Part shown: one piece after another, positions 1-45,754 of the stretch
Layout of the letters: every line of letters starts with the position of its first letter
Position numbering within the stretch: position 1 is the stretch's first letter
Assembly (NCBI GenBank): GCA_022826885.1
Contig: JAJDUB010000038.1
Span: 1-45,754, forward strand
Length of the DNA stretch: 45,754 nucleotides
Origin: Gammaproteobacteria bacterium
GTDB lineage: Bacteria > Pseudomonadota > Gammaproteobacteria > Eutrophobiales > Eutrophobiaceae
Reading direction: 5' to 3'
Position numbers and translations under genes: made by a program
The notes under the pieces: generated by a model
The model's database searches: none
Seen by the model: the letters and a program-made list of their open reading frames with translations, nothing else
What the model was told of the DNA's origin: nothing

Positions 1-27
1 GGAGATGCAGGAATTTAAAGGAGCATC

Positions 28-1605
28 ATGGGCCTTACGGGATTGCCACATTGGATCCGGCTGGTTGTTTTAACCACCTTCCTTGCTTCGTGCGCGAAAT
101 TCACGCCTGAACCGCCGCCGCCTTCGGCAGGGCATCTTGACGTTGCAGCCAAAACCGGCCCGTCCGGCGCTATTCCCGAAATTGTCCGGCAGCCTCCGCC
201 CGTTCCCGAACCTGCGCCCCTGCAGCACGAAGACCGGTACACGGTGGTCGTCAATGAAGTGCCCGTAAAGGAGTTGCTGTTTGCCCTGGCGCGGGATGCG
301 CAGGTGAACATCGATATCGCCCCGGGCATCAGCGGCCTGGTGACCATGAACGCAGTGGAACAGACCCTGCCGCAACTGTTGCAGCGCATAGCCAGGCAGT
401 CAGCGCTGCGTTATGTCATGGAGGATGACAACGTGTTCATCTCACCGGACGAACCGTATTTTCGCACCTACCGGATCGATTACCTGAACATGGCCCGGGA
501 TACGTCGCACGTGGTGCAGGTCGGGACGCAGATCGCCGGCACTGGTAGCGATACGGAAGGCGGCGGCGGAAGCAATAATTCGACCACCACCATCGGCAGT
601 ACGATGTCCAACCATTTCTGGACCAACCTGGTAGCGAACGTCAGCGCCATCCTGGAATCCGAGGGCGAGGCGGCAGCCGGTAATACCGTCATCCCCCACC
701 CGGAATCGGGCGTGCTGACCGTCAAGGCAACCGAAGCCCAACATCAACTGCTGCGCAAACTGATCGGCGAGACGCTCACCAACGCCAACCGCCAGGTGCT
801 GATACAGGCAACCATCGTCGAGGTGAGCCTGACCGACCAGTTCCAGGCCGGTATCGACTGGCAGGTGCTTAACGAGTCCGGTCTTGCCGGTTTCAACCTG
901 ATGACGAAGACGATCACGGCCAACCCCGTTAATGCCGCGTCCCTGTTTTCCCTGAGTTATGACGATTCCGACCCGGAACGGGACCGGGTGCTCAGCGCCG
1001 CGGTCGAACTGCTGGAGGAGTTCGGCGACGTGCGGGTGTTGTCGAGCCCCCAGATCATGGCCCTGAACAACCAGTCCGCCATCCTCAAGGTGGTGGATAA
1101 CGTGGTCTATTTCGAGGTGGAGCAGGAAAGCAACGTGACCCAGGGCGTGGCGGCCAATACCTTCGAGACCGTCGTAAAAACCGTGCCGGTGGGCATCGTG
1201 ATGACGATAACCCCGCATATCAAGGCCAACGATTCCATCATATTGAATATCAGGCCGAGCATTTCCCGCATCAACCGCTTCGTCAACGACCCGAACCCGG
1301 CCCTGTCGATCACCAGCCCGGTGCCCGAGATCCGTGTGCGCGAGATGGAATCCATGTTGCAGCTGCAGAACGGCGAGATCGCGGTCATGGGCGGTTTGAT
1401 GCAGGACGACAATCGCAGTAACGACAATGCCATTCCGGGCTTGTCCCGGGTCCCGCTGCTGGGGAATGCCTTCAAAATGGCCTTGCGCGAATATGAGAAG
1501 ACCGAACTGGTCATATTCCTGCGCCCGCTGATCGTCCGCAACCCCAGCCTGGACGGTGATTTCAGTTCCTACAGGCAGTTCTTTCCCGGAGAAGACAATG
1601 ACTGA
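28..1605 (+). CDS. mshL: MSHA-type pilus secretin MshL (GspD/PilQ family)
   Basis: Outer-membrane secretin through which an MSHA-like pilus or pseudopilus would exit. The 525-residue product begins with a lipoprotein signal whose lipobox reads LASC around residue 22. An STN/secretin N-terminal domain follows (about residues 70-145), then a low-complexity Gly/Ser/Thr loop near residue 180, an N-domain and the secretin core (about 250-510). Hallmarks of the core are VRVLSSPQIMALNNQ and, near the end, GGLMQDD...IPGLSRVPLLGNAF followed by TELVIFLRP. The start is supported by AAAGGAG 5 nt upstream. A TAA at 16-18 may be the stop of an upstream gene cut by the window. The next gene overlaps its 3' end, so translation is probably coupled. 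Family assignment is firm; MshL rather than another secretin rests on the mshE/mshG neighbours. Confidence 0.9.
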   Translation: MGLTGLPHWIRLVVLTTFLASCAKFTPEPPPPSAGHLDVAAKTGPSGAIPEIVRQPPPVPEPAPLQHEDRYTVVVNEVPVKELLFALARDAQVNIDIAPGISGLVTMNAVEQTLPQLLQRIARQSALRYVMEDDNVFISPDEPYFRTYRIDYLNMARDTSHVVQVGTQIAGTGSDTEGGGGSNNSTTTIGSTMSNHFWTNLVANVSAILESEGEAAAGNTVIPHPESGVLTVKATEAQHQLLRKLIGETLTNANRQVLIQATIVEVSLTDQFQAGIDWQVLNESGLAGFNLMTKTITANPVNAASLFSLSYDDSDPERDRVLSAAVELLEEFGDVRVLSSPQIMALNNQSAILKVVDNVVYFEVEQESNVTQGVAANTFETVVKTVPVGIVMTITPHIKANDSIILNIRPSISRINRFVNDPNPALSITSPVPEIRVREMESMLQLQNGEIAVMGGLMQDDNRSNDNAIPGLSRVPLLGNAFKMALREYEKTELVIFLRPLIVRNPSLDGDFSSYRQFFPGEDND

Positions 1606-2347
1606 CCCGCGCAGAATACCGGAAACAAAAGGGGACGGATTTGAAATCCGTCCCCGGAGAAACAAGCTTCACTTCTTGTCAGCAGCGCTCGCATGCTTTG
1701 TTGGGGTGTCTTTCACGATAGTTCATCCCGTTCTGGCCGAGCCGGTTTCCGGCCCGATCAAGGTCATACGCACGGAAGTCGATGACAGCCAGGAAAACCG
1801 GCTGCACGCGGCCTACCGGGCCTACCAGGCCGGCAATACGGGCGCTGCCAGGGCCGGATATGCGGAGGTGCTGCAGGCCTATCCGGACAACCGCGACGCC
1901 ATGCTGGGTCTGGCGGCCTGCGCGTTCGTGGAAGGCGATGTGAAATCTGCCGTGAGCATGTACCGGCGCATCCTGCGTGCGTTTCCGCAGGACGTCCTGT
2001 CGAGAGCCGCGCTGATCGGCCTGCAGGAGGATCGGCAGGGGGAAGCTGTTATAAGGGAGTTTTTGTCGAAGCAGCCGGATGAACCGTATCTGCACGTTGT
2101 CCTGGGCCGGCTCCAGGCTGCGCAGGCGCGCTGGCCGGAGGCGCGCCGGGCATTCTCCTACGCTCACCGGATTGACCCGGCCAACCCGGTTTACGCGGTT
2201 AACCTCGCCATCAGTCTGGATCGGATGGGACAGAGGGAGGAGGCGCTTGAATACTATCGCGTTACTCTCAAACTGGTGGAGCAGGGCGACTCAAACCTGG
2301 ACATCCGGCCGGTCATAAGGCGCATTCTGGCGCTGAGACAGCAATAA
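1598..2347 (+). CDS. TPR-containing MshN-like pilus protein
   Basis: Likely accessory protein of the pilus machine, equivalent in position to MshN. From ATG 1598 it is 249 residues: a short charged N-terminus, one hydrophobic segment (FLSAALACFVGVSFTIV, about residues 28-44) ending in an AEP that could be a signal cleavage or anchor, then tetratricopeptide repeats from about residue 60 (for example AYRAYQAGNTGAARAGYAEV, with later helices around PEARRAFSYAHRIDPANP). ATG 1556 is an alternative in-frame start deep inside mshL; 1598 is preferred because it overlaps mshL by only 8 nt. A 25-bp perfect palindrome (1631-1655) lies within codons 12-20 and encodes KGDGFEIRPR, so the extreme N-terminus is repeat-derived. 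Stop at 2345-2347 is 2 nt before mshE. Confidence 0.75.
   Translation: MTDPRRIPETKGDGFEIRPRRNKLHFLSAALACFVGVSFTIVHPVLAEPVSGPIKVIRTEVDDSQENRLHAAYRAYQAGNTGAARAGYAEVLQAYPDNRDAMLGLAACAFVEGDVKSAVSMYRRILRAFPQDVLSRAALIGLQEDRQGEAVIREFLSKQPDEPYLHVVLGRLQAAQARWPEARRAFSYAHRIDPANPVYAVNLAISLDRMGQREEALEYYRVTLKLVEQGDSNLDIRPVIRRILALRQQ
1631..1655. repeat. 25-bp GGGGAC palindrome inside MshN-like gene
   Basis: Perfect inverted repeat with 12-nt arms (GGGGACGGATTT and its complement) around a single central G. It is read in frame as G-D-G-F-E-I-R-P near the N-terminus of the TPR protein. The same arms occur inside mshE at 3780-3804, and the same architecture with changed arms at 39807-39831. Confidence 0.9.
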
Positions 2348-2349
2348 CC

Positions 2350-4158
2350 ATGTCTGCCCCGCGCCATACCCAACCCAATGCCATAACCGGGCAGGCCCTG
2401 TGCGAAATACTCGTCAACAGGGGGATCATTACCCCCGACCAGCTTGAAATTGCCCTGGTGGAGCAGAACAACAGCCGGGATCAGCCCGCCCGGATCCTGG
2501 TGCGCCTGGGATTCGTGACCGAGGCCATCATCCACGACGTCATCGGTGGCGCGTTCGGACAGCAGCGTGTCAACCTGCAATCCATCGTAGCCGACAGTGA
2601 AGCCATCGCCATGCTCCCTGAGGAAATGGCCAGGCGTCTGCGGGTCGTGCCCGTCAGCTATGACGCGCTGCGCAGGGTGCTTAAAGTGGCGCTGGCGGAT
2701 ACCTTCGATATTGTTGCCCTGGACCGGGTCAGCGCCCACCTGGGAGGCGCGGCGGAAGTCGTGCCGGTGCTTGCCGCTGAGGCTGACATCGAAAATTCCA
2801 TTGATCGCTTCTACGGTTATGAACTGTCCGTCGACGGTATCCTGAATGAAATAGAAACGGGCGAGCTCGACTACCGGAGCCTGGCGGCGCAGAGCAATGA
2901 ATACAGCCAGCCGGTAGTCCGGCTGGTCAATGCCCTGCTGTCCGACGCGGTGAAACGCGGCGCCTCGGATATCCACTTTGAACCGGAGCAGGGCTTCCTG
3001 CGCTTTCGTTACCGCATCGACGGTGTGCTGAGGCAGGTACGCAGCCTGCATAAGAACTACTGGTCGGCGCTTGCCGTGCGGGTGAAGGTGATGGCGGGGC
3101 TGGACATAGCCGAATCCCGTTTGCCGCAGGACGGCCGCATTTCCCTGACCATGTCGGGACGGCAGGTGGATTTCCGTGTGTCCACGCTACCTACACTGCA
3201 CGGGGAGAATATAGTCCTGCGGGTACTGGACCGGCAAAAAGGCATCGTTGCCCTGGACCGACTGGGCCTGGGAGAGACGGACCTGGCTGCGCTGAAGCGC
3301 ATGGTTGAGCGTCCGGAAGGCCTGATCCTGGTTACCGGCCCTACCGGCAGCGGCAAGACCACCACCCTGTACTCGATTCTCCAGTACCTGAACAGAGAAT
3401 CCGTCAATATCATGACCCTGGAAGACCCTGTCGAATACCCCACTTCCATGATCAGGCAGACTTCGGCCAATGCCGCGGCCAGGCTCGGTTTCGCCGACGG
3501 CATCCGCTCGATATTACGGCAGGACCCGGATATTATCCTGGTGGGAGAAATCCGCGACGAAGACACCGCAGCCATGGCCGTACGCGCCGCCATGACCGGC
3601 CACCAGGTGTTTGCCACCCTGCATTCCAATTCTGCAGTAGGCGCGATCCCGCGCCTGGTGGACATAGGCGTGAGACCCGAGATACTGGCCGGAAACATTA
3701 TCGGCGTGATAGCGCAGAGACTCGTACGCAGGCTTTGTGACGATTGCAAGGAACCGGCCGAAATGAAGCGCATACCACCGGGGACGGATTTCAAATCCGT
3801 CCCCTTGTTCAGTGATTGCAAAGAACCGGCGGTCGTGACCGGCCCCAATCCTTTTAATAAAATACGGGACACGGACGAACGTCTGCCTGCATACCGCCCG
3901 CTCGGGTGTCCGGCCTGCGCAGGCCAGGGCTACCGCGGCCGCATGGCATTGATGGAGATACTGCCGTTTGACCCGGACATGGACGAATTGATCGCGCGGT
4001 GCGGAACGTCCCGGGAACTGCATGGTATGGCCGTGGCGAAGGGCTTCAGGCCGTTGGCCGAATCCGGTAAAAGCAGTGTCATCGAAGGAAAGACCAGTCT
4101 TGCCGAAGTTGCCCGCGTGGTGGACCTCGGCAACAGCCTGGGACAGAACTATCCATGA
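2350..4158 (+). CDS. mshE: MSHA pilus assembly ATPase MshE (GspE/PilB family)
   Basis: Cytoplasmic hexameric ATPase that powers pilus assembly. The 602-residue product has a GspE N-terminal domain (about 60-160), an N2 domain (RGASDIHFEPE near 200) and the ATPase core. Walker A is GPTGSGKT (residues 330-337), the Asp-box region is MTLEDPVEYP, Walker B DPDIILVGEIRDEDTA, and the His box TGHQVFATLHSN. The C-terminal zinc ribbon uses CDDC and CPAC pairs. Between these pairs lies an unusual 24-codon in-frame insertion: D-C-K-E-P-A occurs at residues 465-470 and again at 489-494, with a 25-bp palindrome between. The insertion lengthens the loop but leaves the four cysteines. Start ATG 2350 follows the previous stop by 2 nt; the end overlaps mshG as ATGA. 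Confidence 0.92.
   Translation: MSAPRHTQPNAITGQALCEILVNRGIITPDQLEIALVEQNNSRDQPARILVRLGFVTEAIIHDVIGGAFGQQRVNLQSIVADSEAIAMLPEEMARRLRVVPVSYDALRRVLKVALADTFDIVALDRVSAHLGGAAEVVPVLAAEADIENSIDRFYGYELSVDGILNEIETGELDYRSLAAQSNEYSQPVVRLVNALLSDAVKRGASDIHFEPEQGFLRFRYRIDGVLRQVRSLHKNYWSALAVRVKVMAGLDIAESRLPQDGRISLTMSGRQVDFRVSTLPTLHGENIVLRVLDRQKGIVALDRLGLGETDLAALKRMVERPEGLILVTGPTGSGKTTTLYSILQYLNRESVNIMTLEDPVEYPTSMIRQTSANAAARLGFADGIRSILRQDPDIILVGEIRDEDTAAMAVRAAMTGHQVFATLHSNSAVGAIPRLVDIGVRPEILAGNIIGVIAQRLVRRLCDDCKEPAEMKRIPPGTDFKSVPLFSDCKEPAVVTGPNPFNKIRDTDERLPAYRPLGCPACAGQGYRGRMALMEILPFDPDMDELIARCGTSRELHGMAVAKGFRPLAESGKSSVIEGKTSLAEVARVVDLGNSLGQNYP
3742..3830. repeat. In-frame 72-bp duplication-type insertion carrying the GGGGAC palindrome, inside mshE
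   Basis: A 17-nt sequence (GATTGCAAGGAACCGGC, one mismatch in the second copy) occurs at 3742-3758 and 3814-3830, exactly 72 nt apart. The 25-bp palindrome at 3780-3804 (12-nt arms GGGGACGGATTT-type, central C) lies between them. The layout looks like a repeat insertion flanked by a duplicated target, and 72 nt keeps the mshE frame open. The palindrome is read in a different phase from the copy in the MshN-like gene (here P-G-T-D-F-K-S-V-P). Confidence 0.85.
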
Positions 4159-5360
4159 CCGTTTACCGCTACAAGGGGGTCGATGCCGAGGGCCGTATCA
4201 GAAAAGGCAAAACCAGCGCCGCCAACGGCGCCGACCTGGAGATACGGCTGCGCAGGATGGGGCTGGAACTGGTCAGCTACAGGACAGCCCGGCCGGACGG
4301 CATGCCGACAGCAGTGCGCCGGGTAAAACGGCGCGACCTGATCGTATTCTGTTTCCACCTGGAGCAAACCTTGCGCGCCGGCGTGCCTGTGGTTGAGAGT
4401 CTGCAGGATTTGCGCGATAGCGCGGACAATCCCCGGTTGCGGGAGGTCTGTGCCTCATTGTTGGAAGCGATTGAGGGAGGCAGCACCTTGTCGGAAGCCA
4501 TGTGCGGGTTTCCGGGCGTTTTCAGTGAAGTCTTCATAAACCTGGTCCGGGCCGGGGAACAGACCGGCAATCTCAACGGCATACTCGAGAAGCTGGGAGC
4601 CGACCTGAAATGGCAGGACGAACAGGCGTCCATGGTCAGGAAACTGATCATGATCCCGGCCTTCAGCGGCGCAATTATCAGCGCCGTGATGGTTTTTCTG
4701 ATGATCTACCTGGTGCCGGAACTGCTGGCGTTTGTCAGGACCACCGGTTCAAACCTGCCGGCTCATACCAGGTTGTTAATCGCGGTATCCTCCGGATTTG
4801 CCGATTATCTGTACGTCATCCTGTGTGCGCCGCTGCTGATCGTCATTCTCGTCTTTGCCGGCGGCAGGACCAGTCCCGTTTTCAGGCTCGCCCTGGACAG
4901 GCTGAAATTGTCCCTGCCGGTTGTCGGCCCGGTGCTGGAAAAACTGATCCTGGCGCGCATCTCCGGCCTGTTTGCCATGATGTATGCATCAGGTATCACG
5001 GTGATTGACTGCATCAGCGCCGGCGAGCGCAGCGCCGGCAACCTCGCCATCGCCCAGGCGATGAAAAGTGTCGGCAGGGCAGTGGCGGACGGACGCAACC
5101 TCGGCGACAGCTTTGCTTCAAGCGGCCTGTTTCCACCCTTGGTCCTGCGCATGATCCGGGTGGGAGAGACGACCGGGGCGCTGGCGTTGTCCCTGGAAAA
5201 TGTTGCTTATTTCTACACACGCGATGCGAGGGAAGCGGTAGGCAGGCTGCAATCCCTGGTAGAGCCGGTAATGACCCTGTTGCTGGGACTCGTCATCGGC
5301 TGGGTCATGCTGTCCGTATTTGGACCGATTTATGATCTCATTACCGGACTTGGCATTTAA
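4155..5360 (+). CDS. mshG: MSHA pilus inner-membrane platform protein MshG (GspF/PilC family)
   Basis: Polytopic inner-membrane platform that couples the MshE ATPase to pilin assembly. The 401 residues contain two GspF domains: the first starts near residue 55 (RRDLIVFCFHLEQTLRAGVPVVESL), the second near 260 (ARISGLFAMMYASGITVIDCI). Three hydrophobic segments are visible: about 170-190 (IIMVF-type stretch before YLVPELL), about 215-235 (LYVILCAPLLIVILVFA) and at the C-terminus (VMTLLLGLVIGWVMLSVFGPIY). Family motifs such as VRAGEQTGNL and IRVGETTGALALSLENVA are present. It overlaps mshE by 4 nt (ATGA), and its own 3' end overlaps the next gene, so the set reads as a translationally coupled operon. 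Confidence 0.92.
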   Translation: MTVYRYKGVDAEGRIRKGKTSAANGADLEIRLRRMGLELVSYRTARPDGMPTAVRRVKRRDLIVFCFHLEQTLRAGVPVVESLQDLRDSADNPRLREVCASLLEAIEGGSTLSEAMCGFPGVFSEVFINLVRAGEQTGNLNGILEKLGADLKWQDEQASMVRKLIMIPAFSGAIISAVMVFLMIYLVPELLAFVRTTGSNLPAHTRLLIAVSSGFADYLYVILCAPLLIVILVFAGGRTSPVFRLALDRLKLSLPVVGPVLEKLILARISGLFAMMYASGITVIDCISAGERSAGNLAIAQAMKSVGRAVADGRNLGDSFASSGLFPPLVLRMIRVGETTGALALSLENVAYFYTRDAREAVGRLQSLVEPVMTLLLGLVIGWVMLSVFGPIYDLITGLGI

Positions 5361-6918
5361 CCTCAGGGCCCGCAGGGCGCTGTTGGTCGGCGCCGGACAC
5401 GCAGCCGTATATGAATGGCAGGATAACGTTGCCGTACGCCGCGCGATGTTTGAGGCAGGAGAGGAGGGGCGACAAGGTTTCCGGCGTTATCTCGCCGAAA
5501 CCCCCGGCATTCCGTTCCACCTGCTGGTGGACGTGGCCGATGAAGAGTACCGCCGGGACACCGTGCCGCGCGTGTCACGGCGGGACCGGCAGGCGCTGCT
5601 CAAACGCAAGGCCGCGCGCCTCTTCAAGGATACCGGCTATTGTTTTTTCAGGGTAACGGGCCGTGAAACCACGGGACGAAGGGATGACCGCGTATTGCTG
5701 AGCGCGCTTGCCAATCCCGGCGTTGTCAGTCAATGGGCCGCCATACTGGATGAAGTGAGGACGCCCCTGGCGGGAATCTGTTCACTGCCCCTGTTGTCGG
5801 GACAACTGTTGAAAGACATAGCGGGCCGGGATGACGGATGCCGGTTGCTGGTCAGTATGCAGAGCGTCAGTGGGTTGCGCCAGACCTGTTTTGATAACGG
5901 AGACTTAAGGTTCAGCCGCCTGGTGCAGACATCCCGCGCTGAACATGGATCGTATTCGGAGATTATCCGTGATGAGGTGGAAAAAGTCCTGCGTTACCTG
6001 GACAGCCGGCGACCGGACACGCCTGGAGAGACGTTGCATGTCCATTTCCTGTTTTCCGCCGACCTGTTACAGGAACTGAAACCTGTTCTCAAACAGCAGG
6101 ATGCAGTCAGGTACCATTTTTGCGACCTGCATGAAAACGTCTCGCTCGAGCCCGCCTCCAACCCGTTCAGTGACGCGTATTTCATGCAGCAACTGTTAAG
6201 GCTCAGGCCCGGGAACGTTTACGCCGGCATTGCGGAAAGGCGCTGGTTTATCCTGGGCAGGCTGCGCGCAGGAGTTGCGGCAGCCGGATTTGCAATGTTG
6301 CTCGGCAGCGCGGGGTGGAGCGCGCTGAATGTCTATGGCGGCATAGTCCTGTACCTGGGGGGCAAGACCGCTGAGGAGGAGACACACAGGTATGCCGCAG
6401 AGTATGAACTGGCGAGAAAACGCCTGCCGGAAACACCTGTTGATCCGTCCGACCTGAAGACGGCTGTCCTCATTGCGGACAGTCTTGCGCAAAACAAAAC
6501 ATCGCCAACCGCCATGGTTACCGTGCTCGGTCGCAGCCTGCACGGGTTTCCATCCATCCGGTTGAGCAGATTGTTCTGGACGGTAACTGACGATCCGGAT
6601 ACGGCTTATGCCGGGGACCCGGAGCAAGCAGGTTTACCGGTGGCCATGGATGCGTCCGGCCCCGTCCGTTCCCTTTACCAGGCCGCGCTGCTCAAGGGAC
6701 GCATAGAACCTTTTAACGGAGATTACCGGGGCGCCATGGATGTAATCAACCGGTTTGCGGAAGACCTGCGCGGCCGGGAGGCGGTATATGGCGTTGTTAT
6801 CGTTGGCCTGCCCCTGGATGTCAGTTCCGGCGCGGACTTGCAGGGTAATACACAGTCCCTGCAACACCGGGCGGAATTTACCCTGAAGGTTGTGTTGGAG
6901 AACGCTCGTGAAATTTAA
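5332..6918 (+). CDS. Putative MshI/PilM-PilN-like pilus alignment protein
   Basis: A 528-residue protein of no sharply recognisable family. About 310 residues of cytoplasmic-looking sequence are followed by one hydrophobic segment (about 310-340, AGVAAAGFAMLLGSAGWSAL) and a C-terminal periplasmic-looking part with an extended helical stretch (EEETHRYAAEYELARKRLPE). This topology equals a PilM-like actin-fold domain fused to a PilN-like part, the role MshI plays in MSHA systems. ATG 5332 is chosen; TTG 5320 is an in-frame alternative. It overlaps the end of mshG by 29 nt. Function is inferred from position between the platform gene and a PilO-like gene, not from motifs. Confidence 0.6.
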   Translation: MISLPDLAFNLRARRALLVGAGHAAVYEWQDNVAVRRAMFEAGEEGRQGFRRYLAETPGIPFHLLVDVADEEYRRDTVPRVSRRDRQALLKRKAARLFKDTGYCFFRVTGRETTGRRDDRVLLSALANPGVVSQWAAILDEVRTPLAGICSLPLLSGQLLKDIAGRDDGCRLLVSMQSVSGLRQTCFDNGDLRFSRLVQTSRAEHGSYSEIIRDEVEKVLRYLDSRRPDTPGETLHVHFLFSADLLQELKPVLKQQDAVRYHFCDLHENVSLEPASNPFSDAYFMQQLLRLRPGNVYAGIAERRWFILGRLRAGVAAAGFAMLLGSAGWSALNVYGGIVLYLGGKTAEEETHRYAAEYELARKRLPETPVDPSDLKTAVLIADSLAQNKTSPTAMVTVLGRSLHGFPSIRLSRLFWTVTDDPDTAYAGDPEQAGLPVAMDASGPVRSLYQAALLKGRIEPFNGDYRGAMDVINRFAEDLRGREAVYGVVIVGLPLDVSSGADLQGNTQSLQHRAEFTLKVVLENAREI

Positions 6919-7528
6919 GTATGTTGAGTGGCCGTATTTACGCAGCGCCGTGGTTCTGTTTGCCGGCTCTGCTGCGCTGGGCGCCGCCCTGCTGGCCGGC
7001 AGCGCCGTCTTCGAAAGCCGGATGGAGCGGGATTACCTCCATCACAGCGAGCGGTTGGCGGAAACCAGTCGCCGCTACCTGGCAGTGGATGAGGAAGAGA
7101 AGGTCATCCGGGATTATCTACCGCGTTTCGCGGAACTGGATAAAAACGGATTGTCGGGCGAAGAGCGCAGGTTGAGCTGGATTGAAACGCTGCAGGATGC
7201 GGGCGACGCGCTTCGGTTACCGTCCCTTGGCTATGAGATAAGAGCGCAGAAACCCTATCAGCCCGGCACTGCGTCGGAACCCGGCAGGTACAGGGTGTTT
7301 GTCAGTGAAATGACCCTGAGCATGCAGTTGCTGCACGAAGGAGACCTGTTTGCATTGATTGAGCTGCTGGATGAACGTGCGCAAGGCGTCTATACCGTCT
7401 CAAGCTGCGAAATGACCCGCAATTTTGTGGAACTTACGGATAACCCGGTTGCCGGAAACATAACCGCCGACTGCCTGCTGGAGTGGTTCACCGTCAAACC
7501 GGCGGACGGCGGCGAGACGAATATATGA
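6908..7528 (+). CDS. Putative MshJ/PilO-like inner-membrane pilus protein
   Basis: A 206-residue protein starting at GTG 6908, which overlaps the previous stop by 11 nt. One N-terminal transmembrane helix (about residues 12-36, LRSAVVLFAGSAALGAALLA) is followed by a charged, probably coiled-coil region (ERDYLHHSERLAETSRRYLA) and a compact C-terminal domain containing two Cys (SSC near 165 and ADC near 190). Short N-terminus, single helix, coiled coil and small alpha/beta domain are the PilO/MshJ plan. In frame at 6890 there is only TTG, so the GTG is more plausible. Ends with ATGA overlap into the next gene. Confidence 0.6.
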   Translation: MKFKYVEWPYLRSAVVLFAGSAALGAALLAGSAVFESRMERDYLHHSERLAETSRRYLAVDEEEKVIRDYLPRFAELDKNGLSGEERRLSWIETLQDAGDALRLPSLGYEIRAQKPYQPGTASEPGRYRVFVSEMTLSMQLLHEGDLFALIELLDERAQGVYTVSSCEMTRNFVELTDNPVAGNITADCLLEWFTVKPADGGETNI

Positions 7529-8085
7529 AACCTGTTCCTGAATCCCGGGGTCAGAATAACATTGCCCCCGTACGATACGACAGCGACCGTCAGTTGTCAG
7601 TGCAAAGTGGAAAATGGCTGATAGCTGCCTTGATCATCGTATCGGAATGGTGTTTTTCCTCCGATGAGCAACAATTCGGAAGGCTGTTCACCACCCCGGA
7701 ACAGCGGCAACGGTTGCAGGAGTTGAGAGAAGAGCACAGACGGACGTCGGGCAGCCGCAAAGGAACCGGAACGGAAACCGGGGAAATGACAGGCAGGTAT
7801 CACGCCGAACAGTCAAAGGCCGGAATGTCCCGCGGGCCGGATGAGCCGCCTGTCATCACCCTCAAGGGCCTGATTTACAGGAACGACGGCGCGCGCACGG
7901 CATGGATCAAGGCGCAGGATGGGACCGCGGTGCTGGATTCCCGGCAACTGCAAACAGGTGAGTTGCCAGATCGCGAGGCAGCCATTCGCGTGCCTGTGGG
8001 TGGGAAGTCAGTGAAGCTCAAACCGGGCCAGTCCTGGCACCCGGAATCCGGTGTGGTTACCGATTTGGAGGGCATCACCCCGTGA
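7525..8085 (+). CDS. Putative MshK/PilP-like pilus protein
   Basis: A 186-residue protein whose ATG overlaps the previous stop (ATGA). It has a hydrophobic segment around residues 32-46 (WLIAALIIVSEWCF), then LFTTPEQRQRLQELREEHR, a polar linker, and a C-terminal beta-rich domain (PVITLKGLIYRNDGARTAWI...). The TPEQR stretch and the short domain on DNA-sequence-like repeats of G-x-x-x-R-x-D-G are what MshK/PilP-like proteins of pilus loci look like. Residues 8-15 are encoded by a fragment starting GGGGTCAGAATAAC that resembles the left arm of the palindromic elements elsewhere in the window. The stop overlaps the next start as GTGA. Confidence 0.55.
   Translation: MKPVPESRGQNNIAPVRYDSDRQLSVQSGKWLIAALIIVSEWCFSSDEQQFGRLFTTPEQRQRLQELREEHRRTSGSRKGTGTETGEMTGRYHAEQSKAGMSRGPDEPPVITLKGLIYRNDGARTAWIKAQDGTAVLDSRQLQTGELPDREAAIRVPVGGKSVKLKPGQSWHPESGVVTDLEGITP
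7547..7568. repeat. Possible GGGGTCAG repeat fragment inside coding sequence
   Basis: Begins GGGGTCAGAATAAC and closes with GCCCC. The first eight bases match the arm of the 43-nt elements at 11787, 15627 and 35047, but the rest diverges and the inverted arm is only four bases. May be a decayed copy or coincidence. Confidence 0.3.
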
Positions 8086-10874
8086 ATCCTGCACTTCCCG
8101 GCCTGCGCTCAGCGCGAGGGGCGGCGCTGCTGGCCTTCATGCTGGCGCTGATCGCAGGCTCTTCCTGGCTGCTGCTGTCGGACCTGAACGGGCACACTCA
8201 GTTTTATCACCGGCGCGCCGGCAGCGGTCTCGCGTTGAACCAGGCAAAGCAGGCCCTGTTGTCCTATGCGATGAACTATCCCGACCTGCGCGCCAACCCG
8301 GAGAAAGGTCCGGGGTTTTTGCCCTGTCCGGACCGGAACAACGACGGCCGGCCGGAATCGAATTGCGCGGCGACTACCGGAACGACTCTGGGCCGTTTGC
8401 CGTTCGCCATTCTGGGGCTGGATGACCCGCGGGACAGCGATGGCGAACGGCTGTGGTATGCCCTGTCGCCGGATTTCAGGAATACCCGGTCCAACCACGC
8501 GGTTATCAACAGTGAAACGCCGGGACAGCTCAGTGTCGATGGCGCGAGTGATGTAGTAGCGGTAGTCATGGCGCCGGGAGCGCCTGTTGCGGATCAGTAC
8601 CGGCGTCCGAGCAATAATGCCGCCGATTACCTGGAAGGGGATAATACCAGTGTTGCCGATGGCAGGTTTTCTACCGCCGCGGGCAGTGATCAAGTCACCG
8701 TCATCACCCGCGCGGAGTTGATGGCGGTAGTGGAACGGCGCGTGCTCAATGAAGTTCGCGCAATACTGGCGCGTTACCGGGCCGATCATTCCGCTTACCC
8801 CCGGCCGGCTCCGTTTGCCGACCCTCATGCCGATAACCGGGTATTACGCGGTTCCCATACCGGCAACAATAATGCGGATACGCTCACGGACAGGCGACGG
8901 GATTTCATCGATTGGGGGGTCGGCGCCAACGACCTGGTCAGGAACGCCACGGACGGTTCGATCGCCGTTGTAACAACCGTGAGGAGAAACACACTGGAAC
9001 TTGACGGCCTTGCAGCCGGGGAGGAAAACGATTTTGACAGGGGTGACTTCTATTATATCGAGTTGCGCGGGCTTGCCGCTCACCTTACGGGTACGGCCGG
9101 CGCTGGCAGTTCCGGGCTGGTCCTGAAAGATTCGGGGCGGGATTTCAGGGACACGGACGTTGTGCCCGGTGACGTGGTCGAAAATCTGGACGATGGCTCA
9201 AGCGGGACCGTCGCGGCCGTTGAAAGGACGGTATTGACGCTGGGCGGGCTGAGCGGCGGTATGGAGAATGATATTGATTTCGGGGAGGACTACCGCCTGC
9301 GCAGTAATAGGGGGACAGCCGGTCCGGGCAGCGCCAACCTGACCCTGGCGGATCCCACGGCCGATTTTATTGCCCGGGGAATAGCCGGCGGGGACCTGGT
9401 GGAAAACCTCAGCGACGGTTCAATCGGCCGCGTCGACGCTGTGGCAGGACCGGCCGTACTGACCGTGTCCGGCCTGAATTTCGGCAGTACTGGCAGCTTC
9501 AGTGAGAATGACGTCTACCGGCTGCCCCGTTACAACGCCGGCGCCACAGCAAGGAAGGGATTGCTGGCGGTTCATGAACCGGGCAAGCGGTTTCCTACCG
9601 GCTTCAGTGTGGAGTGGAGGGTCAACGCCATAGCCCCGCACGCGATCACGGGACTCACTCCGGATACCCATCCAGGCTATGCCGCGGCAGTGACGCGATC
9701 GCTCATGTCATCAGCGGATGCAGGCGTAATCGGCGTCAACACGGAAAACGGGTATTGCGCCTGGCTTAACTCGCGGGTGGTGGATTGCACCGGCGCCGGC
9801 GAAACAGCGCCCCTCCTGGAAGGGCTCGCGGCTTCAGGGTCTTCCGCGACCGTATTGAATGACAACGCCCGTGATTTCATTTCAGCCGGGATAAAACCGG
9901 GAGACCTGGTTGATGAGCCACACATGGCGGTCGTTACCCATGTTGCATCATCCACGACATTGAACGTGGGGCAGGTGACGGCCACATCACGTTCCCCAGC
10001 CCGGGGCGAAAACTATGAGATGCGTCAGTCCACCCGGTTGTTGACCGGTACTGCCGGATCACCCGGCACAGACCGGCTCAGGGATCCGGGCAGGGATTTC
10101 GGCCGGGACGGCGTACGCACCGGTGACGTCGTGGAGAACGTCACGGACGGTTCCTTCGGCCTGGTAACCGGAGTCAATGGTTCGACCATCAGCACAACCC
10201 TGTTCGGCGGCGCGGACAACATCTTCCGGACGGGTGATGAATACAATGTGTACTCCGGCTACGTAAACCGGCGCCGTTACCTGTTCAACCTGCGTTACCA
10301 GGGTATTCGGGTAAGCCGGTCGAGGGACGGCACGCGGCTGCGAGACGTATGTCTGGGTTACGGCGCCGATTGCGGCGGCGCCCCGACTGTTGCGCGTCTG
10401 CCGTATCGCGGCAGCGGCGCTGGCGGCATGCCCCTGGTGATCATCGAGGATATGGATGACACGAGCGCAGTAACCAGGACCGGCCTGACCATTCCGCCAG
10501 GGGGCGCGTCCGGCTCCATCCGCACGATCGGCATCGATTACTACCTGTCCGAGGGTCCCGGTGAACTGCCGGCCTGGTTCATAAAAAATAAATGGCACCA
10601 CCTGGTTTACATTGCTTACGGTGCCGGTTTTGCTCCCGGCGGCAGCGGTCATTGCACGGCCGCAACGGATTGCCTGGTTGTTCAGGGCCGCACCGATGAG
10701 GCAGAAGCGCTGGTGGTATCCGCCGGGATGGCGCTGGCGGGCCAGGATCGTTCCACCGGTTCAATCACCGATTATTTCGAAGGGGAAAATGCAAGCCTGG
10801 CGGGTGATAATATCTTTGCCGCTGCTGCCATTTCCGACACCTTCAACGACCAAGTCGTGGTCGTTGCACCCTGA
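8082..10874 (+). CDS. Large pseudopilin-like protein with five internal repeats
   Basis: A 930-residue protein starting at GTG 8082 (overlap GTGA). The N-terminus (RSARGAALLAFMLALIAG) is a pilin-type hydrophobic helix but lacks the usual Phe+1 and Glu+5, resembling PilX/GspK-like minor subunits. Residues about 60-150 share with the next gene a pattern of L-P-C-P, a D-x-D-G stretch and an L-P-x-x-x-L-G-L/V motif. Then come five copies of a 65-75 residue module with the pattern D-x-x-x-D-F...GD-x-V-x-N...DGS-x-G-x-V...L-x-L...END...Y, at about residues 263-326, 334-407, 410-482, 576-647 and 651-725. The C-terminal 200 residues contain a CTAATDC motif. Probably an envelope-exposed, pilus-associated adhesin or tip protein; that role is inferred. 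Confidence 0.75.
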   Translation: MNPALPGLRSARGAALLAFMLALIAGSSWLLLSDLNGHTQFYHRRAGSGLALNQAKQALLSYAMNYPDLRANPEKGPGFLPCPDRNNDGRPESNCAATTGTTLGRLPFAILGLDDPRDSDGERLWYALSPDFRNTRSNHAVINSETPGQLSVDGASDVVAVVMAPGAPVADQYRRPSNNAADYLEGDNTSVADGRFSTAAGSDQVTVITRAELMAVVERRVLNEVRAILARYRADHSAYPRPAPFADPHADNRVLRGSHTGNNNADTLTDRRRDFIDWGVGANDLVRNATDGSIAVVTTVRRNTLELDGLAAGEENDFDRGDFYYIELRGLAAHLTGTAGAGSSGLVLKDSGRDFRDTDVVPGDVVENLDDGSSGTVAAVERTVLTLGGLSGGMENDIDFGEDYRLRSNRGTAGPGSANLTLADPTADFIARGIAGGDLVENLSDGSIGRVDAVAGPAVLTVSGLNFGSTGSFSENDVYRLPRYNAGATARKGLLAVHEPGKRFPTGFSVEWRVNAIAPHAITGLTPDTHPGYAAAVTRSLMSSADAGVIGVNTENGYCAWLNSRVVDCTGAGETAPLLEGLAASGSSATVLNDNARDFISAGIKPGDLVDEPHMAVVTHVASSTTLNVGQVTATSRSPARGENYEMRQSTRLLTGTAGSPGTDRLRDPGRDFGRDGVRTGDVVENVTDGSFGLVTGVNGSTISTTLFGGADNIFRTGDEYNVYSGYVNRRRYLFNLRYQGIRVSRSRDGTRLRDVCLGYGADCGGAPTVARLPYRGSGAGGMPLVIIEDMDDTSAVTRTGLTIPPGGASGSIRTIGIDYYLSEGPGELPAWFIKNKWHHLVYIAYGAGFAPGGSGHCTAATDCLVVQGRTDEAEALVVSAGMALAGQDRSTGSITDYFEGENASLAGDNIFAAAAISDTFNDQVVVVAP

Positions 10875-10895
10875 AACGTATCCGGGACGGGACAT

Positions 10896-10964
10896 GCAGG
10901 AATCCAGTGAACAAACATTCCTTATAAGGAGTTTAATTGTCTACTGGATTCCTGCCTTCGCAGG
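10896..10964. repeat. GGATTCCTGCCTTCGCAGGAATGAC-type repeat with long inverted arms at a prepilin gene start
   Basis: A perfect 13-bp inverted repeat (GCAGGAATCCAGT at 10896-10908, complement at 10943-10955) encloses 34 nt. Its right arm runs into a second hairpin, CCTGC-CTTC-GCAGG (10951-10964). Repeats with this TTCGCAGGAATGAC core are widespread in proteobacterial intergenic regions and, when translated, give the tell-tale WIPAFAGMT. It ends within the start codon region of the next gene. Confidence 0.8.
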
Positions 10965-10965
10965 A

Positions 10966-11742
10966 ATGACGAACGTGGCGCGATTTACTGCGTTACGTAT
11001 AAAAAAATATGCCGGATTTTCGTTGCTGGAACTTGCCGTTGCGCTGATGATCGTCGCGCTGCTGCTGGGAGGGATGCTCAATCCCCTTGGCGCCGCCCTG
11101 GAAACAAAACAGCGGGCCAGGGTGGGGATGCAACTGGAACGGATCAGGGAAGCCTTGACGGGATTCGCCATGATAAACGGTTATCTCCCCTGTCCGGCGA
11201 CGACCAGCGATCCGGACAGCGACAGGTATGGCCTTGAAGACGCGGCCTGCGACAGCGACCCGGCTGCAGAGGGATACCTGCCCTGGCGCACCCTGGGAGT
11301 GCCGGAAACGGACCCGTGGGGGTTGCCGAGGAGCGCCGCTTCCGATCCGTTCAACGGCTATTGGCGCTACCGGGTGGATCGCAATTTCAGCAACTCGGGA
11401 GCCCTGGTAACCATAAAGACCGCGCAGGCCGACAACCTGACCATCGTGGACGGCCGGGGCGTGTTGCTGACTGCGCCGACGGAAACACCGGTGGCGATCA
11501 TCTATTCCACCGGCGCCAACCTGGCGCAGGATGGAGAAAATGCCTCTTTTGAGCGCGCGCCCTGCGGCAATGCCAGTGGTTACGACGCGGGAGGAGGGAC
11601 TACCTGTCCGGACGGCGAACCCCTGTACCAAGGCGGCGACGTGTCTGGAGTGGGCAGCAACGCCGAGTTTGACGACATCCTGGTATGGCTATCGCGCCCG
11701 CGCCTGTTCAACCGGATGGTCAGCGCCGGCCGCCTGCCATAA
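10966..11742 (+). CDS. Prepilin-like protein (minor pilin/pseudopilin)
   Basis: A 258-residue protein with a type III (prepilin) leader: MTNVARFTALRIKKYAG followed by FSLLELAVALMIVALLLGG, so prepilin peptidase would cut before Phe and leave Glu at +5. After the helix it carries LPCP, LPWRTLGVPETDPWG and YWRYRVDRNF, the same core as residues 60-150 of the preceding 930-residue protein. Several Cys (at the LPCP, AAC, APC and TTC motifs) suggest disulfides. Frame is open upstream to 10612; ATG 10894 is possible but would translate the inserted repeat. ATG 10966 gives a normal-length leader, though its AGGA lies almost against the start. The start is therefore partly supplied by the repeat. Confidence 0.75.
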   Translation: MTNVARFTALRIKKYAGFSLLELAVALMIVALLLGGMLNPLGAALETKQRARVGMQLERIREALTGFAMINGYLPCPATTSDPDSDRYGLEDAACDSDPAAEGYLPWRTLGVPETDPWGLPRSAASDPFNGYWRYRVDRNFSNSGALVTIKTAQADNLTIVDGRGVLLTAPTETPVAIIYSTGANLAQDGENASFERAPCGNASGYDAGGGTTCPDGEPLYQGGDVSGVGSNAEFDDILVWLSRPRLFNRMVSAGRLP

Positions 11743-11786
11743 ACGCGAGCGCAGATAAATGAATCATGTTTTACCAATGGATAGTC

Positions 11787-11829
11787 GGGGTCAGAGTAAG
11801 AAATCCGTCAGGATTTTTACTCTGACCCC
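11787..11829. repeat. 43-nt GGGGTCAGAGTAA palindromic element, copy 1
   Basis: Inverted repeat with 19-20 nt arms (outer part GGGGTCAGAGTAAGAAATCC; the right arm is the complement with one A fewer) around the loop GTCA. It sits between a prepilin-like gene and an ABC permease gene, both on the plus strand. Compared with copies 15627-15669 and 35047-35089, the loop-closing bases are CC/GG instead of TC/GA, a paired change that keeps the stem. Confidence 0.92.
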
Positions 11830-11854
11830 TTAAATCTTCCCGGAAGGCAAAGCC

Positions 11855-12610
11855 ATGTTGACAATCGCACGTTTTACCTTGCTCGAAGCCATTCGCTGCC
11901 GTTTGCTTATTGCGATGATTGCAGTCGTGGTCGTAGCGCTCGGCCTGGCGCAGTTCCTGGGCGAATTAAGCATCACGGAGACCAGGCAGGCGCAGGCGTC
12001 TGTAACGGGCTCTTTATTGCGGGTTTTCTCGGTTTGCGCCACCTGCCTGTTTGTTATAAGCAGTGTCCAGAGGGAACTGGACGACAAGGGCCTGGAGCTG
12101 ATCCTGTCCCTGCCCCTGCCGAGGCACGCGTACCTGTTCGGGAAATTAACCGGATTTGCAGGTTTTTCATTATGCGTCGCTGTCCTTGCCGCTCTGCCGT
12201 TGTTCCTGTATGCCCCCGCTATAGCGGTCGGCTGCTGGATGCTCTCCCTGTTCTGCGAACAGCTTTTGCTGGCCGCCTTCAGCCTGCTGTGCCTGCTGGC
12301 GTTTGCTAATATCAGCCTGGCTTTCACGTCAGCCATGGCATTTTACCTCTTGTCGCGCAGCATTGAGGCGTTGCGCCTGTTAAGCGCCGCTCCGGTCCTG
12401 GTATCCGACGCCAATTCACAGGTCTTGATGAATTTTCTGGTGAATGCGCTGGCATTGCTGCTGCCCGACCTGCACGCCTTCACCCGTAGCGAATGGCTGG
12501 TCTATGGAGTCGATGCCGGCGCCGTAGAGACAGTACTGATCCAGACCCTGGTTTACCTGCCCGTCCTGCTGTCCGCCGGCCTGTTCGACCTGTATCGGAA
12601 GAACCTGTAA
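11855..12610 (+). CDS. ABC-2 type transporter permease
   Basis: A 251-residue integral membrane protein with about six hydrophobic segments: residues 15-37 (LLIAMIAVVVVALGLAQFLG), 50-70 (FSVCATCLFVISSV), 100-125, 128-150, 155-175 and 225-245. The stretch QRELDDKGLELILSLPLPRHAYLFGKLTG after the second segment is the typical cytoplasmic coupling loop of ABC-2/NosY-like permeases. The likely ATPase partner is encoded at 14881-15639, separated by a hypothetical gene, a toxin-antitoxin pair and a prepilin gene. Starts 25 nt after the palindromic element with GGAAGG upstream of ATG. Overlaps the next gene as TAATG. Substrate unknown. Confidence 0.8.
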   Translation: MLTIARFTLLEAIRCRLLIAMIAVVVVALGLAQFLGELSITETRQAQASVTGSLLRVFSVCATCLFVISSVQRELDDKGLELILSLPLPRHAYLFGKLTGFAGFSLCVAVLAALPLFLYAPAIAVGCWMLSLFCEQLLLAAFSLLCLLAFANISLAFTSAMAFYLLSRSIEALRLLSAAPVLVSDANSQVLMNFLVNALALLLPDLHAFTRSEWLVYGVDAGAVETVLIQTLVYLPVLLSAGLFDLYRKNL

Positions 12611-13329
12611 TGAATAATGCCGCAGCAAGACCACTGTCAACGGTCCCGCTTCCGGTCCTGGCGGTATTCATCGCCAGCCTGGTAATCCAGGTGTGCTGGA
12701 GCCATGCACGACCCCGGGCCGCGGCAACGGCTGAAGCCCTGCCGAACGCGCCCGATACCCAACTGCTGCACCTGTACGGCCTGGGAGAACCGGACACACT
12801 GGCGAAAATCCTGATGTTATGGCTGCAGGCTTTTGATAATCAACCCGGCGTCAGTATTCCTTTCGCAAGGCTGGACCATGCCAGGGTCGTAAACTGGCTG
12901 GACGCGTTACTCGACCTGGATAGCCGTTTTCAATACCCGCTGCTGTCCGCCAGCCGCGTCTACACGGAAACGCCGGATGACGCCGGGAAGCGGCAAATGC
13001 TGGAGTTCGTCCACCGGCGCTTCCGGGAGGACCCCGAGCGCCGCTGGCCCTGGATGGCTCATGCAGTCTACGTGGCTAAACACCGTATCAAGGATTTGCA
13101 ACTGGCCTTGAAGTACGCCAACGCCCTGCGACTGAACGTGAGCAGCGCCACTGCGCCCCCCTGGGTAACACAAATGGAGATATTCGTACTGGAAGACCTG
13201 GGCGAGATCGAGAGCGCCCGCATCATCATCGGCGGCCTGCTGGCAAGCGGCAGGCTGGCGGGAAACGACAATGAATTGCGGTTTTTGAAAAACAGACTGG
13301 CGCTACTCGAACAGGAAATCAGCCTGTAA
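12610..13329 (+). CDS. Hypothetical membrane-anchored protein of the pilus/ABC locus
   Basis: A 239-residue protein that I do not recognise. It has one N-terminal transmembrane helix (about residues 13-30, LPVLAVFIASLVIQVCW) and the remainder looks soluble, periplasmic and mostly alpha-helical, with TPR-like pairing (for example LQLALKYANALRLN and ESARIIIGGLLASGRL). ATG 12610 overlaps the permease stop (TAATG), and the two are surely cotranslated, so it is likely an accessory of the ABC transporter. An upstream in-frame extension to 12493 lies inside the permease gene and was discarded. Confidence 0.7.
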   Translation: MNNAAARPLSTVPLPVLAVFIASLVIQVCWSHARPRAAATAEALPNAPDTQLLHLYGLGEPDTLAKILMLWLQAFDNQPGVSIPFARLDHARVVNWLDALLDLDSRFQYPLLSASRVYTETPDDAGKRQMLEFVHRRFREDPERRWPWMAHAVYVAKHRIKDLQLALKYANALRLNVSSATAPPWVTQMEIFVLEDLGEIESARIIIGGLLASGRLAGNDNELRFLKNRLALLEQEISL

Positions 13330-13345
13330 CCGCACATAAATATAT

Positions 13346-13373
13346 TTGACTTTTGTATCTTATACGTTACACT
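13346..13373 (+). promoter_or_regulatory. Putative promoter and operator of the HigBA-like module
   Basis: A -35 TTGACT (13346-13351) and -10 TACACT (13368-13373) are separated by 16 nt. Between them is the small palindrome GTATCTTATAC (13355-13365), well placed for autorepression by the antitoxin. Transcription would begin about 4 nt before the toxin ATG, and no Shine-Dalgarno is present, so the transcript may be leaderless. Confidence 0.5.
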
Positions 13374-13383
13374 ATTTCTACGC

Positions 13384-13707
13384 ATGGAAGTTGTTCATTA
13401 CACGGACCCGGACGGACAGGACTTAATCGATAAGTGGTTCCGTACACTGCGGGATAAAAAGGCGGCAGCGAGGATAGAGATCAGGATCGGTCGCCTGGAA
13501 CTTGGCTTGTTTGGAGATTGCAGGTATCTCAAAGGAGGGGTGAGCGAATTGCGAATAGACCATGGCCCGGGATACCGGATTTATTTTGCAAAGATTGGTA
13601 TTTCAAGCATATTGCTCCTCTGTGGAGGCACTAAACGAACTCAGAAAAAAGATATCGAAGTTGCTGAACGGCGATTGAAAAACTGGTTGAGCCAACAACC
13701 TGATTGA
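13384..13707 (+). CDS. HigB/RelE-like toxin (Gp49-type addiction module killer)
   Basis: A 107-residue protein resembling the phage Gp49/HigB-like branch of RelE toxins, presumed ribosome-dependent mRNA interferases. Family marks are KAAARIEIRIGRLELG, ...CRYLKGGVSELRIDHGPGYRIYF and LLLCGGTKRTQKKDIEVAERRLKNW. The RIDHGPGYRIYF strand and the basic KRTQKKDI helix are the most diagnostic. It starts at ATG 13384 with no ribosome binding site, from a promoter just upstream. The antitoxin gene follows after 10 nt. Toxin-before-antitoxin order is normal for HigBA. The pair interrupts the pilus/ABC gene run. Confidence 0.85.
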   Translation: MEVVHYTDPDGQDLIDKWFRTLRDKKAAARIEIRIGRLELGLFGDCRYLKGGVSELRIDHGPGYRIYFAKIGISSILLLCGGTKRTQKKDIEVAERRLKNWLSQQPD

Positions 13708-13717
13708 ATACCTTAAG

Positions 13718-14017
13718 ATGAAAACAGTAAAACACAATGATTGGCTGTACAAGCAGCTAAAAAAAGATCCGGAATTTGCCTCCGAATACCTGACTGCGGC
13801 GGCTGAAGACGAAGAACCGGCTGTCTTTCTGCTGGCCCTGCGCAAGGTAGTTGAATCCAAGGGCATGTCACAAGTGGCGGAAAAAGCGGGGATCCCCAGG
13901 GAAAGCCTGTATCGGGCTCTCTCTGAAAAGGGCAATCCGCGTTGGTCCACACTTGCGCCGATTTTACGGGCCTTAGGCGTGAAGCTGGAAGCCAGCCCAA
14001 CCTACCTGAACCGATAA
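13718..14017 (+). CDS. HigA-like antitoxin with helix-turn-helix (addiction module antidote)
   Basis: A 99-residue protein of the antidote family paired with Gp49-like toxins. An N-terminal part (YKQLKKDPEFASEYLTAAAE) is followed by an HTH of the Cro/CI type: ALRKVVESKGMSQVAEKAGIPRESLYRALSEKGNPRWSTLAPILRALGVKLE. The helix-turn-helix presumably binds the palindrome in the promoter at 13346-13373. It starts 10 nt after the toxin stop and ends 28 nt before the next prepilin gene, so read-through from the module could contribute to pilin expression. Confidence 0.87.
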   Translation: MKTVKHNDWLYKQLKKDPEFASEYLTAAAEDEEPAVFLLALRKVVESKGMSQVAEKAGIPRESLYRALSEKGNPRWSTLAPILRALGVKLEASPTYLNR

Positions 14018-14045
14018 ATAACAACAAGTCATGGAGGATACCTTT

Positions 14046-14846
14046 ATGAAATCACGTCAACAATCAGGGTTTACCCTGGTGGAAATCGCCGTCGTGCTGG
14101 TCCTGATCGGACTCCTGCTGGGCGGCATCCTCAAAGGCCAGCAACTGATCAGCAGCGCCAGGGTGCGTAATATGGCGGACCAGAATTCCGGCATCCAGGC
14201 CGCGTATTACGGTTTTATCGACCGCTACCGGCAGGTACCGGGCGATATGCCGGCGGCGCTGGCGTGCAGCGCCATCAGCGCGGAAGTGGACCCCAACTGC
14301 GGCGGCGCGCCCACCATCGGCGGCAACCAGAACGGGCGCATCGACCGTTGGGAGGAGGCCGGCGCGGTGTGGGCGCACCTGGCCCATTCCCGCCTGCTCA
14401 ACGGCAGTTACAACGGCAGCACGGCCACGGCCGCGCAGTACGAGGCTGGCGTATTAACCGGGCAGGTGCCGGGAAACGCCTTCCAGCAACCCGTACTGCT
14501 GGGGTTTACCGATGATTATGACGACGGGGGCGCCGCGGCCGGGTCAACCGTGCGCCTGGCTTACGCGTTCGGGGCTGGCGTTACCCCGGCGCTGTTGCGG
14601 GAGCTGGATGTAAAACTGGATGATGGCGACCCGGGCAGCGGGGTCGTGCGCGGCACCGTAAATACGGCGAAGAACGGAGAAGGTACGGTGGGGGGCGATG
14701 ACTTCGGCGCCGGCACATCAGGGAGTGAAGTCATCCTCTGGTCGTCCACCACCGGCGCGCCCTGCATCAACAACGCGGATGCGACAGGCTCTTCCTGGAA
14801 CGTGGACAGCGACAATACCCGCTGCAATGCGGTGTTCCTGTATTGA
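14046..14846 (+). CDS. Prepilin-type protein (major or minor pilin candidate)
   Basis: A 266-residue prepilin with a textbook leader: MKSRQQSG then FTLVEIAVVLVLIGLLLGG, with Glu at +5 of the mature chain. After the helix, RVRNMADQNSGIQAAYYGFIDRYRQVPGD is a common pseudopilin continuation. The C-terminal half is Gly/Asp-rich, with Cys pairs (ALAC...NCGG; GAPC...TRC) that could form disulfides. ATG 14046 is preferred over ATG 14031 because GGAGG lies 8 nt upstream of it and the leader becomes canonical. It lies between the toxin-antitoxin pair and the ABC ATPase gene. It is the most pilin-like protein of the locus. Confidence 0.85.
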   Translation: MKSRQQSGFTLVEIAVVLVLIGLLLGGILKGQQLISSARVRNMADQNSGIQAAYYGFIDRYRQVPGDMPAALACSAISAEVDPNCGGAPTIGGNQNGRIDRWEEAGAVWAHLAHSRLLNGSYNGSTATAAQYEAGVLTGQVPGNAFQQPVLLGFTDDYDDGGAAAGSTVRLAYAFGAGVTPALLRELDVKLDDGDPGSGVVRGTVNTAKNGEGTVGGDDFGAGTSGSEVILWSSTTGAPCINNADATGSSWNVDSDNTRCNAVFLY

Positions 14847-14880
14847 CGGGGCACGAACTCTATCAGCAATTTGACCCGGC

Positions 14881-15639
14881 ATGTCAATTCCTGCAATCCG
14901 CATACAAGGACTGACAAAACAGCGCGGCGGGAAAACCGTGTTGTCGGACCTGGACCTCGTGGTGCCGGAGGGCGACTGCATGGGCCTGGTGGGGGTTAAC
15001 GGCGCCGGCAAAACCACCTTGCTGAAATGCCTGCTGGACATTGATGCAGCCACCTCGGGAGAGATTGCCGTCTTCAACAGGAAACACAGCCTGGCCGCGG
15101 CCAGGGCGCGCCTGGCTTACCTGCCGGAACAGTTCCGGCCGCCGGGTTGCCTCAACGGCTGGGAGTTCCTGCGTTATACGAGCGGACTCCACGGCAATGA
15201 ATTCAACCTCAACCGGGTAAGGCAGGTTATGGACATCCTGGACCTGGAGATTGCAGAACTGGATAAACTTGCCATACGCCTGTCAAAAGGCATGGCGCGG
15301 AAACTGGGGCTGGCCGCCTGCCTGCTGAGCGGAAAAAAGCTGCTCGTCATGGATGAACCCATGAGCGGCCTGGACCCGCGGGCGCGGGTCTGCCTTCAAT
15401 CCCACCTGCTGGAACTGAAGCGGCAGGGCCTTACCTGCTTTTTCACTACCCACCTGCTGGCCGACGCGGAAAAGCTGTGCGACAGCATAGCCATACTGCA
15501 CCGGGGCAGAATCCATTATATCGGGTCGCCCGCCGCCTGCCGCCGGCATTTCAACGCAGTTGACCTTGAACAGGCTTTTTTACGTTGTGTGGGAGGCGGT
15601 CGACAGCCTCGATATCCGGGATATTCGGGGTCAGAGTAA
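14881..15639 (+). CDS. ABC transporter ATP-binding protein
   Basis: A 252-residue nucleotide-binding subunit. Walker A is GVNGAGKTT (about residues 38-46), the Q-loop region YLPEQFRPPG, the ABC signature LSKGMARKLGLA (about 139-150, a SKGM rather than SGGQ form as in NosF/DrrA-like exporters), Walker B LLVMDEPMSGLDP, and the H-loop FFTTHLL. The only matching permease in the window is at 11855-12610. The last three codons and the stop (G-S-E-stop) are supplied by the 43-nt palindromic element beginning at 15627, so the natural C-terminus has been replaced or extended. Starts at ATG 14881 without a clear ribosome binding site. Confidence 0.9.
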   Translation: MSIPAIRIQGLTKQRGGKTVLSDLDLVVPEGDCMGLVGVNGAGKTTLLKCLLDIDAATSGEIAVFNRKHSLAAARARLAYLPEQFRPPGCLNGWEFLRYTSGLHGNEFNLNRVRQVMDILDLEIAELDKLAIRLSKGMARKLGLAACLLSGKKLLVMDEPMSGLDPRARVCLQSHLLELKRQGLTCFFTTHLLADAEKLCDSIAILHRGRIHYIGSPAACRRHFNAVDLEQAFLRCVGGGRQPRYPGYSGSE

Positions 15640-15669
15640 GAAATTCGTCAGAATTTTTACTCTGACCCC
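15627..15669. repeat. 43-nt GGGGTCAGAGTAA palindromic element, copy 2, shared by two convergent gene ends
   Basis: Arms GGGGTCAGAGTAAGAAATTC and the complement with one A fewer, loop GTCA. Because the element is palindromic and contains GGGTCAGAGTAA on each strand, the plus-strand ABC ATPase and the minus-strand SLOG-like gene both end in G-S-E-stop using codons from its two halves. The stem could act as a bidirectional transcript end, although no T-run follows it. Confidence 0.93.
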
Positions 15670-16109
15670 AGCATTTTTTTGAGATAACGGTATGCCTGCC
15701 GGTAAATACCCGGTATCTTGCTTTCCCGCGGGCCTGCCACGTTGCATTGTTTTATGTTATTGGCAACAAGCCAGTTGCGGATAACGTCTGCCCCGGGCGG
15801 GTCGTCGAGGTCGACGATCATAGACGGCTTGTTCAAACTCCTGGCAAAACCCAGGGTTGCAGCCGTGCCTCCCACCAGTTGGTTCCTGTTCAGGATCAGG
15901 GTGCCGTCGCTGTCCTCAACGTTTTTCCTGGTCCTGTCGACGTATTCCGGCGAATCCGTTTCAACCAGGCGGTAATGTCCGGGAATTATTCCGTCCTCGG
16001 CCCTCCTGCCGGCAGGGCACCAGCCGCCATGTGGAATGTCAAGGGCAATGGCGCAGTCCAGGGCGGCGCGGTCCACCCCTGTCTGTCCGCCGGATACGAT
16101 TTTTTCTAT
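15657..16109 (-). CDS. SLOG/YpsA-like putative molybdenum carrier protein
   Basis: About 150 residues of a Rossmann-like SLOG-superfamily protein annotated in many genomes as putative molybdenum carrier. The nucleotide-binding start is KIVSGGQTGVDRAALDCAI, followed by GGWCPAGRRAEDG, VETDSPEYVDRTRKNVEDSDGTLIL and a later conserved GGTAATLGFAR. The start is problematic: the frame has no ATG, GTG or TTG close to the conserved N-terminus. ATA at 16107-16109 is where the protein should begin, or translation starts further upstream inside terB. The last residues G-S-E and the stop come from the palindromic element. Biochemical role unproven for the family. Confidence 0.75.
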   Translation of the reverse strand: MEKIVSGGQTGVDRAALDCAIALDIPHGGWCPAGRRAEDGIIPGHYRLVETDSPEYVDRTRKNVEDSDGTLILNRNQLVGGTAATLGFARSLNKPSMIVDLDDPPGADVIRNWLVANNIKQCNVAGPRESKIPGIYRQAYRYLKKMLGSE

Positions 16110-16110
16110 T

Positions 16111-16566
16111 TTAACTGTCCGCCACCCCGTGTTTTGTCCTGATGTAATCCTTGTGTGAGATATACAGCAAATCGGCGATTTTCCTGATGTAATACTCTTC
16201 GTATTTATCCAGCACCGCATCGGCGAATGCGACCTTCCAGAGCGATTCGATGATGCGGATCTTTTCCGCTGCGTCCAGGTTCTCATTGAGCATGCGGGTG
16301 AACTCGTGCAGGGAAACGGCGAGATCGACTTCCCGGCGCGCCAGGTCGATTAATTCATCCACCTGTCCGGCGGCGATATTGAAGTGATTGACCAGCGCCG
16401 TTTTGATGACTGCAAGTTCTTCATTATCAACGGATGAATCAGCCAGGCTGATTTCAACCATCAATACGGCCGCGGCCAGTTCCACCCGGTTGCCGGGGCC
16501 GGAACTGTCGCGTTCGCCGTTGTCCTGCAGGCCGCGCTCGAAGAATTCCCTGATCGATTTAAGCAT
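16111..16566 (-). CDS. TerB-like protein
   Basis: A 151-residue all-helical protein of the TerB (tellurite resistance) family, which is widespread and not itself proof of tellurite resistance. Visible family features are the first helix pair VELAAAVLMVEISLADSSVDNEELAVIKTAL with the acidic DSSVDNEE, and the matching second half RIIESLWKVAFADAVLDKYEEYYIRKIADLL with an acidic VLDKYEE. The two acidic loops are thought to bind metal in TerB. It starts at ATG 16566. Its stop at 16111-16113 lies right against the SLOG gene, so the two are likely cotranslated. Confidence 0.88.
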   Translation of the reverse strand: MLKSIREFFERGLQDNGERDSSGPGNRVELAAAVLMVEISLADSSVDNEELAVIKTALVNHFNIAAGQVDELIDLARREVDLAVSLHEFTRMLNENLDAAEKIRIIESLWKVAFADAVLDKYEEYYIRKIADLLYISHKDYIRTKHGVADS

Positions 16567-16629
16567 TTTGATTGAATTTGGCGCGTGTCAGTGTCATCTT
16601 TACCAGCCTATTTTAAACGCTGACAGCTT

Positions 16630-17364
16630 ATGCGCAACATCCGGGTATATACGGAAGCGCCTTTGGCGGTTTCCGCAACAGCGGTCCTGTCCAGGGAGGC
16701 GTCACACCACCTGCTGCGGGTTCTTCGTTGCCGCCGCGATGACCGGATCGTCCTGTTTAACGGTCTCGGCGGGAGTTATACCGGGAGGATCGTCTCAGCC
16801 TCCACTCGCCTGGCTGAAGTGGAAATCCTGGATTTTCTGCCTGATACGCCGGAAACCGGCCTGTTGATCACACTGGGCCTGGGGATATCGCGTAGTCTGC
16901 ACATGGATTATGCCGTGCAGAAATCCGTTGAACTGGGCGTACATAAAATTGTTCCCCTGTACACGGAGCGCAGCAATGTCAAGCTGGACCAATATCGCGT
17001 CAGGTCGCGCGTGGAACACTGGGAGAAAATCATTATCCATGCCTGCGAGCAGTCCGGAAGAAATATCCTGCCCGTTCTGGACAGTCCCGGGGACCTGCAT
17101 GAATGGGTGTCAAACGACAGGAACCCGGCGCGCTTTGTGCTAGCGCCGCCGGCAACGCAGAACCTTGCCGGGCTGGCGGGGATGATTGACCGGGAAGCCA
17201 GCATACTGGTAGGCCCTGAAGGGGGCTTGACGGATGCGGAACAGGCGGCTGCGGAACAACGTGGATACATACCGGTAAAACTCGGCCCCCGTACGCTCCG
17301 CACCGAGACCGCTGCCGTTGCGGCAGTGACCGCGCTGCAGGTTCTTTGCGGCGACCTGCGCTGA
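16630..17364 (+). CDS. rsmE: 16S rRNA m3U1498 methyltransferase RsmE
   Basis: Methylates N3 of U1498 in 16S rRNA with S-adenosylmethionine. The 244-residue length is normal. An N-terminal PUA-like domain (SREASHHLLRVLRCRRDDRIVLFNG) is followed by a SPOUT domain with LGISRSLHMDYAVQKSVELGVHKIVPLYTERS, HACEQSGRN, the SAM loop VGPEGGLTDAE (about residues 195-205) and the knot motif LGPRTLRTETAAV. All hallmark residues are present. It starts at ATG 16630 with no strong ribosome binding site and diverges from terB across 63 nt. Confidence 0.95.
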   Translation: MRNIRVYTEAPLAVSATAVLSREASHHLLRVLRCRRDDRIVLFNGLGGSYTGRIVSASTRLAEVEILDFLPDTPETGLLITLGLGISRSLHMDYAVQKSVELGVHKIVPLYTERSNVKLDQYRVRSRVEHWEKIIIHACEQSGRNILPVLDSPGDLHEWVSNDRNPARFVLAPPATQNLAGLAGMIDREASILVGPEGGLTDAEQAAAEQRGYIPVKLGPRTLRTETAAVAAVTALQVLCGDLR

Positions 17365-17427
17365 CCTGAGGGCAGAAAGGCTCATGTTTTTAGGATATAA
17401 TGATATTTTTTTAACTTGGAAGCTTAC

Positions 17428-18723
17428 ATGGTCGCTACTGCAGCAGAGACTGTTCCGCACCTGACAACGGCCCTCACCGGCCCGCTGAATATCATTGAGA
17501 ACGTCATCCTGGATCGGCAGTCCAGGATCGAATCCTGGTTTCGCTCCCAATGGCGCAAGACACCGGCGCCGTTATACGCATCCGTCGACCTTAGGAACGC
17601 CGGTTACAAGATAGCGCCTGTCGATACCAACCTGTTCCCCGCCGGGTTCAATAACCTTAACCCGGTCTTCGAGTCCCTGTGCATACAGGCGGTGCAGTCG
17701 GCGCTGGAACGGCTGGACAGGCCGGTGGACCGGGTATTGATCATTCCCGAGAACCACACCCGGAACATGCATTACCTGGAGAACCTTGCCGTATTGCAGG
17801 GGATATTTGAAAAAGCGGGTTTTGAGACCCGGACAGGTTCGTTGTTGCCGGGACTGCACGAGGCAATGCAGATCGACCTGGACAGCGGTTCATCCGTCTG
17901 CCTGGAACCTCTGCACCGGGAGGGCGCCGGTGTATGCGTGCGGGATTTCCGACCGGAACTGCTGGTGCTGAACAATGATCTGTCATCCGGCATACCGGAT
18001 TTTCTGCAGGGAGTGGACCAGCTTATCATGCCTCCGGTCAACCTGGGCTGGTCGGACAGGTCCAAGACCGTCCATTTCAACTTTTATCGTGACATTGCCC
18101 GGGATTTCTCGGCGCTGCTGGATATCGATCCCTGGCTGATTGAACCCCTGTTCCGCAACTGCGGAGAAGTGGACTTCATGAAACGGGCCGGTGAATCCTG
18201 TCTCTCAAGAAACGTGGAATCATTACTGAACGCCATCCGTAAAAAATACGATGAATACGGCATAACCGATGATCCGTTCGTGATGATCAAGGCGGATTCC
18301 GGCACTTACGGTATGGGCGTGATGTCCGTGCAAAGCCCCGAGGAAGTTCACGACCTGAACCGGAAACAAAGGACGAAAATGGCCACCATCAAGGAAGGAC
18401 AGAAGGTGACCAAGGCCATGATCCAGGAAGGCGTGCATACCCATGAAACCTGGGACAAACCCGGCACGGTGGCGGAACCGGTGATTTATCTCATCGACCA
18501 GAACGTGGTAGGCGGTTTCTACCGGGTGCATCCGCAACGGGCGACCAATGAAAACCTCAATTCTCCGGGCATGTATTTCGAACGCCTGGCATTCGAAGAA
18601 TGCTGCAATTCCCCGGACAAGGATCAATCGCCGGATGCCCACCCGAACCGCTTTTACACCTACGGCGTCATTGCCCGGCTGGCATCCCTGGCGGCGGCAA
18701 GGGAGATGAAGAACCTGGGATAG
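17428..18723 (+). CDS. gshA: Glutamate-cysteine ligase, Acidithiobacillus/proteobacterial type
   Basis: First step of glutathione synthesis. The 431-residue product matches the GshA type first seen in Acidithiobacillus ferrooxidans, unrelated in sequence to E. coli GshA. Recognised stretches are YASVDLRNAGYKIAPVDTNLFPAGFNNL, LIIPENHTRNMHYLEN, FVMIKADSGTYGMGVMSV and GGFYRVHPQRATNENLNSPGM. ATG 17428 is preferred; TTG 17416 is in frame upstream. A TATAAT at 17396-17401, with a poor -35, could give a leader of about 20 nt. The type supports a gammaproteobacterium near Chromatiales-like groups. A hairpin follows the stop. Confidence 0.92.
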   Translation: MVATAAETVPHLTTALTGPLNIIENVILDRQSRIESWFRSQWRKTPAPLYASVDLRNAGYKIAPVDTNLFPAGFNNLNPVFESLCIQAVQSALERLDRPVDRVLIIPENHTRNMHYLENLAVLQGIFEKAGFETRTGSLLPGLHEAMQIDLDSGSSVCLEPLHREGAGVCVRDFRPELLVLNNDLSSGIPDFLQGVDQLIMPPVNLGWSDRSKTVHFNFYRDIARDFSALLDIDPWLIEPLFRNCGEVDFMKRAGESCLSRNVESLLNAIRKKYDEYGITDDPFVMIKADSGTYGMGVMSVQSPEEVHDLNRKQRTKMATIKEGQKVTKAMIQEGVHTHETWDKPGTVAEPVIYLIDQNVVGGFYRVHPQRATNENLNSPGMYFERLAFEECCNSPDKDQSPDAHPNRFYTYGVIARLASLAAAREMKNLG

Positions 18724-18731
18724 CCTGACTT

Positions 18732-18799
18732 TTTCCGCTGAACTCCCGCCTGGCCGGAATTTCGGCCGGAATTCAGCGGAAACTGCTGAAAAAGCAGTT
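18732..18799 (+). terminator. Inverted repeats downstream of gshA, putative terminator
   Basis: An 11-bp perfect inverted repeat, TTTCCGCTGAA (18732-18742) with its complement at 18772-18782, encloses a GC-rich segment with two GGCCGGAATT direct repeats. A second hairpin, CTGCT-GAAAA-AGCAG (18784-18798), follows. No long T-run follows, so factor-independent termination is only plausible. Confidence 0.45.
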
Positions 18800-18814
18800 G
18801 ACTCCCGGCAAGAA

Positions 18815-18830
18815 ATTGTTTATAAACAAT
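18815..18830. promoter_or_regulatory. 16-bp perfect AT-rich palindrome upstream of VirB3-like gene
   Basis: ATTGTTTATAAACAAT is its own reverse complement. It lies 60 nt before the VirB3-like start codon in an AT-rich intergenic stretch. A TTGACA at about 18848 could be a -35, but no clear -10 is visible. The palindrome may be an operator. Confidence 0.4.
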
Positions 18831-18889
18831 AACAAGTTATTCTTTTTTTGACAGGGGCTGTTAAACCACCCACACACTGAGGGAAGTTC

Positions 18890-19198
18890 ATGGAAATCAG
18901 GGAAGATGCCTACAGCAACAGGTCGTCACTGACCGCACACAAACAATACTTCGGCTATCCCGCCAACGCGGTTCTTTTCCTGTTTGCCCTGGCTGCGCTA
19001 CTGGGAGTCCAGTTGCGTTCCATCCTGCTGTTCCTGCTCATTTCAGGTTTCGGCCTGCTGGTGCTTAACCTGGTTTGCCGGGATGACCCGAACGGGATCG
19101 CTGTCTGGTTGTATGTGATTAGAAAAAGGCTGTTGAAACGGATTACCTGCCTGCGCGCGGACATAGTCGCCGACAGGCCGTTCATATTTACCGAGTAA
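18890..19198 (+). CDS. Putative VirB3/TrbD-like small membrane protein
   Basis: A 102-residue protein with two adjacent hydrophobic segments (about residues 25-42, AVLFLFALAALLGVQL, and 45-62, LLFLLISGFGLLVLNLV), then DDPNGIAVWLYVIRKRLLK. Double helix near the N-terminus followed by a D-P...basic stretch is the plan of VirB3/TrbD components of type IV secretion. The VirB2-like gene follows 22 nt later. GAGGGAA lies about 5 nt before ATG 18890. No other type IV secretion gene is in the window, so identity is tentative and rests on the pairing. Confidence 0.5.
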   Translation: MEIREDAYSNRSSLTAHKQYFGYPANAVLFLFALAALLGVQLRSILLFLLISGFGLLVLNLVCRDDPNGIAVWLYVIRKRLLKRITCLRADIVADRPFIFTE

Positions 19199-19220
19199 CG
19201 TTAACATGGGAGAGGAAAGG

Positions 19221-19514
19221 ATGCGCGATCGTATCTGTCTGTTTGTACTTGTATGTTTCCCCGGCGCACTGCGCGCGGAATTCGATATCGGCACGACCGG
19301 CGGGCCGCTGGATTTCATCACCACTGCATTTCAGACGGCGGTGGATTTTTTGACGGGACCGGCGGCGCTGGCCTTCCTGGTGGGGTCCATAGTCGTAGGC
19401 GGCGTGATGTGGGCTTATGCGCCCCGGAGCGGCGCCCTGGGCATAGTTTTCCGGGCGATTATGGTATTGCTGGTGATTTTCAACCTGACCCTGGTGGTCA
19501 ATAACCTGAGGTGA
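19221..19514 (+). CDS. Putative VirB2/TrbC-like pilin
   Basis: About 97 residues. A cleavable signal (MRDRICLFVLVCFPGALRA) precedes a short periplasmic stretch and two hydrophobic helices (about residues 47-67, GPAALAFLVGSIVVGGVMW, and 75-93, GIVFRAIMVLLVIFNLTLVV). This is the TrbC/VirB2 pilin plan: signal, hydrophobic helix, small loop with basic residues, hydrophobic helix. ATG 19221 is preferred because GAGG lies about 6 nt upstream and gives a proper signal peptide; ATG 19206 is in frame but without a ribosome binding site. It ends 83 nt before recA. Confidence 0.6.
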   Translation: MRDRICLFVLVCFPGALRAEFDIGTTGGPLDFITTAFQTAVDFLTGPAALAFLVGSIVVGGVMWAYAPRSGALGIVFRAIMVLLVIFNLTLVVNNLR

Positions 19515-19597
19515 CAAATATGGATTAAGAAATGCAAGACGGGATGTAAAATTTGGGATAATCTATACTTAATAACTTATTGAAGATGAGAGAATCA

Positions 19598-20626
19598 ATG
19601 GACGAGAAAAAGAAACAGGCCCTGGACATTGCCCTGGGGCAAATCGAAAAACAATTCGGCAAGGGCTCGATCATGCGCATGGGCGACGGCTCCATCGATC
19701 ATGACGTGAGCGCAGTATCCACGGGTTCGCTGGGCCTGGACCTGGCGCTGGGAATTGGCGGACTGCCAAGAGGAAGGGTCGTGGAAATCTACGGGCCGGA
19801 ATCCTCCGGCAAGACCACGCTGGCGCTGCATGCGGCGGCGGAAATACAGAAAGCCGGGGGCACCGCCGCGTTCGTCGACGCGGAACATGCCCTGGACCCG
19901 TCGTACGCGGAGAAACTCGGCGTGCAGATTGCGGACCTGCTGGTCTCACAACCGGATACGGGCGAGCAGGCCCTGGAGATTACCGATATGCTGGTACGCT
20001 CCGGCGCCACGGACCTGATTATTATCGATTCCGTAGCGGCTTTGACGCCCAAGGCGGAAATAGAAGGGGAGATGGGCGACAGCCACATGGGACTCCAGGC
20101 CCGCCTGATGTCCCAGGCCCTGAGAAAACTCACGGCCAACATCAAACGGTCCAACACGCTGGTGATATTCATCAACCAGATACGCATGAAGATCGGCGTC
20201 ATGTTCGGCAACCCGGAAACGACTACGGGAGGCAACGCGCTGAAGTTCTATTCATCCGTGCGCATGGAAATACGCCGTATCGGCGCGATCAAGAAAAACG
20301 ACGAGGTTGTCGGCAACGAAACCCGCGTGAAGGTGGTCAAGAACAAGGTGGCGCCGCCGTTCAAGGAGGCTATTTTCGATATCTTCTACGGCCGCGGCAT
20401 ATCCCGCGAGGGTGAAATCATCAACCTGGGCGTGCAGCACGGAATCATCGAAAAGACCGGCGCCTGGTACGGTTACAACGGCGAACGCATCGGCCAGGGC
20501 AAGGACAACGTGCGCGTATATTTCCAGGACAACCCCGAACTGGCGCTGGAAATCGAGCAGGCGGTGAAAAGCAAGGTGCTGCCGCAGGTTGAAGCTGCGA
20601 TACCGGCGGAGGAAACGCAAGCCTGA
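19598..20626 (+). CDS. recA: Recombinase RecA
   Basis: Strand exchange, and co-protease for LexA-type repressors. The 342-residue length is normal. Motifs are Walker [13 protein letters not shown] (about 66-77), the MAW region [25 protein letters not shown] (Walker B), loop L1 [10 protein letters not shown], loop L2 region [27 protein letters not shown], and a short acidic tail. ATG 19598 is chosen over in-frame codons from 19580 because [13 protein letters not shown] is the conserved beginning. Upstream I find GATAAT (19557-19562) and TATACT (19564-19569) as candidate -10s, but no CTGT-N8-ACAG LexA box. It overlaps the recX start by 4 nt. Confidence 0.98.
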
Positions 20627-21075
20627 GTACCAGTGATACAGCGGTAATCAGGAAACGGGCATTGGACCTGCTCGCCCGGCGCGAGCACTCCGGGCAGGAA
20701 CTGCAGGTGAAACTGGCGGCGCGCGGGTTCGCCCCGGAAGCAGTGGGAGAAGTCCTCGCGGATCTCAAGTCTGCGGGGATGCAGGATGATGCGCGCTTCG
20801 CCGAAGCGTATGTCCGCGGCCGCGTTGCAAAAGGCTACGGACCGTTGCGTATCTCCCGGGAGTTGGGTGAGCGCGGACTGGGCGATGAACTGGTAAGACA
20901 GGTATTTACGGCCATGGATTTGGACTGGGAAGAACGAATCCGGGCAGTGCGGCAGAAGAAATTCGGCCGGCACGCGCCCATGGATTTCAGGGAGCAGGCA
21001 AGACAATCACGTTTTCTGCAGTATCGCGGTTTTACCTCAGAGCAGATTCGAAGAGAATTCAAAGACAGCGAATAG
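20623..21075 (+). CDS. recX: Regulatory protein RecX with apparent CTG start
   Basis: Inhibitor of RecA filament growth. The conserved N-terminus [26 protein letters not shown] begins right after CTG 20623-20625, which overlaps the recA stop as CTGA. Only a TTG at 20662, inside the conserved region, offers a usual start downstream. With CTG the product is 150 residues, the normal length, carrying RecX repeats of three helices (for example [16 protein letters not shown]...[28 protein letters not shown], and [20 protein letters not shown]). The start codon is unusual; an ATG-to-CTG change or sequencing error are alternatives. alaS begins 8 nt after the stop. Confidence 0.85.
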
Positions 21076-21083
21076 CGGACAGG

Positions 21084-23837
21084 ATGAAGTATATCGAAGC
21101 AAATGACATTCGCCGGCGGTTTCTGGATTTTTTCAACCGGCGCGGGCACGAGGTGGTGGCAAGTTCACCCCTGGTGCCGGCCAATGATCCGACGCTGTTG
21201 TTCACCAACGCCGGCATGGTGCAGTTCAAGGAGGTATTCCTGGGCCTTGAACAGCGCGCCTGCGCGCGCGCCGTGACCGCCCAGCGCTGCGTGCGCGCCG
21301 GGGGCAAACACAACGACCTGGAAAACGTCGGATACACCGCCCGCCACCATACTTTTTTCGAGATGCTGGGTAATTTCAGTTTCGGAGACTATTTCAAGGA
21401 ACAGGCTATCCATTATGCCTGGGAGTTCCTTACTGGGGAGTTGGCCATCCCTGAGGAGAAACTCTGGGTCACCGTCTTCCATGATGATGCCGATGCCGAG
21501 GCCATCTGGCTGGAACAGGTCGGAGTCGATAAAGACCGGTTCAGTCGTTGCGGAGAGAAAGACAATTTCTGGTCGATGGGAGATACGGGACCCTGTGGAC
21601 CGTGCAGCGAGATCTTTTACGATTACGGCGCCGACGTGCCCGGCGGCCCGCCCGGCAGCGCGGAGCAGGACGGCGACCGCTACGTGGAGATCTGGAACCT
21701 GGTATTCATGGAGTTCAACCGCGACGCGCAAGGCGCGATGCATCCCCTGCCGAAACCGTCCGTGGATACCGGCATGGGCCTGGAGCGCACCGCGGCGCTG
21801 CTGCAGGGAGTCCGGAACAACTACGAAACGGACCTGTTCCGTCCCTTGATAGAAGCGGTTGAGTCCCTCGCAGGGGGTGGCGCTACGGACCTCGTATCAA
21901 CCCGAGTGATTGCCGACCATATCCGGTCCTGCGCATTCCTGGTCGCGGACGGCGTCATCCCGGCCAACGAGGGAAGGGGCTATGTGCTGCGCCGAATCAT
22001 CCGCCGGGCATTGCGCCACGGGTCCAAGCTGGGCCTGAATGAGCCGTTCTTCCATAAGCTGGTGGATCCCCTGGACTCCATCATGGGAGAAGCCTGCCCG
22101 GAATTGAGCAGGGCCAGGGAATTCGTGACCAATACCCTGAAGCAGGAGGAAGAACGGTTTGCGGAGACCCTGGAGCAGGGACTTAAACACCTGGAAGCCG
22201 CGGTCGGCGCGCTTGCCTCCGGCACTATCCCGGGCGAAGTCGTGTTCAAACTGTATGATACTTACGGGTTCCCCGTTGACCTGACCGCCGATATTGCCCG
22301 TGAACGCAGCCTGAAACTGGACCTGGAGGGGTTTGAGGAGTGTATGGAGGAGCAGCGGCGGCGGGCGCGGGAGGCGAATAAATTTGCGGTAGGTATCAAC
22401 CTGGGTAACGTGTCATTGGGTTCACCAAAAGGAAATTTGAAGGTCAAAGCTGTTGATTTAGCTGATCTGGTTCCTGATTTTATCGGTTACGATTCCTTGC
22501 GCGTTACCGGGCGGGTCATGGCCCTGTTGCAGGACAACCAGACAGTTGAGTGTATCGAAGAAGGCGGTACAGGTGGGGTTGTGCTGGATCGAACCCCGTT
22601 CTATGCGGAATCCGGAGGCCAAGTCGGTGACCGGGGCGAACTCGTGTCGGATACGGGCGTGTTTATTGTCGATGACACGCAAAAGTACGGTAAGGCATAT
22701 ATGCACTTGGGCAGGGTAAGCCAGGGGACAATGCAATCCGGGCAGGAGGCAGAGGCCCGGGTCGACTCCGTCACGCGCATCAACACGGTGCGCAACCACT
22801 CCGCCACGCACCTGTTGCATGCGGCGCTGAGAGAAGTGCTCGGAGAGCATGTTACCCAGCAAGGCTCCCTGGTGGCGCCGGACCGGTTGCGGTTTGACTT
22901 TTCCCATCTGGAGCCGGTTTCGGAACAGCAACTGCTGGATATCGAACGGCTCGTCAACCGCAAGATACTGGAAAACATCGATACCGAAATCCGCTTGATG
23001 CCGCTGGATGAAGCGCTCAAGTCAGGGGCCATGTCCCTGTTCGGTGAGAAATACGATGAACAGGTCCGGGTATTGAAGATCGGTGGAGATTTTTCGGTGG
23101 AGTTATGCGGCGGCACGCACGTGGCCCGCGCCGGTGACATCGGCCTGTTCAAATTCATTGCCGAGACGGGGATTGCCGCGGGCATCCGCCGGGTTGAGGC
23201 CGTCACGGGACTGGGTGCGCTGGCCCTGGTCGAGGCCGAAGAAGCTGAACTGAGCACTCTGACCAAGTTACTGAAAGTAGATCGAGGTAAACAAAAGGAG
23301 ATACCTGCGCAAGTACCAGAGCCCGTCAATCTTGAAGCACACTTTATGGGCGGACCGGGCGAGATGAAAACCAACCTGACGGTAAAACTGGAACAGGTAC
23401 TGGAGCGCAATAGGCAATTGGAAAAGGAACTGGAACAGGTAAAGGGCAAAATGGCCAGCCGCGCCGGCGCGGAGTTGGGTGAACAGGCTGAGCTTGTGAA
23501 CGGCATTCATGTCCTTGCCCGCAACATGGATGGGGCCGACCCGAAAACCTTGCGCGATACGGTCGATCAGTTGAAGAGCAAACTGGGCACCGCGGTCATC
23601 GTGCTCGGCACGGTCAAAGGTGATAAAGTCAGCCTGGTGGCGGGAGTGACGAAAGACAGCACGGACAGGGTACAGGCCGGCGAACTGATCAACTTTGTCG
23701 CGCAGCAGGTGGGCGGCAAGGGAGGAGGCCGACCGGACCTGGCCCAGGCCGGCGGCAATGATCCGTCCGCGCTGCAAAGCGCGCTGGCAAGCGTCCCGGC
23801 CTGGGTGGCCGCGGAGACTACCGGGAAAACTGGCTGA
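21084..23837 (+). CDS. alaS: Alanyl-tRNA synthetase
   Basis: Class II synthetase that charges tRNA-Ala. Catalytic core: [39 protein letters not shown] and [33 protein letters not shown]. The editing domain has the zinc ligands of [11 protein letters not shown] and [13 protein letters not shown]-terminal coiled coil ([20 protein letters not shown]) and a [16 protein letters not shown]-Ala motif follow. At 917 residues it is about 40 longer than the usual 870-880. Two extra stretches explain this: near residues 433-450 ([15 protein letters not shown] region) and 732-760 ([18 protein letters not shown] region). Both look less GC-rich than their surroundings. recX lies 8 nt upstream. Confidence 0.97.
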
Positions 23838-23838
23838 T

Positions 23839-25083
23839 ATGGCTCTTATCGTGGAAAAATTCGGCGGCACCTCTGTCGCAACGGTGGATCGGATCAAGGC
23901 GGTTGCCGATATCGTAATTGCCGCGCGCAAGCAGGGACACCAGGTGGTGGTGGTTCTCTCGGCCATGGCCGGTGAGACCGACCGGCTTATCGAACTGGCG
24001 GGGCAGGTGGCAAAAAACCCGGACTCCCGGGAACTTGACGTGTTGTTGTCAACCGGCGAACAGGTCACCATCGCCCTGTTGAGCATGGTATTGCAGGAAC
24101 ACGATTATCCTGCGGTTTCCTATACCGGCGGACAGGTCCATATACTTACGGACAACGTCCACAACAAGGCCCGGATCATCGATATCGAGGCGGTGCGGGT
24201 CAAAAAAGACCTGGCTGATAATAAAATAGTTGTGATAGCGGGTTTTCAGGGTATTGACGAAAACGGCAATATCACTACGCTCGGGCGCGGGGGCACCGAC
24301 ACCACCGCCGTCGCCATGGCGGTGGCGCTGAATGCCGATGAATGCAGGATCTATACTGACGTGGACGGCGTATACACCGCGGACCCCCGGATCGTGCCGG
24401 GCGCCAGGCGCATGGACAAGATAGCCTACGAGGAGATGCTGGAACTGGCCAGCCTGGGGGCGAAGGTGCTGCAGATACGCTCAGTGGAATTCGCCAACAA
24501 GTATAAAGTACCATTACGTGTCCTGTCTTCTTTCGAGGAAGGCCCGGGCACCTTGATCACAGACGAGGATGAAGAAATGGAACGGGCGCTTATAGCGGGC
24601 ATTGCCCATAACCTGGACGAAGCAAAACTCACCCTGCGCGGTGTGCCGGACAGACCCGGCATCGCCGGCGCGATATTGAATCCCATTGCCGAGGCGGACA
24701 TCGAGGTCGACATGATCGTCCAGAATGTCGGCGTGGATCATTTGACTGATTTCACCTTCACCGTGCACCGGAATGATTTCGGCAAGGCCAGGGCGCTGCT
24801 GGAAAAAACTGCCCGGAAACTGGACGCGAAAGAAGTCCTGGCAGATGACCGGATCGTCAAGATTTCCGTTGTCGGTGTGGGCATGCGCTCTCATGCCGGG
24901 ATCGCAAGTAAAATGTTCTCGGCCCTGGCCGGCGAGGGCATCAATATACAGATGATTTCCACCTCTGAAATAAAGATATCAGTGGTCGTTGACGAGAAGT
25001 ACCTGGAACTGGGTGTGAGGACGTTGCACTCCGCTTTCGGTCTTGAGGGCGATGACAATATAATCGATGATGCCGCGGGGTGA
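23839..25083 (+). CDS. lysC: Aspartokinase LysC
   Basis: Phosphorylates aspartate, first step to lysine, threonine and methionine. The 414-residue monofunctional form has the kinase motifs VEKFGGTSVA (residues 4-13), LSTGEQVTIALL, GRGGTDTTAVA and TDVDGVYTADPRIV, followed by two C-terminal ACT domains (from about residue 270, GVPDRPGIAGAILNPIAEADIEVDMI, and VVGVGMRSHAGIASKMFSALA), the usual site of lysine/threonine feedback. ATG 23839 follows the alaS stop by 1 nt. The longer open frame upstream to 23695 lies inside alaS and is discarded. Confidence 0.97.
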   Translation: MALIVEKFGGTSVATVDRIKAVADIVIAARKQGHQVVVVLSAMAGETDRLIELAGQVAKNPDSRELDVLLSTGEQVTIALLSMVLQEHDYPAVSYTGGQVHILTDNVHNKARIIDIEAVRVKKDLADNKIVVIAGFQGIDENGNITTLGRGGTDTTAVAMAVALNADECRIYTDVDGVYTADPRIVPGARRMDKIAYEEMLELASLGAKVLQIRSVEFANKYKVPLRVLSSFEEGPGTLITDEDEEMERALIAGIAHNLDEAKLTLRGVPDRPGIAGAILNPIAEADIEVDMIVQNVGVDHLTDFTFTVHRNDFGKARALLEKTARKLDAKEVLADDRIVKISVVGVGMRSHAGIASKMFSALAGEGINIQMISTSEIKISVVVDEKYLELGVRTLHSAFGLEGDDNIIDDAAG

Positions 25084-25168
25084 TCGGGATACGCTTTTTT
25101 TATAAAGCAATTATCATTGAAAAAGGCTAATATAGTTACTACCTAGGGAAAAAACAGGAGAAAATAAG

Positions 25169-25447
25169 ATGTTGATATTAACACGCAGGATTGGCGAGTC
25201 TCTGATGATCGGGGATGATGTCAATGTAACCATACTCGGAATACGAGGCAACCAGGTCCGGATCGGAGTCAACGCTCCCAAAGAAATAGCGGTACACCGG
25301 GAGGAAATCTACGAACGCATTCAGCTTGAAAAGGTAAAGAAGGCGAAAGCCCAGCTTGCCCAGGAATACATGGATGAACCGGAGGACGGCGACGGAGGGC
25401 CGGAGGACAGTGATGGAAATTCGAGGGAAGATGACGAACATACTTAG
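25169..25447 (+). CDS. csrA: Carbon storage regulator CsrA (RsmA) with long acidic tail
   Basis: RNA-binding post-transcriptional regulator. Residues 1-56 match the CsrA fold, with [45 protein letters not shown] and the RNA-contact Arg in VHREEI intact. The usual length is 60-65 residues; here 92, with a C-terminal extension in which 12 of the last 26 residues are Asp or Glu. AGGAGA lies 7 nt before ATG 25169. The upstream 85 nt are AT-rich, but no convincing promoter could be assigned. tRNA-Ser follows, the common gammaproteobacterial layout. Confidence 0.95.
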
Positions 25448-25455
25448 TCAACAGA

Positions 25456-25511
25456 CTGTATAGGGGTTAAAGACTTCTATACAGACATATCCGGGCCGGC
25501 CCAACCGGCCC
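25456..25511. other. Two inverted repeats between csrA and tRNA-Ser
   Basis: CTGTATAG (25456-25463) and its complement CTATACAG (25477-25484) form an 8-bp dyad with a 13-nt loop. Then GGGCCGG-CCCAA-CCGGCCC (25493-25511) forms a strong 7-bp GC hairpin ending 6 nt before the tRNA. They may mark the csrA transcript end or a processing site upstream of the tRNA. Confidence 0.4.
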
Positions 25512-25517
25512 GCCTAC

Positions 25518-25608
25518 GGAGAGGTGGCCGAGTGGCTGAAGGCGCTCCCCTGCTAAGGGAGTATGGGTTAAAAGCCCATCGAGGGTTCGAATCCCTCTCT
25601 CTCCGCCA
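25518..25608 (+). tRNA. tRNA-Ser (GCU)
   Basis: A 91-nt gene including the encoded CCA end. Acceptor stem GGAGAGG pairs with the 3' TCTCTCC before G and CCA. The anticodon loop CTGCTAA contains GCT at the anticodon. A long variable arm (GTATGGGTTAAAAGCCCATC region) is typical of class II serine tRNAs, and the T-loop reads GGTTCGAATCC. Reads AGC/AGU codons. Confidence 0.97.
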
Positions 25609-25752
25609 GAATTTAACTATAAGATATTGATATTAAAGGAATATTTTGTGTGGTTGATGGGTTAACATTTCTCGCAGAATGCTTGGCTCAGTTTATTGGG
25701 AGAAGACCACCTAAGGTATCAAGTCCACATCTTATGAACGATAAACAGGTGA

Positions 25753-25779
25753 TTTACAATCCTAAAATTCTGCTATAAT
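25753..25779 (+). promoter_or_regulatory. Putative promoter of BrnT-like operon
   Basis: Extended -10 TGCTATAAT (25771-25779) with a -35-like TTTACA (25753-25758) 15 nt upstream. GGAGG at 25797-25801 then gives a 7-nt spacing to ATG 25809. The rest of the 200-nt stretch after tRNA-Ser shows no other feature I can support. Confidence 0.5.
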
Positions 25780-25808
25780 TACATGGAAAGATACATGGAG
25801 GTCACAAC

Positions 25809-26093
25809 ATGGATATCGGATTTATATGGAACAAGGATAAATATCAGGAAGTTCGGAAGAAGCACCGAGTTCGATTTTACGAAGTGGTTGCTGCATTTGA
25901 TGATCCGAATGGATATGAAATCCAGGATCCGACAGGACATATAGACAGATGGGTCTGGACAGGAGCAACTGCGACTGGCCGGGTGTTAACCGTAACCTAT
26001 TCTGACGAAGATTTACCGTTATATCGTTTAATCACAGCATTTGACACGGAAGGAAGCCGACTTCATGAGTACTACCACAGAAATAGAAATTGA
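25809..26093 (+). CDS. BrnT-like (DUF497) toxin
   Basis: A 94-residue protein with the BrnT pattern: FIWNKDKYQEVRKKHRVRFYEVVAAFDDP, then a beta strand pair RWVWTGATATGRVLTVTYSDED and a C-terminal RLITAFDT...LHEYYH. BrnT toxins have a RelE-like fold and act as ribonucleases. The start is fixed by GGAGG 7 nt upstream. The partner gene overlaps by 29 nt in another frame, implying tight coupling as in toxin-antitoxin pairs. Similarity is moderate; a DUF497 relative with another role is possible. Confidence 0.65.
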   Translation: MDIGFIWNKDKYQEVRKKHRVRFYEVVAAFDDPNGYEIQDPTGHIDRWVWTGATATGRVLTVTYSDEDLPLYRLITAFDTEGSRLHEYYHRNRN

Positions 26094-26421
26094 TTACCAG
26101 GCTTACATGAGAGAGAACCCGCCGGACCTGCCCAACATAGTTCGCGGCCCGGAAGCACGCGAAAAACGCCGGGAGGCTGCCATGGAGCGGATGTTGCGAA
26201 AAAAGCAGGCTGAGGGCAAGACGAGGCAGTCTACTCAGAAAGAAGCTGGCCTGGTAAATGCTGCAACGGAAAAAGAAATTGACTACCAGTCATACCTGAT
26301 AGACTACCCACCGGATCTGACTGACATCCGGCGCGGGCCGGAGGCCCGTGAGAAACGCCGGGAAGCCGCCTTGAAACGGATGTTGCAGGATAAGCAGTCA
26401 GAAGACCAAGATACGCAGTAA
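26065..26421 (+). CDS. Hypothetical partner protein with internal duplication (possible antitoxin)
   Basis: A 118-residue hydrophilic protein made of two near-copies of a module of about 43 residues. Each copy runs EIDYQ-x-Y...PPDL...RGPEAREKRREAA-x-x-RML...KQ, at about residues 9-51 and 72-114. The GPEAREKRREAA stretch is identical in both. It is not BrnA-like (no ribbon-helix-helix recognised). Its position just after and overlapping the BrnT-like toxin gene suggests an antitoxin or neutralising partner, but no family is recognised. ATG 26065 is chosen; the frame is open from 26041. Confidence 0.6.
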   Translation: MSTTTEIEIDYQAYMRENPPDLPNIVRGPEAREKRREAAMERMLRKKQAEGKTRQSTQKEAGLVNAATEKEIDYQSYLIDYPPDLTDIRRGPEAREKRREAALKRMLQDKQSEDQDTQ

Positions 26422-26436
26422 GATTACGAAGCTCAA

Positions 26437-26449
26437 GGGGTCAGACCAG
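26437..26449. repeat. Possible half-element GGGGTCAGACCAG
   Basis: Begins with the same GGGGTCAG octamer as the 43-nt elements, in the 108-nt space between the duplicated-module gene and the phosphoesterase gene. No matching inverted arm is visible nearby. Possibly a truncated relative. Confidence 0.25.
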
Positions 26450-26529
26450 TTCAAAATCAAGCAATTTACCCGTCCGCATTGACCTTGCACTTCATTCCGG
26501 GGCCTTCGACCCGTCTTCAAACAACATGC

Positions 26530-27276
26530 TTATACCTCCACCGTCTTCATGACTGAAAACCCGGGCCTTGGAGGTTCGTCCTTGTACCCCCTGGGGTTGC
26601 CGACTACACGCGTGGCCCCTACCTGATAGTCAAACGGGGAATGAGTGTGGCCGGACACCCAGAGCTTCGCTCCAACGTACTGCACCAGCGGTTTGGCATC
26701 GTTGATGAAATACGGATTGAACGGGTCACCTTTATACAATTCCTGGTCGATTGCCTCCAGTGTGGGTGGAAAATGCGTGACGACCACGTCCACCTTGCCG
26801 GCCTGTGCCGTTATGTTCTCTGACACGCGTCGGAATTCCTCTGCATGCTTGAACGTGTTCCAGTCTTCGGTCAGCGTGAAATCAGAAATCATCATGGTAT
26901 AGCGAACATGGTGCATGGGGTCGCCCCAGAAATCCGAACACCACTCCGCGCCGTAGAAGCGCAGACCCTGGATCTCGGCCGCGTCATCGTTGAGATAATG
27001 AAATCCCTCGTTGGCGTCCGCGAACGCGCGCCAGAAGGCGTCCACGTCCGGCTTGGTGGCGTGGTAGTACTCGTGATTACCCGGCACGAAAATGACCGGT
27101 GAGATGCCGAGCTCGCGGCGGATGAACGGCAGGCCGAATTTACGTTTACCGTTCACGATATCCCCGGCCAGAATGAGCAGGTCCCGGGTCCGGTCCGGCG
27201 CGAACTGGTGCGTCGGGGATGGCAAGTCCCGGTGCCACAACTCTAAATGCAGGTCCGATGCGATCTGGATTTTCAT
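26530..27276 (-). CDS. Calcineurin-like metallophosphoesterase
   Basis: A 248-residue predicted dinuclear-metal phosphoesterase. All five family motifs are present in order: SDLHLE (residues 7-12), LAGDIVNGK (about 36), GNHEYY (about 66), VVTHFPP (about 169) and SGHTHSPFDY (about 208). No signal peptide or membrane segment, so cytoplasmic. Substrate unknown; proteins of this size act on diverse phosphoesters. Start ATG at 27276. Downstream gene and the lipid kinase upstream of it are on the same strand but 109 nt apart. Confidence 0.88.
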   Translation of the reverse strand: MKIQIASDLHLELWHRDLPSPTHQFAPDRTRDLLILAGDIVNGKRKFGLPFIRRELGISPVIFVPGNHEYYHATKPDVDAFWRAFADANEGFHYLNDDAAEIQGLRFYGAEWCSDFWGDPMHHVRYTMMISDFTLTEDWNTFKHAEEFRRVSENITAQAGKVDVVVTHFPPTLEAIDQELYKGDPFNPYFINDAKPLVQYVGAKLWVSGHTHSPFDYQVGATRVVGNPRGYKDEPPRPGFSVMKTVEV

Positions 27277-27353
27277 GCTATTCCTCGTACATTATCTTCC
27301 TGTAGTTATCGCGTGCACCGGGCGCCTCACACTGCTCTGCTCAGGAAAATACT

Positions 27354-27379
27354 TGTGCATTGTGCGACCTGACCCCATG
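27354..27379. repeat. 26-nt repeat, copy A (TGTGCGACCTGACCCC core)
   Basis: Identical over 26 nt to 41282-41307. The complement strand begins CATGGGGTCAGGTCGCAC, so it shares the GGGGTCAG hallmark of the other elements. It lies just downstream of the lipid kinase stop (minus strand) and upstream of the phosphoesterase gene. Confidence 0.85.
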
Positions 27380-27385
27380 CAGGTA

Positions 27386-28294
27386 TCATTCCGCGGGCGC
27401 TATGACAGTCAAGCCCCGTTCAACTATTGCAACTGTCGCGGGGGTCTGGCAGACCCGTTCCCCGTCGGCGTAAAGGAGTATCGGCGGCGATGTTTCGATG
27501 GTCAGTGACTTTGTGCGGTGCATCCGGACGGCACGATGTCCGGCATGTCCTCCCCAGAAAAGGGTAAAAAGCATACGCAAAACGGTTCTACGGGGAACAC
27601 GTTCAATAATACAGACATCAAACAACCCGTCATCTATAATTGCCGCCGGCACAATTTTCATCCCACCGCCATAACCGGACGTGATGCCGGTGGCTGTCAG
27701 AAGGATTTCACCTTCGTAGGAGCCGAAATCGCCTTCAAGGCGAGCAACAATCGATTGGTAACTGAAAAGCGTTCTGATTGCCGTATAGACATAAGAAGCT
27801 GTTCCGGAAAAAGGCGCGCCCTCGTCAGCTACGCGCCGAGTGACTTCAGCATCGAACCCACACGTTAAAATCGTAATGAAATAATGTTCTCCAACCTTGC
27901 CGAGGTCAACCTGGCGCGTAGCCCCGTTCAACAGCACTTCGATGGCTTCGGCAGGCTTTGTGGGAATCTTCAACGCCTCAGCGAAATCGTTTCCTCTCCC
28001 GCACGGCAGAACGCCAAGCACCACGTCCGGCTTCTCTGCAATCGCGTTGACAACCTCGTGAATTGTACCGTCACCGCCACAGGCAATAATCCAGTGTGAA
28101 CCGTTGTCAACGGCTTTGCGTGCGATCCGGTTTGCGTCACCGGGTTGAGTGGTCAGCTCCAGTTGTCCTGTGTACCCACCGGTTGTAAGACGCTGAAACG
28201 CCTGTCTACCAACTGCGGCAGCCTTGCCTTTCCCTGAAATTGGGTTAGTGATTAATACAAAGTCCCGGTGTGGATGTTGAGTGCTGATTGACAT
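27386..28294 (-). CDS. Diacylglycerol kinase/YegS-like lipid kinase
   Basis: A 302-residue protein of the DAGK catalytic family. Family marks are LITNPISGKGKA (about residues 15-26), IIACGGDGTIHEVVNA (about 73-88), LGVLPCGRGNDFAEAL (about 98-113) and a later GYGGGMKIVPAAIIDDGLFDVCII. Such enzymes phosphorylate diacylglycerol, phosphatidylglycerol or sphingoid lipids; the substrate cannot be told. ATG 28294 gives MSISTQHPHRDFVLITNP; an ATG at 28330 would add 12 residues with no conserved content. Cytoplasmic or membrane-peripheral. Confidence 0.88.
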   Translation of the reverse strand: MSISTQHPHRDFVLITNPISGKGKAAAVGRQAFQRLTTGGYTGQLELTTQPGDANRIARKAVDNGSHWIIACGGDGTIHEVVNAIAEKPDVVLGVLPCGRGNDFAEALKIPTKPAEAIEVLLNGATRQVDLGKVGEHYFITILTCGFDAEVTRRVADEGAPFSGTASYVYTAIRTLFSYQSIVARLEGDFGSYEGEILLTATGITSGYGGGMKIVPAAIIDDGLFDVCIIERVPRRTVLRMLFTLFWGGHAGHRAVRMHRTKSLTIETSPPILLYADGERVCQTPATVAIVERGLTVIAPAE

Positions 28295-28446
28295 ACGCTC
28301 CGGACTGTGATGGTGTCTCCAACCTCTCACGCTTTAAATCACTGTCTTGCCCCGGCATTGTTCTGGTTCAATACCTACGAGACATAGCTCGTACATCCTC
28401 GGCTGCTTCAAGCGCTTGTCTGAATCAATATAACGGTGCAGTGTAT

Positions 28447-28486
28447 AGTTTACATTAACGTCAATGATATTGTGCCAGTGTAAACT
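28447..28486. promoter_or_regulatory. Spaced dyad upstream of DUF924 gene
   Basis: AGTTTACA (28447-28454) and its complement TGTAAACT (28479-28486) are separated by 24 nt and end 10 nt before ATG 28497. Such a dyad could be an operator or a leader hairpin that hides the start region. The rest of the space between the divergent lipid kinase and DUF924 genes shows no clear promoter. Confidence 0.35.
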
Positions 28487-28496
28487 GCCCGCTCCA

Positions 28497-29048
28497 ATGA
28501 AAAACCAAGCCCGAATTGAAGAGATTCTCAAGTTCTGGTTCGACGACCTCTCTCCAGACGATTGGTTCGAGAGCGACGAGGCGGTTGACAGCCACATCCG
28601 CGAACGTTTCCAGGAACTGCATGAAACCCTGCTGGAACAGGTTCCCGAAACCTGGCGGAGTAGCGCTCGCGGTTGCCTGGCGGCCGTGATCGTTCTCGAT
28701 CAGTTTCCACGCAACATGTACCGGGGCACCTCCCGCGCATTTGCCGCGGATGACGCCGCGCTATCTCTCGCCAAGGAGGCCCTGGCGCGCGGATTCGACC
28801 AGGCATTGTCGATAGACGAACGGAAATTCCTGTATATGCCGTTTGAGCACAGCGAAAATCCCGCCGAGCAAGCGCGCTCGATTGAGCTTTTCGGTACCCT
28901 GGAAAGCGAACTGGACCTCGACTATGCTCGCCGGCACAAGGAAATAATCGACCGGTTCGGGCGGTTTCCACACCGCAACGCGGTACTCGGGCGGGTTTCT
29001 ACCCCTGAAGAAATCGAATTTATCAAAGAGCCTGACTCTTCGTTCTGA
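28497..29048 (+). CDS. DUF924 family protein
   Basis: A 183-residue helical protein of the DUF924 family, structurally TPR-like. Recognised motifs are IEEILKFWFDD (residues 7-17), VIVLDQFPRNMYRGT (about 61-75), ALARGFDQ, FLYMPFEHSE (about 105-114) and HKEIIDRFGRFPHRNAVLGR. Function is unknown across the family. The frame is open further upstream to 28464, but ATG 28497 matches where the family begins. Convergent with the downstream short-chain dehydrogenase gene. Confidence 0.9.
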   Translation: MKNQARIEEILKFWFDDLSPDDWFESDEAVDSHIRERFQELHETLLEQVPETWRSSARGCLAAVIVLDQFPRNMYRGTSRAFAADDAALSLAKEALARGFDQALSIDERKFLYMPFEHSENPAEQARSIELFGTLESELDLDYARRHKEIIDRFGRFPHRNAVLGRVSTPEEIEFIKEPDSSF

Positions 29049-29104
29049 TACGCAATAACATTGTGTCAGCGGAGTCGGCCCCGCAGAGAGAAATTGTCGC
29101 GCCC

Positions 29105-29884
29105 TCAGAAGCCGTGAATCTGTTTCATGATATGAGCATTCATCCCGCCATCTATCGAAATGTTGGCGCCGTTCATCCAACTGCTTTCGTCACTGCATAG
29201 AAAAGCCACCAGCGGCGCGATTTCTTCCGGTGTGCCGGCCCTTCCCATGATCCGCATGTCTTCTTCCGCGCGCGGGCCCAGGGTCTCCAGGAAGTCTCCC
29301 AGTATGGGTGTCGCCACCGGTCCGGGGCTTACGGCGTTGACGCGAATGCTCCGGTCCCGCCAGGTATTCCAGTTCTGCATGGTCCACACGACCAGCACCT
29401 CCTTGGAGAAGAAGTAGCTGCGAGGCCCTTCAATTTTCAGCTCTTCGCACAAGGCTCCCGCATTTTCGAAATCGGCGTTTTCAATAAAGCGTGATATATC
29501 GGCAACTGCCTGGGGCCAGCCCACGCCGGCCAGGGATGCCATATTGACGATTGATCCGCCGTCGTTGATGCTGCCGATAATGCGTTCGGTAAAGTAACGC
29601 AGGCCGATGAAATTAACGGTTACCACGGTCACGACCGGGGCAGTCGGCGGCACGCCGGCGATATTGCACAGTGCATCGGCGCTACCGCTGAATTGATCCA
29701 CGGCATTGTTTATAGATGCGCGGTCAGTGAAGTCAACATGTATATACTCATCCACGTACGCCGGGGGCTTGTTGCGGTCAAAACCGATAATGGTTGCGCC
29801 CTGCTCCTGCATAATCTTTGCACTCTGCTGACCAATTCCTGATGCGGCGCCTGTTACTATTATTCTTTTACCGGATAGATTCAT
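29105..29884 (-). CDS. Short-chain dehydrogenase/reductase, coniferyl-alcohol-dehydrogenase-like
   Basis: A 259-residue NAD(P)-dependent classical SDR. Rossmann motif GAASGIGQQ (residues 12-20); IGFDRN gives an acidic residue after strand 2, suggesting NAD preference; CNIAGVP replaces NNAG as in CalA-type coniferyl-alcohol dehydrogenases; catalytic YFFSK (Y-x-x-x-K) sits near residue 167; and VSPGPVATPIL and WMNGANISIDGGM close the fold. The sequence plan, including the extra segment before the catalytic Tyr, resembles bacterial coniferyl-alcohol dehydrogenase, an aromatic side-chain oxidase. It lies a few kilobases from ring-cleavage genes, which fits, but the substrate is inferred. Confidence 0.82.
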   Translation of the reverse strand: MNLSGKRIIVTGAASGIGQQSAKIMQEQGATIIGFDRNKPPAYVDEYIHVDFTDRASINNAVDQFSGSADALCNIAGVPPTAPVVTVVTVNFIGLRYFTERIIGSINDGGSIVNMASLAGVGWPQAVADISRFIENADFENAGALCEELKIEGPRSYFFSKEVLVVWTMQNWNTWRDRSIRVNAVSPGPVATPILGDFLETLGPRAEEDMRIMGRAGTPEEIAPLVAFLCSDESSWMNGANISIDGGMNAHIMKQIHGF

Positions 29885-29980
29885 TTACACATCCCCATGT
29901 CGAAAAAAATAAAAACAATAGCGTAATACCGTCAGATATCAAGGAGAAAGAGCGCTATGATCGATCGCCCCGATAATGGC

Positions 29981-29986
29981 TATAAT
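29981..29986 (+). promoter_or_regulatory. Putative -10 box of fhs
   Basis: A perfect TATAAT 45 nt before the fhs start. No good -35 at 16-18 nt; TGATCG is the nearest. GAGGA lies about 10 nt before ATG 30031. Confidence 0.3.
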
Positions 29987-30030
29987 ATGCCGTTCACTGG
30001 AAAACAATAAATACTCTGAGGATTGTTCCC

Positions 30031-31707
30031 ATGCTATCAGACATCGAGATTGCCCAGCGGGCAAGTAAAAAACAGATCATCGACCTCGCCGCCGAACAGT
30101 ACGGCATCGGCAGCGAGCACCTGGAGCCTTACGGCCATTACAAGGCCAAGCTGTCGCTGGATTACATCGACAGCCTGAAAGACAACGCCGACGGCAAGCT
30201 GATCCTCACCACCGCCATCAGCCCCACCCCGGCGGGAGAGGGCAAGACCACCACCACGGTCGGCCTGGGCGACGCCATGAACAGGATCGGCAAACAGACC
30301 CTGATCTGTCTGCGCGAGCCGTCACTCGGCCCTTGCTTCGGTGTCAAGGGCGGCGCGGCAGGCGGCGGTTATGCCCAGGTGGTGCCCATGGAGGACATCA
30401 ACCTGCACTTCACCGGCGATTTTCACGCCATCGGCGCCGCGCATAACCTGCTCTCGGCAATGGTGGACAACCACATCAACCACGGCAACCGCCTGAACCT
30501 GGACCCGCGCCTGATTGCCTGGAAACGGGTCGTGGACATGAATGACCGGGCCTTGCGCAAAATCGTCATCTCCCTGGGCGGCACGCCCAACGGCTTCCCG
30601 CGGGAGGACGGTTACGACATCACCGTCGCCTCCGAAGTCATGGCCATCTTCTGCCTGGCCACTTCCCTGGCCGACCTGAAGGAACGCCTCGGCAACATCG
30701 TTATCGGTTACACCCGGGGCGACAGGAAACCGGTGCACGCCCGCGACCTGAACGCCCACGGCGCCATGGCGGCACTGCTGAAAGACGCCATCAAGCCGAA
30801 CCTGGTGCAGACCCTGGAGAACAACCTGGCCATCGTGCATGGCGGTCCGTTCGCCAACATCGCCCATGGCTGCAACAGCGTGACTGCCACCAAAACCGCG
30901 TTGAAACTGGCCGACTACGTGATCACCGAGGCCGGCTTCGGCGCCGACCTGGGCGCGGAGAAATTCATCGACATCAAGTGCCGCATGGCAGGCTTGAACC
31001 CCGCGGCCGTGGTGCTGGTGGCCACCATCCGGGCCATGAAATACCATGGCGGGGTGAACAGGGAAGACCTGAACGTGGAGAACCTGGAGGCGCTGGACAA
31101 GGGTCTGATCAACCTGGAGCGTCACCTGAACAACATCCAGCAACACTACGGGCTGCCCTGCGTGGTGTCCATCAACCACTTCACCCACGATACCGATGCG
31201 GAGATCGAGATGCTGAAAAGCCGGGTCGAGGCGCAGGGCGGCAAAGCGGTAGTGGCCCGCCACTGGGCCGCGGGCGGCGCCGGCGCCGAAGAACTGGCTC
31301 GCACCGTTGCAGACGTGGTCGACAACAACCCAGGCAGCCACAGTTACGTGTATGAGGACGACGCTACCCTGTGGGAAAAGATAGAGGCCGTGGCCAGGAA
31401 GATCTACGGCGCCGGCAGCGTCACCGCCAACAGCAAGGTGCGTGCGGAGATCGACAAGCTGAGCCGGGAATACGGCAGCTTCCCGGTGTGCATGGCAAAG
31501 ACCCAGATGTCCTTTACCGCCGACCCCACGGTCCGCGGCGCGCCGGAAGGTCACAGCGTGGAAGTCAGCGAAGTCCGGCTCTCGAACGGGGCCGGGTTTA
31601 TCGTGGCCATCGCCGGCAACATGATGACCATGCCGGGATTGCCCAAAGTCCCCGCCGCCGAAAAGATCGACGTGGACGCCGAGGGCAATATTACCGGGCT
31701 ATTCTGA
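30031..31707 (+). CDS. fhs: Formate-tetrahydrofolate ligase
   Basis: ATP-dependent synthesis of 10-formyl-tetrahydrofolate from formate, a one-carbon assimilation step. The 558-residue length is normal. The P-loop-like [17 protein letters not shown] begins near residue 66, followed by the family signatures [37 protein letters not shown] and [18 protein letters not shown], and the C-terminal [16 protein letters not shown]. It overlaps the convergent alcohol dehydrogenase gene by 17 nt. No other folate genes accompany it. Confidence 0.98.
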
Positions 31708-32704
31708 GCACCTTTGCGCCCCTCACGGGCTCGAATTTCAGCGCCAGTAGCGCCTTGTTGGCGTCCTCGAGCGCATGGCTCTCGGTCTCCGGCCGAATGG
31801 GTATGGCCGCGGCGATGGCCAGGAACTCCCGGATGTCCCGGCGGGTGATGTTGGCGACACTCTTGATCTCCTTCTCGCGCCACAGGTGTTCGCCATAGTC
31901 GAGACTCAGCAAGGCCTCCTTGTCGTTATCTTCCTTGCGGATGGCGTTGATGACCAGGCGCCCACCCGGCCGCAGGTTCCGCATCGCCTCCACTACCGGT
32001 TTCCACGCCGGAGTGGTATCGATGACGGCGTGTAACGGATGGGGACAGCGATCGGCGCCGTCACCGGCCCAGACTGCTCCGCACTCCAGCGCGAACTCCC
32101 GCGCGGACGCATCCCTGGCGAAGACGTAAACATCCGTACCCGGGTACAGGTGGCGCGCCAGTTGCAGCACCAGGTGCGCCGAACCGCCGAACCCGGTCAG
32201 GCCCAGCCGGTCGCTGTCGTTGACCTGCGCCAGTTTCAATGCCCGGTAACCGATGGCGCCGGCGCACAACAGGGGCGCGGCCTGCTCGTCGGTGAAAACA
32301 TCCGGGATGGGGTAGGCGTATTGCTCGGGCACGGTCATGTACTCGGCATAACCACCGTTGACGTCCTTGCCCGTCGCGCGGAAATCAGGGCTGAGGTTTT
32401 CATCCTGACCGCCATCGGAGTGGTGGATCCACCCAACACCGACGCGCTGTCCCGGTTCAAACACCCGAGCTCCCTCGCCGGATTTCTCAACGACCCCGAC
32501 GACCTCATGTCCCGGAACCACGGGAAGCCGGGGAGGCGTCAGGCGGCCTTCTATTTCATCCAGTTCCGTATGGCAGACGCCGCAGGCGGACACCTTGATC
32601 AGAATCTCATCGGGTCCCGGTTCCGGCATAGGCAGATCCGCTGGTTGCAGCGGATTCCTGCCAGGTTCCAGCGGAGCGGTTTCGGCTATTATCATTGCTT
32701 TCAT
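31691..32704 (-). CDS. Zinc-type alcohol dehydrogenase lacking the structural-zinc cysteines
   Basis: A 337-residue medium-chain dehydrogenase. Catalytic zinc ligands are seen in CGVCHTELD (Cys41), GHEVVG (His66) and LLCAGAIGY (Cys near 147). The coenzyme domain has a degenerate GFGGSAH in place of G-x-G-x-x-G. In relatives the segment after RVGVGW carries four Cys for a structural zinc; here it reads [20 protein letters not shown] with no Cys. The flanking sequence ([19 protein letters not shown]) is otherwise well conserved, so this is a family member that lost the structural metal. Its 3' end overlaps fhs. Substrate unknown. Confidence 0.85.
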
Positions 32705-32740
32705 GGAGGTGAGTCATTATAGTGGCAAACTCTTTCATGT

Positions 32741-32817
32741 GCGCCCGTAGCTCAGCTGGATAGAGTACCTGGCTACGAACCAGGCGGTCGGGAGTTCGAA
32801 TCTCTCCGGGCGCGCCA
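32741..32817 (+). tRNA. tRNA-Arg (ACG)
   Basis: A 77-nt gene including the encoded CCA. Acceptor stem GCGCCCG pairs with CGGGCGC. The D-arm is GCTCAGCTGGATAGAG; the anticodon arm CCTGG-CTACGAA-CCAGG has ACG at the anticodon (A34 would be inosine). The T-arm is GGGAG-TTCGAAT-CTCTCC. It lies on the plus strand between two minus-strand catabolic genes; no duplicated 3' end (attachment site) was found by eye. Confidence 0.96.
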
Positions 32818-32820
32818 TTT

Positions 32821-33765
32821 TCACTTAGCTCGCTCCCACACTTCCTGCTCCGGTCGCCGGATCTCCTCCGTCCTGCCTGATATCGGCGCCAGCGGCAGGG
32901 AATCATCACCCGGCTCCATGGTAAAGGTGAAGTCGAGCGAGTACCACTCACCGGTCACTTCGGGGTCTGGCGCCGGTTCGTTTTCGTGATGGACATAATC
33001 TCCGATCAGCACCCGGGTGACGCCGAACTGCGCATCGGTTTCAAGATACGGGTCGTCGCTCACATAGACCTGGGAAATGTGCGTCTTGTAACCCGGCTTC
33101 CGGATCAGAAAGTGCATGTGCGCGGGCCGCATGTTGGCGCGGCCCTGCACCTTCAACAGGTCGCCGACCGGCCCGTTCACGGGAACCGGGTACGCCGCGG
33201 GTTTTACGGTGCGGAAATTGATCCGCCCGTTTTCATCAGTACGGAACCTGCCGCGTAAGTTCATATCGGCCTGGGCAGGATCCTGGTTCTCGTACAATCC
33301 TTCCGCCGAGGTGTTCCACACGTCCACCTCCGCATCCACGACCGCATGCCCAGCCTCGTTATTCACCTGTGCCGATACGAACAATGGCGTCCCGATGGTC
33401 GGCGAGCGCACGATTGAGCCGCCGTTCTCCGTAACTGGCGACTGATCACGCCAGAATGGGCCTAACAGGTTGGCGGTGGTTTCCCCCCGGTCCAGCCCGT
33501 TGTTCAAAAGACATACCAGTGACGATAATCCCAGGGTGCCGGCCAGGAGCACCATTTCGTTATGACTTTTGGTCGTCAGTTGCCCCGCCTGCGCGAGAAT
33601 TGCACATCCCCGGCGAAATTCGGCTTCCGACAGTTGCACTTCACGGGCGAGTTCATGCAGGTGCCGGACTGCTGCGGAGAGGACTTCCCGCAGACGCGTA
33701 TCCTTGATCCGCTGCAGTTCACTCAGTACGGCTTCAGTGACTTGTTCCTGGTTTTCGATGATCAT
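32821..33765 (-). CDS. Intradiol ring-cleavage dioxygenase (catechol/hydroxyquinol 1,2-dioxygenase family)
   Basis: Non-haem Fe(III) dioxygenase cleaving a catechol-type ring between its hydroxyls. The 314 residues comprise an N-terminal helical dioxygenase domain (about 1-95) and a beta-sandwich with the likely iron ligands: Tyr in AEGLYENQ, Tyr in PAAYPVPVNGP, His in RPAHMHF and His in THISQVY. LLGPFWRDQSP is typical of the catechol/hydroxyquinol branch. ATG 33765 has GGAG 6 nt upstream; the TTG at 33777 was rejected. It diverges from the flavin monooxygenase gene. Starts just after tRNA-Arg's 3' end in the opposite orientation. Substrate not determined. Confidence 0.9.
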   Translation of the reverse strand: MIIENQEQVTEAVLSELQRIKDTRLREVLSAAVRHLHELAREVQLSEAEFRRGCAILAQAGQLTTKSHNEMVLLAGTLGLSSLVCLLNNGLDRGETTANLLGPFWRDQSPVTENGGSIVRSPTIGTPLFVSAQVNNEAGHAVVDAEVDVWNTSAEGLYENQDPAQADMNLRGRFRTDENGRINFRTVKPAAYPVPVNGPVGDLLKVQGRANMRPAHMHFLIRKPGYKTHISQVYVSDDPYLETDAQFGVTRVLIGDYVHHENEPAPDPEVTGEWYSLDFTFTMEPGDDSLPLAPISGRTEEIRRPEQEVWERAK

Positions 33766-33799
33766 TACGGACTCCAATTCAGGAAATTTGGATGCAGTA

Positions 33800-33836
33800 G
33801 TGAGAGTATGATGTTATCGTTTTTATGACATATACG
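33800..33836. promoter_or_regulatory. Divergent control region with ATGACATA motif
   Basis: The 104-nt space between the dioxygenase and monooxygenase genes holds ATGACATA (33825-33832) within an imperfect dyad whose outer ends are GTAT and ATAC. The same octamer occurs at 37134-37141, upstream of the TonB receptor and Rieske genes. A shared operator is possible. Confidence 0.35.
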
Positions 33837-33869
33837 AAACTGAAAAGGGCACTTTTGAGAAAAACAACC

Positions 33870-35039
33870 ATGACTGATCAAATTTCCATTGCCGAATACC
33901 ACGACAGGATCTCATCGCTGGCGCCGGCATTGCGGGAACGGGCCGGTGAAGCGGAAAAACAGCGCCGCCTGTCTCAACAGACTATAGACGAACTGGTTGA
34001 GGCGGGATTGTACAGGGCATACCTGCCCGCCCGTTTCGGCGGGCCGGAACTCTTCATGGCAGAGGTCCTGCCTCTGATCACGCAGATTGCCCGCGCCTGT
34101 CCCGCCACTGCCTGGGTACTGGCGATTATGCAGATGCACACTTGGCTCATGGGGTTGTATCCGCAGCAGGCCCAGGATGAAGTCTTCAAGGATCACAGCG
34201 ACACCCTGGTGTGTGGTGTATTACAACCCAGGGGCATGGCAAAGCAGGTAGCGGGTGGTTATGAGCTACTGGAGGCTCAATGGCCGTATTCTTCCGGTTG
34301 TGATTTTGCACGCTGGGCACAAGTAGGCGGCCTGGTGCAACAGGATGGCAACCCCCCTGAGATGAGAGTGTTTTTATTGCCCGAAGCGGATTATGACATT
34401 ATCGATGACTGGCACGTGGTCGGCCTGCGCGGCAGCGGCAGCAAGAGCCTGGCTACCGGTGGTACGTTTGTGCCCGAGCACAGGACCATCAGGTTTGCAG
34501 ACGCCATAACGGGGGAGCTGAGCAAGGGTCTTTCAGCACTGTACCGGTCTTCGATCCTGCCCATGTTATGTGTTAACCCGGCCATTCCGGTCATTGGCGC
34601 AGCCTGCACGGCTATTGAAGTTTTTATCGACCATATTGAAAATCGCAACCTGCCTTTTTCCATCCATAAACAGGTCGATTCGGCCCAGGCGCACCGGCTT
34701 CTTGGCGAAGCAATGACGCAAACCGGTTCGGCTGAACTGATGCTGGAACGCGGGACGGTAATGATACGAGACACGGCTGAGGCCGGCGAACTGATGCCAT
34801 TGGTCGAACGCAACCGGGTACGTGCCTACAGTTCCGGCGCAGTCAGGCAGTGTGTTGCGGCGATCGAGTCAATGTTCCTGGAGTCCGGCGGCACTGCTTT
34901 ACAGGAGACTCACCCGTTGCAGCAACTCACCCGCGATGTCAAAGCCATGTCATTACACGCGGCACTGGTGCACGAGAATAACCTGGAACTCCTGGGCGCC
35001 TCGAAGCTGGGCAAACCGCTGAATTCCGAATTTGTCTGA
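33870..35039 (+). CDS. Acyl-CoA-dehydrogenase-like flavin-dependent monooxygenase
   Basis: A 389-residue protein with the fold of acyl-CoA dehydrogenases but the features of two-component flavin hydroxylases (HsaA/HpaB-like group). The N-terminal helical domain starts RISSLAPALRERAGEAEKQRRLSQQTIDELVEAG; YRAYLPARFGG, CPATAWVLAIMQMH and VVGLRGSGSKSLATGGTFVPEH match that group, and the C-terminal ACAD type-2 domain follows. Such enzymes use reduced FMN or FAD from a partner reductase; the one at 35095-35721 is the obvious candidate. ATG 33870 fits the conserved start. It ends 7 nt before a palindromic element. Confidence 0.85.
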   Translation: MTDQISIAEYHDRISSLAPALRERAGEAEKQRRLSQQTIDELVEAGLYRAYLPARFGGPELFMAEVLPLITQIARACPATAWVLAIMQMHTWLMGLYPQQAQDEVFKDHSDTLVCGVLQPRGMAKQVAGGYELLEAQWPYSSGCDFARWAQVGGLVQQDGNPPEMRVFLLPEADYDIIDDWHVVGLRGSGSKSLATGGTFVPEHRTIRFADAITGELSKGLSALYRSSILPMLCVNPAIPVIGAACTAIEVFIDHIENRNLPFSIHKQVDSAQAHRLLGEAMTQTGSAELMLERGTVMIRDTAEAGELMPLVERNRVRAYSSGAVRQCVAAIESMFLESGGTALQETHPLQQLTRDVKAMSLHAALVHENNLELLGASKLGKPLNSEFV

Positions 35040-35046
35040 TAATCGG

Positions 35047-35089
35047 GGGGTCAGAGTAAGAAATTCGCCAGAATTTTTACTCTGACCCC
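35047..35089. repeat. 43-nt GGGGTCAGAGTAA palindromic element, copy 3
   Basis: Arms GGGGTCAGAGTAAGAAATTC and complement with one A fewer; loop GCCA instead of GTCA. It fills the whole space between two convergent genes (7 nt after the monooxygenase stop, 5 nt before the flavin reductase stop), like copy 2 at 15627-15669, as expected for a bidirectional transcript end. Confidence 0.93.
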
Positions 35090-35094
35090 AGGTA

Positions 35095-35721
35095 TCATTC
35101 GTCAATCTCTTCCAGCAGCACGTCTCCCAGGCCGAAATAGGTGCCGTTGTAATGGTCGTAGGCGTAGTGATAAACGGGCGCCAGGGGCGCCACACGGTCT
35201 TTGGCGGGTGTGTTGTGCAAAGCCGTATCGACCCGTACCGCGACGACTTTCCCGTGGATGACTTCGCCCAGCCAGCGGTGTTCTTCCACCCGCAGCAATT
35301 CGCATTCATAGTTGGCGGGACATTCGGCAACTGCGGGTGCGGCTATTTTTACTGAAGGCTCCGGGGTCAGTCCCGAGGCCGCAAATTTATCGTCAGCCGG
35401 AAACACGGTGGTATTCACGCCTTCGACTATTTTCGCAGTGGGCACGTTGACGACGAATTCCCGGGTTGTGGTGATGTTCCGGTAGGTGCGCGATTCCTTG
35501 GCGCCGGCAAAGGTGTCGTAATCACCGATGACCAGTGAGATGATCTTGGGCGTATCATCGTCTTCAGCCACGTTGGTATAGGACGGAAAGAATACCAGGC
35601 TGTAAGGCGCTACGTGGGGTTTGCCCGCATCATCTGCGGTGGAGATGAGGAACGCGGGCAGTGCCGGCCAGTATTCCAGGCCGAACAGGTCTTTTACGGA
35701 TAATTCAGTTTTGTCGGCCAT
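35095..35721 (-). CDS. Flavin reductase-like (FMN-binding split barrel) protein
   Basis: A 208-residue protein of the flavin-reductase/FMN-binding split-barrel family. Family marks are PAFLISTADDAGKPHVAPYSLVFFPSYTN, the SLVIGD...KESRTYRNITTTREFVVNVPT segment (KDT-x-x-N-I variant) and VIHGKVVAVRVD. It would hand reduced flavin to the monooxygenase at 33870-35039. Its ATG overlaps the stop of the Rieske oxygenase (TAATG), so it could also serve as electron source in that operon; no ferredoxin is encoded nearby. Minus strand, last gene of a two-gene unit. Confidence 0.85.
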   Translation of the reverse strand: MADKTELSVKDLFGLEYWPALPAFLISTADDAGKPHVAPYSLVFFPSYTNVAEDDDTPKIISLVIGDYDTFAGAKESRTYRNITTTREFVVNVPTAKIVEGVNTTVFPADDKFAASGLTPEPSVKIAAPAVAECPANYECELLRVEEHRWLGEVIHGKVVAVRVDTALHNTPAKDRVAPLAPVYHYAYDHYNGTYFGLGDVLLEEIDE

Positions 35722-37004
35722 TACCAGGTCCTCCCGGGGTCATAGTCCTTACCATCCGGCGACCAGCCCTGCATCCTGGCCCAGCCCCGGCGTTGCTGTA
35801 TGCCGCGCATGCGCTTGTTGGCCAGCATGCGCCATTTCGATACGGTCATGTCGGGACGGATCAGTTTTTCCTGGTGCCAGAAGTCTTCATATTGATACAC
35901 ATGATGGATCTGTTCCCTTCCGAACGCGTCGAAGTTGTTGAAACCCCATTCGGTGCCGTCGCCCATGGGCGCGGTCTGGTCGGTGGCCGCCTTCCAGGTG
36001 ACGGGTATGTATTCTTCCCGGCAGGTCTTGTAGAAGGCTTCCGCTTCCTCTTCCGAATTCACTTCGGTGGCATGGCAGATAAAATACATGTGGTGGTCTT
36101 CGTCGATGGGTGTGAACCACTCGAAGTGCAGCACCCCGGGGGCAGGCCACCAGTCCACCTCCAGGCCGCAGGGGAGATAAATACCTACTACGGTCTCCTG
36201 GGGCACATCCGGTGGCGGGATGTTGTCCGGGTCCAGGTTCACCGCGTTCACGGTTTCGCCTTCGATCTCCGTCGACCAGACAGTGTAGTCATCCACCTTG
36301 ACGATGCCCCAGGGTCCTTCTTCATTATCGATGATTTCCAGTGAATCAGGTGTTTTCGGGAAGCTGGAAAGGGGCATGCTGGCATCGGTGAAATCGAAGA
36401 TGCCGGCCTTGCGGTGCGCATACAGGTGCGCGGCGTCGAAACCGTTCTCCGCGGCGATGCGCCAGTTGGCCCGGAACTTGTTGCGTGCGACCGGGTGGAA
36501 CGCCAGTTTGGGCCGCAGGAATTTCGGCTGCAGGTCCTGTTCTATGGGCGGCGGCGGGTCCATGTCGCCCATGAACACAAAGGCAACCCCGTTGATCTCC
36601 CTGACCGCATAGGTCTTGTGCTTGAGCCTGCCGATCAGACGGCTGTCCGGGTCGGTAACGATCTGCACCAGGGTCCCGTCGCGCACGTCGATGGTGAACC
36701 CGTGAAACCAGCAGGTCACCGTGTTTTTAGTGTAGCATTCGGGCCGGGCGGAGAATGCCGCGCCGCGGTGCGGGCAGCGGTCTGCAATGGCGTACACCTC
36801 GCCATCGACCCGTTTGAACAGGATCCGTTCCCCCATGATCATTTCGCCCTTGCATTTCCCTTCCTCCAGTTCGTGTCCGAACAGCGCGGCATACCAGTGG
36901 TTGCGCAGTCCCAGTTCCGCCTTCAGGTAGTCGGGATACGGCTCCAGGCGTTTGCCCGCGCCGTCGATATTGTCTTCCTGTTCTCTGATAGGAATGTCAG
37001 CCAT
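35721..37004 (-). CDS. Rieske non-haem iron oxygenase, alpha subunit (CarAa-like)
   Basis: A 427-residue aromatic-ring-hydroxylating oxygenase component. Rieske [2Fe-2S] ligands are Cys77-x-His79 (CPHRG) and Cys98-x2-His101 (CWFHG). The catalytic iron motif ENGFDAAHLYAH places His193 and His197 with x3 spacing, as in carbazole 1,9a-dioxygenase-like alpha subunits. There is no separate beta subunit gene, which also fits that trimeric type. No ferredoxin gene is visible; the next gene is a flavin reductase. A divergent TonB receptor gene shares the 193-nt control region. Product regiochemistry and substrate cannot be inferred. Confidence 0.9.
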   Translation of the reverse strand: MADIPIREQEDNIDGAGKRLEPYPDYLKAELGLRNHWYAALFGHELEEGKCKGEMIMGERILFKRVDGEVYAIADRCPHRGAAFSARPECYTKNTVTCWFHGFTIDVRDGTLVQIVTDPDSRLIGRLKHKTYAVREINGVAFVFMGDMDPPPPIEQDLQPKFLRPKLAFHPVARNKFRANWRIAAENGFDAAHLYAHRKAGIFDFTDASMPLSSFPKTPDSLEIIDNEEGPWGIVKVDDYTVWSTEIEGETVNAVNLDPDNIPPPDVPQETVVGIYLPCGLEVDWWPAPGVLHFEWFTPIDEDHHMYFICHATEVNSEEEAEAFYKTCREEYIPVTWKAATDQTAPMGDGTEWGFNNFDAFGREQIHHVYQYEDFWHQEKLIRPDMTVSKWRMLANKRMRGIQQRRGWARMQGWSPDGKDYDPGRTW

Positions 37005-37133
37005 GAGTATCGGTCCCCCTTTCGACCAGATAATTCTTCAATGCAAAAGTAATGCACCGCGAAACGTATCTTAATTATGCCATGGTAGCATCCGGAATGA
37101 ATCATGGAAAAGTGTATCCGTATTTGTACTAAA

Positions 37134-37181
37134 ATGACATACTGACCACTTCGAACCTTGAGATTGACTCAACTTGTCGAA
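37134..37181. promoter_or_regulatory. Putative operators between Rieske oxygenase and TonB receptor genes
   Basis: ATGACATA (37134-37141) repeats the octamer at 33825-33832. An interrupted dyad follows: TTCGA...TTGAG...CTCAA...TCGAA (37150-37181), symmetrical about ATTGA, ending 16 nt before ATG 37198. GGGAGG upstream of the ATG is the ribosome binding site. Confidence 0.4.
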
Positions 37182-37197
37182 AGTGGGGGAGGGAGTT

Positions 37198-39783
37198 ATG
37201 AATCGCATTTTTTCCGACTGCTTCGTTACCGGCGGTCCTTTACTCGTCTTGTTGCTGTTCTTTATACCTGTCCAACCGGTTCCGGCACAAAGCGGTCTGC
37301 TTGAGGAAGTCATCGTCACCGCACAGAAACGCGAGCAATCCATCCAGGACGTGGGTATTTCAATCACAGCCATCAGCGGGGAACAGATGGAAGCGCTGGG
37401 GATCGCCAACAGCATCGAGATAGCCCGTTATACACCCGGCGTCTCCATGTCCGGGGGCGGCGGCGACCAGCGCAACGAGTTCACCATCCGCGGCGCCACC
37501 CAGAACGATTTTGCCGACCATGCCGAAGCGCCCAACGCCATGTACGTGGACGAGGTTTACCAGGCGGCCCAGCAGGCCCAATTGTTCGCCAATTTCGACA
37601 TGCAGCGGGTGGAAATCCTGAAAGGCCCGCAGGGCACCTTGTTCGGCCGCAACGCGACCGGCGGACTGGTCCACTTCATCACCAACAAACCCTCGCAGGA
37701 AAACGAGGCGTTTGCCGACCTGACCTACGGCAGCTATGACACGGTCAGGGCGGAAGGAGCAGTGAGCGGCGGGCTGTCGGAAACCCTGTCGGCCAGGCTT
37801 TCCGGAGTCTTCATCTACCATGACGACCTCATCGACAATCCGTTCACCCCGGAGGACATGCCGCCGGTGCCCGGCCTGCTGCAGGCCGTCGGCCGGCCCG
37901 CGACATTCAACCCCGATGTCGACGTACATGACAAGTACGGCGAGGAGACCTGGGGTCTGCGCGGCCAGTTGTTATTCGAACCCAATGAGGACGTGGAATT
38001 TCTGCTGTCGGCCAACTACGGCGAACAGGAATGGGCGCCGGCGGCCTATAACAGTATTCCCACGGTCGCATTCGTGGATGACACCGACGGCGACGGCGTG
38101 TTCGACGATACGGTGAATACTGCGTTCCAGCGCGACGTGCGCACCACATGTGAAATGATCAGGGTCACCGACGGCGGCTGTGAAAACTCCATATTTGACG
38201 GCGACCTCGACGGTGTGCGCCCCAATGACCAGGGCGACCTGTTCGGGTTTTTCGACCCGGACCCGATCCACGATTTTGCCGGCCCCAACGACCACGCCCC
38301 CCACCCGGGCAACGAGGTGGAGTTGTATAACATCTCAGGCAAGCTGACCTGGGATATGGATTTTGCAAGGCTGGTATCGGTCAGCGCGTTTTCCAACATC
38401 AAACATCGGCAATCGCTGGACGTTGGCGATGCTCCGGTGCCGCAGTTCATCTATTTCCGCCAGACCGATATGGACTGGTTCTCCCAGGAAATCCGCCTGG
38501 AAGGCGAGGCGGATCGCATGCGCTGGATCGCCGGCGCCTATTACCTGCATATCGATGCGAAGGCCGCCCAGGGCCTCGCGGACACCATCGGCGGACTGAA
38601 CATCTTCGGCGGTTATTTCTTCGGTCCGGTGCTCAACTCCGATAACGGCATCCCGTTTTTTGTGCCGGGTGTCGGCGGCACGCCGCTTAACATCATTACC
38701 GGCGAGGCCGGCTTTAACCAGGGCGATCTGTACCTGGAGGCGACCACGGATACGGACCTGGTGACCGATTCCTATTCCCTGTTCGGCCACGTCGATTTCG
38801 ACCTGACCGACCAGTTGATGGTCACGGCCGGCTTCCGCGGCATTATTGAAGAGAAGGACTTCAGCTTCAACAACCGGCTGTATCGCAACGTCAGGGATGG
38901 CTACCCGGACGGCTCGCAGTTTGTCGGCGCCGAGCCGCTGAGCCTCATCTTCGCGCCCGGCGTGCCGTTCGAGTTTCTCGCTCCCCATGCGGACAAGACC
39001 TCGGATTTCCTCTGGTCCGGCAAGCTGCAACTCAACTACTCGCCCAATGACGACCTGCTTGTGTATGCCGGCGTCAACCGCGGGGTGAAGGCGGGCAATT
39101 TCAACGGCCCCCTGCTGACCACGCTGACCCAGGATGAATACGGCTACAAGGAAGAGGTCCTCTGGTCATACGAGGCCGGGTTCAAATCCACCCTGTTCGG
39201 CGGCAAGGCCCGTTTCAACGTGTCCGCGTACTATTACGACTACAACGATTACCAGGCATTCCAGTTCGTCGGCACCTCCGGCGCGGTGTTCAATGCCGAC
39301 GCCGAGTACTGGGGTTTCGAGGCGGAGTTGATCGCCAACCCGGTGGAGAATGCGGACATCTGGCTGGGTTTCAGTTACATAGACCCGGAAGTGAAAGACC
39401 TGGAGGTAGCGGACAACACGTTCAGGGACATCGAACCGACCTTCACGCCGCAGGTCCAGTTTTCCGGGGTGGGCCGTTATACCGTGCCCAACGTCATTAT
39501 GGGCGGCTCGGTGACGATGCAACTGGACGGCACCTACGCCTCGTCCAGTTTCAGCAACATCAACAACTTTGACAGCCACATCATGCCCTCAAGCTGGATC
39601 GGCAATGCCCGCATCCAGTGGAGCAGCGCGGACGGGCGTTATTCCATCGCAGGTTTCATAAAGAACTTCTCCAACTCACGCACCCAGACGACTACGTTCG
39701 ACCTGGCGACCATCGGCGGGGCAGACGAGATATCCTTCGAGAAACCGCGCTGGGGCGGCGTCAATGTGAGGGTAAGCTATTAG
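37198..39783 (+). CDS. TonB-dependent outer-membrane receptor
   Basis: An 861-residue receptor for energised uptake across the outer membrane. A signal peptide (about residues 1-30, GPLLVLLLFFIPVQPVPAQ) is followed by a TonB box region EEVIVTAQKREQ and the plug (DVGISITAISGEQMEALGI, VDEVYQ, VEILKGPQGTLFGRNATGG), then a beta-barrel with many alternating aromatic strands to the terminal Tyr (GGVNVRVSY). The AQKR...LFGRNATGG type is common in sphingomonad- and marine-gammaproteobacterial receptors for steroids, aromatics and other hydrophobic compounds. Neighbour of Rieske oxygenase suggests uptake of its substrate. ATG 37198 is set by GGGAGG and the signal peptide. Confidence 0.93.
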   Translation: MNRIFSDCFVTGGPLLVLLLFFIPVQPVPAQSGLLEEVIVTAQKREQSIQDVGISITAISGEQMEALGIANSIEIARYTPGVSMSGGGGDQRNEFTIRGATQNDFADHAEAPNAMYVDEVYQAAQQAQLFANFDMQRVEILKGPQGTLFGRNATGGLVHFITNKPSQENEAFADLTYGSYDTVRAEGAVSGGLSETLSARLSGVFIYHDDLIDNPFTPEDMPPVPGLLQAVGRPATFNPDVDVHDKYGEETWGLRGQLLFEPNEDVEFLLSANYGEQEWAPAAYNSIPTVAFVDDTDGDGVFDDTVNTAFQRDVRTTCEMIRVTDGGCENSIFDGDLDGVRPNDQGDLFGFFDPDPIHDFAGPNDHAPHPGNEVELYNISGKLTWDMDFARLVSVSAFSNIKHRQSLDVGDAPVPQFIYFRQTDMDWFSQEIRLEGEADRMRWIAGAYYLHIDAKAAQGLADTIGGLNIFGGYFFGPVLNSDNGIPFFVPGVGGTPLNIITGEAGFNQGDLYLEATTDTDLVTDSYSLFGHVDFDLTDQLMVTAGFRGIIEEKDFSFNNRLYRNVRDGYPDGSQFVGAEPLSLIFAPGVPFEFLAPHADKTSDFLWSGKLQLNYSPNDDLLVYAGVNRGVKAGNFNGPLLTTLTQDEYGYKEEVLWSYEAGFKSTLFGGKARFNVSAYYYDYNDYQAFQFVGTSGAVFNADAEYWGFEAELIANPVENADIWLGFSYIDPEVKDLEVADNTFRDIEPTFTPQVQFSGVGRYTVPNVIMGGSVTMQLDGTYASSSFSNINNFDSHIMPSSWIGNARIQWSSADGRYSIAGFIKNFSNSRTQTTTFDLATIGGADEISFEKPRWGGVNVRVSY

Positions 39784-39806
39784 GCCGAAATCCCAACAGG
39801 GACAAC

Positions 39807-39831
39807 GGGGACAGACCTGAGGTCTGTCCCC
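39807..39831. repeat. 25-bp GGGGACAG palindrome
   Basis: Perfect inverted repeat with 12-nt arms GGGGACAGACCT around a central G, the same plan as 1631-1655 and 3780-3804 with a different inner half-arm. It lies in the 79-nt space between the TonB receptor and amidohydrolase genes and could end or attenuate the receptor transcript. Confidence 0.9.
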
Positions 39832-39862
39832 TGTACTGTCAGCCCTGGCGTCACATGAACTC

Positions 39863-41200
39863 ATGAAGACCACTATCATCCGCGGCGGCACCCTCCTCAC
39901 CGCGGACCCCGCACAACCGCTGCTGACCGATGGCCATATCAGGATAGATGACGGCATCATCACAGCCGTCGGGACCGGCGCGGGCCCCAACGTAGCGGGC
40001 GCCGCAACCATCGATGCCCGCAACAAGCTGGTCATCCCCGGTTTCGTCAATGCCCACACCCACCTGTGCATGACCCTGGGCCGTTCTCTGGGCCCAGATC
40101 GCACCCTGCTGCAGTGGTTGTCAGAGGCGCAACTTCCGTTCATGGGGCAGATGGACGCCGAGGACTATGCGCTGGCCGTGACTCTGGGCGCCATAGAGAA
40201 CCTCAAGGCCGGCAATACCACCGTCTGCGAGATCTTCTTCTCCTCCCGCTACACCGACGGCGCCGATGCGCTGGCCGCCGCGGCCCTGGACGAGACGGGG
40301 ATACGCGCCCTGTTGTTCCGTTGTTCCAGCGACGAGGAGTTCGCGCCGGGCTTTATCGAGACCACCGGCGAGATCGATACCCGCAGCAAGGCGTTGCTGC
40401 AGCGCTGGCGCGCCCATGACCGGGTCGGTATAGGAGTCGGTCCCCTGGTCCCCTGGACCGCCACCGACGAGTACTGGGCGGACACCTGCGCGTTGCGGGA
40501 CGACGGTGTGGGAGTCCACCTGCACACCGCGGAAACGCCGGAATACAACGACCTGATGGTGGCGCGCACCGGCAAACGCAACGTGGAATTCCTGGCCGAT
40601 GCCGGCGTGTTGAACGAGAGAGTCATGCTGAACCACTGTATCTACCTGGCCGACGCCGAGATCGAGGCCATCGCCGCCCACGGCGCGAACGTGGTGCATG
40701 ACCCCACCTCGAACATGATCCTGGCCTCCGGCAACGCCCCCGTGTTGAAACTGCGCCGGGCCGGGGTCACCGTCGGGCTGGCCTGTGACGGCCCGGCCTG
40801 CAACAATACCCAGGATATGTTCGAGGTAATGAAGGACGCGGCGCTGCTGCAAAAGGTCACCACTCGCGACCCCGTATCGCTGACCGCCCGGGACGTATTT
40901 GCCATGGCCACCCTGGAAGGCGCCAAAGCCTGCGGCATGGCGGACCGGATCGGCAGCCTGAGCGCCGGCAAGCTGGCGGACATCACCATCGTCGATACCC
41001 TGGCCAGCCACTTGCGGCCCATCCACGACCCGTTCGCGACCCTGGTCTATTCGGCCCGCGCCGCTGACGTGGAGACCGTGCTGGTCGGCGGAGAGGTCGT
41101 AGTCCGCGATAAAAAACTGCTGACCATGGATGAAGGGGATATAATCCGCAAAGCCCAGTTGCGCGCCGACGAACTGAGAAGGTCCGCCGGCCTTAACTGA
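39863..41200 (+). CDS. Amidohydrolase (TRZ/ATZ chlorohydrolase-SAH deaminase-like family)
   Basis: A 445-residue metal-dependent hydrolase of the cytosine deaminase/chlorohydrolase branch. Metal motif FVNAHTHLCMTLGR (near residue 60), second ligand VHLHTAET (about 230), LNHCIYLADAEIEA (about 255) and catalytic ACDGPACNNTQDM (about 305), with VHDPTSNMILASG between. Family members deaminate or dechlorinate purines, pyrimidines, S-adenosylhomocysteine or triazines; the substrate cannot be chosen. Its C-terminus has the usual LADITIVD and VLVGGEVVVRD. No clear ribosome binding site before ATG 39863. A 28-bp inverted repeat starts 4 nt after the stop. Confidence 0.87.
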   Translation: MKTTIIRGGTLLTADPAQPLLTDGHIRIDDGIITAVGTGAGPNVAGAATIDARNKLVIPGFVNAHTHLCMTLGRSLGPDRTLLQWLSEAQLPFMGQMDAEDYALAVTLGAIENLKAGNTTVCEIFFSSRYTDGADALAAAALDETGIRALLFRCSSDEEFAPGFIETTGEIDTRSKALLQRWRAHDRVGIGVGPLVPWTATDEYWADTCALRDDGVGVHLHTAETPEYNDLMVARTGKRNVEFLADAGVLNERVMLNHCIYLADAEIEAIAAHGANVVHDPTSNMILASGNAPVLKLRRAGVTVGLACDGPACNNTQDMFEVMKDAALLQKVTTRDPVSLTARDVFAMATLEGAKACGMADRIGSLSAGKLADITIVDTLASHLRPIHDPFATLVYSARAADVETVLVGGEVVVRDKKLLTMDEGDIIRKAQLRADELRRSAGLN

Positions 41201-41204
41201 TTTA

Positions 41205-41270
41205 TCCGCAGATGACGCAGATTAGCGCAGATAAAAATAATAATCCGCGCTAATCTGCGTCATCTGCGGA
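41205..41270. repeat. 28-bp inverted repeat, TCCGCAGATGACGCAGATTA type
   Basis: Left arm 41205-41232 and right arm 41243-41270 match in 27 of 28 positions around a 10-nt A/T loop. Arms contain short internal repeats of GCAGAT. The pattern of GCAGATxxCGCAGATT repeats is common in proteobacterial intergenic regions. It could end amidohydrolase transcripts. Confidence 0.9.
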
Positions 41271-41281
41271 CAAAATATATC

Positions 41282-41307
41282 TGTGCATTGTGCGACCTGA
41301 CCCCATG
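41282..41307. repeat. 26-nt repeat, copy B, abutting PQQ dehydrogenase start
   Basis: Identical to 27354-27379. Its last three bases are the ATG (41305-41307) that begins the PQQ-dependent dehydrogenase, and it begins 11 nt after the inverted repeat. Confidence 0.85.
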
Positions 41308-43431
41308 ATTCTGATAACCATACGCATTCGTATTTTATTGCCTGTTATTGCCGCTTTGTCCCTGTTATCGGCCTGCGACCGGACCGAAGTGCCATCGGAC
41401 GCTGCCGCTGTTACTGACCAGCGGCTGGTGAACGCCGCAGCGGAACCCCACAACTGGCTGAACCATGGCCGCACTTACGACGAGCAGCGGTTCAGCCCGC
41501 TTACGCAGATCAATGATGGCAACGTGGCGCAACTGAAACTGGCCTGGCACCTGGACCTGCCCAGCAAACGCGGGCTGGAGGCAACGCCCCTGGTCGCGGA
41601 CGGGCGCATGTACACCACCGGCACCTGGAGCCGGGTCTACGCCGTGGATGCCGCCAGCGGCGAGATGTTATGGGAATACGACCCCGAGGTGCCGCCGCAG
41701 AAGGGAATTGACGCCTGTTGCGACGTGGTCAACCGCGGCGTTGCGCTGTGGCGCGACACGGTTTACGTAGGCGCCCTGGACGGCAGACTGATCGCGCTGG
41801 ACGCCATGAGCGGCGAGGAAGTCTGGTCGGTGCAGACCACTCCGGGCGACCGGCGCTACACCATCACCGGCGCGCCGCGAATCGTGGACGGCAAGGTGCT
41901 CATCGGTAACGGCGGCGCCGAGTTTGACGCCCGGGGATACGTTACGGCATACGATGCGGCAACCGGAGAACAGGTGTGGCGCTTTTACACGGTGCCCGGC
42001 GACCCTGCATTGCCGTTTGAGAACCCCATCCTGGAACAGGCCGTAGAGACCTGGACCGGCGAGTGGTGGAAATTCGGCGGCGGCGGCACCGTATGGGATG
42101 CCATCAGCTATGATCCGGAACTGAACCTGGTGTACCTGGGTGTGGGCAACGGCACACCCTGGAACCGGCGCGTGCGCAGCCCCGGCGGTGGCGACAACCT
42201 GTTCCTGGCCTCCATCGTCGCCCTGGATGCGGACACGGGAGAATACGCCTGGCATTACCAGACCGCGCCCGGCGACACCTGGGACTTCACCGCCACCCAG
42301 CACATCATGCTGGCGGACCTGGAGATCGGCGGCGAGACCCGCAAAGTGCTCATGCAGGCCCCGAAAAACGGCTTCTTCTACGTCATCGACCGGACCGATG
42401 GCGAACTGTTGTCGGCCGAGCCGTTCGTCGAGGTGACGTGGGCCACCCGTATCGACATGCGCACCGGGCGCCCCGTGGAAACGCCCAATGCCCGTTACCA
42501 GGAAGGCGAGTTCGCCAGTTCGCCTGCCGCGCCCGGCGGCCACAACTGGCAACCCATGGCCTACCATCCCGGCGCCGGGCTGGTCTACATACCGGCTCAG
42601 GACCTGCCCTGGGTGTACAAGGAAGTGGAGAAATTCGAATTCAGCAAGGTGACGGTGAACACGGGCCTCGACCCCATCATCGCCTCCATGCCGGAAGACC
42701 CGGCAATCCAGGAGGAAGTATCGAAACTGCTCAAGGGCTACCTGCTGGCCTGGGACCCCCTTGAACAACAGGCGCGCTGGACCGTGGATCTCCCGATAGC
42801 CTGGAACGGCGGCGTGCTGGCGACGGCCGGTAACCTGGTGTTCCAGGGCACCTCCCACGGCGAGTTCATCGCCTATGCCGCCGACACCGGTGAACGCCTG
42901 TGGGCCCACGATGCCCAGACCGCGGTGCTGGCCGGACCGGTCACCTACCAGGTGGACGGCAAACAGTACGTGGCGGTCATGGCCGGTTACGGGACGGCCT
43001 TCGGCATTGAATCCGGCATCGTGGCCAAGTGGGCCGGGGTACGCGCGCTGAACCGGATCGTAGCCTACACGCTGGACGGTGCAGACCAACTGCCGCCGCT
43101 CCCGCCCCTGCCCGAACCGCCGGTGCCACCCCCGCACACGGCCGATGCAGAAACAGTAGCCCTGGGCAAGCTGCTGTATCACCAGTACTGCACCCGCTGC
43201 CACGGCGACGCCGGCATCAGCGCCGGCGTCCTGCCGGATTTACGTTATATGGATGCGGCCACCCATGAACTCTGGGACGCCATCGTCCTGGGCGGCGCGC
43301 TCTTCGACAAGGGCATGCCCGGCTTTGCCGGCCACCTGGAGAAGGTCGAAACCGACGCCATCCATGCCTACGTCATCAAACGCGCCCACGACCCGGAGTA
43401 TATTCCCGCAAGCCTGGATCGGATGCGCTGA
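41305..43431 (+). CDS. PQQ-dependent alcohol dehydrogenase with C-terminal cytochrome c domain
   Basis: A 708-residue quinohaemoprotein alcohol dehydrogenase. A lipoprotein-like signal (LLPVIAALSLLSAC) is followed by an eight-bladed propeller with NWLNHGRTYDEQRFSPLTQI, vicinal cysteines Cys138-Cys139 (DACCDVVNRG) that form the ring against PQQ, and GDTWDFTATQH with catalytic Asp327. The residue two after it is Thr329, not Asp, so a calcium rather than lanthanide cofactor is expected. The C-terminal domain has haem motif CTRCH (629-633) and an axial-Met candidate in KGMPGF. It oxidises primary or secondary alcohols in the periplasm. The GTG at 41290 is also in frame; ATG 41305 lies inside a dispersed repeat, and no ribosome binding site is visible. 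Confidence 0.93.
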   Translation: MILITIRIRILLPVIAALSLLSACDRTEVPSDAAAVTDQRLVNAAAEPHNWLNHGRTYDEQRFSPLTQINDGNVAQLKLAWHLDLPSKRGLEATPLVADGRMYTTGTWSRVYAVDAASGEMLWEYDPEVPPQKGIDACCDVVNRGVALWRDTVYVGALDGRLIALDAMSGEEVWSVQTTPGDRRYTITGAPRIVDGKVLIGNGGAEFDARGYVTAYDAATGEQVWRFYTVPGDPALPFENPILEQAVETWTGEWWKFGGGGTVWDAISYDPELNLVYLGVGNGTPWNRRVRSPGGGDNLFLASIVALDADTGEYAWHYQTAPGDTWDFTATQHIMLADLEIGGETRKVLMQAPKNGFFYVIDRTDGELLSAEPFVEVTWATRIDMRTGRPVETPNARYQEGEFASSPAAPGGHNWQPMAYHPGAGLVYIPAQDLPWVYKEVEKFEFSKVTVNTGLDPIIASMPEDPAIQEEVSKLLKGYLLAWDPLEQQARWTVDLPIAWNGGVLATAGNLVFQGTSHGEFIAYAADTGERLWAHDAQTAVLAGPVTYQVDGKQYVAVMAGYGTAFGIESGIVAKWAGVRALNRIVAYTLDGADQLPPLPPLPEPPVPPPHTADAETVALGKLLYHQYCTRCHGDAGISAGVLPDLRYMDAATHELWDAIVLGGALFDKGMPGFAGHLEKVETDAIHAYVIKRAHDPEYIPASLDRMR

Positions 43432-43441
43432 GGAAGCCCGG

Positions 43442-44611
43442 CTAAACGATAAATTTCTTCCCCAGAACGATCGCCGCCAGGTGCCACGCCAGCGACAGGG
43501 CCAGGAACAACGCACATAGAATATAGAGCAGGGAATAACCGTCCGCCAGCATGTACGCGGCGATGGCCGGCCCGAGGCCCGAACCCAGACCGGCAACGGC
43601 GTTCAGCAGCAGCATGGGCCTGCCGTCCCGGTCGAACCCGGCCAGCAGCGCGAACTGGTAAGGGACGTACATGTACCATCCGAAGCCGAACAGTGCGGCG
43701 GCGAAGCAAAACATCAGGTAATCCAGGCCCTGGTAAAGCAACAGCAACGCAACCAGTTGCAGCGCCAGCGACAGTGTCAGCGGCAGCACCCGGCCGACCT
43801 TGATGTTCAACGCGGCGGCAGCATAGGCGCCCAGCAACGCCCCGAAGAGGGCGACGCTCACTACGTTGCCGGTCTGTTGCTTGCTCAGACCCGCATCCAG
43901 GCCGATTGGCGCGATATAAGTCCAGAAAACGCCGATGGCCGTGAAAAAGAAGAGTAGCCCGAACATCACCAGCACGCACATGGTCCAGCGAAAGCGGTCA
44001 TTGCCCTGTTCCCGGGATGCGCTTCCCCGGCGCACCGCAGGCATGAACCGGGAGACCAGGACAATAGACGCCAGTTCCAGCAGGCACAGCACATAAAAGA
44101 TCCCGTCCAGACCCGCCAGGTCCAGCACCGACGGGAAAGAAAAACTTGCAATAATGGCAAAACCTACCTGCACGGTCATGAACCAACCGAAATTCCGGTC
44201 CGTATTGGCCGTCAGCCCCAGGCCGTAGGCGGCAAATGAGACACACACGCCGCCGGCAAACCCGGAAATAAAGCGCAGAACCAGCAACGGTGTAAAGTTC
44301 CCGGTAAGCGTACAGGCAAAATCGGCGCCCAGGAGCAGCGCCAGGCCGAAGCGCGACAGGTTCCTCCAGTCAAGGTATTTCAGCAGGACAACGCTGGCAA
44401 CGGAGCCCAGGCCGAGCCCAATCAACTGGAATGTGGATATCCTTCCGATTTGCAGTTCGGAGAAACCCAGGTCGGTGACAAACCCGAGAACCAGGGAAGG
44501 CAGCACCAGGAACGAAGCGATTCCCAGCAACCCGGTTACGATTATCGCTGTAAGAAACCGGCCGGACTCTACTTCACGGTCGAATCCTGGTGTTTGTGAA
44601 TCGGTTTCCAT
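43442..44611 (-). CDS. Major facilitator superfamily transporter
   Basis: A 389-residue protein with about 12 hydrophobic helices, for example FLTAIIVTGLLGIASFLVLPSLVLG near the start and LYILCALFLALSLAWHLAAIVLG at the end. A charged central loop (RFMPAVRRGSASREQGNDRFRW, about 180-200) divides two six-helix halves, and the basic LLKYLDWRNLSRFG loop between helices 2 and 3 fits MFS motif A in position. Substrate unknown; it may move a catabolite of the neighbouring cluster. Convergent with the PQQ dehydrogenase gene, separated by 10 nt. Confidence 0.85.
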   Translation of the reverse strand: METDSQTPGFDREVESGRFLTAIIVTGLLGIASFLVLPSLVLGFVTDLGFSELQIGRISTFQLIGLGLGSVASVVLLKYLDWRNLSRFGLALLLGADFACTLTGNFTPLLVLRFISGFAGGVCVSFAAYGLGLTANTDRNFGWFMTVQVGFAIIASFSFPSVLDLAGLDGIFYVLCLLELASIVLVSRFMPAVRRGSASREQGNDRFRWTMCVLVMFGLLFFFTAIGVFWTYIAPIGLDAGLSKQQTGNVVSVALFGALLGAYAAAALNIKVGRVLPLTLSLALQLVALLLLYQGLDYLMFCFAAALFGFGWYMYVPYQFALLAGFDRDGRPMLLLNAVAGLGSGLGPAIAAYMLADGYSLLYILCALFLALSLAWHLAAIVLGKKFIV

Positions 44612-44699
44612 GGCGCCCTCCGGATTGTTAACAAAATAACAACATCATTTTATGAAATTACCAGGGTGAACTATATATCAGAATCAGCAAGGAACAATT

Positions 44700-45754
44700 T
44701 TATAATTTCAACAATTCACAGAACCTCGTAATGGGGACAACTCTCGCTTTCAAATCAGTCCTTTCGTAGTCCCTGTCCCCCGTATGCACCTGGTAGTAGT
44801 AAGGGATATCCGTACGCTGCGAGAAATAAGCTATGTTCCTGCTCAGATTACGGTCTCCCGTCTTGCACTCAACCGCGAACAGCGGTTTACCGTTTTCAAC
44901 CACGACAAAATCCAGTTCTCTCCCCATTGCGTCCCGGACAAACCTCAATTCCATTTCATCGCCCTCGGTGTCTTCCCGGAAATGGCAATATTTCAGTAAA
45001 TGCGACGCCACCAGGTTTTCAAACCGGGCGCTCTCATCCCCACACAATGACCAGTCCCAGAGGTACAATTTCCGTTCCTTTTTCACGGCCCGAAGTCGGG
45101 GCAACCCGTAAGGAGAAATCCTGAAACAGTAATACAGGTTCTCCAGTATCGTCACCCAGCGGTCCACGGTTTCGTAGGCTACCGACAAGTCCTGTTTCAG
45201 TTTATTCAGTGAAAGAACGGAGGAAACCTTCTCCGGCAGCATCCGGGCAAGCAAGTCCAGTTGCGACACCTCTTTCACGTTTTCCAGGTTGATCAGGTCT
45301 TCCTGAATTACGCGACTTTGCCGCTCCCGCTGCCACCTTTTCCAATGCCGCGCATTCTGTTTCAGAAACGGCTCGGGGAAGCCGCCGTAACGCAACAGGG
45401 CAAAAAAGTCCGAACGGGTCGGCCTGTCGTTCAGCTCATATAATGAAAGCGGGTGGAGACGGTAGTAGTGGTAACGGCCTTGCAATGAATCGCCGCCCCT
45501 GCGGTAATGGTCCAATCGCGCAGAGCCGGTGATGAGAAAGCGCCTGGAGGATTTGAATTTATCGTAGAAACCTTTGACCAGGTTACGCCAGTGCCGGTAT
45601 TTATGGATCTCGTCAAAGATAAGCAGGGGTTGATCAGCCGGCAGAAAACCATCCAGGAGTATTCGCTGGGTTTCATACAGGTCCCAGTTAAGGTAAGCAG
45701 GATGGCTTTCATCCGCGCCCTCGATCAGACTGAGCGCAAGAGTCGTCTTACCGA
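44700..45754 (-). CDS. AAA ATPase with DUF4143 domain, truncated by the window edge
   Basis: A partial gene: 351 codons are in the window and the N-terminus lies beyond 45754. The reading frame starts within the Walker A motif (GKTTLALSLIEG), with Walker B LLIFDEIHKYRHW, a sensor LITGSARLD, then a linker helix region (RLHPLSLYELND...YGGFPEPFL) and the C-terminal DUF4143 nuclease-like domain (GRELDFVVVENGKPLFAVECKTGD), whose D...E-x-K pattern is PD-(D/E)XK-like. These bacterial/archaeal ATPases are common in mobile or accessory regions; the function is not established. Starts such as 45515 are internal, not real. Confidence 0.88.
   Translation of the reverse strand, partial: GKTTLALSLIEGADESHPAYLNWDLYETQRILLDGFLPADQPLLIFDEIHKYRHWRNLVKGFYDKFKSSRRFLITGSARLDHYRRGGDSLQGRYHYYRLHPLSLYELNDRPTRSDFFALLRYGGFPEPFLKQNARHWKRWQRERQSRVIQEDLINLENVKEVSQLDLLARMLPEKVSSVLSLNKLKQDLSVAYETVDRWVTILENLYYCFRISPYGLPRLRAVKKERKLYLWDWSLCGDESARFENLVASHLLKYCHFREDTEGDEMELRFVRDAMGRELDFVVVENGKPLFAVECKTGDRNLSRNIAYFSQRTDIPYYYQVHTGDRDYERTDLKARVVPITRFCELLKL

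What the first reader, a model, noticed from the sequence alone, without database searches (positions are those of the whole stretch)
1631..3804. Identical palindromic repeat inserted in frame in two adjacent pilus genes
The 25-bp perfect palindromes at 1631-1655 and 3780-3804 share their 12-nt arms and differ only at the central base (G or C). Each lies inside an open gene, but in a different codon phase (KGDGFEIRPR against PGTDFKSVP). Two of the three phases of the G-centred form are stop-free, and inversion leaves the same sequence, so it is tolerated inside proteins much like Rickettsia palindromic elements. That a REP-like element supplies protein segments in a non-Rickettsia operon is unusual.
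Basis: partly seen in the sequence, partly recalled or inferred. Interest (0 to 1): 0.75.

Follow-up and report, generated by a model that had tools for sequence, protein, structure and literature searches.

The report
Transposase-linked palindrome inside pilus genes
A 25-letter DNA palindrome, found at 60 sites in this bacterial genome and likely spread by a transposase that its assembly lacks, sits in frame inside two neighbouring pilus genes and at least four other genes, where it would add a short stretch of protein that is likely harmless.

Summary
The two 25-mers (1631-1655, 3780-3804) lie in frame in an mshN-like and an mshE gene and belong to a family of 60 sites in this 3.43-Mb genome (backward control 0); 57 of 60 have fully complementary 12-nt arms. 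Relatives show insertion: at mshN, G006 has the empty site against a 51-bp (17-codon) insert; at mshE, three of the seven genomes of the genus share a 72-bp (24-codon) insert. Five further in-frame copies lie in purL, a sarcosine-oxidase-alpha gene, an MFS/spermidine-synthase gene (two) and PBP1A.

The arms equal the ends of terminal repeats of RAYT/TIRYT-like transposases. In sister species G005 an intact RAYT gene is flanked by these palindromes, in G002 a degraded one; related RAYTs in its clade have GGGGACAGA ends. So the unit reads as two transposase ends fused tail to tail. Movement by the RAYT is inferred; the window's assembly has no such gene. In-frame REPs are in print for other bacteria; this tag and origin make a new variant.

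The parts
1631..1655 (+). Palindrome 1, GGGGACGGATTT-G-AAATCCGTCCCC, in the mshN-like gene, read as GDGFEIRPR
3780..3804 (+). Palindrome 2, GGGGACGGATTT-C-AAATCCGTCCCC, in mshE, read as PGTDFKSVP
1616..1666 (+). 51-bp insert (15 + 25 + 11 bp) relative to the empty site of relative G006; 17 codons in the n-region of a likely signal peptide (my reading)
1598..2347 (+). mshN-like gene, 249 aa, TPR protein
2350..4158 (+). mshE, type IV pilus assembly ATPase (T2SSE, MshEN); the insert lies between its two CxxC pairs
3742..3758 (+). Left copy of the short direct repeat flanking palindrome 2 (GATTGCAAGGAACCGGC)
3814..3830 (+). Right copy of the same repeat (GATTGCAAAGAACCGGC), 72 bp away; in G006 27 of 30 bases of a longer copy agree
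28..1605 (+). Upstream gene, secretin/MshL-like by operon place (name recalled, not searched)
4155..5360 (+). Downstream gene, MshG-like by operon place (name recalled, not searched)
39807..39831 (+). Third palindrome of the same kind, GGGGACAGACCT-G-AGGTCTGTCCCC; gene context not resolved

Best explanation
The two palindromes belong to a dispersed 25-bp repeat family whose 12-nt arms match the terminal repeats of a REP-associated tyrosine transposase (RAYT/TIRYT-like) of sister species, and they were likely copied into mshN and mshE by such an enzyme and kept because the inserted DNA left the reading frame open. Shown: the family (60 sites), its symmetric arms, in-frame presence in six genes, an empty mshN site and uninserted homologues in relatives, and RAYT genes flanked by the same palindromes in two sister genomes. 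Inferred: that each palindrome is two terminal repeats fused tail to tail (a transposase-end pair with almost nothing between), that the RAYT cuts and moves it in trans as a single-stranded hairpin, that it spread while a RAYT was present in the ancestry of G000, G002, G005 and G006, that the genes are translated through it, and that the added peptides are tolerated because they fall in linkers, variable loops or a signal-peptide start.
For: Family: 60 sites, control 0; 57 of 60 with complementary arms in seven arm types. Insertion: empty mshN site in G006; mshE insert in 3 of 22 readable MshE loci; presence/absence for four more proteins. RAYT: gene L202:865-1497 in G005 with palindromes on both sides, the nearest 3 bp after the stop; a degraded 87% orthologue in G002, also flanked on both sides. 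Tree: L202 and six RAYTs with GGGGACAGAT(T/C)T ends form one clade, 100/98 with 33 rows and 99/99 with 39 rows. Of 11 held loci with a match of 50% or more to L202, 10 have GGGGACRGA repeats. Copy number is 40 to 92 in four genomes of the genus, two of which hold an L202 orthologue, and 0 to 3 in the three others, none of which holds one.
Against: The window's genome has no Y1_Tnp match and no L202 orthologue (only a 65-residue match of 37% inside a 449-aa frame); nor has G006; yet both are rich in palindromes (both are incomplete assemblies). The inserts (51 and 72 bp) are longer than the palindrome and bases beyond it are not conserved between sites. The mshE site carries a flanking duplication; over 60 sites no such excess is seen, and IS200/IS605-type enzymes are not known to make target duplications (recalled). 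One of the 11 loci above, a Marinobacter fragment (L354), has no GGGGAC repeat. The wider tree puts a twelfth-hand row, L245, in the L202 clade, but on a branch of 4.73 that looks like a misread frame. No experiment shows that this RAYT cuts the palindrome.
Confidence: 0.7

Rival explanations
1. The palindromes are spread by replication template switching, slippage or break repair that copies hairpin DNA, with no transposase at work now; the RAYT link is historical.
For: The mshE insert comes with a 72-bp tandem arrangement and a 27-of-30 duplication in G006; a tandem array of a 22-nt unit lies beside the G005 RAYT; no RAYT orthologue in G000 or G006.
Against: No general flank duplication at the 60 sites; palindromes flank the RAYT gene in two species and the arms match the ends of its sister RAYTs.
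Confidence: 0.2
2. The repeat is a functional host signal (transcription terminator, mRNA hairpin or DNA-uptake word) kept by selection at gene ends, with in-gene copies as accidents.
For: Stable predicted RNA hairpin, -17.2 to -18.7 kcal/mol for four forms; 27 of 60 sites lie at a change of coding frame or strand and 8 of 60 in non-coding flanks.
Against: Near absent elsewhere in the order (2 of 46 genomes outside the genus, with 1 and 2 copies); the two window copies sit inside coding sequence of an operon, with no run of four or more T after them in the operon's direction.
Confidence: 0.06
3. The residues are ordinary protein sequence conserved in MshE and MshN, and the palindromic DNA is chance.
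For: None found.
Against: The exact repeat is at 10 places in the genome; residues missing in 19 of 22 readable MshE loci and at the empty mshN site.
Confidence: 0.01

Closest known systems
TIRtrons / TIRYT transposases and their terminal repeats (PMC3733652, section 16 read)
   Same: Y1 transposase gene flanked by inverted repeats opening with GGGGWSAS; some repeats self-complementary, some families moderately abundant.
   Different: Here each repeat is a perfect 24-26-bp palindrome beside the gene and copies lie in frame inside genes; that paper's in-gene lists concern GTAG and CGTC REPs.
REP / RAYT systems, REPINs (PMC2817692 passages; PMC6006769 sections 12, 20, 27; PMC8049555 passages)
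   Same: Short hairpin, many copies, transposase gene flanked by cognate repeats.
   Different: No GT(A/G)G head; arms perfectly symmetric instead of an imperfect palindrome.
In-frame REPs of Opitutus, Thauera, Xanthomonas and others (PMC3733652, section 15 read)
   Same: REP DNA read in frame within proteins.
   Different: Other tag (GTAG or CGTC) and other repeat families.
Rickettsia palindromic elements (RPE)
   Same: Palindromic DNA inserted in frame in several genes.
   Different: RPE-1 is longer (PMC3733652 speaks of longer palindromic insertions; exact length recalled only); no GGGGAC RAYT link known to me.

Membership tests
TIRYT/TIRtron repeat | Repeat opens with GGGGWSAS | tested here: inconclusive
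   28 of 60 left arms open with GGGGACAG (fits); 31 with GGGGACGG and 1 with GGGGACAT (one base off).
TIRYT/TIRtron repeat | Repeats flank a Y1 tyrosine transposase gene | tested here: met
   G005 gene L202:865-1497 and the degraded G002 copy. No such gene in the window's own assembly.
TnpA-Y1 subclass 2.1 (likely TIRYT) of PMC6006769 | Additional C-terminal helix-turn-helix domain | tested here: not met
   L202 protein is 210 aa; Pfam finds only Y1_Tnp at 12-123. So it works like a TIRYT but is not filed in this subclass.
REP-associated tyrosine transposase (NCBIfam NF047646) | Model score over cut-off 80 | tested here: inconclusive
   L202 protein scores 72.2 bits, E 3.9e-20, under the cut-off; Pfam Y1_Tnp 43.4 bits, over its cut-off of 23.
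Classical REP | 20-40 bp palindrome in many copies | tested here: met
   25 bp, 60 sites, backward control 0.
Classical REP | Located mostly between genes | tested here: inconclusive
   Codon model on 60 sites: 27 at a change of frame or strand, 8 non-coding, 20 coding on one side only, 5 in frame on both sides.
Classical REP | GT(A/G)G head at the foot of the hairpin | tested here: not met
   60 aligned sites show no such head; the A/GG flank bias seen there is partly made by my own orienting rule.
Rickettsia palindromic element | In-frame insertion in unrelated genes | tested here: met
   Seven copies in six genes.
Rickettsia palindromic element | Sequence relation to RPE families | not tested
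   No RPE sequence was compared.

The most novel reading that the evidence does not exclude
A transposon reduced to its own two ends: 12-nt RAYT terminal repeats fused tail to tail into a 25-bp mobile palindrome that needs no cargo, moves in trans, is readable in five of six frames in its G/C-centred form, and has written GTDFKSVP- or GDGFEIRP-type peptides into pilus, purine, cell-wall and oxidase genes of several species, the same thing having arisen twice (GGGGACRGANTT and GGGGTCAGAGCAT palindromes beside two different RAYTs of G005).
Probability: 0.4. Interest if true: 0.7.

Novelty: new variant of a known kind. Interest (0 to 1): 0.5.

Why it matters
It ties a very small, perfectly symmetric repeat to a RAYT gene with GGGGAC-type ends and shows that repeat as a recurring source of short in-frame peptides in housekeeping genes outside Rickettsia. 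Because one site can be filled or empty among close relatives, the family offers a direct test of how RAYT-linked repeats spread and of what inserted peptides proteins tolerate. It also warns annotators that GTDFKSVP- and GDGFEIRP-type strings in proteins can mark a dispersed repeat.

Tried and rejected
A RAYT in the window's genome: none found. A longer element around the 25-mer: flanks of 60 sites show only an A on one side and G or GG on the other, and I had oriented the sites by just these letters, so the bias is partly made by the rule. A general target duplication: not seen; mean flank score 6.57 against 6.35 for shuffled pairs; mshE alone stands out with 14 against a null 99th percentile of 10 (the null's maximum of 47 probably comes from neighbouring sites that share sequence). 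Known RNA families in window 1-6000: none at gathering score. The codon model did not by itself class the two window sites as in frame (mshN because mshL lies upstream; mshE scored 8.2/3.4), so open frames, families and relatives were used. The first RAYT script used too strict a motif and was replaced. The first RAYT tree held 33 of 51 candidate genes and left out four full-length ones without reason; a second holds 39, dropping 2 duplicates and 10 rows under 160 aa (one short row, L298, was kept), and keeps the L202 clade. Literature: GTDFKSVP in 0 papers; GGGGACAGA-type words in 764 papers, of which only the 30 listed titles and abstract starts were seen, none on bacterial repeats; TIRYT in 2 papers. 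Bertels 2017 is not held, so its RAYT groups are known here only through PMC6006769. Structure prediction, fold search and the large protein search were not run.

Full report
OBSERVATION. The window has no other match within 3 mismatches of that sequence and 100 shuffles give none. The genome (G000, 3.43 Mb, 94.6% complete) has 10 exact copies and 68 sites within 3 mismatches; the form GGGGACNNNNTTRAANNNNGTCCCC occurs 60 times, backward control 0. At 57 of those 60 the arms are fully complementary although seven arm types exist (GGGGAC + AGAT, GGAT, GGAC, GGAA, AGAA, AGGT, AGAC); three are imperfect. A further form with arms GGGGACAGACCT lies in the window at 39807.

GENES. The mshN-like gene starts at ATG 1598 behind a GGAG, so codons 12-20 are the palindrome (GDGFEIRPR). 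The empty homologue in G006 reads MTDPRRLHFLSAALACFAG...VLA, a likely signal peptide (my reading), and G000 carries 17 extra codons in its start region. In mshE, codons 477-485 (PGTDFKSVP) lie between the two CxxC pairs, a stretch that is shorter in the two solved relatives whose alignments I printed, 5zfr (PilB) and 6f8l (PilF).

INSERTION. MshE-like proteins were found in 57 of 58 genomes searched. Of 30 loci held, 22 showed the motif that I used to find the place; 3 (G000, G006, G002) have the insert and 19 do not; one of the 19, G004, has its own longer linker with GGGGACAGGA in it, perhaps another, decayed insertion. G006 equals the uninserted linker length (21 residues, as in G001) plus 24 codons (72 bp) made of a near copy of the adjoining 30 bp (27 of 30) and the palindrome. 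At mshN, G006 is empty (CGCAGA/CTTCAC) and G000 holds 51 bp; G002 has a related insert beside an assembly gap. G002 and G006 are the closer pair at mshE, so presence at mshN in G000 and G002 but not in G006 means loss, recombination or polymorphism; I cannot tell which.

OTHER IN-FRAME COPIES. Frames open for 100 or more codons on both sides, with family matches, show in-frame copies in PurL (codon 703 of the open frame, between AIRS_C and the PurM_N-like domain; a second, decayed copy lies upstream), a sarcosine oxidase alpha protein (487, between Pyr_redox_2 and SO_alpha_A3), an MFS/spermidine synthase (231 and 255) and a PBP1A (657, inside the Transpeptidase match but in a stretch that varies among relatives). 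With the two window copies this makes at least 7 of 60 sites, in six genes; other sites with shorter open frames were not followed. In seven relatives: PurL insert not in G001, G003, G005, G007; G002 unread there, G004 with another insertion, G006 no hit; so it is seen in G000 only. Sarcosine oxidase copy in G002, G005, G006 as in G000, another insertion in G001, the rest not compared. Spermidine synthase copy in G002 and G006 (one each), not G003, the rest not found. PBP1A copy in G002 and G006, not G003, G004, G005, G007. In 8 of 9 orthologue pairs the palindrome aligned; arms were unchanged in 5 (two with another centre base), while flanks were 82-91% identical; 3 pairs show decay and one pair did not align. 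Two phases are used, GTD(F/L)KSVP and GDG-type.

PLACEMENT IN GENERAL. By a codon model, 5 of 60 sites are in frame on both sides, 8 non-coding, 20 coding on one side, 27 at changes of frame or strand.

DISTRIBUTION. With GGGGACNGANTTRAANTCNGTCCCC, 8 of 53 genomes of the order have matches: G005 92, G002 76, G000 56, G006 40, G001 3, G007 2, G004 1, G025 1; G003 of the genus has 0. In the class, 12 of 369 genomes, the eleven others with 1 to 5. Of 117 sites there, 9 lie in long frames; two of these are the mshE copies of relatives read on the other strand; of the 7 left, all scanned, 3 have Pfam matches (a VgrG-like protein, a class II tRNA synthetase, an HSDR_N protein), 4 none.

THE TRANSPOSASE. 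G000 has no Y1_Tnp match. In G005 a 210-aa Y1_Tnp protein (L202:865-1497) is preceded by palindromes and followed by one 3 bp after the stop and another 35 bp on. G002 has an 87% orthologue lacking its first 73 residues and with one internal stop, again with palindromes on both sides. Of 81 Y1 loci inspected, my motif picked 51 candidate genes; 21 of these (two counted twice through duplicate loci) have GGGG(A/T)C(A/G)GA repeats within 500 bp and 3 (L202, L320, L315) have near-perfect palindromes within 600 bp. L202 and six RAYTs whose genes are flanked by GGGGACAGAT(T/C)TATTTT-type repeats form a clade, 100/98 in a tree of 33 rows and 99/99 in one of 39 rows, where one doubtful long row, L245, joins; so the palindrome's arm equals the end of its sisters' terminal repeats. 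Of the 11 held loci with a match of 50% or more to L202, 10 carry GGGGACRGA repeats; the eleventh, a 59-residue Marinobacter fragment, does not. A second RAYT of G005 (L320) is flanked by GGGGTCAGAGCATWTGCTCTGACCCC, also a perfect palindrome, in another part of the tree. Half-sites GGGGACRGANTT, both strands added, number 539 in G005, 284 in G002, 240 in G000, 145 in G006, 33 in G001, 12 in G003 and 6 in G004; the backward control gives 0 to 8 per genome.

MECHANISM. Shown: family, symmetry, insertion, open frames, RAYT neighbourhood in sister genomes. Inferred: fusion of two terminal repeats tail to tail, movement in trans by the RAYT as hairpin DNA (by analogy with TnpA-REP, PMC6006769), loss of the RAYT in G000 (or its place in the missing part of the assembly), translation, and tolerance in loops. 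Unexplained: the extra 15 + 11 bp at mshN, the duplication at mshE, and the absence of a RAYT in two palindrome-rich assemblies.

NOVELTY. In-frame REPs and self-complementary TIRs are both in print (PMC3733652, sections 15 and 16). What I did not find in my searches is a GGGGAC palindrome family tied to a RAYT and lying in frame in genes. Hence a new variant of a known kind.

Noticed in passing
window 11787-11829, 15627-15669, 35047-35089: Three 43-bp inverted pairs of the form GGGGTCAGAGTAAGAAATTC...GAATTTTTACTCTGACCCC: a second repeat family of the same layout (two ends tail to tail); a RAYT of relative G002 (L240) is flanked by this family.
   Followed up: partly
L368:6774-6910 (G005): Tandem array of the 22-nt unit CCGGGGACGGATTAAGCATGGT upstream of the RAYT; the corresponding stretch of G002 has no such array.
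   Followed up: no
L381 (G001), sarcosine oxidase alpha linker: The linker that holds the palindrome in relatives carries in G001 a different in-frame insertion with CGTCATTCCGGCG/GCCGGAATCC repeats.
   Followed up: partly
L254 (G002), homologue of the site in L014: A 51-bp form keeps GGGGACGGATTT and GTCCCC ends with other sequence between, possibly a precursor or relic of the fused palindrome.
   Followed up: no
L065:1-2121 (Marinobacter ELB17) and L053:6098-7855: In-frame copies of the palindrome core in a VgrG-like protein, between two domains, and just ahead of a class II tRNA synthetase domain.
   Followed up: partly
L365:4974-5070 (G000): Two palindromes 72 bp apart with a half-site GGGGACAGATTC between them, in one open frame of an MFS/spermidine synthase gene.
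   Followed up: partly
L341 (a Desulfobacterium MAG) and L336 (a gammaproteobacterial MAG): Loci of L202-like RAYTs (one broken) that also hold 24-bp GGGGACAGATT...AATCTGTCCCC palindromes beside GGGGACAGATTTATTTT repeats, so fused and unfused ends occur side by side.
   Followed up: no
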